Shown here: positions 1 to 36,179 of the stretch, piece by piece
Numbering within the stretch: the stretch's first letter is position 1
Layout: each line of letters begins with the position of its first letter
IMG/VR virus record: IMGVR_UViG_3300036828_000517
Span: 1 to 36,179 of that record
Length of the DNA stretch: 36,179 bases
Direction: 5' to 3' (one strand)
From: a virus
Notes under the pieces: generated by a model
Database searches by the model: none
Told to the model about the DNA's origin: nothing
Seen by the model: the letters and a program-made list of their open reading frames with translations, nothing else
Program-made: the position numbers and the translations under genes

Positions 1-77
1 GGATTCGGGGTGGCGAGCTCGGGGCGGGTTTTTCCCAGGCGATTGGAACGGGGAGGTATTGGGGTGGGGGGTGACGT
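1..77 (+). repeat. 77-bp inverted repeat, left copy, upstream of late operon
   Basis: This stretch is the exact reverse complement of 30061-30137 over 77 of 77 bases; base 78 no longer matches. Both copies lie just upstream of a transcription unit and point the same way relative to it: this one precedes the plus-strand gene at 91, the other precedes the minus-strand gene starting at 30014. No convincing sigma70 promoter is visible inside it. Because the window starts exactly with the repeat, its true left limit is unknown, and 77 is also a common assembler k-mer length. Confidence 0.9.
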
Positions 78-90
78 GAGGGGGTGAAGG

Positions 91-324
91 ATGTACTCGA
101 CACGGCGAGCCCGCGGAAGCGTGGTAAATATGCCAATGTATCATGCGGTCTATCGCACAAGCCCCAAGGGCGGCCCCTTCCTGGGAACGTGCGTTAATTG
201 CGGCACACCGAACCTACCAGCCGAAGCTGCCCGCGAGGAATGTCCAAATCAGCGCGGTCAAACTCAGGAGCAAACATTGATAGATGCGATCCTGGGAGAA
301 CCGGAAGACAAGTCAAAAGGCTGA
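91..324 (+). CDS. small putative zinc-binding protein, first gene of late operon
   Basis: Encodes 77 residues with a Cys-x-x-Cys pair near the middle (CVNCG) and one further cysteine about 16 residues later, suggesting a small metal-binding loop although a fourth ligand is not obvious. The start at 91 is chosen because a purine-rich GAGGGGG lies 6 bases upstream; an internal ATG at 130 would give a 64-residue form. It ends 2 bases before the next ATG and so is probably co-translated with it. Function is not recognised. Its position ahead of the terminase is where small packaging or early-late transition proteins are often found, but nothing in the sequence proves that role. Confidence 0.6.
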   Translation: MYSTRRARGSVVNMPMYHAVYRTSPKGGPFLGTCVNCGTPNLPAEAAREECPNQRGQTQEQTLIDAILGEPEDKSKG

Positions 325-326
325 AA

Positions 327-680
327 ATGCCCACCACCATAGAACGGGATCCGCGGACGTTCACGACTGAGGAGCGCTTGGCGCTTGCGTTTGAGCGGAT
401 CGCCACCGAGCTCGAGCAAGTCAGGATCGCGCGCCAGGAATCCGCCGAGCAGCTCGAGGAGCTCAAGGGCTGGGTGGCGCCAACGCCGCACACCGGCGAG
501 GCCAACGCGCTATACCTATCCGGGCAGTGGGTGCGCCGTGACGGTCACGGCTTGTATGACACGTCGACCAAGCGCAAAACCAGCATAGGACCACCAAACG
601 CGCCGCTCGATCCGCAGCTACGGCGTGATGTGCCGGTGATTGATGATGCCGAGAACCGCCAAGCGGCCATCGATTCGTGA
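327..680 (+). CDS. hypothetical coiled-coil protein preceding the terminase
   Basis: 117 residues. The reading frame is open further upstream, but the ATG at 327 has AAAGG 7 bases before it and follows the stop of the preceding gene directly, so it is taken as the start. Residues about 15-50 are rich in Glu, Leu, Arg and Gln in a heptad-like pattern (ELEQV...EQLEELKG) and probably form a coiled coil. The C-terminal half contains a tryptophan-bearing segment (SGQWVRRDGHGLYD). It overlaps the terminase start by 38 bases. By position it could be a small terminase subunit, but no helix-turn-helix DNA-binding domain is evident, so this is only a guess. Confidence 0.65.
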   Translation: MPTTIERDPRTFTTEERLALAFERIATELEQVRIARQESAEQLEELKGWVAPTPHTGEANALYLSGQWVRRDGHGLYDTSTKRKTSIGPPNAPLDPQLRRDVPVIDDAENRQAAIDS

Positions 681-2463
681 TGGTCTGTACCAGCTCCTAT
701 CCGCCGTTGAGATAGACACCAAGGAAGAGGGTCGCACGCACGTCGAGCCGTGGCCGTCGCAGCGCATGGTGATCGACATGATTGCCAAAGGCCTCGAGGA
801 CGGCGTGCACGAGTTCGTCATTCTGAAATCGCGGCAGATGGCGATCACGACGGTTGCCAGCATCATCGAGTTGTTTTGGGCGCTCGCACATCCAGGTTGC
901 CAGGGCGCCATCATCGCTGACAGAACCGACAACCTCGAGCGCTTGCGCCGGATCTTTGCGACGCTGCTCGAGACATTGCCGAGTGAATGGCGCGGGCCCG
1001 AGCATCGCATCGTCACCAACAATCGCAACGGCCTGGTGTTTGCTAATCGCTCGACGATCGATCTACTCGCCGCAGCAAACAATCCAGATCTCGGCGCATC
1101 TCGAGCTCTCAACCTAATGCATGCCACCGAATGTTCGTTGTGGAAAAACCTTGCCGGCGTTGAATCGCTCAAGGCTTCGTTGGCGCGGCTCAACCCGAAT
1201 CGTTTGTACATTTATGAATCGATCGCCAACGGATTTAATTGGTGGTACGGGCATTGCCAGCAAGCCAAGCAGGATCGCCATATGCGATTCTTGTTCATCG
1301 GATTCTGGGCTAATCCGACCTACAGCATCGCTAGGTCCGACCCCGACTATCAGGTTTACTGGGACGGAACGCTGACCGAGGAGGAGGTGCTCAACGCGCG
1401 CTTTGTCAAACAAGAATACAAGCACACGATCACGCCCGAGCAGATCGCTTGGTGGCGTCGCGAGGCTGAATTTCGACAAGAAGAATATATGTTCAGGCAC
1501 TATCCCTGGCACGAACGACAATGCTTCATTGCCAGCGGCTCGCACTTTTTCCCTGGCCAGCGCACGCTCGAGATGGGCGAGGCTTTGGCGGACGGCGCAC
1601 CGTATCAGGGCTATCGCTACGTGTTTGATGAGCGCTTCCTGGCGAGCCGGATCGAGCAGACGCGCGATGCTAACGAAGTGATGCTGCGCGTCTGGGAGAT
1701 GCCGGAACCGGGCGGCGTCTACGTGATCGGCGTCGACCCGAGCGGCGGCGGCGGCGGCGATGCCAACGATCACGCCATCGAGGTGTTCCGCTGTTATGCC
1801 GACCGCCTGGTGCAGGTCGCGGAGTTCAGGACAAATGATCCGTTCACCTATCAACTCGCCTGGGTGCTCGCGCACCTGGCCGGCGCCTACCGCAACCACA
1901 TCGTTAATCTCGAGATCACCGGCGTTGGCGCCGCGGTCTTGCCCGAGGTGCGCAATTTGCGGCAGCTCGCCGAGCGCGGGATCCTGCAGGGCGAGCCGGG
2001 GACCAAGATCCTCGACATGATCGGCGCAGTGCGGTGGTACTTGTACTCGCGGCCTGACACGATGGGCGGGGGCGGCAACGTCATCAACTGGAAAACGAAT
2101 CAGGACAACAAGCACCAGATCTACAGCGAGTTGCGCGATAGCTTGATGCTGCGGCAGATCGAGATCCGCTCGCTGCACCTGGTGCAACAGATTCAGGCGA
2201 TCGTCGAGGACGACGGCTGGCTCGGCGCCGGCCCCGACACCGGGCTTAACGATGATCTGGTCAGCGCCACCGTCCTGGCGCATCATGCCTGGGTTGACCC
2301 AATGATCGGGAAACGGGCTGGCCTGGTCGCGCGCAAGGTCACTTGGGACTCGGTCAAGGGCGAGCGACCGCCGCAGGATATGAGTAACATGCTGTCGTTT
2401 GCGTTCTCTCAACACATCCGCGCCATCAACGTCAAAGCGCAGCGGCGGCAAGAACGGTTTTAG
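643..2463 (+). CDS. terL: terminase large subunit
   Basis: 606 residues, a normal length for TerL, the ATP-driven motor and headful or cos nuclease that loads DNA through the portal. The N-terminal ATPase has a Walker A-like loop at residues 62-70 (KSRQMAITT), matching the usual terminase KxRQxGxS/T form except that Ala67 replaces the common glycine. The C-terminal RuvC/RNase H-like nuclease domain starts near residue 358 with GVYVIGVDPSGG (Asp365). A second acidic residue is at NLEITG (Glu424) and the third motif at LNDDLVSA (Asp537/538), so all three metal-binding acidic positions are present. Two in-frame ATGs occur at 643 and 646; the first is given. No strong ribosome site is seen, consistent with coupling to the overlapping upstream gene. 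Confidence 0.93.
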   Translation: MMPRTAKRPSIRDGLYQLLSAVEIDTKEEGRTHVEPWPSQRMVIDMIAKGLEDGVHEFVILKSRQMAITTVASIIELFWALAHPGCQGAIIADRTDNLERLRRIFATLLETLPSEWRGPEHRIVTNNRNGLVFANRSTIDLLAAANNPDLGASRALNLMHATECSLWKNLAGVESLKASLARLNPNRLYIYESIANGFNWWYGHCQQAKQDRHMRFLFIGFWANPTYSIARSDPDYQVYWDGTLTEEEVLNARFVKQEYKHTITPEQIAWWRREAEFRQEEYMFRHYPWHERQCFIASGSHFFPGQRTLEMGEALADGAPYQGYRYVFDERFLASRIEQTRDANEVMLRVWEMPEPGGVYVIGVDPSGGGGGDANDHAIEVFRCYADRLVQVAEFRTNDPFTYQLAWVLAHLAGAYRNHIVNLEITGVGAAVLPEVRNLRQLAERGILQGEPGTKILDMIGAVRWYLYSRPDTMGGGGNVINWKTNQDNKHQIYSELRDSLMLRQIEIRSLHLVQQIQAIVEDDGWLGAGPDTGLNDDLVSATVLAHHAWVDPMIGKRAGLVARKVTWDSVKGERPPQDMSNMLSFAFSQHIRAINVKAQRRQERF

Positions 2464-2465
2464 CT

Positions 2466-2594
2466 ATGACAGACATACTGCTGTTGCTGGCTGGAGTAGC
2501 CTTTGGCCTCGCCATTTTTTGGACCGTTGGCTATGTCCGAGGTAGACATGATGTTGAAAGGAATCTGCTCGAGCCTCCAACGCGCGGGCAGTAA
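2466..2594 (+). CDS. 42-residue single-span membrane protein
   Basis: A short gene starting 2 bases after the terminase stop. The product has one hydrophobic segment, about residues 4-23, followed by positively charged residues (YVRGRHD) and a polar tail, so a single membrane-spanning helix with a cytoplasmic C-terminus is likely. There is no clear ribosome site; expression may depend on coupling to the terminase gene. Small one-span proteins in phage operons can be holin, spanin or assembly accessory proteins, but there is no specific motif here. About 66 bases with no visible feature separate it from the next gene. Confidence 0.5.
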   Translation: MTDILLLLAGVAFGLAIFWTVGYVRGRHDVERNLLEPPTRGQ

Positions 2595-2660
2595 CGGCGG
2601 CACCGTTGGAGTTTACGTGGCGGTCTGCCCGACGGTGCCGTCAACTCTTGAGGTGTACAA

Positions 2661-2858
2661 ATGGCGATGGAAAGTATCGAGGTGAAGGGCTCGGCAATTG
2701 CTTATCTGGCCTACGATTCGGAAACCGGCGAGGTGGCGATCAGCTTCAACCGCGGCGGTAGCTATCAATTCGAGATGCCCGAGATCGAGGTGCACCGCAT
2801 GGCCAGTGCCGACAGCCCCGGCGCGTACTGGAATGCCAACGTGAAGGGCAAGTATTGA
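2661..2858 (+). CDS. KTSC-domain protein
   Basis: 65 residues that match the KTSC domain, a small domain frequent as a stand-alone phage or bacterial protein and named after its occurrence at the C-terminus of a lysyl-tRNA synthetase form. Visible hallmarks in order are a Ser-Ala-Ile segment followed by Ala-Tyr-Asp near the start, TGEVAISF, GGSYQF, and the closing SPGAYWNANVKGKY, corresponding to the family's S-x-G-x-Y/F-x-N...I-K-x-x-Y ending. The start has GAGGTG 6 bases upstream. The stop overlaps the ATG of the next gene. The biochemical role of the family is not established. Confidence 0.85.
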   Translation: MAMESIEVKGSAIAYLAYDSETGEVAISFNRGGSYQFEMPEIEVHRMASADSPGAYWNANVKGKY

Positions 2859-3340
2859 TGCCGATCACCCGCACCTATGCCTGCCCCGAGTGCAACCACA
2901 TGCTCGAGGTGGTGCTGTCGGCCGAACAGTGGGACGACCCGCCGCCGAGCTGCCCGAGGTGCGATGCGCGCGAGACGCAACAGGTGTTCAAGCCGCCGGC
3001 GATCGGCGGCTCAGCGCGATCTCGAGCTGTCTCGATCGCCGAGGAGATCGCAGCCAACGACTACAAGGTTGCCAACATCCACGCCGAAGGCCGGCCAGGC
3101 GGCACGCCCAAGGTCCGCTATAAGGACACAACGCCCGGCGTGGCCCCGAGCACGTGGACCGGGCCGAATGCTGCGGAATATCAGCTCGGCCAGAGCGCGC
3201 TGCAGACCGCAATCTCGCTCGGCCGCGAGACGCGGCTCAAGTATGGAAGCGGCCTCGATATCCTCAAGCACAACCTCGAAACCGGCGCCCAGCCTGATCT
3301 GATCGAGCAATCGAAGAAGAAATCGCCGAGGATCTGGTAA
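2858..3340 (+). CDS. zinc-ribbon protein (FmdB-like N-terminus)
   Basis: 160 residues. The first 40 contain two Cys-x-x-Cys knuckles (Cys9/Cys12 in CPEC and Cys32/Cys35 in CPRC) spaced like an FmdB-type regulatory zinc ribbon, followed by the QQVF segment often seen after the second knuckle. The remainder is polar, with no known domain. The ATG at 2858 is used because the preceding TTG belongs to the overlapping stop region of the KTSC gene (TGATG). It ends TAATG, overlapping the portal start by one base, so it is translationally coupled to the portal. A role in head assembly is suggested only by this context. Confidence 0.8.
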   Translation: MPITRTYACPECNHMLEVVLSAEQWDDPPPSCPRCDARETQQVFKPPAIGGSARSRAVSIAEEIAANDYKVANIHAEGRPGGTPKVRYKDTTPGVAPSTWTGPNAAEYQLGQSALQTAISLGRETRLKYGSGLDILKHNLETGAQPDLIEQSKKKSPRIW

Positions 3341-5067
3341 TGCTGAAGATCCCGACCAAGGTCGCCGACCTCGAGGAGTGGACAAAGGAAACCATCGACG
3401 AATGCATGGGATCCGCGCAGGAACGCGGCATGATCTACACGCGGGCCCTGCAGTACTACTACCAGGGCAGCTACGATCAGAGAGCCGCCATCTACAACAA
3501 AGTCAAACAATTCATCGACAAATTGGCCGGCTTCCTGATGCAGCCGACCGATGTGCAATACAACGTCATCTTTGACTCGAGCGAGCCGCAGTCGGTGCTC
3601 GAGCGCGCGCAGCTCATCGGCGAGAAGCTCACGGCTGATTTCCGTGTGACCGACTCGGATATCGTGTTTGCCGAGGCGGTGGTGCACTCGCTCATCAATG
3701 GTGCCTACCTGCTGAAGGTCCGGCCCGACGCGCCGTCGTTCAAGACGCAACCGGTGCATCCGCAAAATTTCGGCGTGCTGTCGGAAACCACCTTGAGCCT
3801 CGACGAGCAGGAATGCTTTTGCCACGTATCCTATCCGACCTTGTCGCGCCTGCGCTCGTGGCTCGAGGAAACGCAACCCCAGCGCGCCGACGAGATCATC
3901 GGCCGAATCCTCGACGTGCGGCAGACCGACCGGGATGAGGAGCTGCCGACCTACTTTCACCAGATGGTCGTCGGGGGGTTACAGCCGCTCGGAAACCCGG
4001 CCGACGCCTCATCCGGGACACAACAAGCGGCCGGCATCGTCAATGTGTTCCCGGTGCCGACCCCCTGGCGACCGCAGCGCAAGATCTCGCGCACCGTGCG
4101 GTTCTGCGAGCTGTGGATCAAAGATGGCGATCGCGGCGGCGACTACACGACGCTGCAATGCGTGTACCCTGACATCATCATCGAGGGCGAGCACACGCGC
4201 CGCAACCTGTCGCGCGTGCCTGGCCGGCAACCGTTTGTGAAAATCGAAGCCCAGCCAACGCCCGGCTATTTCTGGGGCCGATCGACCATTGCCGACGTGC
4301 AAATGTTGCAGGATCTGCTCAACAAGCGGCTGCGCGACATCAAGGTGATGTGGGATCGCAACACCAACGCGCCGCAAGTAATGAGTGGGTTCACCTCGCT
4401 GACCGAGGAGGCGTATTTCAAGATCATCAACGAGGGCGGCTTCCTCTCGGATCCCAACCCCAACGCCAAGGCGCAGAAGCTGATCGAGCCGCCGCCGCAA
4501 GGCTACATGGAAGAGCTCGAGTTCATTTGGAAAATGTTTGATGAGGCGGGCGGATTCTCGCCGGTGATGACCGGCCAGGGCGAGGCCGGCGTGCGCAGTG
4601 GCGTGCACGCGCAGACGCTGGTGCGGACGAGCTCGCCGCGGCTGATCGACCAGGCGGCCAGGATCGAACGCCAGCTCGCCACCTGCGGTGAGCTCGGGCT
4701 GCGCATCATGCAGGCCGAGGATGCGCTGATCTATGTGACCGACTCGGGCATCGAGTTCACCCTCGCTCAGATCCCGAGTAATTTTCAGGTCGAGGTCGAC
4801 AGTCACAGTGCCTCGCCGGCGTTTGCCGAGGACAACCGACAGACCGCAATCGCCCTGGCGCGCGCCGGCGCGATCGACGCCGAGGATCTCATCCATATGC
4901 TGCATCCACCGGGCGCGCGGCTGTTGTTGGCCAGGCTGCGTGAGCGCAAGAAGGGCGAGGCAAAGGCCGCGCAGGAGGAAAAACAAGAGGAAATGTTGCG
5001 CGATGTACTGCACATCGGCGGCGGCAAGAAGGCCGCCGGCGGCGGTGGCCGGCGCGGCAAGGGCTAG
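3340..5067 (+). CDS. portal (head-to-tail connector) protein
   Basis: 575 residues, in the usual size range of podovirus-type portals that form the dodecameric ring at one capsid vertex through which DNA enters and leaves. Support: location two genes after terL and before scaffold and capsid; an N-terminal region rich in alpha helices (ALQYYYQGSYDQRAAIYNK); a central stem-like part with RSTIADVQMLQDLLNKRLRDI, characteristic of portal stem helices; and GRSTI-type proline/glycine turns. The C-terminal 40 residues are Lys/Glu/Gly-rich and probably disordered. A 79-base gap follows, holding a possible GGGCG/CGCCC hairpin (near 5092-5110) with a T5 run about 10 bases on, too weak to call a terminator. 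Confidence 0.85.
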   Translation: MLKIPTKVADLEEWTKETIDECMGSAQERGMIYTRALQYYYQGSYDQRAAIYNKVKQFIDKLAGFLMQPTDVQYNVIFDSSEPQSVLERAQLIGEKLTADFRVTDSDIVFAEAVVHSLINGAYLLKVRPDAPSFKTQPVHPQNFGVLSETTLSLDEQECFCHVSYPTLSRLRSWLEETQPQRADEIIGRILDVRQTDRDEELPTYFHQMVVGGLQPLGNPADASSGTQQAAGIVNVFPVPTPWRPQRKISRTVRFCELWIKDGDRGGDYTTLQCVYPDIIIEGEHTRRNLSRVPGRQPFVKIEAQPTPGYFWGRSTIADVQMLQDLLNKRLRDIKVMWDRNTNAPQVMSGFTSLTEEAYFKIINEGGFLSDPNPNAKAQKLIEPPPQGYMEELEFIWKMFDEAGGFSPVMTGQGEAGVRSGVHAQTLVRTSSPRLIDQAARIERQLATCGELGLRIMQAEDALIYVTDSGIEFTLAQIPSNFQVEVDSHSASPAFAEDNRQTAIALARAGAIDAEDLIHMLHPPGARLLLARLRERKKGEAKAAQEEKQEEMLRDVLHIGGGKKAAGGGGRRGKG

Positions 5068-5146
5068 GGCGAGTTGCAGGAAGGCGGCATCTGGGCGTAG
5101 TCTGCGCCCAACCACGACGTTTTTCAGGGGAGCCGAGCTATGACAC

Positions 5147-5650
5147 ATGGCAAACGGCGACCCGACTCTGCAGCCTCAACCAGGCGAGCCCGCTCCTGAG
5201 ACTGGGCCACCTGCCGGCGATCCAAACAATGCAGGCCCACCCGCGGGTGGAGGACCGATTCTCGCCGGCCTGATGCGGCAGCGGCAACAGCCAAGCCCGA
5301 CCGCCGGCGGGGCCGGCAATGCCGCTCAATCCATGATGCAGATCAAGGCCGCGGTCGACATGATCACCGCGGCCCTGCCCGGCCTGGGCGCCGGCACGCC
5401 GTTGCATACGGCCTCGCTCAACGCTTTGCGCCAGCTCAGCCGACACCTGGCGCAGGGTCAGCCTGCCGGCGGCGCGCAGATGACCATGATTCAGGATCTG
5501 CTCAGACGCACGCAGCAAAACGCACTGTTCCAGAAGATCCTCAGCCAACGCGCGTCGCAGGGTCAGGAACAGAACCAAGACATGCCCGCGGGCACCTCGC
5601 CGCAGATGGCCGAGGCGCCGACCCCATCCATGCCGCTACCGGGAGCTTGA
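5147..5650 (+). CDS. hypothetical proline/glutamine-rich virion or scaffold accessory protein
   Basis: 167 residues: a Pro/Gly-rich N-terminal 60, a central helical part with many Ala, Leu and Gln (SLNALRQLSRHLAQ and QDLLRRTQQNALFQKIL), and a Pro-rich tail. No known domain is recognised. The ATG at 5147 follows GGGGAG by 14 bases; an ATG at 5140 is better spaced but opens a frame of only 19 codons, so it might be a leader peptide. Sitting between portal and scaffold candidates, the gene most likely contributes to head assembly, but this is positional inference. Confidence 0.65.
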   Translation: MANGDPTLQPQPGEPAPETGPPAGDPNNAGPPAGGGPILAGLMRQRQQPSPTAGGAGNAAQSMMQIKAAVDMITAALPGLGAGTPLHTASLNALRQLSRHLAQGQPAGGAQMTMIQDLLRRTQQNALFQKILSQRASQGQEQNQDMPAGTSPQMAEAPTPSMPLPGA

Positions 5651-5653
5651 GCG

Positions 5654-5902
5654 ATGCCGAACGTCTACGAGGGCAAACCCGATGGTCGTCAGTCCGACGA
5701 CGTCGCCATGGCAACGACGCGATTCCGGCCACATTACCGCGCACTGACGGTCGCCGAAATGGCGCTGCACGACGAGATCAAGGCCAAGGCCGAAGAGCTC
5801 GAGGCCTTGTATGACGAAGTCAACAAAGGCCGCTATCACGCGCTTGCAATCACATCGCTCGAGCAATCGGTGATGTGGATCGTCAAGGAGCTCACCGCTT
5901 AG
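5654..5902 (+). CDS. Acb2/Tad1-like cyclic-nucleotide sponge, putative anti-CBASS/anti-Thoeris protein
   Basis: 82 residues. Residues 27-82 follow the helical-hairpin pattern of the Acb2/Tad1 family, phage proteins that sequester immune signalling nucleotides (cyclic di- and trinucleotides made by CBASS cyclases, or the gcADPR signal of Thoeris). The diagnostic stretch is HYRALTVAEMALHDEIKAKA. Tyr28 and Lys43 are 15 residues apart, the same spacing as Tyr11 and Lys26 that bind ligand in the Pseudomonas phage Acb2. The second helix carries SLEQSVMWIVKELT, resembling the family's C-terminal helix. Residues 1-26 are a nonconserved extension. The gene has GGGAG about 8 bases upstream and sits in the late operon, unlike many early-expressed anti-defence genes. 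Which signal it binds cannot be told. Confidence 0.7.
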   Translation: MPNVYEGKPDGRQSDDVAMATTRFRPHYRALTVAEMALHDEIKAKAEELEALYDEVNKGRYHALAITSLEQSVMWIVKELTA

Positions 5903-5914
5903 AGGAGCAACAAC

Positions 5915-6100
5915 ATGGCTCAGAATCGCAGCTACGACCCACCCATCACCGCCCCGCCCGAGACACCACCTCGCACCGTTCTACAAGTCGATACGCAGAG
6001 CGAGACGTCAGAATGGGGCGCGATCCCAAAAGTGGTTCCTAAGCCGGAAGGCGGGGTGCCGCTGCAACCCGCTATCGTAGGCCGCAACAACTCCAACTAA
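5915..6100 (+). CDS. small hypothetical proline-rich protein
   Basis: 61 residues, rich in Pro, Thr and Val with no cysteine and no hydrophobic span, so probably extended or disordered. The start is supported by AGAGGAG 8 bases upstream. It lies between the sponge candidate and the scaffold-like gene, a position where short head-decoration or assembly chaperone proteins can occur. Function not recognised. Confidence 0.65.
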   Translation: MAQNRSYDPPITAPPETPPRTVLQVDTQSETSEWGAIPKVVPKPEGGVPLQPAIVGRNNSN

Positions 6101-6131
6101 ATCTCGTTCACTTAACGAGAAGGTGTCTTCG

Positions 6132-6674
6132 ATGCCGCGTGAAGTAACAGATGAAGAGTATCAATTCCTGCAAGGCCGCAGGCAAGTTGCAGACTTCGTC
6201 GAGTCGATCTACTCGGATCCTGCACTGAACAAAGAGGCAAAGCGCCTCATCAAGAAGAAGTATCCGAACCTCGCGATTCCCGATTACGACATCCGCGAGG
6301 AAGTAGATCAGCGGCTCGAGGCCGAGCGTCAGGCGCGCAAGGACGCCGAGGAGGCAGTGCGGCGCAAAGAGAGCGACGAGCGCATCAACAGCGAGCGCTC
6401 GCGCGTGCAGAAGGAATATGGATTCACTGAAGACGCCATGAAGAAGCTCGAGGATATGATGGTCGAGCGCAACATCGGCGACTACGAGGCTGCTGCGACG
6501 TACCACGCCAGCAAGAACCCGCAGCAGAGCGAGCCGACGTTCGATACGTTCCGCTGGAACCATGACCGCCAAGACAGTTTCAAACAGATCGCCCAAGACC
6601 CCGAGGGGTGGGCGCGTCAGGAAATCCTCAACGCCGTTCGTGCTGACGAACGGACGCGACGAGGACAAACATAG
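6132..6674 (+). CDS. putative scaffolding protein
   Basis: 180 residues, highly charged. The centre (about 60-110) is a long Glu/Arg/Lys-rich helix (EEVDQRLEAERQARKDAEEA), typical of the extended helical scaffolds that template procapsid assembly and are later removed. It lies immediately upstream of the capsid gene, the classic scaffold position. ATG 6132 is chosen over an in-frame GTG at 6123 because GAGAAGG lies 8 bases before it and overlaps that GTG. The sequence itself has no diagnostic motif, so the call rests on composition and gene order. Confidence 0.7.
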   Translation: MPREVTDEEYQFLQGRRQVADFVESIYSDPALNKEAKRLIKKKYPNLAIPDYDIREEVDQRLEAERQARKDAEEAVRRKESDERINSERSRVQKEYGFTEDAMKKLEDMMVERNIGDYEAAATYHASKNPQQSEPTFDTFRWNHDRQDSFKQIAQDPEGWARQEILNAVRADERTRRGQT

Positions 6675-6688
6675 GCGGGAGGTAAGTC

Positions 6689-7705
6689 ATGCCAATTTTG
6701 GGCGCCGGCATAATTCCGTCGGGTCCGGTCGGACTCGAGCTCGAAGCAACTATTCGTCGCGTGTTTGCGCAAATGGTGGTCGTTCTGATCTACAAACAGA
6801 ACCCGCTGCTTGCGTTGTTGTTGAGGAACGCGATCCGCGCCTCTGGCGGCGTGAGCCCATACACTCAGCCGGTGCAAACAGGCGCCTACGTCTCGAGTTC
6901 ATGGATGGGGCCGGCGGGGCAATTCACGATTCCGAGCGATGTAGCCGCGACCGTCAACGCAGAATTTAACATGTGCGCCCTCGCAACCCCTGTCACGTCG
7001 TTCGGGCTCGAGCAGCTCGTGACCCAAGACGCGATCGCGGTCGCATCCAGACTGATGTTGAAATTAAACGACCTCAAGAACAGCGCGCTGGCGTCATTGT
7101 CGACAGCGCTGTTCGGCACTAACGGCGGCAACGTGCTGCAGATGTTCGGTTTGTTGGATGCGTATGACGACGGCACCGCGGTGACGACCTACGGCGGCCT
7201 GTCGCGCACGACCTATCCGTCATGGGCCGGGCTCAAGGTTGCGGCCGCCGGCGCAGTGTTGACGCGCTCGGCCTTCATCCCGCAGTTGCTGCGCGCCGTG
7301 AAGAACAGCGGCGGCGAGGCGCTCGACTTCGTGGTGATGAGCGTCGAGGATTGGACAACGCTGCTAACGGACTTTCTGAGCCTGGAGCGCTACAACAACG
7401 ACCCATCGAGCAGGTGGGGCAAAGATGATCCCGTGAACTCTGGCTTCCGTGGCTTGTTGTTAGGAGACACGCCGATCTTCTTTGATCTCAACTGCCCGGT
7501 GGGCACTGCGATCGGCTTCAATTCCAAATATATCAGCTTGGTCATCCACGAGGATGCAAATTTTGCCTGGACTGGTTGGTATTCAACAATCCCACAAGGG
7601 CAGATCTCGAGTGTCGGTCTGACACTTACTGCTCTCAATCTTGTTTGTAGCAAACCGTCTACCGGTTTGTTGTTGGAAGGCATCACCGGAGGTGCTCCGT
7701 GGTAA
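6689..7705 (+). CDS. major capsid protein
   Basis: 338 residues with a strong ribosome site (GGGAGGT 6 bases before ATG). Placement after portal and scaffold-like genes, length, and a high content of short Gly/Ala/Val/Thr beta segments fit an HK97-fold major capsid protein that tiles the icosahedral shell. The N-terminal helix (ELEATIRRVFAQMVVVLIY) could be the N-arm or a short internal helix. A P-domain-like helix appears at LTRSAFIPQLLRAVKNSGGEALDFVVMS, followed by VEDWTTLLTDFLSLERY. The stop TAA overlaps the next ATG. No delta-domain-type protease lies upstream, so a separate scaffold is the simpler model. Confidence 0.8.
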   Translation: MPILGAGIIPSGPVGLELEATIRRVFAQMVVVLIYKQNPLLALLLRNAIRASGGVSPYTQPVQTGAYVSSSWMGPAGQFTIPSDVAATVNAEFNMCALATPVTSFGLEQLVTQDAIAVASRLMLKLNDLKNSALASLSTALFGTNGGNVLQMFGLLDAYDDGTAVTTYGGLSRTTYPSWAGLKVAAAGAVLTRSAFIPQLLRAVKNSGGEALDFVVMSVEDWTTLLTDFLSLERYNNDPSSRWGKDDPVNSGFRGLLLGDTPIFFDLNCPVGTAIGFNSKYISLVIHEDANFAWTGWYSTIPQGQISSVGLTLTALNLVCSKPSTGLLLEGITGGAPW

Positions 7706-8019
7706 TGATTGGTCGGCCGCCATCGTCGGTTGCTCGTGGCGTTGTGCCGCCGGATCCGCGCTGTGGTCCGTTGCCGCCGGCGCTGCCGGCCAGGCGCCCG
7801 CATTACGTGATCCCCGGCTCGCACTGGCTCGACCCGGCCTACTGGCAGATGCCGCGGGCGCCAACGCCGTGGAGCGGCGGCTTCCCGATCCCGCGCACGC
7901 CGTGGCCGTTTGAAAGCGAGACTCGAGCTGCCGGCACCGGCCTATTGTCGGGACCACCGCCCTGCCCACCGCCACCGCCCTGTCCACCGGCCACGACCGT
8001 GACGCGCTGGAGGCGTTAA
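7705..8019 (+). CDS. proline-rich hypothetical protein following capsid gene
   Basis: 104 residues, start fixed by the TAATG overlap with the capsid stop. It contains many Pro-Trp and Pro-Tyr pairs (SHWLDPAYWQMPRAPTPW) and ends in a Pro/Cys run (PPPCPPPPPCPP) before a basic tail. No recognised domain, signal peptide or membrane segment. The position suggests a capsid-decorating or head-stabilising factor; the cysteines might cross-link, which is speculation. Confidence 0.6.
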   Translation: MIGRPPSSVARGVVPPDPRCGPLPPALPARRPHYVIPGSHWLDPAYWQMPRAPTPWSGGFPIPRTPWPFESETRAAGTGLLSGPPPCPPPPPCPPATTVTRWRR

Positions 8020-8525
8020 TGGCGGCGCCGGTCGTCACCAGCGTCACCCCCAACCACGGTCAGCAAGCCGGCGGCCAGGTGGTTACGATCACCGGGACCG
8101 GGTTCACCGGCGCGACCTCTGTTCGAATTGGCGGCCAGGCCGCGACCGCCGTGACCGTCGTCAATGATACGACCATCACCGCAACATCACCCGCACACGC
8201 GGAGGGGCCGGCGTCGATCGCCGTGACCACGCCAAGCGGCACCGGCTCATCAGCCGGCCCGATCTTCACCTACCTGGCGCCGCTGCCGGTGTTCGGCACC
8301 GTCATTCCCGGCGAGCCGCGGGAAAAGACCGCTGGCACTAACCCGTACACGTTGGTGCTGCCGACGTTTGCGTTCATGCCGCTTGTGCTCGGCGTGAAGT
8401 TCAATCTGTCGGCCGTGCCGCCGTGGGAGAAGGTTGGCAGCAGCGTGCCAGGCACGACCGGCCCGGCGCCGCCGCCGCCACTGACAATGACGCGCACCCC
8501 AGCATTCCCGGCGTATCCATCATGA
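8019..8525 (+). CDS. IPT/TIG (Ig-like) domain protein, possible capsid decoration
   Basis: 168 residues. Residues 4-90 form a clear IPT/TIG immunoglobulin-like fold: VTSVTPNHGQQAGGQVVTIT, the GTGFTGATSVRIGG turn, then TITATSPAHAEGPASIAVTT. Such Ig-like modules are common surface adhesins on phage heads and tails and can bind carbohydrates weakly. The second half is Pro-rich with no assigned domain. The start overlaps the previous stop (TAATG), and its own stop overlaps the following ATG (ATGA), implying coupled translation in similar amounts. Lying two genes after the capsid gene, it is most simply a head-decoration protein. Confidence 0.8.
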   Translation: MAAPVVTSVTPNHGQQAGGQVVTITGTGFTGATSVRIGGQAATAVTVVNDTTITATSPAHAEGPASIAVTTPSGTGSSAGPIFTYLAPLPVFGTVIPGEPREKTAGTNPYTLVLPTFAFMPLVLGVKFNLSAVPPWEKVGSSVPGTTGPAPPPPLTMTRTPAFPAYPS

Positions 8526-8776
8526 GCAATGGCAACGACACCCCCGAGAACCCCGAGCCGCAGCTCGAGAGCATCCCCGGCCGCGCCCGCATCGTCGACG
8601 CCGAGGGCAATCCGATCGATCCGCATGGTATAGTCGAGCCGGCGCCGCAATTGCCGCCACCGGAAGACCCCCCGCCGGAAGATCCGCCACCGGAGGAACC
8701 GGAGCCGGAGGAGGAACACGAGGAGTCTCATCGTGCTCGCTCAGTACGTGGCCGACACTCAAGATCTACTAAATGA
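8522..8776 (+). CDS. acidic proline-rich hypothetical protein
   Basis: 84 residues, start set by ATGA overlap with the preceding stop. It contains tandem copies of a Pro-Pro-Glu-Asp/Glu-Pro unit (about residues 44-62) followed by a Glu run and a basic Ser/Arg-rich end, so it is strongly acidic in the middle and probably disordered. The last 44 bases overlap the next gene in another frame. Function unknown. Confidence 0.6.
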   Translation: MSNGNDTPENPEPQLESIPGRARIVDAEGNPIDPHGIVEPAPQLPPPEDPPPEDPPPEEPEPEEEHEESHRARSVRGRHSRSTK

Positions 8777-9425
8777 CGTTGGCGGGCAGTTCTTCCAGCT
8801 GCCCCAACTGCACCGGTTCATCAACAAGTCGCGCCGCCGCATCGCCGCCTCGAGCGGGTGCCTGCGCGTGCTGCCGGCGGGGGCCATGACCAAGGCCGGC
8901 CAGGAGGTCTACAAGTTCAGCGAGTGGAACAGCCTGGTGCAGGACCAGCTCCCCGGCGTGCAATCGATCCTGCGCTGCCACACCGTGTCGATGGCGATCG
9001 GCGTCGGCGGCTGGAAACCGATGTGGCGGCGCCTCGTGTTCAGTGATTTTCAGGCGCGCTTTCGGATCTACAACGGAACCTTTTATGGGGTGATCAGCGA
9101 GCCTGGCTGGTGGGCGCAGTTCGGCGAGGGACCGTATGGCTCGATCTACCTGGCGCCGATCCCCTCGCAGCCGATGCCGATCGACCTCGACCTCATCTGC
9201 ATTCCGACCCCGTTGCTAACGGACAAGGATGTGGACCCGATTCCGTACCCGTGGGTTGACGCCGTGCCCTGGTGGACCGCTGTGCTCTGTCTGTTATCGC
9301 AGCAGCGGCGCGAGGACGCGCAGCAGATGGCGCAGCTCTTCAACTCGGACTTGCCGATGTGCGCCAGCCAGGTCTGCCCCGTCATGTTGCAAACACCGTA
9401 TGGAGCCACCCTGAGGACTGCCTAG
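8733..9425 (+). CDS. putative head-tail adaptor/connector protein
   Basis: 230 residues starting with GTG, with GAGGAG about 8 bases upstream. The N-terminus (LAQYVADTQDLLNDVGGQFFQLPQLHRFINKSRRRIAAS) resembles the helical opening of adaptor proteins that dock under the portal ring, where a pattern of an initial leucine-rich helix, a short linker and a second helix with paired arginines is common. The mid part contains Trp/Gly-rich strands. Gene order (capsid, then adaptor, then tail hub) agrees with a P22 gp4-like role. No enzymatic motif seen. The stop overlaps the GTG of the next gene. Confidence 0.65.
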   Translation: MLAQYVADTQDLLNDVGGQFFQLPQLHRFINKSRRRIAASSGCLRVLPAGAMTKAGQEVYKFSEWNSLVQDQLPGVQSILRCHTVSMAIGVGGWKPMWRRLVFSDFQARFRIYNGTFYGVISEPGWWAQFGEGPYGSIYLAPIPSQPMPIDLDLICIPTPLLTDKDVDPIPYPWVDAVPWWTAVLCLLSQQRREDAQQMAQLFNSDLPMCASQVCPVMLQTPYGATLRTA

Positions 9426-9658
9426 TGACCTACACCATCACTCGGGACGGCCGTTCCATCTGCTGTCACGTATGTGGTCTGATCTCCTACAACGCAAATG
9501 ACGTGATCAACCGTTATTGTGGCCGATGTCATCGCTTCCACGAAGATTCTCCGATCACGGTGAAAAATGACGATCCAAAGCGCAAACCCTCCGAACATTC
9601 TGACGCTCGACCAGTGGCGGGGCCTCAATCAGCAGGGCCGCCGCGGCTCGATCGATGA
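9425..9658 (+). CDS. double-knuckle zinc-ribbon protein
   Basis: 77 residues beginning at GTG in a TAGTG overlap with the upstream stop. Residues 14-39 hold Cys14-x-x-Cys17-Gly and Cys32-x-x-Cys35-His36-x-x-His39 (RYCGRCHRFH), a treble-clef or zinc-ribbon arrangement that I recall as common in small phage proteins of rhizobial origin. The last 30 residues are polar and overlap the next gene by 92 bases in another frame, so that tail may be under reduced constraint. It could bind nucleic acid or protein; function unknown. Confidence 0.75.
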   Translation: MTYTITRDGRSICCHVCGLISYNANDVINRYCGRCHRFHEDSPITVKNDDPKRKPSEHSDARPVAGPQSAGPPRLDR

Positions 9659-11195
9659 TCAGGAGGAATGGTGGAACGAGAATTTATTTGCGATTGGCCC
9701 CGGCAATTTGCGTTCCTGCTGGGGCCACGGGCCAGCGATCTATACCGCGCCGGCCGGCACGCAAATCCTGCGGATGTTCTTCGGCTTTATCGGCTATCCG
9801 ACGCCACAGTTTGCCGCGCCAGGTCCACCGGCCGGTGGCCGTTTAGGCTGGATGTTCTTGAGTGATGGCACAATCGACCAGGTCGACCTCGACCTCCGCA
9901 CCGTCACCCACATCGGCCAGATCTGGGAGCCGATCGGCCCGCAGTACTGGGCCTCGTCGGTGGTCTGGCGCCCGCGCTTCTTCGGCAGCGTCGCCGGCCA
10001 GAACGGCGGCGTCCTGTTCGGCTCACCGCAAGGCCTCTATGCCTGGGACGGTCAGGTGCTGACCTCGCCCGGCGCTGCCGTCGCGCCGGACTGGCTCACC
10101 GACCAGGCCGAGACGGATCCGACCGGACCGCCGACGCCGATGCCGCAAGGCTTGCCGGGGATCTATTGCATGGAAGTCTACTTGTCGCGCCTGTTCGTCG
10201 CCGGCAAGGACGTCGTGTCGTTCAGCGCTCCGAGCAACGGCGCGGATTTTTCGACCGTCAATGGCGGCGGCTCGTTCGGATACTTTGGCAACAAGCTCAC
10301 TTACACATTCATGGATCTCGCCGCCTCTGCCGGCTATTTGTTTGTGTTCGGCGACTCGTCGATCGACATGATCAGCAATATTCAGCTCACCGGCGCCGGC
10401 ACCACCGCGAGCCCGTACACGACAAATTTCAATTACGCCAACATCGACCCCCAAGTCGGCCACCGCTTCCCGCGCCCGGTCGGCCGCATCGGCAGGTATT
10501 TTACGCTGTACAATGGCGCCGGCATCTTCCTGGTGCAGGGCGGCGACGCGCAGGAAATCGGCGAGAAGGTGACCAACACCTACAACACCCTTGACACCTC
10601 GCTGTATCTGCCGACGATGGCCGCAGCGACGATGTTCGGGTTCCGGGTGCTGTTATGTAACGGCCGATTTACTGATCCGTATGGCGTGACCCGCAACCTG
10701 CTGCTGATGTGGCACCCAGCTAGGGGCGCTCAGTTCTGGTCGGTCGCCTCGCAGAACCTCGAGCTGACGCAAATCGGGCAATACGAGCAGGACAGCATCA
10801 TCACGCCGTATGGAACCGATGGCACGAGCCTGTACCAGCTGTTTGCCCAGCCGGATCCGGCGTTGCGGAAAATTCTTGCCAGCAAGGCTGTGCGCGGCCA
10901 GGGCAGCTCGCAGCTCATGATCAAAAACTTCAAGCGCATGTATTGCGAGGTACACGACAACAGCGGCCTGGGTGTGTCGATCACCGGCGCCATGAGCTCG
11001 GGCGGCGGTGGCGTTCCCGGCGGCTCCGAAGATGTTGGGTTTGATCTGCCGCCAGGCAAACAGTTTGACATTTTGCCGGCACCGCTCAGCGGGGCGGGGA
11101 TCTGGGGCGCGGTCGATCTGCAGAGCACCTCCCCTGACTTCACCCTCGAGCGTTTGCACGTTGCCGCCGAGGAGCGTACGCTGTTCGGCGCCTAA
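9567..11195 (+). CDS. putative tail hub / packaged-DNA stabilisation protein
   Basis: 542 residues. The product is rich in repeated Gly/aromatic beta strands (LGWMFLSDGTIDQVDLDLRT; GVLFGSPQGLYAWDG; LFVFGDSSIDMIS), a pattern like a multi-bladed propeller, as found in P22 gp10-type hub proteins that seal DNA in the head and anchor tailspikes. Length and position after the adaptor match that role. No enzymatic residues are recognised. The start at 9567 lies inside the previous gene. Other possible identities are a baseplate or receptor-contact protein. Confidence 0.6.
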   Translation: MTIQSANPPNILTLDQWRGLNQQGRRGSIDDQEEWWNENLFAIGPGNLRSCWGHGPAIYTAPAGTQILRMFFGFIGYPTPQFAAPGPPAGGRLGWMFLSDGTIDQVDLDLRTVTHIGQIWEPIGPQYWASSVVWRPRFFGSVAGQNGGVLFGSPQGLYAWDGQVLTSPGAAVAPDWLTDQAETDPTGPPTPMPQGLPGIYCMEVYLSRLFVAGKDVVSFSAPSNGADFSTVNGGGSFGYFGNKLTYTFMDLAASAGYLFVFGDSSIDMISNIQLTGAGTTASPYTTNFNYANIDPQVGHRFPRPVGRIGRYFTLYNGAGIFLVQGGDAQEIGEKVTNTYNTLDTSLYLPTMAAATMFGFRVLLCNGRFTDPYGVTRNLLLMWHPARGAQFWSVASQNLELTQIGQYEQDSIITPYGTDGTSLYQLFAQPDPALRKILASKAVRGQGSSQLMIKNFKRMYCEVHDNSGLGVSITGAMSSGGGGVPGGSEDVGFDLPPGKQFDILPAPLSGAGIWGAVDLQSTSPDFTLERLHVAAEERTLFGA

Positions 11196-11239
11196 GACCG
11201 CCACCATCACGTTGCCAACCCAATAGGGGAGAAGAGTAG

Positions 11240-11302
11240 ATGGAACAGGTCACACTCGAGGCTAACCGTCGTCGTCGTGGTAAGCGACGCGGCCGCCGCT
11301 AG
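11240..11302 (+). CDS. 20-residue arginine-rich peptide
   Basis: Micro-gene with GGGGAG 9 bases upstream of its ATG. After a neutral start (MEQVTLEAN) the last 11 residues are Arg, Lys and Gly only. It is the first of a run of small basic peptides between the tail hub and the internal virion genes. A protamine-like DNA-condensing role or an RNA-binding role would suit its composition; there is no direct evidence. Confidence is limited by its size, but the ribosome site and the series support it. Confidence 0.5.
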   Translation: MEQVTLEANRRRRGKRRGRR

Positions 11303-11310
11303 GTCACTCC

Positions 11311-11385
11311 ATGGCACGCAGACGCAAAATCCGCCGCCTTGCGCGGCGTTTGCGGGGCGCCGTCCGCTCCCGTCGTCGACGATAG
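11311..11385 (+). CDS. 24-residue arginine-rich peptide (MARRR type)
   Basis: Starts 8 bases after the previous stop. Fourteen of 24 residues are Arg or Lys and no acidic residue is present, giving an extremely high isoelectric point. It begins MARRRKIRRL and resembles the next gene (MARRLRRLKM) and the gene at 12303 (MARRATKAQR), so the three may be paralogues. An AGGT lies 9 bases before the ATG. It is suggested to bind nucleic acid in the virion. Confidence 0.5.
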   Translation: MARRRKIRRLARRLRGAVRSRRRR

Positions 11386-11394
11386 GGGGCGCTC

Positions 11395-11466
11395 ATGGCA
11401 CGTAGACTCCGCAGACTGAAGATGACGCGTCGCGCACGTCGGATCCGATCTCGTCGGAGGCGTTAA
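11395..11466 (+). CDS. 23-residue arginine-rich peptide (MARRL type)
   Basis: Starts with ATG behind AGGGGG (5-6 bases spacing), the best ribosome site among the shortest genes in this run. Thirteen of 23 residues are Arg or Lys; the ending RSRRRR is close to that of the preceding peptide, as is MARRxxRRL at the start, suggesting tandem duplication and divergence. Its TAA overlaps the next ATG (TAATG), so it is translationally coupled. Confidence 0.55.
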   Translation: MARRLRRLKMTRRARRIRSRRRR

Positions 11467-11597
11467 TGCCTCGCTACGGGGCGCGCAATCAACTGAACAT
11501 GCGGCGAGCGCTCAAATTGAAAAATTGGCGCTTGCCCAAGTTCAGACCGCGCCTCGAGTCCTACCGTAAGGGCTTTCGAAAGATGAGGAGGATCTGA
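11466..11597 (+). CDS. 43-residue basic peptide
   Basis: ATG overlaps the preceding TAA and is preceded by GGAGG. The product is basic but more mixed than its neighbours, with aromatic residues (NWRLPKFRPRLESYRKGF) in the second half. The stop TGA overlaps the next ATG. It may bind DNA or RNA; no known family is recognised. Confidence 0.6.
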   Translation: MPRYGARNQLNMRRALKLKNWRLPKFRPRLESYRKGFRKMRRI

Positions 11598-11743
11598 TGG
11601 CGCGAGGTGTCTATCTCGGGCCTCGCAGCCGTGTCGACCCGGCCGGCAAGCTGCCGACCAAACGACCGACAACGAGGATCAAGCGGCACCGCGGGCACCG
11701 CCAGGGCGTCGGCCGAGGCCGGCGCGGACGCAGGCGGAAGTGA
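11597..11743 (+). CDS. 48-residue arginine/glycine-rich peptide
   Basis: Strong ribosome site (GAGGAGG, 5 bases before the ATG), with TGATG overlap with the upstream stop. The N-terminal half is neutral (MARGVYLGPRSRVDPAGKL). The C-terminal half is Arg/Gly/His-rich (RHRGHRQGVGRGRRGRRRK), like an RGG-type nucleic-acid binding tail. It fits the DNA-condensation hypothesis for this cluster. Confidence 0.6.
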   Translation: MARGVYLGPRSRVDPAGKLPTKRPTTRIKRHRGHRQGVGRGRRGRRRK

Positions 11744-11744
11744 T

Positions 11745-11912
11745 ATGGCTCGCGGCAAAAACATCGGGCGTAACGGCGCGGTTAAGCGGATGCCGTGGAG
11801 CGACGATGCTTGGCCGAGCGACTGGAGCCGCGGCCGGCGTGGCCGCGGTCGAAGTGGTCGAACGCCACGACCTGGCGCTCGCACCGGCCCGCGCACAAGC
11901 CGGCGACGGTGA
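11745..11912 (+). CDS. 55-residue arginine/glycine-rich peptide
   Basis: Begins 1 base after the preceding stop with GGAAG as a ribosome site. A neutral N-terminal half with two Trp/Asp pairs (MPWSDDAWPSDWSRG) is followed by a C-terminal RGRRGRGRSGRTPRPGARTG tract and a final RRR. Its TGA is overlapped by the GTG start of the nuclease gene (GTGA). Likely nucleic-acid binding; no family recognised. Confidence 0.6.
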   Translation: MARGKNIGRNGAVKRMPWSDDAWPSDWSRGRRGRGRSGRTPRPGARTGPRTSRRR

Positions 11913-12358
11913 AACCGTTCCGGCTCACCGCACCCGGCCCGACCGAGCTCGAGCTGCACAAGTCAGTGGCCAAACTGCTCGACTGGCTGCTGCTGCCGCC
12001 GGCGTTCTTCACCACGGTTCCCAGTGGCTGGGGTAGGTTGCCGAAAGCAACGGCCGGTCAGCTGTATGCGTGCGGGCTCAAGCGAGGCCTGCCCGATCTG
12101 TTTGTGTTTCACGTGCAACAGGTCGTGGGCATCGAGCTCAAAGTCCGCGACAACAAGCCGACAGCGGCACAACGCGAGATGCATGCTAAACTGCACGCCG
12201 TTGGCATCCGGGTGTACGTTGCTCGCGACCTTGAAGCGGTTATCGGGGTACTCGAGCTCGAGAAGATACCGCACCGGCGGCACTGGCAGGGAGTGATTCA
12301 ACATGGCACGGCGAGCGACCAAGGCGCAGCGCAAGGCGGCGCGGCGGAATCTGCGTAA
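11909..12358 (+). CDS. VRR-NUC domain nuclease
   Basis: 149 residues from a GTG overlapping the previous stop. VRR-NUC is a PD-(D/E)xK nuclease family that includes FAN1-type and phage Holliday-junction or flap endonucleases. Visible motifs are Glu13 (TELELHKSV), a Gly60-Leu-Pro62-Asp63 turn (KRGLPDL), Glu76-Leu-Lys78 (IELKV) and Gln88 followed by the HAKLHAVGIRVYVARD ending. Catalytic Asp63, Glu76 and Lys78 are all present. The usual roles are resolving branched DNA before packaging or trimming recombination intermediates. Its location among virion genes, away from the recombination operon, suggests a late role such as debranching DNA for the terminase. The 3' end overlaps the next small gene by 56 bases. 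Confidence 0.85.
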   Translation: MKPFRLTAPGPTELELHKSVAKLLDWLLLPPAFFTTVPSGWGRLPKATAGQLYACGLKRGLPDLFVFHVQQVVGIELKVRDNKPTAAQREMHAKLHAVGIRVYVARDLEAVIGVLELEKIPHRRHWQGVIQHGTASDQGAAQGGAAESA

Positions 12359-12377
12359 GGCACGCAGGAGGCGCTAG
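12303..12377 (+). CDS. 24-residue Arg/Lys/Ala-rich peptide
   Basis: Lies inside the end of the nuclease gene in another frame, with GGGAG about 9 bases upstream of ATG. Fourteen of 24 residues are Arg or Lys and the rest mainly Ala; a helical Lys/Ala pattern (RATKAQRKAARRNLRKARRRR is the general form) recalls histone-H1-like tails. It begins MARR like two peptides at 11311 and 11395. Its TAG overlaps the next GTG. Confidence 0.5.
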   Translation: MARRATKAQRKAARRNLRKARRRR

Positions 12378-12667
12378 TGGCAAAGGAACGAGAATGGCCA
12401 ACCGTGAAGCGTCAGCCGGCCGCAACGTATCAGACGCCGGACGGCTATCTGAACTCCGATCGTCAACTCGTCGGGCCTTTGCGGTTCGGCACAACGCGCG
12501 GAGTCGGCCCACGCGGCGATGCCGTTGCAGACGGCCGCGACGAAACGGGTAGCGATTTCGGCGTGGACCGTGTCTCGCCGCGCGAGTTTGATCCGATGGG
12601 CACCGGCCTGCGACGCTATCAGGGGCCCGAATCGGCGCTGCTGTCGACGCGGCGCCGGCGTGACTGA
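12377..12667 (+). CDS. hypothetical protein, Arg/Gly-rich
   Basis: 96 residues from a GTG in a TAGTG overlap with GGAGG 7 bases upstream. Polar, with Gly/Arg/Asp-rich loops, one tyrosine pair and a basic end (STRRRRD). No known domain, hydrophobic segment or cysteine. The stop overlaps the next ATG (TGATG). It belongs to the virion block by position only. Confidence 0.65.
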   Translation: MAKEREWPTVKRQPAATYQTPDGYLNSDRQLVGPLRFGTTRGVGPRGDAVADGRDETGSDFGVDRVSPREFDPMGTGLRRYQGPESALLSTRRRRD

Positions 12668-13083
12668 TGGCGCGTGTCAGCCTGCTGCATATGGGCGACG
12701 GCCTCGGCCAGCGCGCGGCTTTCGAGCTCGAGCACGCGATGGCGCATCGCAACGCGCTCGGCATTATCAACCCCCTGACCCGCTTTTCAGTGATCCCGTA
12801 TTTTATCGACCCCATGCAGCTGCAGCGGCCGGCGCAGAAATGGAACCTGAACCATCAACAAGCGCATAACGATGCGCTGACACATTTGCCCGCGGAGTTT
12901 GGCGCGTCGACGGTCGGCCTGTTCGTCGGTCAAAATTTGGTGGACACTGACATGACCAACGAGCGGCAGCGCAAATGGTGGATCTTTCAGAATCACATGG
13001 AACATTACGTCGGCGGCAACACAATTCTGCCGAACGTGATTTTCCCGCCGCCGGCGCCACAGTGGATATTCCCGTTCTGGTAG
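12667..13083 (+). CDS. hypothetical virion protein with aromatic-rich C-terminus
   Basis: 138 residues, start fixed by TGATG overlap. The sequence is rich in His, Asn and Gln with two helices (QKWNLNHQQAHNDALTHL and NERQRKWWIFQNHMEHYV) and closes with an aromatic/proline run (PPPAPQWIFPFW) ending at the last residue. A terminal FW could be a docking peptide. No known family is recognised; position suggests an internal or tail-assembly protein. Confidence 0.65.
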   Translation: MARVSLLHMGDGLGQRAAFELEHAMAHRNALGIINPLTRFSVIPYFIDPMQLQRPAQKWNLNHQQAHNDALTHLPAEFGASTVGLFVGQNLVDTDMTNERQRKWWIFQNHMEHYVGGNTILPNVIFPPPAPQWIFPFW

Positions 13084-13493
13084 ATCAGCCGCGGGTGATG
13101 ACCGAGGCCGATCTGCCTTGGATCAACACTCTCTGCAGGAAGCGATATCCGCAAACCTACAGCGAGACTGAGACGGATCTCTGGTATCTGAACGTGGTGC
13201 TGAAGGGTCCGTTGATGTTCTTTCCGGCGCGCACCGCCGACGCGTTTTGCATAACCATGCTGAGCGCCACGCCGTGGATGATCAAATCGCTCGAGGCAAA
13301 CGTTGTGTTCATTTGTGCGGATGACGGGTGTATGTGGCAGGCGATGCGGCTGCTGCGCGCGTCGATCGACTGGGCGCGCCGGCGGCAATGCACGCTCTGG
13401 CGGATAACCTCAGAGACGGAATATGATCTCAAGCCGCTCGCGTTGCGCCTGGGTGCCAAGGAACCGCGCCCGCGCTGGGAGCTGCAGCTGTAG
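13062..13493 (+). CDS. GNAT-like protein, possible internal virion component
   Basis: 143 residues from the GTG at 13062, or 131 from the ATG at 13098; neither start has a good ribosome site. The longer form is preferred because it supplies a first beta strand (VDIPVLVDQ) before MTEADLPWINTLC, as in GNAT folds. The C-terminus fits the family ending: an amphipathic helix (RLLRASIDWARRRQCTLWRI) then PLALRLGAKEPRPRWELQL, like the 'lyerlGF' motif. Small GNAT-like proteins occur among internal virion proteins of T7-group phages (gp13). Whether acetyl-CoA is bound is unclear, because the central P-loop (Q/R-x-x-G-x-G/A) is not obvious. Confidence 0.55.
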   Translation: MDIPVLVDQPRVMTEADLPWINTLCRKRYPQTYSETETDLWYLNVVLKGPLMFFPARTADAFCITMLSATPWMIKSLEANVVFICADDGCMWQAMRLLRASIDWARRRQCTLWRITSETEYDLKPLALRLGAKEPRPRWELQL

Positions 13494-13502
13494 GAGCTGC
13501 CG

Positions 13503-13943
13503 ATGGGCGTAGGCTCACTGATCGGCCTCGGACTTCAAGGTGCACAGGCCGCCACCAGCGGCAAGGGCGGCAGCACGCAGGCGCCGCAAGGCGGGGTCAG
13601 TCCCGCGCAAGCGGCCCTGTCGCAGTACACCTACGGGCAGGATCTCGAGGCCGCGGCTTATGGCTACGGCATGACCAACACCGGCGCGTCGACGATGAAA
13701 ACACAGGCCACCGGCGGCGCCCGCAACAAGCTGGCGGCAGGCCTGGCCGGGCAGTCGGACGTCAATCAGCAAAACCAGATTCAGGCGGCGCAGCAGCTGC
13801 AGCAACTGGCGCAGCAGAACCAACAACAGGCGGGATTTGCCGCCGGCTCGCAAGGCGGCAGTGGTGGGGGCAGCGGTTTCGGTAGTTCGACCAACACCTC
13901 GGGCGGCTCGAGCTCGGACACTGGCTCGAGCTCGACGGCATAG
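13503..13943 (+). CDS. low-complexity Gln/Gly/Ser-rich internal virion candidate
   Basis: 146 residues with a TAGGAG ribosome site. A glycine-rich start (MGVGSLIGLGLQGAQAA) is followed by a helical region, a striking Gln-rich stretch at about 90-115 (QLQQLAQQNQQQAG) and a Gly/Ser-rich tail. The following gene has a similar plan (Gln-rich helix, Gly-rich tail ending in TNT), so the two may be paralogous. This composition matches small DNA-ejection proteins near internal virion genes in podophages, but no homologue is recognised. Confidence 0.6.
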   Translation: MGVGSLIGLGLQGAQAATSGKGGSTQAPQGGVSPAQAALSQYTYGQDLEAAAYGYGMTNTGASTMKTQATGGARNKLAAGLAGQSDVNQQNQIQAAQQLQQLAQQNQQQAGFAAGSQGGSGGGSGFGSSTNTSGGSSSDTGSSSTA

Positions 13944-13952
13944 GAGCTTGTA

Positions 13953-14414
13953 ATGGGCGGTGGCGTACCCGGCACTGGCGGAAAGGGCGTCAGCACCATT
14001 GCTGGCCCTGGCGGCCTCAGTGGCGCGGACGTCGGCCTGGCGCAGCAGGCGCTCGGGCAGAACATCGGCGCCATACACAACCGCTATGCGCAGCTCGGCC
14101 TCGGGGTGCCGGCCGGCGGCACCACCGCCGGGCAGGCGGCGCAAGGCGGAACCAGCCTGGCCTACGGATCCCCGAGCACGATGGAGAACCAGGACATCGG
14201 CAACATCCCGACCGAGTCGGGCGGCGCGATCGGCGCCGAGGGGGCAGTGCTGGGGTCGCTGTTCAACCCGACCAATGCCGCCGGCCTCGGGCCAGGCGGG
14301 ACGATCTCACAATTGCAGCAGATGGCGCAGCAGGAACAGCAGCAAGGCCTCGCCGCCGGCTTGAGCGGAGGCGGCGGCGGCGGTTTCGGCCAGGCGACCA
14401 ACACGACAGGGTGA
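13953..14414 (+). CDS. low-complexity Gly/Gln-rich internal virion candidate
   Basis: 153 residues with TAGGAG ahead of its ATG. Layout mirrors the preceding gene: Gly-rich beginning, a helix around GLAQQALGQNIGAIHNRYAQ, then a Gln-rich helix (ISQLQQMAQQEQQQG) and a Gly-rich end (GGGGGGFGQATNTTG). The shared ending GFGxxTNT supports duplication. Likely an internal or ejection protein by location; function unknown. Confidence 0.6.
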   Translation: MGGGVPGTGGKGVSTIAGPGGLSGADVGLAQQALGQNIGAIHNRYAQLGLGVPAGGTTAGQAAQGGTSLAYGSPSTMENQDIGNIPTESGGAIGAEGAVLGSLFNPTNAAGLGPGGTISQLQQMAQQEQQQGLAAGLSGGGGGGFGQATNTTG

Positions 14415-14418
14415 CGTC

Positions 14419-16644
14419 ATGGGCATCGGTGGCGATCCGACTTCGGGCGGCGGCGGGTTGAGCTCCTTGCTCGGCGGGCTCGACCCGAGCGCGATCGGCG
14501 GCGGCCTCGGCGGCCTGGGCGATTTGACTGGCGGCTTGGGCACAGGCGGCCTCGGCGGTGGCCTCGGGACGACGACCACGAGCCCAGGCGGCGATATTGC
14601 GCAGTCTCTGAACGCACAGGGTGACCCGACCGGCGCCACCGCGGCGGCGACGAACCTGCAGGCGGGTACGCCATCTCCCGGCGTGCCTGGCGGCGGCATC
14701 GGAGGGGCACAATCCAATGCCGGAATCGCACCGCAGGCGCCACCGCAGGCGCCACCGCAGACCCAGACCCCGCAAGACGTGATCAACCAGCGCTATCCCT
14801 CCGGTTCCGTGACACCTGGGGAGCAAATCAATCCCGCGCAGACCTCGACCATTCCCAAAACGACGGGACCAGGGTCGGCTGGGTTCGACCCGACAGCGTC
14901 GACGCCGAGCTCGTTCGATTCCCGGTTCCCATCGGGCCCCGGCCTGCCGCAACCGGGACAGCAGGCCACCCAGCTCGCCCAGAAGGGGATCGACTTCCCC
15001 GAGTCGGGCATGGCGCCAAGCGGCGGACCCGGTGCGGCGGCAGCACCGACAACGGAGAGCACGCAGCAGGCCGGCCCGGCCGCGCCACCTGCGACAACGG
15101 ACAAGACGGCAGACACAGGTGCAGGTGCGGGCACTACACCCTCGACGGGCACTGGAACGTCCCGCGCCGGGGCAGGGCAGGGCGCCGGTGCGTTTCCCGC
15201 CGGGGCCGGTACTGGCACCACCCCAGGCGGCGGCGCAGCCGGCGGGCTTCCTGGCGGCTTGGGCGGCATAAACCCGATCAACATCATCTCGGCCCTGTTG
15301 CGCGGTGGCCCGATGGGAGCACTGAGTGAGCTCGCCCGCGAGGCGCAGGGTCAGGGCATGATGCAGCCGAATATGCCGGGGCAGGGGCAGGGCGGCCGAG
15401 GGTTCCGCTCGCGCTATCCCGGCGACACCGGGCCGGAACCCGAGACGCCGGACGCGACCGCGCCAGGCGCGCCCGCGGGACCGACCACCGAGGAACAAGC
15501 CACAAAAGACTCGATGGGACGGATGGCGGCCGCAATGGACCCAAGCCAGGCGGCGCCGGCCGGCACGGCAACCGCTGCCGGTGCGCCGTCGACCGAGGCC
15601 ACGCAGGGCGCGAGCCTGGGGGCCGGCAACATCCCGGCCGGAAGCCTGGGGCCGGCGCAGGCCCCGACCGCTGTCGGGCAGAACCAGGCGGCCGATCGCT
15701 GGGTAAGCCAGGGACATGTCGGGCTCAGCCGCAATGCCGGCAGCGACACGCAACCAACGCCCGGTTACAGCAGCACGATGCGCCAGGCGCGCGCGCCGGC
15801 ATTCGAGGGGATGACCCCGCACCTGCGCCAGATGCTCTACGGCATGATGCAGGCCGAGAATGAAACCGATCCGATCGGCCCGATGGAGAGCCTGGCCAAC
15901 CGAGCCACATCGAACAACACCACAATCGGGCACATGCTGAGCCCGCACTTCTATGGGCCGTTTAATAGCTTCCAGCGACGCGGGGCGGCGATCATGCGCA
16001 ATCCGGCCGCTCGAGCGCGCTATGACAGCGCGATCGCCGCGGTGCAGGCCGGCAGCAACGTCCTAGGTGGGGCGACCGACCAGGGCAGCGGCCGGGATCC
16101 CAACGTGGGCTATCGCGGCGGCCGCATCCATCGCAGTGGCGAGACTTACAACGACTGGGGCGGGGGCCGCGGGCATGCCGCCAACGGCGCCTGGCGGCGG
16201 CAGATCCAGGCGCGGGTGCGCTCCGAGAACGCGGCCACCGGCAACCCACCGCGGCCGCCGGCGCCGATTCCGCAGGCGCCGCAGGGGCGCATGCCGCTCA
16301 ACATTCGGCTACGCGACAGTATGGGCAACCCGCTGGGCGCCGGCATTGAGAACGTCCCGTTCCCGGCACCGGGCAGCATGGGGCGCGGCACGCTCGATCC
16401 CGGCTGGCGGCCGTCGACGAACGTCGAGGATGTGAGCGGCGAGCAACCGCTGTCTGCGACCCTGCAGCGCAATGCCGACGCGAGCCTGGCGCGGATGCGT
16501 GATACGCCAGGATACTTCCTCGACCCGATGAGCGAGCAGCGGCCGATGGCGAGTTCGGCGCTGGCGCGATCGCTCGGGGTCGGTGACATCAGCCTCGACC
16601 AGATCACGCAGCTGCTCGGTCAGTTGCAACAGAGTCCGCAGTAA
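14419..16644 (+). CDS. large internal virion protein with SleB-like cell-wall hydrolase segment
   Basis: 741 residues. Residues 1-460 are Gly/Ala/Pro/Thr-rich and largely disordered. About 465-560 resembles the SleB-type cell-wall hydrolase pattern: LYGMMQAENETDP (candidate catalytic Glu480), SLANRAT, GPFNSF and GGATDQGS, corresponding to the family's 'E...A..NR...F...GATdY' signature. Virion-borne muralytic enzymes let podophages open peptidoglycan during DNA ejection, so this fits. The identity is tentative because spacing differs from free-standing SleB. The remaining C-terminus is again Pro-rich. The start has AGGGTGA upstream; the stop overlaps the next ATG. Confidence 0.6.
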   Translation: MGIGGDPTSGGGGLSSLLGGLDPSAIGGGLGGLGDLTGGLGTGGLGGGLGTTTTSPGGDIAQSLNAQGDPTGATAAATNLQAGTPSPGVPGGGIGGAQSNAGIAPQAPPQAPPQTQTPQDVINQRYPSGSVTPGEQINPAQTSTIPKTTGPGSAGFDPTASTPSSFDSRFPSGPGLPQPGQQATQLAQKGIDFPESGMAPSGGPGAAAAPTTESTQQAGPAAPPATTDKTADTGAGAGTTPSTGTGTSRAGAGQGAGAFPAGAGTGTTPGGGAAGGLPGGLGGINPINIISALLRGGPMGALSELAREAQGQGMMQPNMPGQGQGGRGFRSRYPGDTGPEPETPDATAPGAPAGPTTEEQATKDSMGRMAAAMDPSQAAPAGTATAAGAPSTEATQGASLGAGNIPAGSLGPAQAPTAVGQNQAADRWVSQGHVGLSRNAGSDTQPTPGYSSTMRQARAPAFEGMTPHLRQMLYGMMQAENETDPIGPMESLANRATSNNTTIGHMLSPHFYGPFNSFQRRGAAIMRNPAARARYDSAIAAVQAGSNVLGGATDQGSGRDPNVGYRGGRIHRSGETYNDWGGGRGHAANGAWRRQIQARVRSENAATGNPPRPPAPIPQAPQGRMPLNIRLRDSMGNPLGAGIENVPFPAPGSMGRGTLDPGWRPSTNVEDVSGEQPLSATLQRNADASLARMRDTPGYFLDPMSEQRPMASSALARSLGVGDISLDQITQLLGQLQQSPQ

Positions 16645-19019
16645 TGGCACTCGAGGACGACGACCAGAACACAACGGGGCTCGATCTCCCCGACAAGTCG
16701 CCGACGCCGGACGACACGACGAGCCCGGCGCCGAGCTCGACCCCGACTCCGCGCCTGGGCGGGCAGTTCACCGCAACGCCGACCAAGGTCGCACAAGCGA
16801 CGCCGGCGACACCTCCCGCGCCGTACCAGGCGCCACCGGATCAGCCCGGCCGCGTCGGGCCCGATCAATCACCGCGACCGCTCGCGCCTGGCGGATCCGC
16901 CGCACCGCCGACACCGGCGGTGGGCCCGTTCGGGCCGTTCGGCCTGCCGCAGTTCCGCGCAGCTCCACGACAGAGCTACATCCCGGCAATGGCCAACCGG
17001 CCGCCGCACATGTGGGGCGAGGACCGGCAACACCCGATGATGCCAAAAATGTGGGAGGTGCCAGGCATGTATCGCGGCCTCGGCCGCAAGCTGAGCCAGT
17101 GGGGGCCGCGCTCGATCGCCCCGTTTGCCGCGATGATGGGCCAGCACTCGGGCGCCTGGATGATGGGCTACATGCAGGGCCAGGAGCAGCTCGCGCGGAT
17201 GAACCACCAGCGCATGACCATGGCGGCGCAGGAAACCGAGAAGCGCTTGGGCGAGCAGATGCGCGAGTATCAGCAGATCCATGCGATTTTCGGCGACGAC
17301 CCCAAGAACGCCGACAAGCTGCACCAGGCGCTCGAGAACGCGGCCAACAAGTACCAAGACGACCACATGCTGTCGGCGCTGCACACCGCCGGGCCTGGCG
17401 CGGCCGAGCGGCTGTTGCAGTGGTACGACGCGCAGCACAGCGATCTGCGCGCCAGCAACAAGACGCGCGCGGCCGACGAGGCGCAGCGCGACGCCCTGGC
17501 GCCTTTCCAGCTCCATCCGACCGATCAGACTGGATTGCCGCGCGCCACGCCGGCGACACCGCCCGAGGGGGCGACAGAACCGGCCGAGACACCAGAGACG
17601 GGCGCACCGGCCGCCGGCGCGCCTGGCGCCGAGCCGACCACCGGGAATCCAGACGTCGATAGCCCGAAGTTGGATCTCCCCGCAGACACATCGGACAGCG
17701 GCATCTCGCCCGAGGGCGCCGGGCAGACTGCAGCCGCCGAGCCGACCCCGCCGGCCGGCGATGAACAGGGTATCGAGTATCCGCCGACCGCGATGGGCGG
17801 CGACACCATGAGCGACGCGCCGCCGGTCGGCATGCGCACCGCGCAAGCGGGACAGCCGCCGGCACAACGCAACGACAGCCAGGAACCGGTATTGCCGCAA
17901 TACGATCCACAGAACTCGCCGGTGCTGCAGCAGGCCGCGCAAGGGCCCTACCATTTGGACAACTCGCCCTTGCTCGATGCGGAAGCGCAGAAGATGGTCA
18001 TGGGCACGTCGAAGATGACGCCGAAATCCAACCGCGTCGTGTACGATGTCGTCAGTGCGCGGGCGCGTGAGATCGAGCTCAAGCTCAACGGCATCGCCGA
18101 ATCGAACCTCTCGCCGGCGGCAGCGCGTCATCAGATCCAGAAGGTGTTGCCGCAATTCCTCGGGCAGCTCGAGGGCTACGTCAGCGGACAGAACCAGGTG
18201 CCGAGCGGCGGCCGCAATCTGCCGATGATGCCGTATATAATTTCACTCGGGCACAAGCTCGACCCCGGCTGGAACGAGCAGACGGCCAAGGTGCGCTTTG
18301 CCAAGATGAAGGACATGACCTCGGGCGCCGGCGGCCGCAGGCTGCTGTCCGGTGTGACCTCGATGGATCACCTCGACCACCTGCAGGAGCTCTCTGACAA
18401 GCTGCCCTACTGGTACGGGCCAGGCCGCAAGGTGAACCAGGCGATTCAAGGATACCTGCGCGACTACGCTCCCGAATGGATCACGCCCGAGGATTGGCAG
18501 AAGGACGCTAACGCGATCATCGAGTACGAGGCGACCCTCAAGCTGGTCGCGCCCGAGGTCGAGCGCGCCCAGAAGGGCGCGGCCGGGACCAAGGGCGAGA
18601 ACGAGGACTATATCCGCACCATGTCGAGCGATCTGCGACCGGAGCAGCGGCGCCAGAACATCGGCAGCGCGCGCACGCTGATCTGGCAGCGCACGAAAAA
18701 CGACGTCACGTCAGCCGCCGCCGCAATGGGCGTGCGGCCCGAGACTTTGCTCAATCCGTATGATCGTTTTCACACCGGCGGCGGCATGTCGGACAATGGC
18801 AAGGCCGAAGATGGCAGCGCCGGCAACTCACCGGTGCCGACGCGGTCCGGGTTTGATTTCAGCGGCACGGCGCGGCGCATGTTGACCCAGCCGCCGCCGC
18901 GCGCCGGGGCAGCGCCGGCCGGGCCGTCGCGCGATGATCAGGAGGCGATCTCCTGGGCGCGAGCTCATCCGGGCGATCGGCGCGCGCAGGACATCCTACG
19001 TGCCAACGGGATGCAGTGA
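16644..19019 (+). CDS. large internal virion (DNA-ejection) protein candidate
   Basis: 791 residues, start fixed by TAATG. The first 110 residues are Pro/Thr-rich; 115-235 hold amphipathic helices with many Met and Gln (MMGYMQGQEQLARMNHQRM); 295-430 are again Pro/Glu-rich; 430-700 is a folded, mainly helical region (VVSARAREIELKLNGIAES; LGQLEGYVSGQ; YWYGPGRKVNQAIQGYLRD). The very long, helix-rich, catalytically anonymous build matches podophage ejection proteins (comparable to T7 gp15 or P22 gp16/gp20 in role). No known domain is found. Confidence 0.6.
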   Translation: MALEDDDQNTTGLDLPDKSPTPDDTTSPAPSSTPTPRLGGQFTATPTKVAQATPATPPAPYQAPPDQPGRVGPDQSPRPLAPGGSAAPPTPAVGPFGPFGLPQFRAAPRQSYIPAMANRPPHMWGEDRQHPMMPKMWEVPGMYRGLGRKLSQWGPRSIAPFAAMMGQHSGAWMMGYMQGQEQLARMNHQRMTMAAQETEKRLGEQMREYQQIHAIFGDDPKNADKLHQALENAANKYQDDHMLSALHTAGPGAAERLLQWYDAQHSDLRASNKTRAADEAQRDALAPFQLHPTDQTGLPRATPATPPEGATEPAETPETGAPAAGAPGAEPTTGNPDVDSPKLDLPADTSDSGISPEGAGQTAAAEPTPPAGDEQGIEYPPTAMGGDTMSDAPPVGMRTAQAGQPPAQRNDSQEPVLPQYDPQNSPVLQQAAQGPYHLDNSPLLDAEAQKMVMGTSKMTPKSNRVVYDVVSARAREIELKLNGIAESNLSPAAARHQIQKVLPQFLGQLEGYVSGQNQVPSGGRNLPMMPYIISLGHKLDPGWNEQTAKVRFAKMKDMTSGAGGRRLLSGVTSMDHLDHLQELSDKLPYWYGPGRKVNQAIQGYLRDYAPEWITPEDWQKDANAIIEYEATLKLVAPEVERAQKGAAGTKGENEDYIRTMSSDLRPEQRRQNIGSARTLIWQRTKNDVTSAAAAMGVRPETLLNPYDRFHTGGGMSDNGKAEDGSAGNSPVPTRSGFDFSGTARRMLTQPPPRAGAAPAGPSRDDQEAISWARAHPGDRRAQDILRANGMQ

Positions 19020-19828
19020 TGCCGTTCGACCCCGATCAGTATCTGCGCGACAAGCATCAGCAGTCGAAGCAACAATTCGACCCCGACGAATACGTGCGCA
19101 TGCATCCGGATCCGGACCGCGGTGCCATCCAGAAATGGGGCGACGTCGGAACGGGTCTATGGCGCGGCCTGGCGGGACAAGCCGGGACCAGCGGCCGGAT
19201 CCTTGAACAAGTCCCCCCTGAGATAGCGGGTGCGATTCCGATGGTCGGTCCGATCGCCCGCGGGGTTGGAGAATTGAGCCGCAGCCCGGTCGGTGCCGCG
19301 GTCAGAAAGTTTGCCGATCAACCCGATGCGTCCTGGCAAGAGAAAGCCGGCCATGTCGCCGGCAGCGTTCTAGGGCCGCCAACCGGCGGCGGTGCCAGGG
19401 CCGCCGAACTGGGCATCAGCGGCCTGACGCGCATCGCACCGCATCTCGCCCAGATCTACGCCCTGTTTGCGCATCCGCTCGAGACGATAGCCGCGCGCGA
19501 CGCCGGCGTGTGGCCAAAGCTACATGAGATTGCCCGAGCTGCCGCACCATTCCTGGGCCAATACGTTGGCCGGCCGATCGGTAATGTGGCTGAACGCGCC
19601 GGCCTGGCGGGAGCAGGTGCGGCCGTTGCACCGGAGGATCCAGATGCCCTACCACAGACGCAAACCCCAACCCCAACCCAAGCCCCTGCCCCGGCTCCAG
19701 CTCGAGGGCAAGACCGACCGCGAGCTCCTCGACCAATGCCTCAGGAATATCCTGACACAGACGCTCCAGTTGCAAACCGATCTAGCCGCGGAGATCGACT
19801 CCCCCTTTACCGTCCCCCAACGAATTAA
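19019..19828 (+). CDS. internal virion/ejection candidate with Gly-rich amphipathic region
   Basis: 269 residues; the ATG at 19019 overlaps the previous stop. The N-terminus has two copies of F-D-P-D-x-Y (FDPDQYLR and FDPDEYVR) 17 residues apart, a short duplication. Residues 40-190 are Gly/Ala/Pro-rich with moderately hydrophobic amphipathic helices (PMVGPIARGVGELSRSPVGAA; LTRIAPHLAQIYALFAHPL) that could insert into membranes during ejection. The tail is Pro/Thr/Gln-rich; its last 185 bases are shared with the next gene in another frame. Confidence 0.6.
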   Translation: MPFDPDQYLRDKHQQSKQQFDPDEYVRMHPDPDRGAIQKWGDVGTGLWRGLAGQAGTSGRILEQVPPEIAGAIPMVGPIARGVGELSRSPVGAAVRKFADQPDASWQEKAGHVAGSVLGPPTGGGARAAELGISGLTRIAPHLAQIYALFAHPLETIAARDAGVWPKLHEIARAAAPFLGQYVGRPIGNVAERAGLAGAGAAVAPEDPDALPQTQTPTPTQAPAPAPARGQDRPRAPRPMPQEYPDTDAPVANRSSRGDRLPLYRPPTN

Positions 19829-20048
19829 CGGGCTGAAGGCCGCGGCGACGATTCTCGCGGTGTACGTCAAACTGAGAGAGCTCAAGAAGGAATCCGATGA
19901 GCAGCCAGGATCAGCCGTCCACAAGTATGCCGCAGCGTTCAAGGATGCCCATGCAGCTCGTCGCCGAGAAACAGACACCGGAGAGCTCGACGCCGCCCTC
20001 GCCGACTTTGACCGAGACGATACAGAGGGCGACGGCGCCGACGCCTAA
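19644..20048 (+). CDS. hypothetical helical protein, overlapping gene
   Basis: 134 residues. The start at 19644 follows a strong GGAGGATC at 7-8 bases, although it lies 185 bases inside the preceding gene in another frame. After a basic Pro/Gln-rich start, residues 20-90 form helices (DRELLDQCLRNILTQTLQLQ; KAAATILAVYVKLRELKKE), then an acidic tail. The shape resembles small terminase or tail-assembly chaperone proteins, yet neither can be assigned. The next gene starts 152 bases before its stop. Confidence 0.6.
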   Translation: MPYHRRKPQPQPKPLPRLQLEGKTDRELLDQCLRNILTQTLQLQTDLAAEIDSPFTVPQRINGLKAAATILAVYVKLRELKKESDEQPGSAVHKYAAAFKDAHAARRRETDTGELDAALADFDRDDTEGDGADA

Positions 20049-20283
20049 CATTCAGCAGGAGTATGTGCACCGCGCCGCGTGGAAGGCCGGCGTGCTCGGC
20101 GCGGTCAACGTGCTGCTGCTCGTGCTGGCGGCGAGAATGCTGGTGCTGGTCGCGATCGGCGGCGCGATCGCCCTAACATGGTACGCGCTTGAGTCCCCGG
20201 ATCCGTATCGCCTGATCGCGCTCGGGATCTACAGCCTGCTGACGGTCATCCCGTGCGTGGTCCTGGCTTGCCTGGGGCGCTAG
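19897..20283 (+). CDS. putative membrane protein, holin candidate
   Basis: 128 residues. The first 58 are polar and Pro/Ser/Thr-rich. The rest is strongly hydrophobic: residues about 63-80 (AGVLGAVNVLLLVLAARM), 82-97 (VLVAIGGAIALTWYAL) and 106-126 (LIALGIYSLLTVIPCVVLACLG), so two or three membrane helices. GAAGGAA lies before the ATG. As the last gene of the late operon and the most hydrophobic late product, it is a plausible holin, though phage inner-membrane ejection or morphogenesis factors are alternatives. It converges on and overlaps the minus-strand gene at 20246-20599 by 38 bases. Confidence 0.6.
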   Translation: MSSQDQPSTSMPQRSRMPMQLVAEKQTPESSTPPSPTLTETIQRATAPTPNIQQEYVHRAAWKAGVLGAVNVLLLVLAARMLVLVAIGGAIALTWYALESPDPYRLIALGIYSLLTVIPCVVLACLGR

Positions 20284-20599
20284 GAAGCTCGCCGGTGAGT
20301 TTTGCGGGATCGAACGGAACGTAGTCTATAAAGCGCACACCATCCCTCTGCGTCTCGCGGACGGTCTTGCTGGCCCCGTACTCAACCGTGGTCCGCAAAT
20401 CCCATTCTTTTCCCGTCCGTCCCGGCTGGAATAGGGCTATTTCAGTTGACGTATCCGCGCCCGTTGATTTTACGGCTCGGCAGGCATCCAACAGCGGCTC
20501 GCTACTCAACCCGCACAAATCGGGCCTACCGCGCACAAACCAGCGCCATTTTATCCCCTTACCGTCAACTGACATCTCCTCGCGTTCTACCTCGATCAT
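20246..20599 (-). CDS. hypothetical protein, last gene of recombination operon
   Basis: 117 residues with a near-perfect AGGAGGT ribosome site 5 bases before the ATG. Features include GKGIKWRWFVRGRPDLCGLSS near the start and EWDLRTTVEYGASKTVRETQ, with mixed beta/alpha composition, two cysteines and no membrane segment. No family recognised. It is separated by a 307-base non-coding gap holding the first structured RNA element from the exonuclease gene upstream, so it may be expressed from its own signals. Its 3' end overlaps the convergent late operon. Confidence 0.7.
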   Translation of the reverse strand: MIEVEREEMSVDGKGIKWRWFVRGRPDLCGLSSEPLLDACRAVKSTGADTSTEIALFQPGRTGKEWDLRTTVEYGASKTVRETQRDGVRFIDYVPFDPAKLTGELPSAPGKPGPRTG

Positions 20600-20906
20600 G
20601 TTACCTCCTGTCGGGTGGACGGCCTACTATCTCAGGTTTCGAGCCGCCTCTAACGGGGATGTGCTCCTAAGACCCCTCCGGGTGGTACGATGCTGGGGCG
20701 ATAATTTTTACGCCCGCAAGTGAGGTAGCAAAAATTGTCGTAGGTACCTCGGTATTGCGTGGGTCGGTGCCCTTGGACCGTCCTCTAGTCGACCCGTCCT
20801 CCTGCCAGCGGCAGAGCACCTTTCTGAAACCCGACGCCCACGCTCTCCGAGTCGGAATTTCCGGCAGGAGTACTTACGACCGCATGCGCCAGAGTAGTCA
20901 GTCATC
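20600..20906. other. 307-bp intergenic region with structured RNA element
   Basis: No open frame with a ribosome site is seen. The part next to the exonuclease stop (20757-20870) is the first copy of the two-copy RNA element. The part before the gene starting at 20599 is richer in A/T (TTTTTACGCCC and its neighbourhood near 20705-20718) and could hold a promoter for that gene, but no box pair meets the consensus well. The strong AGGAGGT at about 20605-20611 is the only clear translation signal. Confidence 0.6.
20757..20870 (-). ncRNA. structured RNA element, copy A
   Basis: Read on the minus strand. Stem P1 pairs 20863-20870 with 20799-20806 (8 bp, CTCCTGCC/GGCAGGAG). A second hairpin pairs 20791-20795 with 20761-20765 (GGGTC/GACCC). 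Its loop (20767-20772) is complementary to 20814-20819 inside P1, forming a loop-loop pseudoknot with one G-U pair. The core TCGGGTTTCAGAAAGGTGC is shared with copy B at 27509-27620, while P1 bases differ but still pair. G-U pairs occur only if the minus strand is transcribed. No known RNA class is recognised. Confidence 0.65.
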
Positions 20907-21659
20907 TCACCCCGCGTCGAGAATCGTCTGCACGTCGCGGCCGTCCTCGGCCTCGGCGGTGACGATCGTTTGCAGCGGCTCGTCCTCGTCGACGTTGTCG
21001 GGGTAGGCACGCTCGAGCGGTTTGATCAGCCGCTCGGTGCGCCGGTAGGTGCCGAACGTCTTGGCGCGTTCGTGCTCCTCGGCGAGCTTGTCGCAAAAGC
21101 GGTCGAGCGCGTCGCGTAACTTGATGATGTAATCTGGATCCGGTTTTGTCGGGATGTGCGCCTCGGGCATGTCGGGGTGGTAGGCGTAGAAATGCACGAG
21201 CTCGAATCCGCCGATAAGAAATTGGCCTTGCACCTGCTGCCGATAGTCTGTGCCGTGGCCGAATAGCAAATAGTCCATCTGGTTGCGTGCCAGCGGGCAT
21301 TTGATCTCTACGCACTCGGTGTTCGGAGCAATCAAATAATCCGGCGAGCAGCCATAGCGCCCATCGTCCGTCTCGATAAACCCGACCGGGTCCAGCCGGC
21401 GGCCGGCGAGGATCTCGAATTGTTGGGCCGCGTGCGGCTGCTCGAGCTTGCCGCGCTCGATCTGCTCGATTTTGAGCTGGTCGTCACACGGCTCGTTCAA
21501 CAGCAGTTCGGCGATGAGCTGGCACATATAGCCGCGCTGGCTGGCCGAGGGCTCGCCCTTCTTCTCGGTGATGATGCGGTGGAATTGCGACGCGGTCGGC
21601 TTGCCGAGGCGCAGTTCGTACCACTCGGCGCTGCCTTGTTCGACGTAGTGGATTTTCAT
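20907..21659 (-). CDS. YqaJ/lambda-exonuclease family recombination exonuclease
   Basis: 250 residues. The start at 21659 is set by overlap with the upstream stop (ATGA) and by the family's N-terminus. Lambda-type 5'-3' exonucleases resect double-strand ends so that an annealing protein can pair the 3' strands. Seen: QGSAEWYELRLGKPTASQF (the common 'Q-G-(T/S)-x-E-W...R-x-G-x-x-T-A-S' opening), Asp107 in SPDYLI, Glu118 and Lys120 in VEIKCP (the D...ExK nuclease centre), and Gln-rich YRQQVQGQFLIG. It forms an operon with the Erf-type annealase two genes upstream. The product works in the cytoplasm on replication or recombination intermediates. Confidence 0.9.
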   Translation of the reverse strand: MKIHYVEQGSAEWYELRLGKPTASQFHRIITEKKGEPSASQRGYMCQLIAELLLNEPCDDQLKIEQIERGKLEQPHAAQQFEILAGRRLDPVGFIETDDGRYGCSPDYLIAPNTECVEIKCPLARNQMDYLLFGHGTDYRQQVQGQFLIGGFELVHFYAYHPDMPEAHIPTKPDPDYIIKLRDALDRFCDKLAEEHERAKTFGTYRRTERLIKPLERAYPDNVDEDEPLQTIVTAEAEDGRDVQTILDAG

Positions 21660-21850
21660 AGCAAATGTTCCTTTTCTGCTAGGGCCTGATACTCGTCGGC
21701 GATCTCTTGCATGATGTCGGCGCGCTTTTGCTGAATCGGCGTCATCCCGCGACCGGCAGGATAGTCTGGGCTCCACACGGCCTTGCGCATCTTGACCTCG
21801 CGCGCAGCCTCCATGGCCTTTTCCGCGTTGCTGAATCTAGGTGCGCGCAT
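21656..21850 (-). CDS. small hypothetical protein between erf and exo
   Basis: 64 residues, basic and helical (NAEKAMEAAREVKMRKAV; IQQKRADIMQEIADEYQALAEKE). It starts inside the end of the annealase gene (overlap 14 bases) and its stop overlaps the exonuclease start. This tight packing implies co-regulation with recombination, perhaps as a partner or modulator, but no family is recognised. Confidence 0.7.
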   Translation of the reverse strand: MRAPRFSNAEKAMEAAREVKMRKAVWSPDYPAGRGMTPIQQKRADIMQEIADEYQALAEKEHLL

Positions 21851-22604
21851 TGTCGGCCCTGTTCTTTTTGATCGTCAGGGTCCGCATGAAGCGGAAGAAG
21901 TCAGCGCTCTGCATTTCGGCGAGCTCGGTCACGCCGCAAAACTCGAGAATGCGCTGCTTGTCGGTGCGCGTCTCACTCAACAGCTTCTCGAGTTGCTTGA
22001 CCTGCTCGGCGTCGACTTTCTGCTCGCGCAGCGAGGTGGCGTCGTCGTCCTCGCCCTTGCGGACGATGTTGAGCAGCGCGGTCGCGGTGTAGCGCATGCC
22101 GTAGGTCTGAGCGCCGCCGACCGCCTGCAGGCTGTTGCGGCCTGGGCCGGCATCGGGCGGCAATGGCATCACCGAGCGCTTGGTGTGACCGCCGTAGGAG
22201 AGCTCGGCGACGACCAAGATTGCCACGCCCCCTTGCGCCGGCTCGGTGTGGAACCCGAGCGCAAACCCGTGTTTGACGAGTATCGGTCGGATGTGTTTGT
22301 CGATGTCGTCCCAGCGCGCAAAATCATAGCGGCCGAGCTCAACACCGGCCTTGGTGATCAGCTCGACGCGGCCGCGCTTTTCGATCTGCGGCATGTCGAG
22401 CATCATTTTGGAGTAGGCAAAGTTGAATGCCTCCTCGGCCTGCTCAGCGAGCACCTCCTTGCGCAAGCGGCCGATCACCTCGAGCTTGTCGGCCGGGATG
22501 TTGGGGTCGGCAAGCGCGTTCATCAGGAACTGTCCGAATGTCTGCGCCGGCGTCTGTGGGGTGATGATCTCGAGCGGCCCCATCTTCTCTGTCTCGTCAT
22601 TCAT
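21837..22604 (-). CDS. erf: ERF-family single-strand annealing protein
   Basis: 255 residues, in the normal Erf range. Erf proteins (first described in P22) form rings on single-stranded DNA and anneal complementary strands. The family block is at about residues 60-165: FNFAYSKMMLDMPQIEKRG, the basic YDFARWDDIDKHIRPILVKH segment, GFALGFHTE and the Gly-rich AVGGAQTYGMRYTATALLNI. The C-terminal 80 residues are charged, as in other Erf proteins where they form the oligomer tail. With the adjacent exonuclease it makes a complete phage recombination pair. Confidence 0.9.
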   Translation of the reverse strand: MNDETEKMGPLEIITPQTPAQTFGQFLMNALADPNIPADKLEVIGRLRKEVLAEQAEEAFNFAYSKMMLDMPQIEKRGRVELITKAGVELGRYDFARWDDIDKHIRPILVKHGFALGFHTEPAQGGVAILVVAELSYGGHTKRSVMPLPPDAGPGRNSLQAVGGAQTYGMRYTATALLNIVRKGEDDDATSLREQKVDAEQVKQLEKLLSETRTDKQRILEFCGVTELAEMQSADFFRFMRTLTIKKNRADNART

Positions 22605-22830
22605 TGTCGGATGCCTCTACCAGCAACTCTTGGTGAGCTTGGTTGATGCGTTCCGCCAGCAATTCGGCCAGCACGAAATTTTGCGTGTGTATGGTAACCT
22701 CGGCCAGGAGTTCTCCCGTGATCTGATCGTACATTGTCAACCACAACGGTCCTTTCGAGTTTAAAATCGCAGAGGCCTCGATGCGGACAGCGTTCCGCGC
22801 CCGTGCGCCGTGAATTTCGATGGAGATCAT
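22597..22830 (-). CDS. small hypothetical protein
   Basis: 77 residues starting at 22830, where ATG overlaps the preceding stop region (22827). An alternating hydrophobic beta-rich start (MISIEIHGARARNAVRIEAS) and a helical end (ELLAERINQAHQELLVEAS). The longer frame upstream lacks a ribosome site and is ignored. Part of the recombination operon; function unknown. Confidence 0.7.
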   Translation of the reverse strand: MISIEIHGARARNAVRIEASAILNSKGPLWLTMYDQITGELLAEVTIHTQNFVLAELLAERINQAHQELLVEASDNE

Positions 22831-23027
22831 TCGACAACCTTTCTCTGTGCTTTGTAGGTTTCCTCGAGTAAGCGCTTGAGCTCGTCTTGTGCTTGGACTT
22901 TGAGCAAGTCGATGTCGTCCCACTGTCCTGTGGGCACCTCGAAGATGACTTGTGCCTCGATCCTGAGCGACTGAAAGTTGCCAAGATTGATGGTCTTGGA
23001 ACAACCGATCATGAATTGCTTGATCAT
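22827..23027 (-). CDS. small conserved phage protein
   Basis: 66 residues with GGGGAG upstream of the ATG at 23027. The pattern 'MIKQFMIGCSKTINLGNFQS' followed by RIEAQVIFEVPTG and a long C-terminal helix (AQDELKRLLEETYKAQRK) resembles a small protein I have seen in many phage early regions, often near single-strand DNA or recombination genes. No biochemical role is known. It overlaps both neighbours by 4 bases. Confidence 0.75.
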   Translation of the reverse strand: MIKQFMIGCSKTINLGNFQSLRIEAQVIFEVPTGQWDDIDLLKVQAQDELKRLLEETYKAQRKVVE

Positions 23028-23233
23028 GGCTGCTCCCCATGCTCCCGATCGATCAAGTCGCCGAAGCCGTTGCGGCGCGCAAATCGCAAGAGCTCGAGGA
23101 ACACCTCGGGCTCGAGTCCGACCCAATGCTCGACCCAGCGTCCGCCATCATCACGCGGCGTGCGTAGAATGATCATTTGCCCCGGATCGAGCTCGGCGTA
23201 GAGGCCGTCGCCTAAGTAGGTCGGCTCACTCAT
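23024..23233 (-). CDS. small conserved phage protein (YLGDGLYA type)
   Basis: 69 residues from the ATG at 23233. It begins SEPTYLGDGLYAELDPGQMI and continues with ILRTPRD and LEPEVFLELLRFARR. The YLGDG-hY-A-x-x-D...hYLEPEV pattern recurs in small proteins of many phages and prophages. The fold is probably a small alpha/beta unit; function unknown. It overlaps the following gene by 4 bases. Confidence 0.75.
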   Translation of the reverse strand: MSEPTYLGDGLYAELDPGQMIILRTPRDDGGRWVEHWVGLEPEVFLELLRFARRNGFGDLIDREHGEQP

Positions 23234-23484
23234 GCTGCCGGCCTTTCGGCTGGACGCTGCACCCAGCACTCCGGGCGATAAATCGCGCTCGGGCTGTAGT
23301 TGCAGCCGGTGAACACGAGGTGATTCTCCTCCATGCAGAACCATTGCCAGGCGTCGGCCCGCTCGCCGGCGCGTTGCATCTGGATCCCTTTGAGCCGGCA
23401 GGCCTCGGCCGCATCTCGCGGGGTGAAGCCATGGGCCGAGGTCGTGGCGAGCAGGGCGGCGGCCAGGACGATTGCTCTAAGCAT
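23230..23484 (-). CDS. secreted small protein with signal peptide
   Basis: 84 residues. Residues 1-18 (MLRAIVLAAALLATTSAH) form a typical signal peptide ending with an Ala-x-x-like cleavage site near Ser16-Ala17-His18. The mature part has three cysteines and several aromatic residues (WQWFCMEENHLVFTGCNY; YRPECWVQ). A periplasmic destination is inferred. In an early phage operon such a protein could modify or exclude at the envelope. No family is recognised. Confidence 0.7.
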   Translation of the reverse strand: MLRAIVLAAALLATTSAHGFTPRDAAEACRLKGIQMQRAGERADAWQWFCMEENHLVFTGCNYSPSAIYRPECWVQRPAERPAA

Positions 23485-23800
23485 CGCTCGCCTCCATTCC
23501 GACCTCTGCCCAGTCGCGCAGATCCTTCCAGAACTTGCGGCCGGCGCAGATGCGGCTGATCTCGGTGGCGATCAGGTCGAGCGCCTCTTGCTCGCCGAAC
23601 GACAACAGATGCCAGCCGCTCGAGCCGCGCATCGTTGCCTTGATCTGCTGCGCCACCTCGGCCTCGGCGACCTGATAGGGCTCGCGTTTCGGCGGTTCCG
23701 GTGGTGGCGCCGGCGTGCGGCCGAGCTCGCGCTTGAGCTTCGTCTCCATGTCCAGGCCGGCCGATTCCCGAATCTTGTCCGCTGCTGATTTCTCTTCCAT
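23477..23800 (-). CDS. first gene of recombination operon, hypothetical
   Basis: 107 residues. The ATG at 23800 has AGAGGAGAG 7 bases upstream and is the first gene behind the minus-strand promoter at 23829-23856. Acidic/basic helix at the start, Pro-rich linker (TPAPPPEPPKREP) and a helical C-terminal domain (GEQEALDLIATEISRICAG; FWKDLRDWAEVG). Function not recognised; it may be an early-made host-takeover or regulatory protein. Confidence 0.7.
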   Translation of the reverse strand: MEEKSAADKIRESAGLDMETKLKRELGRTPAPPPEPPKREPYQVAEAEVAQQIKATMRGSSGWHLLSFGEQEALDLIATEISRICAGRKFWKDLRDWAEVGMEASDA

Positions 23801-23828
23801 CAAGGGCTCTCCTCTTGCTAGGGTGTCC

Positions 23829-23856
23829 ATCCTACAACCGTACAGAGGCCTGTCAA
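23829..23856 (-). promoter_or_regulatory. sigma70-like promoter for the recombination operon
   Basis: On the minus strand a consensus -35 box TTGACA (23851-23856) and a -10 box TAGGAT (23829-23834) are separated by 16 bases. Transcription would start near 23822, about 20 bases before the ATG at 23800. It is the best promoter in the window. It lies in the 72-base gap between this operon and the divergent regulator gene at 23873, so that regulator is an obvious candidate for controlling it. Confidence 0.75.
23842..23853. promoter_or_regulatory. inverted repeat between -35 and -10, possible operator
   Basis: ACAG-N4-CTGT, a dyad centred inside the spacer of the minus-strand promoter and overlapping its -35 box by three bases. 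A helix-turn-helix dimer bound here would block RNA polymerase. The adjacent, divergently transcribed regulator gene at 23873 is the likely binder. The half-sites are only 4 bases long, so chance cannot be excluded. Confidence 0.35.
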
Positions 23857-23872
23857 TCAGGGAACTGGACAT

Positions 23873-24193
23873 ATGCCCAAGCCAAGCAAGAAGGCGCACT
23901 CCGAGGCGCTGCAGCTCGTCGACCAGCTCATTTTGGCGGCCCCGGATCAGGATACACGCGACCTGGCCAGGTCGATGCGGGCGCGCATCCTCGTGCCCAT
24001 GAAGGCGGTGCTGGAGCGCATGCCCGGCGAGACGATCGCGGAGAAGAGCCGCAAGCTGCAGGTGTCGCGGACGACCTATTACGCCTGGGCAGAGGGGCGA
24101 GCTCGCCCGCGCCGAGGCCTGGCCGAGGAGCTCGCCAAGATGACCGGGCTGACCTGGCAGGAGATCGCCGGCTACCCGGAGGGCTGGGCCTAG
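23873..24193 (+). CDS. helix-turn-helix transcriptional regulator
   Basis: 106 residues. The N-terminal half is helical (SEALQLVDQLILAAPDQDT). Residues 53-72 (ETIAEKSRKLQVSRTTYYAW) form a helix-turn-helix with a recognition helix SRTTYYAWAEG, and the following RPRRGLAEELAKMTGLTWQEI is the usual XRE-type packing helix region. It is divergent from the recombination operon and upstream of the lysis gene, so could act as an early repressor or timing switch. No integrase was found, so a lysogeny role is uncertain. Confidence 0.8.
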   Translation: MPKPSKKAHSEALQLVDQLILAAPDQDTRDLARSMRARILVPMKAVLERMPGETIAEKSRKLQVSRTTYYAWAEGRARPRRGLAEELAKMTGLTWQEIAGYPEGWA

Positions 24194-24337
24194 CGTCGCC
24201 GCCGGCGCTTGCTGCCTTTGCGCTTATCGCGGCGTGCGGAATTAAGTGCTATCGCCACAATTTGACGATGCGACCGCGGCCGACTCCCGTGATGGGTTAG
24301 CTCGTGTATTCGGTCGGAAACGCTTCCTCGCAGGGGC

Positions 24338-24535
24338 ATGATGGCGCTCCGCGTGCTATGGCTCATGGCTTGTATCGCGGCGCACATTGTACGCGCGCAA
24401 TTTCCCATGCGTCCAATGACGCGCGTCTACCACCGGAGCCGTGGGCTTAGACGCTGGCGCGAGCTGCGAGCGATCTACCGCGCCCACGGCATAGATCTGC
24501 CAGTCCCAGGAGGGCGCCATGAAGATCGTTCTTAG
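24338..24535 (+). CDS. small basic protein with hydrophobic N-terminus
   Basis: 65 residues (63-64 if a second ATG is used). Residues 3-20 (ALRVLWLMACIAAHIVRA) are hydrophobic and could be a signal peptide or membrane anchor; the rest is Arg-rich. A GCAGGGGC lies before the ATG, and the gene overlaps the endolysin start by 17 bases. Position next to the amidase suggests a lysis accessory, possibly spanin- or holin-like, but the sequence does not prove it. The 144 bases before it carry no clear gene. Confidence 0.45.
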   Translation: MMALRVLWLMACIAAHIVRAQFPMRPMTRVYHRSRGLRRWRELRAIYRAHGIDLPVPGGRHEDRS

Positions 24536-25640
24536 TTCCGGCCACGGCCTGTATGTGCGAGGTGCCTCGGGGTATCTCGACGAAGTCAACGAGGCGCGCA
24601 AGGTCGTCGACCGGGTCGCCCAGCTCTGGCGCGAGAACGGCGTCGGCGTCGACACCTTCCACGACAACACCAGCACGAGCCAGAATCAGAACCTCTCGAC
24701 CATCGTGGCGTATCACAATTCCCGAACCAGGGACTACGACGTGAGCTGCCACTTCAACGCTTACAGTACTACCAGCAAGCCAATGGGTACTGAGGTATGG
24801 TACTACAGCCAGCAATCGCTGGCCTCAACCGTATCCAAGGGCATGGCTGTGGCCGGCGGGTTCATCAACCGCGGCCCCAAGCAATCGTCCAGTTTGTATT
24901 TTTTGAGTAACACGGCCATGCCGAGCATCTTGCTCGAGGTGTGCTTCGTGGACAGCTCCGCCGACGCCGACCTGTACCGGCGTAACTTCGAGGCCATCTG
25001 CAAGAGCCTGGCCGAGACGATCGGCAAGATCACGATCGGCGCGCCGCCGACCGAGCCGCCCGTCGAGCCACCTGTGGAGCCGGAAGAGCCGCCACCCGAC
25101 GAGGTCACCGCTACGGTTGACATGACGATAACGGCCACCGGGCCGGTGCGCATCACCATCAACGGCCAGGACGTCTCGGTTAATGCGCCAGGCCCAGAGG
25201 AGCCGGCCACGCCGGTGTTCCAGGCCAATCACCAGAACATCATCTGCAGCGTGTTTGGCGGCAACGCGGATCCAAACGATTCGGCCTATCCGCCATACGA
25301 CAAGATCACGGACTCGGAGCTCGGGTGTGCGTTGCCGTGGAAGTTTGCCGGCACGCGCCCGAGTGTGCTGGTGCACAACATCGCCACAGGCAAGGACGTC
25401 GTCTGTGCGATTCGTGACGTTGGACCTTGGGTCATCGACGACGAGGCGTATGTGCTCGGCAACGAGGTGCGGCCGGTGGCCGAACCCAAGGGCAGCAAGA
25501 TCCCGCGCGGCAAGCATAAGGGCAAAACCAGCAACGGCGCGGGATTGGATTTAACCCCGGCCGCGGCCAAGGCGATCGGGCTCAGCGGGATGGGGAATGT
25601 GCACTGGCGCTTTGTCGACGAGAACGACCCGAGCGTTTGA
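24519..25640 (+). CDS. two-domain endolysin: N-acetylmuramoyl-L-alanine amidase plus double-psi beta-barrel-like domain
   Basis: 373 residues, GGAGGGC before the ATG. The N-terminal ~175 residues are an Amidase_3-type zinc amidase cutting the amide bond between MurNAc and L-Ala in peptidoglycan: His9 in SSGHG, Glu22 in DEVNEA, His78 in CHFNA and Glu140 in LLEVCFVD are the expected metal and catalytic residues. A Pro/Glu-rich linker (about 176-195) and a beta-rich segment lead to a C-terminal domain (about 240-373) with SVLVHNIATGKDVVCAIRDVG, an Asp-x-Gly-Pro motif and GLDLTPAAAKAIG, like RlpA/expansin double-psi barrels. No signal peptide is seen, so release would need a holin. The tail may bind or cut a second wall site. 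Confidence 0.9.
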   Translation: MKIVLSSGHGLYVRGASGYLDEVNEARKVVDRVAQLWRENGVGVDTFHDNTSTSQNQNLSTIVAYHNSRTRDYDVSCHFNAYSTTSKPMGTEVWYYSQQSLASTVSKGMAVAGGFINRGPKQSSSLYFLSNTAMPSILLEVCFVDSSADADLYRRNFEAICKSLAETIGKITIGAPPTEPPVEPPVEPEEPPPDEVTATVDMTITATGPVRITINGQDVSVNAPGPEEPATPVFQANHQNIICSVFGGNADPNDSAYPPYDKITDSELGCALPWKFAGTRPSVLVHNIATGKDVVCAIRDVGPWVIDDEAYVLGNEVRPVAEPKGSKIPRGKHKGKTSNGAGLDLTPAAAKAIGLSGMGNVHWRFVDENDPSV

Positions 25641-25881
25641 CGAGCCGATACCAGCCGCCGACACACTTCTCGCCGGCGATCGCCAGGCCATCGAGCTCGA
25701 GCTCTTGATTGAGCCTCCAGATTAGCGCCTTGAGCGCGGTGCGCTCGCGGTGTTGCTTGTTGCCGCCCTGATAGCGCGGCGTGGCGCCGTCGTAGATGAT
25801 GCCGAACAGATCATCACCGCTGATGCCGCTCGGGCCCGCCAGGTGGAGCAGATGCAGCAGACGCTCGGTGAGCGGAGTCAT
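25582..25881 (-). CDS. winged-helix-like DNA-binding protein
   Basis: 99 residues. About residues 2-82 follow a winged-helix plan: helix 1 TERLLHLLHLAG, helix 2 ISGDDLFGIIY, recognition helix RTALKALIWRLNQELE and a beta wing LAIAGEKCVGGWYRLV. A C-terminal Ser/Arg-rich tail overlaps the convergent endolysin gene by 59 bases. It is the last gene of the 30014 operon by direction. It may regulate phage or host genes; target unknown. Confidence 0.7.
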   Translation of the reverse strand: MTPLTERLLHLLHLAGPSGISGDDLFGIIYDGATPRYQGGNKQHRERTALKALIWRLNQELELDGLAIAGEKCVGGWYRLVKRSGRSRRQSASAHSPSR

Positions 25882-26054
25882 CGTAGGTCTACTCGTCGGC
25901 CCTTGGTGTAGTAAATCTGCTCGGGCGCCAGCTCGCCGGTGACGGGCTCGGTGTGCTTGCGCTCAAGCGTGGTCGCTGACCACCAAACAATGTGCAGCGG
26001 GCAACGTACAACCGTGTCCTCCCACAGCGCCTCAAGAATCTCTTTTTGCGTCAT
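25878..26054 (-). CDS. small hypothetical protein
   Basis: 58 residues starting at 26054. Four-base overlaps with both neighbours imply coupled translation. Helical start (TQKEILEALWEDTVV) and a basic, Tyr-rich end (EQIYYTKGRRVDLR). No known family. The longer upstream frame lacks a ribosome site. Confidence 0.65.
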   Translation of the reverse strand: MTQKEILEALWEDTVVRCPLHIVWWSATTLERKHTEPVTGELAPEQIYYTKGRRVDLR

Positions 26055-26485
26055 TTGAGCTCTCCGAGTGATTGAACACCGACGGCTTCCTTCGGGGGTC
26101 GCGGAAAATCCAGCGTGAGATAGCGCCACAGGTGCAGCACTCGGTAGTTGTTCACATGCTCGGATTTCGGCGGGTGGAACTGCACGACGCAATCCTCCTC
26201 GTCCCAGAACAGGTTTTTGACAAAGCACATCTCCTCCCAGTTCGGCAGCCGCGCCTTGCCAACACGCGATAGCGACACCGAGACGTGCTCCCAGCCGTCC
26301 CCAGGGAGCGTGCCGTCGCTGACGAAGACATTGAGTTTTTCACCGCACGGCCCTGGCACGTCCTGGAACGCGCCGAAATTGTCGCCGTGGTTGCTCGTCC
26401 AGAACGCCGGATCGCGCATATCCTTGATGACGCGGTCGCTGTGGTAGCGATACTGCTCAAACTTGGTGGGGACCAATAGGCTCAT
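26051..26485 (-). CDS. conserved phage hypothetical protein with FW/HP motif
   Basis: 144 residues. The second half shows a block I recall from small conserved phage proteins (DUF7694-like by memory): GWEHVSVSL, PNWEEMCFVKNLFWDEED, QFHPPKSEHVN and LHLWR. The Trp-Glu-Glu-Met...Phe-Trp...His-Pro spacing is the main evidence. Acidic and His residues could bind a metal. Function unknown. Confidence 0.7.
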   Translation of the reverse strand: MSLLVPTKFEQYRYHSDRVIKDMRDPAFWTSNHGDNFGAFQDVPGPCGEKLNVFVSDGTLPGDGWEHVSVSLSRVGKARLPNWEEMCFVKNLFWDEEDCVVQFHPPKSEHVNNYRVLHLWRYLTLDFPRPPKEAVGVQSLGELK

Positions 26486-27012
26486 TGCATTGTCCCTCGT
26501 GGTGGCAGGAATCCGACAAACCGGCCGCGCACCTCTTGTGCCGTTTCGAGCTCGAGCGGGCCGAGCTGCGTGTGCGCGCCAACGCGCCGGATGATCGTCC
26601 GGTGCCCGCTCATGAACGCGCCGCTCGAGTCCTCGCCGTGCAACACGACCTCTTCCGAGCGGCCGGGAAATTCAGCCAGCGACCCGTGCTGATCAAGCCA
26701 ACTGTCGATCGCCTGCGACTCGGCCTCGGTGCGGGCATCGGTGCACCACGCCTCGTTGATAAAGACAACGTTGATCACGTCGATATCTGCCAGCACCTGG
26801 CGGATGCCTTTGAGCAGTGTAGGCTTGTCCATCATCGAGCCAGGCGGCGCCGGTATCATGAAAAACTCGTCGACCGTCTGAACGTGAAAGACCGGGTACA
26901 CCTCGCCGGTCGCGCACATCGCCATGTAGGCGTAGTTAGAAGATATCTCCATCATCTGCTTCAGGCTCAACAGCGGCTTCGGGTGGTCGTGGTGCTTGGA
27001 CTGTTTCATCAT
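26482..27012 (-). CDS. hypothetical protein
   Basis: 176 residues; two in-frame ATGs (27012 and 27009) behind GAGG. It overlaps the upstream gene by 77 bases. The protein shows a mixed alpha/beta central part (VYPVFHVQTVDEFFMIPAPP; GIRQVLADIDVINVVFINEAW) with an acidic helix (TEAESQAIDSWL), and a C-terminal beta-rich half. I do not recognise a domain. It neighbours a nuclease-like gene, so defence or host-takeover roles are conceivable. Confidence 0.6.
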   Translation of the reverse strand: MMKQSKHHDHPKPLLSLKQMMEISSNYAYMAMCATGEVYPVFHVQTVDEFFMIPAPPGSMMDKPTLLKGIRQVLADIDVINVVFINEAWCTDARTEAESQAIDSWLDQHGSLAEFPGRSEEVVLHGEDSSGAFMSGHRTIIRRVGAHTQLGPLELETAQEVRGRFVGFLPPRGTMQ

Positions 27013-27484
27013 CAAACCTCATGTAGATCGCCGCTTCGGGAGCAACAATATATTTCTCTTCCGGGTTACCGGTGTTAGCCGGGGTGAACCATTTCGAGAT
27101 CCATGGCGCAGTCGTCTCGCGCCAGATCCAAGCCATATGTGTCTTGTTCTCGTTGAGGATGATCACGCGATCAATGTTGTCGATGCCGATCTTGTCGGCC
27201 GCGGCGACGTTCTTGAGCTTAACCCAGTCCTTGTATTCGGCCGCGCATGTCCAGTCGCCCAGGTACCTGTAGTGATGCACCTCAACGCGCTTCCAGCGGT
27301 CATCCTCACGCAGGAACAAGTCGCCGTGGTCGGCGTACTGTTCATGCTCGGCCGCGGTCGGAGCTTGCTTGAAGCCGGGGATAGAAACGCTGAAGCCGCG
27401 CCTGTGAAACCACGCGGCGACAGCAAAAAGGGCCGGCACAGAATCGTTGTGCCGCCCCTTGAACGCATCGTGTTGAGCACTCAT
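26936..27484 (-). CDS. possible nuclease-fold protein
   Basis: 182 residues starting at 27484. The middle has a PD-(D/E)xK-like arrangement: SVPALFAVAAWFHRRGFSVS (helix before the core), HEQYADHGDLFLRED (the Asp in DHGDLF) and RVEVHHYRY, where Glu-x-His replaces the usual Glu-x-Lys. Next come YKDWVKLKNVAA and IDNIDRVIILNENKTHMAW, as in the beta strand and Q/E helix of such folds. The lysine change could mean loss of activity or a variant. Structured RNA copy B ends about 25 bases upstream, in its 5' leader. The C-terminus is acidic. Confidence 0.55.
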   Translation of the reverse strand: MSAQHDAFKGRHNDSVPALFAVAAWFHRRGFSVSIPGFKQAPTAAEHEQYADHGDLFLREDDRWKRVEVHHYRYLGDWTCAAEYKDWVKLKNVAAADKIGIDNIDRVIILNENKTHMAWIWRETTAPWISKWFTPANTGNPEEKYIVAPEAAIYMRFDDETVQAPRPPEAAVEPEADDGDIF

Positions 27485-27508
27485 ACGCCACCAAACAAAC
27501 AGAGATGC

Positions 27509-27620
27509 GTGAGTTAGTGCCCTTGAACCGCAAATGACCCACACCTCTTGCTGCGACGGCAGGGCACCTTTCTGAAACCCGATGCTCACGCTCACCGAGC
27601 AGGAATTCCGCAGCAAGAGG
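27509..27620 (-). ncRNA. structured RNA element, copy B
   Basis: Read on the minus strand. Stem P1 is a perfect 12-bp helix (27609-27620 with 27544-27555, CCTCTTGCTGCG/CGCAGCAAGAGG). A second hairpin pairs 27537-27542 with 27509-27514 (one G-U). Its loop (27517-27523, GTGCCCT on the plus strand) is the perfect complement of 27561-27567, giving a 7-bp pseudoknot. An inner hairpin TGCTC...GAGCA sits at the top of P1. Core shared with copy A; stem bases differ in a compensated way. It ends in the leader of the gene at 27484 and begins just after the stop of the gene at 27625-27879. Confidence 0.7.
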
Positions 27621-27624
27621 AACC

Positions 27625-27879
27625 TTACTCGCCTCGCGGCGCGGCTAGCTTGGCAATGGCCGCGTCGCGCTCCGCTGTATATTCGTCAGAGATCGCACGC
27701 AGCCGCTCGATTGCTCTGTCTAAGCGGTTATATTTGAAATCGAGCAGTGCGAGCTCGATCGTCATCGATAGTCGGCCATTCCACGTGGCCAGCTCACGGA
27801 TCATCTCGTTTGCGTGGTCGCTGGCGCGGACGCGCGCCTTGTGGATTGCGAGATCCTCTTCGTAGAATAGATCACTCAT
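27625..27879 (-). CDS. small helical hypothetical protein
   Basis: 84 residues, almost entirely helical with alternating charges (HKARVRASDHANEMIRELAT; LDRAIERLRAISDEYTAERD). A coiled-coil or helical hairpin is likely. AGGAGAGCG precedes the ATG. The stop lies just before the P1 helix of RNA copy B. Function unknown. Confidence 0.65.
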   Translation of the reverse strand: MSDLFYEEDLAIHKARVRASDHANEMIRELATWNGRLSMTIELALLDFKYNRLDRAIERLRAISDEYTAERDAAIAKLAAPRGE

Positions 27880-27892
27880 GGTAGCGCTCTCC

Positions 27893-28135
27893 TCAGTCTT
27901 TCAACAATTGTTCGAATGTCTCGAGCACGAGTCTCGAGGCCGCTTTCACCTCATCAACACTGGCGTTGAGATTGCCGCGACGCTTGTCCGTCTCCTTCCC
28001 CTTGCTGATACAGGCAACAACCATGACCTTGGCCAGGATTGGCACCATGTCGACCGGCATGAGATCCTGGCTCTGGCACCAGGCTATCAGCGCGTCGCAG
28101 GCCCTGATCTGTTCCTCGTCGGTCACAGCGGCCAC
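27893..28135 (-). CDS. small hypothetical protein
   Basis: 80 residues from GTG at 28135, overlapping the end of the upstream gene by 13 bases. Helical, with two cysteines (CDALIAWCQSQDL) and a basic linker (KGKETDKRRGN). No family recognised. The GTG start is the only one with the right overlap arrangement; an internal start is possible. Confidence 0.6.
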   Translation of the reverse strand: MAAVTDEEQIRACDALIAWCQSQDLMPVDMVPILAKVMVVACISKGKETDKRRGNLNASVDEVKAASRLVLETFEQLLKD

Positions 28136-28272
28136 CCCATCGCATAGTAGACGCCGATGACCGCAAAGCAGAGATATTCAAACTTGCCGGGTTTGCTGAT
28201 CGCTCCGAGGTGGATCGCGATTGCGTACAACAACGCGGCAATCATCAGAAACCCCGTCGTTTGGCTGATCAT
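28123..28272 (-). CDS. small two-span membrane protein
   Basis: 49 residues; the start ATG at 28272 overlaps the upstream stop (TGATG). Two hydrophobic stretches, residues 8-25 (FLMIAALLYAIAIHLGAI) and 32-47 (YLCFAVIGVYYAMGWP), separated by a short basic loop (SKPGKFE). It is a two-helix inner-membrane miniprotein: superinfection-exclusion and anti-defence membrane factors often look like this, as do holins. Early position favours the former, as inference. Confidence 0.6.
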   Translation of the reverse strand: MISQTTGFLMIAALLYAIAIHLGAISKPGKFEYLCFAVIGVYYAMGWPL

Positions 28273-28841
28273 CACGTCACCTCGAAGCCGTCGCACTTGA
28301 CCAGGAAGTCGACGAGCTCCTGCACGTTGGCTAGGCTCATCCAATACATGCAGGCACTCGGCCGGCGCGTGCCGAGCCCATCACAGCCGTTGCACTCGAT
28401 TGGTGTCGGATCGCGTAACGCATCCTTGATGTAGTCCTCACGCATCATGCGCAGGAGATCAGAATCGATGCCTGCCTTCTCGCCGAGATCCTCAGCCATT
28501 TTGAGCGACAAGCGATGCGATATCAGCCCGTCGAGCGGCGAGCGCTTGCCGGTGCCGTGGCACAGATCACAAGTTACGTCCGACAGGTTCTCGAGGTCGC
28601 GGAAAAATTGCTGCACGTAACGTGCGGTGGCGCCGCTGTCGATTTCGATCTGCAGCAGCCGCGCCAGGTTGCGGGCTTCCATGCCCGTCATCCTGCCTTC
28701 GTTGGTCCCCCAGCGCTTCACATGCTCCGAGGCCTCGCAGACCTCTTTGGCAACCTTAAAGCAGTAGGTCGCCAGCGGCCGCCATTCCCACCACGAGCGG
28801 CCGAACTCCACACCGCTCTTGCTCTTCAGATCAACACTCAT
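28272..28841 (-). CDS. protein with two DnaJ-like CxxCxGxG zinc motifs
   Basis: 189 residues. It carries Cys91-Asp-Leu-Cys94-His-Gly-Thr-Gly (CDLCHGTGKR) and Cys150-Asn-Gly-Cys153-Asp-Gly-Leu-Gly (CNGCDGLGTR), two CxxCxGxG repeats forming one DnaJ-type zinc site. The rest is helical with many charged residues (WGTNEGRMTGMEARNLARLL). No J-domain (HPD) is present, so it is not a DnaJ protein. It may bind nucleic acid or protein. AAGGAGAG precedes the ATG. An 82-base gap to the next gene has no clear feature. Confidence 0.75.
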   Translation of the reverse strand: MSVDLKSKSGVEFGRSWWEWRPLATYCFKVAKEVCEASEHVKRWGTNEGRMTGMEARNLARLLQIEIDSGATARYVQQFFRDLENLSDVTCDLCHGTGKRSPLDGLISHRLSLKMAEDLGEKAGIDSDLLRMMREDYIKDALRDPTPIECNGCDGLGTRRPSACMYWMSLANVQELVDFLVKCDGFEVT

Positions 28842-28923
28842 GGTCTGCTCTCCTTGCCTTGCTATGAAACGGGGGGCTTGTTTGAGTCAGCCTCATTTGA
28901 TGCGGGCCGATTGTCAGACCGCC

Positions 28924-29418
28924 TCAGACGGTGCCGAGGCCTTCGACACGATGGCGCAAGTCGTATTTTGTTTTGTCGGGCAAGCCGGCGGCAACGCGCG
29001 CGCGGCGCGCGGCATTGATTTGTTCTTGGCGCTCGCGCGTGAACGGCAGAACCTTGGTGCCCTTCACCGCTTCCACACGATAGCTGTGTGACTTCACCGC
29101 CGAGACGAACTTGACGCCCTCACGCTCGGCGCGCGCCCGTGCTTTCCGCTCTTTGTCGAATTGTATGAGACTGAGCTTTGCGTTGCGCGGTAGATGGGCC
29201 AGGTAGCGATGACCCTGAAAGTTGAACTTGATGCAACCACGGTCAACCCTCACTTTGTGGTCACCGCCTTCTGGATCGAGCTTCCGTAACGCGCGCTCGA
29301 TCGCGACCTTGTGCATGCAGAGAGAGATCAGCATGCATTTGCCGTCCTCGATGTCGCGTTGGATGACGTTAACGAGGAAATTTAGCGTCTCGATGGTTTT
29401 GGTCGCTCTGTGAATCAT
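28924..29418 (-). CDS. basic hypothetical protein
   Basis: 164 residues from ATG 29418, which has GAGAGGAG 8 bases upstream; the frame is open 39 codons further but lacks a ribosome site and covers a structured-looking leader. The protein has a helical N-terminus (KTIETLNFLVNVIQRDIEDG), a central part with two Cys and GGDHKVRVDRGCIKFNFQG, and a strongly basic C-terminal half (FDKERKARARAEREG; RERQEQINAARRARVA). Probably nucleic-acid binding; no family recognised. Confidence 0.65.
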   Translation of the reverse strand: MIHRATKTIETLNFLVNVIQRDIEDGKCMLISLCMHKVAIERALRKLDPEGGDHKVRVDRGCIKFNFQGHRYLAHLPRNAKLSLIQFDKERKARARAEREGVKFVSAVKSHSYRVEAVKGTKVLPFTRERQEQINAARRARVAAGLPDKTKYDLRHRVEGLGTV

Positions 29419-29443
29419 AACTACTTCTCCTCTCGGGGTTAAA

Positions 29444-29532
29444 CCGCCGACCCTGGCCTTACCCGACCCGACTACGGGATGTGCCCGTTTCCAGGCTCCG
29501 GTGAGGATGCGGGACTCGTACAGAGCCGGCGG
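29444..29532 (-). other. possible structured leader upstream of the 29418 gene
   Basis: On the minus strand the flanks pair (29527-29532 with 29444-29449, CCGCCG/CGGCGG), enclosing GGCTC/GAGCC and CCTGG/CCAGG helices and a CGGG-CACAT-CCCG hairpin, which together can draw as a three-way junction ending 25 bases before the start codon. It is single-copy, so there is no covariation evidence, and GC-rich DNA often folds by chance. Confidence 0.3.
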
Positions 29533-29550
29533 CATTTCAAGTTGGCCTGG

Positions 29551-29772
29551 TCAGTGGAAACCTTGGATCCAGCGGCGGGCTTGCAGGGGATCGCCGCTAG
29601 TGGCTATGGCGAGGCCCATCTGCTGGAGGAAGGCATTCATGGGGCGCGTCTCCTCATGCTGACCCATGTCGCTCATCATCGAGGCGATGGCGTTTGTGAC
29701 CTCGCCTCGATCGAGGTACTCGAGGGCGGCGCGTTTGCAGTCGGCTAGGTGCTGTTCTCTCGTTTTGTTCAT
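29551..29772 (-). CDS. conserved small phage protein
   Basis: 73 residues. The pattern M-N-x-T-R-E-x-H-L-x-x-C-K-x-x-A-L-E-Y-x-D-R-G-x-x-x-x-A-x-A-S-M resembles a family I recall in many phages (THL..CK.RALEY.DRGD), with a later GHxxxE-like helix and a C-terminal RRWIQGF close. It is wholly helical; role unknown. The stop overlaps nothing; the start overlaps the preceding gene by 4 bases (29769-29772). Confidence 0.75.
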   Translation of the reverse strand: MNKTREQHLADCKRAALEYLDRGEVTNAIASMMSDMGQHEETRPMNAFLQQMGLAIATSGDPLQARRWIQGFH

Positions 29773-30014
29773 GCCACGCGCTCCGCTGTGAGGATCTCAA
29801 CGCTCTCGACGTCCTGCGTCGCGCCGCGGCGCAATTCCTGGTATTGCTGCCATCGGCGGGCGACGTTCTCGGCGAGCTCACGCCGGCCGGCCCATTCGGT
29901 GACGCTGCGCGCCCCGATATGGGCCACGACGCAGTGCGTGTAGACACGGTGAGTGGTGGTGCGGGTGTGAACCTTCCCGCGGCTGTCGGTCGCTTGATAC
30001 TTGAGCTTGCTCAT
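29769..30014 (-). CDS. first gene of the minus-strand early operon
   Basis: 81 residues; GGAGGAAGAG directly precedes the ATG. A beta-rich start (KYQATDSRGKVHTRTTTHRV) and a helical, Arg/Glu-rich second half (RRELAENVARRWQQYQELRR). It is unrecognised but well supported by translation signals. Upstream lies the 77-bp repeat shared with the late operon, so the two operons may be controlled alike. Confidence 0.7.
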   Translation of the reverse strand: MSKLKYQATDSRGKVHTRTTTHRVYTHCVVAHIGARSVTEWAGRRELAENVARRWQQYQELRRGATQDVESVEILTAERVA

Positions 30015-30060
30015 CTCTTCCTCCGTGGTGGGTGTTCAGTCTACAGCACAACAGAGGTAA

Positions 30061-30137
30061 ACGTCACCCCCCACCCCAATACCTCCCCGTTCCAATCGCC
30101 TGGGAAAAACCCGCCCCGAGCTCGCCACCCCGAATCC
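30061..30137 (-). repeat. 77-bp inverted repeat, right copy
   Basis: Exact reverse complement of window positions 1-77. In this copy it points towards the gene starting at 30014, about 47 bases downstream. Continuing rightwards, bases 30138 onward have no counterpart visible in the window, because the left copy touches the window start. It can be a duplicated promoter-proximal element or a contig-end effect. Confidence 0.9.
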
Positions 30138-30250
30138 ACCCCCGACCCACCAGGCCCCTCTCCTGCAGGAGTTACTATCGTACTCCGCGCCGGCAGTGCA
30201 ACTCCAGCGCGCGGCCAAAACTGCCAAAACTCACCAGCATACCGGTTCTG

Positions 30251-30363
30251 GCTCATAACGTAGCGTCGATAACTGAACGCATGTCCAGCCCGCAACAGAA
30301 CATAGGTTATCGATAACCTGGCGCTAAGACATTGTTATCGCGTCGATGTGTTCAGTTATGAGC
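30251..30363. repeat. palindrome cluster, GTTATCG/CGATAAC boxes
   Basis: The centre is a perfect 16-bp palindrome at 30304-30319 (AGGTTATCGATAACCT). Around it, 30251-30259 pairs with 30355-30363 (GCTCATAAC/GTTATGAGC) and 30269-30278 pairs with 30350-30359 (ATAACTGAAC/GTTCAGTTAT). The CGATAAC box recurs at 30267-30273 and its inverse GTTATCG at 30334-30340. This is the architecture of a multi-site operator or initiator-binding region for a dimeric protein, and could exclude or nest a replication start. Confidence 0.6.
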
Positions 30364-30518
30364 TATGCACCTCATGCATGGCCTCTGGCTTGCGCGTCCA
30401 GGTTGTGTGGTAAGGAACTACCAGGATCTCCCGAACGTCTCTTGGTCGCTGGTGATCGATCGCGGTCCGCCCCGCTGCTCATTTTCCCCAAAAAGTTTTG
30501 ACTCGCATGGGCTGCACG

Positions 30519-30651
30519 TTCCTACCCTCTTCCTACCCCCTTCCAACCACTTCCTACCCCTCAATTCCTACCCCCCCGTTTCCTACCCCCCCTAAAGGGG
30601 AGGGGGTAGGAACCGGGATGGGTGAGGTAGGAATTGGCTGGAAGGTAGGAC
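30519..30651. repeat. iteron-like TTCCTACCC array
   Basis: Five perfect TTCCTACCC copies start at 30519, 30530, 30551, 30565 and 30580, with a degenerate TTCCAACCA at 30541; spacing is 10-15 bases, close to a helical turn. One perfect copy lies inverted at 30604-30612, and two weaker inverted ones near 30626 and 30644. Such same-face arrays are bound by replication initiators or by repressors. They lie immediately downstream of the minus-strand Toprim/ATPase gene. Confidence 0.7.
30580..30612. terminator. strong hairpin inside the iteron array
   Basis: An 11-bp perfect stem (TTCCTACCCCC at 30580-30590 with GGGGGTAGGAA at 30602-30612) around an 11-base loop that can itself pair CCCC with GGGG. 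It lies about 48 bases beyond the stop of the minus-strand ATPase gene and could stop its transcript, although no U-run follows directly. Equally it may be only the inverted iteron arrangement of an origin. Confidence 0.35.
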
Positions 30652-30659
30652 GCGGTCGT

Positions 30660-32492
30660 TCACACCAGGACGAGGTATCTGCGGCGTTTAGATACCGGTC
30701 CCCACTCGTCGATCCGTATCCGGTTACTACGGAACAGACGTTCCATGGCTTGGGCGAGGTCGCGCATGGAGAGTTTGGCTTGGCGCGCTTCGGGTTCGTC
30801 GCAGAACACCCGTGGGGCGTAGTTTTTGCGGCCGGCGGGGTTGTCGGCGACCCAGCGCGACTGCTCGTTGCGCCGGCGCAACACGGTGAGGAACACCTCG
30901 TCGGCCTGGCTGGCGCGGGCGAGCTGGTCGAGCGAGCTGCCGGATCCCTCGGGCAGGAACAGGCCGTCCTTGAAGCGCAGCGTGATGGCGGGCGCTTGTG
31001 GGCCATACTGGTTCTTGCGGAACTCGAGGCTGCGCAGATCGGTGTCGGGTTCGTCGCCGTTGTCGGGTTCGACGCCCTTGAGGTACCAGCGCGCGCGCAC
31101 GGCGTTATGCCAGGCGGTCGACCCGGAGATGCCGGTATTGCTCTTGATGCCTTCGAGGCTGGGGTGGCCGATCAGCAGCACGGCGCCGTTGGCGACGATG
31201 GCGATCTTGCGCAGCAGGGCGATGAACTGCTGCACCTGGGCGCGGTCGTTTTCGATGCCGCCGTAGACGTTGGAGAGGCTGGCAATGGCGATCAGCTTTG
31301 GCCGCAGTTCGGCGGCCGCGGCCAGCAGCTGCGCATAGAACGGCGTCGGCCGCAGCAGCCCGGACCGGTCGGCGGTGGCGAGCAGGCTGTCCTGGCCGGC
31401 CAGGCTCATCAGCCGCAAGCCGCCGGCGTAGAGCTCGGCAAAGGTCGTCGCGTAGTAGCGCACGACCGCCTCCAGCCGCCGGTGCAGCACATCGGGCCCG
31501 TCCTCGCAGTCGATCAACCAGGCCGGCCCCGGTTCCGGCAGCGCTTGCAGCCAGTCGCGGCCGAGCGCGTGCGCGGCGCACAGGTGCAAGGCGATGGTGC
31601 TCTTGCCGGCGGACCCGTGGCCGCTGAACAGCGCCACTTGCTGATTCGGGATGCGGTCGCGGATCGCCCATTCCTGCGCCGGCGCCGGCACCCCGTCGAC
31701 GAACGGCGGCAGCCAGGGCAGTTGCACCGGTTGCGGCGCGTCCCCGGCTGGCCGCCCCAACTTGCCGACCAGCTCCAGCAGCTCCTCGCGCGTGCCGCCG
31801 GCGTCGATCCAGTCCGACACGTCGCCCTTCTCGCGCAGGCCGGGCAGCACCAGGATCAGCACCGAGCGGGCGATCGGCAGAAGCTGCGCCGCCACCTGGT
31901 CGGCGTGCTTCCTCCCAGGCTCATCGTTGTCGGGCAGGATCACCACCGCCCGCTCGCGGAACCAGCCGTTGAGCTCGGGCTTCCACTTGCCGGCGCCGCC
32001 GGCGTTGCAGGTGGCAACAAGGCCGAGCCGGCGCAGGTTGTCGACGTCCTTCTCGCCCTCGGGGATGAATATCGGGACATCGTCGGCATCCGAGGCGACG
32101 AGCTCGGGGAGCCGATAGGGGACATCGGGAACGCCCTTGGTGTCGTACACCCAGGCGCCGTTGCCGCCGGGATCCGGTCGCCGTTGCACGAACTTGTGCC
32201 CCGGCCGCCGCACCACCTGGCGCAGCAGGTGATGCTCGGCGTCCTCGTATGGGTACGCGATCTCCAACGGGGTCGAGCCGTTGCCCTGCTCGGGCGCCAG
32301 GCCGGCGCGCTTGAGCAGGTCGAGCACCCCACCGCCGGCGAGCTCCTGGTGGTCGTAGTAGGTGAGCTTGACGAGGTCGATCGACTTCGATCCGTGTTGG
32401 CCGAATCGCCACTCGGTTTTCGTTTTGTTCGTTGCTTCCCCCCACAGCGCTTGTGCCGCCCGAATCAGATCGCCGCTGTTCGGCTCGAACAT
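30660..32492 (-). CDS. Toprim-RecA-like ATPase replication protein (primase-helicase type)
   Basis: 610 residues from ATG 32492, with AGAGGGG upstream. Order: N-terminal region (residues 25-62, TEWRFGQHGSKSIDL...DHQELAGGGVLDLL) typical of phage/plasmid Toprim proteins but without zinc cysteines; a Toprim domain with IPEGEKD (Glu145) and LPDNDEPG (Asp188/Asp190); a RepA/RecA-like ATPase with Walker A GHGSAGKST at 291-299 and IDCEDG at 328-332; a basic C-terminus. The Walker B position (residues 400-410, LIAIASLSNVYGG) has Ala404 where relatives usually have Asp. It probably unwinds or starts DNA at the adjacent origin candidate. No separate primase fold is visible. Confidence 0.85.
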   Translation of the reverse strand: MFEPNSGDLIRAAQALWGEATNKTKTEWRFGQHGSKSIDLVKLTYYDHQELAGGGVLDLLKRAGLAPEQGNGSTPLEIAYPYEDAEHHLLRQVVRRPGHKFVQRRPDPGGNGAWVYDTKGVPDVPYRLPELVASDADDVPIFIPEGEKDVDNLRRLGLVATCNAGGAGKWKPELNGWFRERAVVILPDNDEPGRKHADQVAAQLLPIARSVLILVLPGLREKGDVSDWIDAGGTREELLELVGKLGRPAGDAPQPVQLPWLPPFVDGVPAPAQEWAIRDRIPNQQVALFSGHGSAGKSTIALHLCAAHALGRDWLQALPEPGPAWLIDCEDGPDVLHRRLEAVVRYYATTFAELYAGGLRLMSLAGQDSLLATADRSGLLRPTPFYAQLLAAAAELRPKLIAIASLSNVYGGIENDRAQVQQFIALLRKIAIVANGAVLLIGHPSLEGIKSNTGISGSTAWHNAVRARWYLKGVEPDNGDEPDTDLRSLEFRKNQYGPQAPAITLRFKDGLFLPEGSGSSLDQLARASQADEVFLTVLRRRNEQSRWVADNPAGRKNYAPRVFCDEPEARQAKLSMRDLAQAMERLFRSNRIRIDEWGPVSKRRRYLVLV

Positions 32493-32507
32493 CACGCGCC
32501 CCTCTGG

Positions 32508-32555
32508 TTAGATCCTTTGGTGGTTGCCAGGGCGGGAGGGGGTGGGTATTGTCAT
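32508..32555 (-). CDS. possible 15-residue leader peptide
   Basis: An ATG at 32555 follows AAGGAGAG at a good distance, and the frame (MTIPTPSRPGNHQRI) stops 15 bases before the replication ATPase start at 32492. It is Pro/Thr-rich and too short to judge. It could couple or modulate translation of the ATPase, together with the hairpin at 32597-32626 upstream, or be fortuitous. Confidence 0.3.
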   Translation of the reverse strand: MTIPTPSRPGNHQRI

Positions 32556-32596
32556 GGCGCTCTCCTTTCGTCGTGGTGGATGAAGGGACCTCTTAG

Positions 32597-32626
32597 ACGG
32601 CCGGTCGCTCACAGCGCGCCGGCCGT
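32597..32626. promoter_or_regulatory. 8-bp inverted repeat (hairpin or operator)
   Basis: ACGGCCGG (32597-32604) and CCGGCCGT (32619-32626) form a perfect stem around a 14-base loop, located in the gap between the divergent ATPase gene (minus) and the fibre-module gene (plus). On the minus strand it would fold in the 5' leader of the ATPase mRNA; on the plus strand it is followed by a short T-run. It may be a terminator or a dimer binding site. Confidence 0.4.
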
Positions 32627-32702
32627 TTCCATGTCCACGACAATCCTGTGACGCTACACCTGCCCTCGCCGATTGCCGATAGGGCGTGTTAGATTTGATC
32701 AC

Positions 32703-33005
32703 ATGACGGCGTTGCGCACCCTGTCGGAACGGCCCGAGTTGCTGGTCGACGATCGCGGCCGGCTATTTCCTGATCCAGCTACCACGACGATTCCCGGCAT
32801 CAGCGGCCCGCTCGGTCGCGGCCGCGTCGTCGCTGCACTGCCCACCAACAAGTCGGGCGCGGTGCAGCTCGAGCCGTGGCGGATGCTGGTGGACGATCGC
32901 GGCGTCGGCCTGGCGGATCCGCAAGGCAACGTCATCGGCCAGGCGGCGATCTGGGTGCACCGATACGTCAGCGCTACTGTCGCAAGGGACACGCGCCGAC
33001 TCTAG
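32703..33005 (+). CDS. hypothetical protein with duplicated LVDDRG motif, fibre module
   Basis: 100 residues from ATG 32703; no clear ribosome site, so the start is less certain. The sequence LVDDRG appears twice (about residues 15 and 59), each followed by L/V and DP, suggesting an internal duplication. Beta-rich, no cysteine or membrane segment. It is the first plus-strand gene before the fibre adaptor. Probably a virion or fibre accessory protein by position. Confidence 0.5.
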   Translation: MTALRTLSERPELLVDDRGRLFPDPATTTIPGISGPLGRGRVVAALPTNKSGAVQLEPWRMLVDDRGVGLADPQGNVIGQAAIWVHRYVSATVARDTRRL

Positions 33006-33007
33006 AC

Positions 33008-33023
33008 TGTCAACAGTGTCAAC
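33008..33023. repeat. short direct repeat TGTCAAC
   Basis: TGTCAAC at 33008-33014 and 33017-33023, nine bases apart (about one helical turn), in the 35-base gap between the first fibre-module gene and the next. On the minus strand this reads GTTGACA twice. It could be an operator or tandem -35 boxes, but no matching -10 box is evident. Confidence 0.25.
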
Positions 33024-33040
33024 GACCGCAAAGGAACAAA

Positions 33041-33358
33041 ATGCCTTTGTCCCGCCGCTACACCCCAGAGAAAGCGCCCGGCGAGTCGTCCGTGTTCGGG
33101 ATGGATTTTTCCTACTTGATCCCGGTCGGCGTCGGCATCTCGAGCGGGGCGCTGGCGATCGCCACCAACACCCAGCCGCCGGTCGCCGCCGATGGCGATT
33201 GGATCAAGGGCACAGTCTCCGTGCACGATCGCACGCTCTACGCTACACTCGGCGGCGGCAAGACCGGCACCGACTACGTGCTGACTTGGACCGCCACCGA
33301 CACCAACGGCAACGTTTGGCCGCGCTCAGTGCAGTGCCTGTGCGCGCCGACCTCATAG
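33041..33358 (+). CDS. fibre-tail adaptor-like protein
   Basis: 105 residues with AAAGGAAC before the ATG. The pattern APGESSVFGMDFSYLIPVGVG, ISSGALAIATNT and TGTDYVLTWTATDTNGNVWPRSVQCL is a small beta-rich module that I recall as a fibre-tail adaptor family in phages of rhizobia and related hosts. It would join the fibre to the tail hub. The order adaptor, coiled-coil protein, fibre supports this. Family assignment is from memory and not database-checked. Confidence 0.65.
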   Translation: MPLSRRYTPEKAPGESSVFGMDFSYLIPVGVGISSGALAIATNTQPPVAADGDWIKGTVSVHDRTLYATLGGGKTGTDYVLTWTATDTNGNVWPRSVQCLCAPTS

Positions 33359-33367
33359 GAGGGTGCG

Positions 33368-33931
33368 ATGGCGCAACCGAATCTGCGCGTGGTTTCTCCC
33401 GCGCCCCAGGCGACGTCGAACTGGCCCGATGCCAACGATGCGCCCGACTTGCTGGCGATCGTCGAGGACCAAGCTGAGACGATCGCCGCGCAGGCGGTGA
33501 TGATCGACCGCTATCAGAGCGTGCTCAACACCGCGCAAATCCAGACCCCGCCCACTGTTGCCATCGGCACCGGCACCGCGTCCGGCACCCCGGCGACGAC
33601 GCTGGCGGTGTCCGGCGTGACCAATCCAATCGTGACCGGCGCGGTCATCACTGGCGCCGGCGTGCCGGCCAGTCCGCCCACCACCATCCTCAGTCAGCAG
33701 ACCGGCACCACCGGCGGGGCCGGCAACTACACCACCAGTGCGCCGACCACGGCGAGCGCGGCGGTGCTGACCTTCACGCCGCCGCCGCCGGCGCCGACCT
33801 GGCCGCCGGCGCAGGATGCGCCGACCTTGACCTTACTGATGCAGGAGCAGACCGCGGTGCTGCGCACGCAGTCGGCGCTGATCCAGCACTATCAGGATGT
33901 GTTGAACACCTCGGGGACGCCGATCGCGTAG
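33368..33931 (+). CDS. duplicated helical protein between adaptor and fibre
   Basis: 187 residues with GGAGGG upstream. Two similar segments, residues about 19-53 (WPDANDAPDLLAIVEDQAET...RYQSVLNT) and 148-180 (WPPAQDAPTLTLLMQEQTAV...HYQDVLNT), each start with Trp-Pro and end near x-Y-Q-x-V-L-N-T, flanking a Thr/Gly-rich beta region. The helices likely trimerise. It may be a hinge or chaperone-like partner of the fibre; function inferred from position. Confidence 0.6.
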   Translation: MAQPNLRVVSPAPQATSNWPDANDAPDLLAIVEDQAETIAAQAVMIDRYQSVLNTAQIQTPPTVAIGTGTASGTPATTLAVSGVTNPIVTGAVITGAGVPASPPTTILSQQTGTTGGAGNYTTSAPTTASAAVLTFTPPPPAPTWPPAQDAPTLTLLMQEQTAVLRTQSALIQHYQDVLNTSGTPIA

Positions 33932-33938
33932 GTGCGCT

Positions 33939-36179
33939 GTGGATGATTTTGTCGTCAACGTCCGACAAATAGGTCAGTACCCGATCGCGACGACGACCGG
34001 GCCCAACGATTTGTTGTTGTTGCAGCAGGGCGGCCTGGCCGGTCCTTACGTCTCGATCACCCCCATCAATCTCGTCGGCACGGCGCTGCGCCAGGAAGGC
34101 ACCCTGCAGCTCAGCCTCGGCGAGGCGATCACCTGGGGCAACGCGGCGTGGTGGAGCGATGGCGCCAGCCTCAACAGCAATGTGCCGGTCAACGTTCCGA
34201 GCCTGAACTCGGTCGGTGATATTTTCGTCGCCGGCCAGGCGCTGGCGACCCAGGTCAACGTCGACCAGCTGTTTGACAGCATCATCAACAACTCGGTGTT
34301 CACGGTTAACGGCCGCAAGGGCAACGTCCAGCTCGAGACGGACGACATCCTGCGCGCTGGCGCGGCGCCGATTCAGGACGCGCATTTCGGCGGCTACTGC
34401 ACCGCCCCAACGGCGTGGGACTTCCGCACCAACTCCGACCAGATCGCCACCACGGCCTTTGTGCAGATGGTGATCGGGCAGCTCGTGTGCGGTGGCTCGC
34501 TGGTCACCAGCTTCAACGGCCGCGGCGGCGCGATCACCTTGACCGTCGACGACGTCAACGCCGCCTATGCGGCGGCGATTGCGCCGGACTGGCCGACCGC
34601 GCCGAGCCCGCCGCTCTATGACGCCAGCGCGCGCATTGCCACGACGATGTTCGTCGACGAATCGGTTCAGGATCTACGCGACCAGCTGCCGGCGTTCATT
34701 TTCAACTTGGTCGCCGGTTTTGACTACGCGCCGATCAACAGCCCGGCCTTCACGGGCGTGCCGACCGCGCCGACCGCCGCGCCGGGCTCGAGCACGGGCC
34801 AGCTGGCGACCACCGCGTTCGTGCACGCGGCGATCGTCGCCTCGACCACGGGCGTGGCCTCGTTCAACACCCGCACGGGTGCGGTGACCCTGACCACGGC
34901 GGACATCACCGGGGCTGGTGGGGCGGTGCTGGTCAGCCCGGTGTTCACCGGCACGCCGCAAGCGCCAACCGCGACCGTGGGCACTGACAGCACCCAGATT
35001 GCCACCACGGCGTTCGTGCAGGCGGCCACGGCGGGGGCCGGCGTATCGAGCTTCAATGGTCGCGGCGGGGCGGTTACGCTCACCACCGCCGACGTGACCG
35101 GCGCTGGCGGGGCCCCCCTGGCCTCACCGACGTTCACGGGTGTACCTGCCGTACCCACGGCGACGGCCGGCACCAACACGACACAGGCCGCGTCCACGGC
35201 GTTCGTCGCGGCGGCAATCGCCGGATTCACCGGTGGGGTGCAGAGCTTCAACGGCCGCACCGGGGCGGTGACCCTGCAGGGCAACGACATTTCGGCGGCG
35301 GGCGGGGCGCTGCTGGTGAGCCCGGCCTTCACGGGTGCCCCCACCGCGCCCACGCCAACGACCGGAACGAACAACACCACCTTGGCCACCACGGCGTTCG
35401 TGGCGGCGGCGATCGGTGCGGGTGGCGGGGTCAACTCGTTCAACGGCCGCGCCGGCACGGTGGTATTCACTGCCGCCGACCTCGCCAGCGTCAACGGCGC
35501 GACCTATCACCAAGCCGACGCTGCGCCCACGTTCCCCAGCAACACCTTCTGGTTCGACAGCCTGAACGGCCAGCTCTACGTCAACTACGTCGATCCGGTA
35601 TCGTCCGCGTCCTCCTGGATCATTGCCAACTCGCAATTAAATCCGCAGCCGCCGCCATTGCTGATCAAGCATCTGTCCGGGCTGACCTTGTCGAACGATA
35701 CGGGGAGCCCGCAGACGACGATCGACATTGCCACCGGAGCCGCCTGCTCCGACGACGACAGCGCGATGATGGTGCTGACGACGGCGTGGACGAAGAACGT
35801 CATCGGCCAGTGGACGGCCGGCAGCGGACTGGGCGGGTTGGATACCGGAGCGATCAACAACATTCTCTGGTATCATGTGTTTCTGATCATGCGCCCCGAC
35901 ACCGGAGCGGTCGATGTGCTGTTCTCATTGAGCCCGACCGCGCCGACCATGCCGGCCAACTACACCAAGAAGCGGCGCATTGGCTCGATCAGGACAGACG
36001 GTTCAGCGCATGTCATAGCGTTCACCCAGCTCGGCGATCAGTTCTTGTGGGGCCTAGATTTGGCCTATGATATCTACAATGGTGGTCAGGTCGCTGCCGC
36101 GCCGGGAGGGCTGGTAACAGCAACAGTCCCGTTGGGGGTCAAAACCCGGGCGATCGTCAATGTTTTCAACAGTACCGGC
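33939..36179 (+). CDS. tail fibre / receptor-binding protein, runs off the window
   Basis: At least 747 residues; the stop codon lies beyond the window. Start is GTG at 33939. A short N-terminal part is followed by a repeat array with period about 60-66 residues: FNGRxGAVTLT (near residues 191, 308, 371, 438 and 501) and SPxFTGxPxxPTxxxGT...ATTAFVxAAI (near 268, 334, 395 and 462). Repeats of this type form the triple-beta shaft of podovirus and lambdoid fibres. The end (WTAGSGLGGLDTG; YHVFLIMRPDTGAVDVLFSL; KRRIGSIRTDG) looks like a globular receptor-binding head. The homologous repeats can recombine and change host range. Confidence 0.85.
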   Translation, partial: MDDFVVNVRQIGQYPIATTTGPNDLLLLQQGGLAGPYVSITPINLVGTALRQEGTLQLSLGEAITWGNAAWWSDGASLNSNVPVNVPSLNSVGDIFVAGQALATQVNVDQLFDSIINNSVFTVNGRKGNVQLETDDILRAGAAPIQDAHFGGYCTAPTAWDFRTNSDQIATTAFVQMVIGQLVCGGSLVTSFNGRGGAITLTVDDVNAAYAAAIAPDWPTAPSPPLYDASARIATTMFVDESVQDLRDQLPAFIFNLVAGFDYAPINSPAFTGVPTAPTAAPGSSTGQLATTAFVHAAIVASTTGVASFNTRTGAVTLTTADITGAGGAVLVSPVFTGTPQAPTATVGTDSTQIATTAFVQAATAGAGVSSFNGRGGAVTLTTADVTGAGGAPLASPTFTGVPAVPTATAGTNTTQAASTAFVAAAIAGFTGGVQSFNGRTGAVTLQGNDISAAGGALLVSPAFTGAPTAPTPTTGTNNTTLATTAFVAAAIGAGGGVNSFNGRAGTVVFTAADLASVNGATYHQADAAPTFPSNTFWFDSLNGQLYVNYVDPVSSASSWIIANSQLNPQPPPLLIKHLSGLTLSNDTGSPQTTIDIATGAACSDDDSAMMVLTTAWTKNVIGQWTAGSGLGGLDTGAINNILWYHVFLIMRPDTGAVDVLFSLSPTAPTMPANYTKKRRIGSIRTDGSAHVIAFTQLGDQFLWGLDLAYDIYNGGQVAAAPGGLVTATVPLGVKTRAIVNVFNSTG

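Follow-up and report, generated by a model that had tools for sequence, protein, structure and literature searches.

Structured RNA classes whose fold is backed by independent compensatory changes are, to our knowledge, rare, and very few of them are known in phages. The HDV-like ribozymes, which cleave themselves just 5′ of P1, are nested double pseudoknots in which P3 and P4 are closed hairpins; they further possess P1.1 and, in J4/2, a catalytic C. Phage theta ribozymes are counted among these HDV-like self-cleaving RNAs (PMC10879173). Self-cleaving ribozymes are moreover over-represented close to Mu-like phage genes and to one another, for reasons that are unknown, and hammerhead, twister, pistol and hatchet ribozymes of phage regions have been described (PMC10085705). 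A phage RNA of another kind is put of HK022, which is pure RNA, occurs twice per phage in early operons, measures about 70 nt and consists of two stem-loops near the early promoters; the paper mentions no pseudoknot (PMC9378689). Finally, comparative genomics of bacteria and metagenomes has provided orphan structured RNAs, i.e. conserved, covarying intergenic RNAs with no assigned function (PMC2864571).

The element described here, of about 112 nt, appears to define a new class of structured RNA carried by phages, given that it falls into no catalogued family and that its fold is unlike those compared; the newness concerns the RNA class, as set apart by Rfam and the described folds, and the mechanism stays putative. 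With the HDV-like ribozymes it shares a small size, a compact nested double pseudoknot in which P1 and P2 cross, and varied phage locations (PMC10879173), but its P3 and P4 pair across P1, which itself is variable, having 9-13 bp or consisting of two short stems. The closed hairpins P3 and P4 inside the HDV-like P1/P2 knot are absent; the strands from P2 5′ to P1 3′ pair here with the region behind P1. Like hammerhead, twister, pistol and hatchet it is a small conserved RNA scattered across unrelated phage contexts, but it matches none of their covariance models. The orphan RNAs resemble it in being conserved, covarying and intergenic; the difference is that no catalogued family matches and that our element comes from viral contigs only. 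The absence of a known class, already suspected in the first-pass annotation, was borne out by Rfam 15: the whole window gave, at E≤1, only spurious microRNA matches elsewhere, and the elements A, B, L034 and L028 gave, at E≤10, nothing above the gathering score. The best sub-threshold match was SorX, with 24.5 bits where 46.6 are needed, in an L028 stretch that includes a terminator hairpin. No description of such an element was found in the open-access literature searched.

By the window we mean the whole stretch analysed, an IMG/VR record of 36,179 bases from a tailed phage. Its plus strand has matches to terminase, tail fibre and an SU10-like portal, and its minus strand holds a replication/recombination region. 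The features of this region that matter here are:

20757-20870, minus strand: RNA copy A, whole element, 114 nt, cmsearch 99.9 bits; its orthologue lies at 8834-8950 of L001
27507-27620, minus strand: RNA copy B, whole element, 114 nt, cmsearch 108.2 bits
20907-21776, minus strand: match to a YqaJ/RecE-type exonuclease
21837-22604, minus strand: match to Erf
30660-32492, minus strand: match to an AAA_25 helicase

The core shared by the two copies, TCGGGTTTCAGAAAGGTGC, has exactly two matches in the window, at 20816-20834 and 27564-27582 of the minus strand, against 0.01 expected by chance with up to three mismatches allowed; a filter-free search with a covariance model found no third copy in the window. 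Both copies are intergenic, run in the same direction as the minus-strand genes and can be aligned over 114 nt with 74% identity. The first-pass annotation had thus been right to see two copies of one RNA, with correct coordinates for A; for B it had placed the end at 27509 instead of 27507. Two other features of the window may be mentioned: an Amidase_3 lysis-type gene on the plus strand (24519-25640) breaks into the minus-strand early region, and a strong inverted repeat lies near the helicase gene (30560-30638), where unrelated microRNA models match both strands.

Scanning 2.9 million IMG/VR contigs with the core and with looser patterns revealed the element in 12 further viral records: L001, L002, L028, L029 and the eight records of the L034 group (L032, L033, L034, L036, L038, L039, L040 and L041). 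L002 is the same phage as that of the window (identical over 8,789 bases) and repeats B exactly. L001 is a sister phage, carrying the A orthologue behind the same exonuclease gene, and L028, L029 and the L034 group supply three further contexts, so that the short, self-contained sequence recurs in five unrelated genomic settings. The nine distinct sequences, 60-99% identical among themselves, were used to build a covariance model, with which they score 97-126 bits; nothing else in 412 kb exceeds 13.6. No element was found in INPHARED (GenBank) phages or PLSDB plasmids, nor with the model in ten phage records searched whole (best up to 13 bits); the RNA is absent, according to model searches, from MW202753 and MW202825, which are the window phage's closest relatives in GenBank, from three Queuovirinae-like phages and from five phages with a shared G004 gene. 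Several leads were discarded: the pattern matches L003-L013, L030, L031, L035, L037, L042 and L060 lack the stems and are chance; weak cmsearch matches in a Bacillota-type genome (24-26 bits) and in phages (≤13 bits) are other structures or chance; and among plasmid blastn leads (E 0.7-8) the best-covering one has no cmsearch match. The element has so far been seen only in viral contigs, bacterial genomes having been covered by one narrow pattern, and the location of L028 near VPLPA-/PEP-CTERM-type genes hints at bacterial or prophage copies.

Some of the carriers deserve a word in their own right. For L044 (G003) and L028, a phage-like contig with TerL also holds genes for VPLPA-/PEP-CTERM-type secreted proteins, and the RNA stands directly behind one of them. 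The L045 (G004) phage, with the RNA at 2933-3042, has genes for a TET-associated glycosyltransferase and for proteins resembling Pam3 gp33/gp34, along with a 5-hmdU DNA kinase domain. The L034-group phages (L046-L049 and L050-L051; G012 and G007) look Queuovirinae-like, with a primase 36% identical to that of PaMx25, and by eye contain QueE/QueD/FolE-like 7-deazaguanine genes. A link of the RNA to 7-deazaguanine biosynthesis, considered because of such genes in the L034/L041 phages, was dropped: none was recognised among the window proteins searched.

From 5′ to 3′ the fold reads P1, P5, P2, P5′, the joining strand TTTCAGAAA, P3, P4, P1′, a variable loop, P4′, a bulge NCA, P3′, (A/G)A and P2′. 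It is a double pseudoknot, since P1 crosses P2-P3-P4 and P5 crosses P2. The helices of the two copies are as follows, with the 5′ strand given first:

20861-20870 and 20799-20808, minus strand: P1 of copy A, CTCCTGCCGG with CTGGCAGGAG, a 10-bp helix
20848-20851 and 20830-20833, minus strand: P5 of copy A, CTCG with CGGG, showing CG/AU/UA covariation
20837-20843 and 20757-20763, minus strand: P2 of copy A, GCGTGGG with CCCACGC, two-sided change in three of seven pairs, 100% paired
20821-20829, minus strand: joining strand J5/3 of copy A, TTTCAGAAA, invariant in 9/9 distinct sequences
20813-20820 and 20766-20773, minus strand: P3 of copy A (the pseudoknot of the first-pass annotation), GGTGCTCT with AGGGCACC, 97% of cells paired
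20809-20812 and 20777-20780, minus strand: P4 of copy A, GCCG with CGGT; a C-G to G-C switch in the L034 group
27609-27620 and 27544-27555, minus strand: P1 of copy B, CCTCTTGCTGCG with CGCAGCAAGAGG, a 12-13 bp helix
27596-27599 and 27578-27581, minus strand: P5 of copy B, CTCG with CGGG
27585-27591 and 27507-27513, minus strand: P2 of copy B, GCGTGAG with CTCACGC
27569-27577, minus strand: joining strand of copy B, TTTCAGAAA, invariant in 9/9 distinct sequences
27561-27568 and 27516-27523, minus strand: P3 of copy B, GGTGCCCT with AGGGCACT
27557-27560 and 27527-27530, minus strand: P4 of copy B, GCCG with CGGT

All five helices are retained through compensatory change among the nine distinct sequences. 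P2, 100% paired with changes on both sides, is GCGTGGG/CCCACGC in A, GCGTGAG/CTCACGC in B, GCGTTGG/CCAGCGC in L028 and GCGGGAG/CTCCCGC in the L034 group. P4 is GCCG/CGGU, replaced by GCGG/CCGU in the L034 group, and P5, of the form NYCG/CGRN, is again 100% paired, one of its pairs occurring as C-G, A-U and U-A. Every sequence allows a P1 to be drawn, with differing letters, the two short stems being those of the L034 group. P3 has two C.A mismatches (in L001 and L028), which weaken it locally. As to the plan of helices first proposed from A and B, P1 with its different letters and the loop-loop pseudoknot, our P3, are present in both copies, but hairpin 2 (GGGTC/GACCC in A, GTGGGT/ACTCAC in B), although drawable there, has no counterpart in the homologues and competes with P2; P4 and P5 had been missed.

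Several tests at the level of helices agree with this fold. Pairing in P2-P4 amounts to 98.8% of cells, as against 89% in shuffles and 36-44% when the strands are slid, and RNAalifold, to which the structure was not supplied, returned the same P2, P3 and P4. Of the 3,905 stacks of 4 bp that can be formed, the ones that reach 97% pairing or more and show two-sided change all belong to the proposed helices or to a one-pair extension of P5. A tree-aware null, in which the same 27 substitutions are replayed on random paired columns of P2-P5, gave 52.7 ± 9.6 broken cells (minimum 23 in 1000 runs), while only 2 are observed; two-sided changes are found at 7 pairs, for 1.2 expected. Single pairs stay below significance because there are only about six lineages: an R-scape-like single-pair test, powerless with nine sequences, has a best E of about 2.6, and the case therefore rests on the helix-level tests. 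Folding energy is of no help as evidence, with z-scores of -0.3 and -1.9 for the minus-strand copies A and B, which means that the element is not discoverable by single-sequence folding alone. A hairpin CTC-GGN-GAG suggested by energy folding of B and L029 was rejected in favour of P5, as it is broken in the L034 group (ATC-GGT-GAG).

The strand follows from the wobble pairs, as the first-pass annotation had argued: P2-P5 contain, over the nine sequences, 22 G-U cells versus 2 A-C cells, so the RNA is on the same strand as the neighbouring genes. That annotation had proposed a structured pseudoknot RNA with compensatory changes, and had named a lack of homologues, or homologues with broken stems, as the outcome that would speak against it; instead, 12 further records were found, with covarying stems that are kept. 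A structure preserved by compensatory change, with its fold on one strand, supports the existence of a conserved structured RNA family. For A, conservation goes beyond the flanking genes: the 205 nt counted from the start of the RNA show 92% identity between the window and L001, compared with 65-78% for the aligned gene stretches.

Where the element is placed says something about what carries it. It is co-directional with its neighbour genes, and P1 begins 1 nt after the upstream stop codon in L029, 2 nt in L028, 2-3 nt in the L034 group, 4 nt in B and 6 nt in L001 (36 nt in A). A distance of 1-6 nt leaves no promoter space outside the upstream ORF, although such adjacency to a stop codon is partly expected for any RNA in a compact phage genome. 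This placement argues for an element embedded in mRNA rather than for an independent gene. No gene is fixed on either side, and the neighbours have nothing in common across contexts. B's downstream gene has its L001 orthologue directly behind a membrane-protein gene, with overlapping start and stop and without the RNA; thus the movement or loss of the element does not depend on that gene. Compared with L001, the window has at 27493-28135 two extra small genes (27893-28135 and 27625-27879) together with RNA B, ahead of the gene starting at 27484, either inserted in the window or lost in L001. Translational roles were considered and set aside. There is no slippery heptamer near the 5′ end, as a read-through or frameshift pseudoknot might lead one to look for, and further stops inside the element close the upstream frame in L029 and the L034 group; nor does any consistent frame run across the element, the open frames differing between members. 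For the defence decoy that had been put forward as one option, no PADLOC neighbour was found apart from a marginal methyltransferase match.

As for function, the reading we tentatively prefer, while giving it somewhat less than an even chance, is that of a cis-acting intercistronic element of a new class, which processes, cleaves or protects phage mRNA. The RNA would be part of a polycistronic phage mRNA and not an independent gene. P2, P3 and P4 form a long helical tower knotted twice, in that the loop of P1 contains the 5′ strand of the tower and the short P5 straddles P2, and the invariant unpaired TTTCAGAAA and the conserved joining nucleotides lie within the knot. Directly behind the upstream stop codon, this knot could act in cis on its own mRNA, as a device for processing or protection: it may cleave itself, be cut at its edge by an RNase, or halt exonucleases, and upstream and downstream messages would thereby get separate fates. 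Transcription, action in cis and the choice among cleavage, processing and protection are what we infer. That the element recurs in five unrelated settings, among them phages that differ in their DNA hypermodification systems, suggests a general job rather than service to one gene.

A general action on the carrier mRNA fits best. Almost as good is the fit of a released, trans-acting RNA, and one cut from the mRNA would look no different from a cis element. Host RNases would then liberate the element, which would bind a host or phage protein as a sponge, inhibitor or decoy. We regard this as unlikely, if a serious candidate: the element is bound to neither neighbour gene, has two copies per phage and an invariant single-stranded core, and in L028 sits between a gene and a terminator, the next gene being convergent, as a 3′-UTR RNA would; but no own promoter is visible in the window region, and there is no candidate partner.

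A more specific form of the cis-acting explanation, which we hold to be doubtful, is a self-cleaving ribozyme of a new class, whose invariant joining strands would form the active site and which would cut the mRNA between cistrons. The compact, multi-knotted fold with many invariant unpaired nucleotides would suit it, and so would the sporadic occurrence in unrelated phage contexts, with two copies in one genome and no fixed neighbour gene, much as known self-cleaving ribozymes cluster around Mu-like phage genes and around each other (PMC10085705). However, no cleavage site can be pointed to, no known Rfam ribozyme family matches, and protein-binding or ligand-binding RNAs fit the same features. 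That unrelated phages should use a new natural class of double-pseudoknot self-cleaving ribozymes, cutting polycistronic mRNA right behind a stop codon, is a rather doubtful proposal.

A riboswitch or protein-responsive leader controlling the downstream gene is improbable. The last P2 pair does lie 22-28 nt before a start codon in three of the five contexts (B, L029 and the L034 group), but in A the distance to the next start is 157 nt, and in L028 an intrinsic terminator follows 2 nt after P2, then a convergent gene. The downstream genes are unrelated, the neighbours differ per context, with no constant place before one functional gene set and no shared expression platform seen, the L001 orthologue of the gene behind B does without the RNA, and by eye no common alternative pairing with a Shine-Dalgarno sequence exists. 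Since no gene is constant upstream or downstream and nothing stands behind the element in L028, control of one downstream gene is unlikely, and for the same reasons so is antitermination. An antiterminator RNA of the HK022 put or EAR kind, riding on RNA polymerase, would be a very improbable reading: putL and putR are likewise a cis-acting structured RNA present twice in phage operons, with no protein of its own (PMC9378689), but instead of about 70 nt with two stem-loops near early promoters we have 112 nt and a double pseudoknot, located deep inside operons or near their end. A DNA-level element (a recombination site or repeat) or a recently duplicated functionless DNA, for which the different contexts of the copies and the gain or loss of B with two genes might speak, is hardly credible in view of the strand-specific G-U bias and of a divergence that preserves pairs down to 60% identity with flanks not shared.

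The surroundings of the two copies contain other potential RNA structures. The gene behind B has, within its start, a terminator-like hairpin with a T run (27434-27454, minus strand), such sites being not above chance in the region. Just behind A (20696-20750, minus strand), two short hairpins, GAGGT..ACCTC and GGGCG..CGCCC, have complementary AT-rich loops. In L001 the loops, ATAATTTTT and AAAAATTAT, are perfectly complementary. The stretch is as conserved as RNA A, and the pair of hairpins is a possible kissing-loop element.
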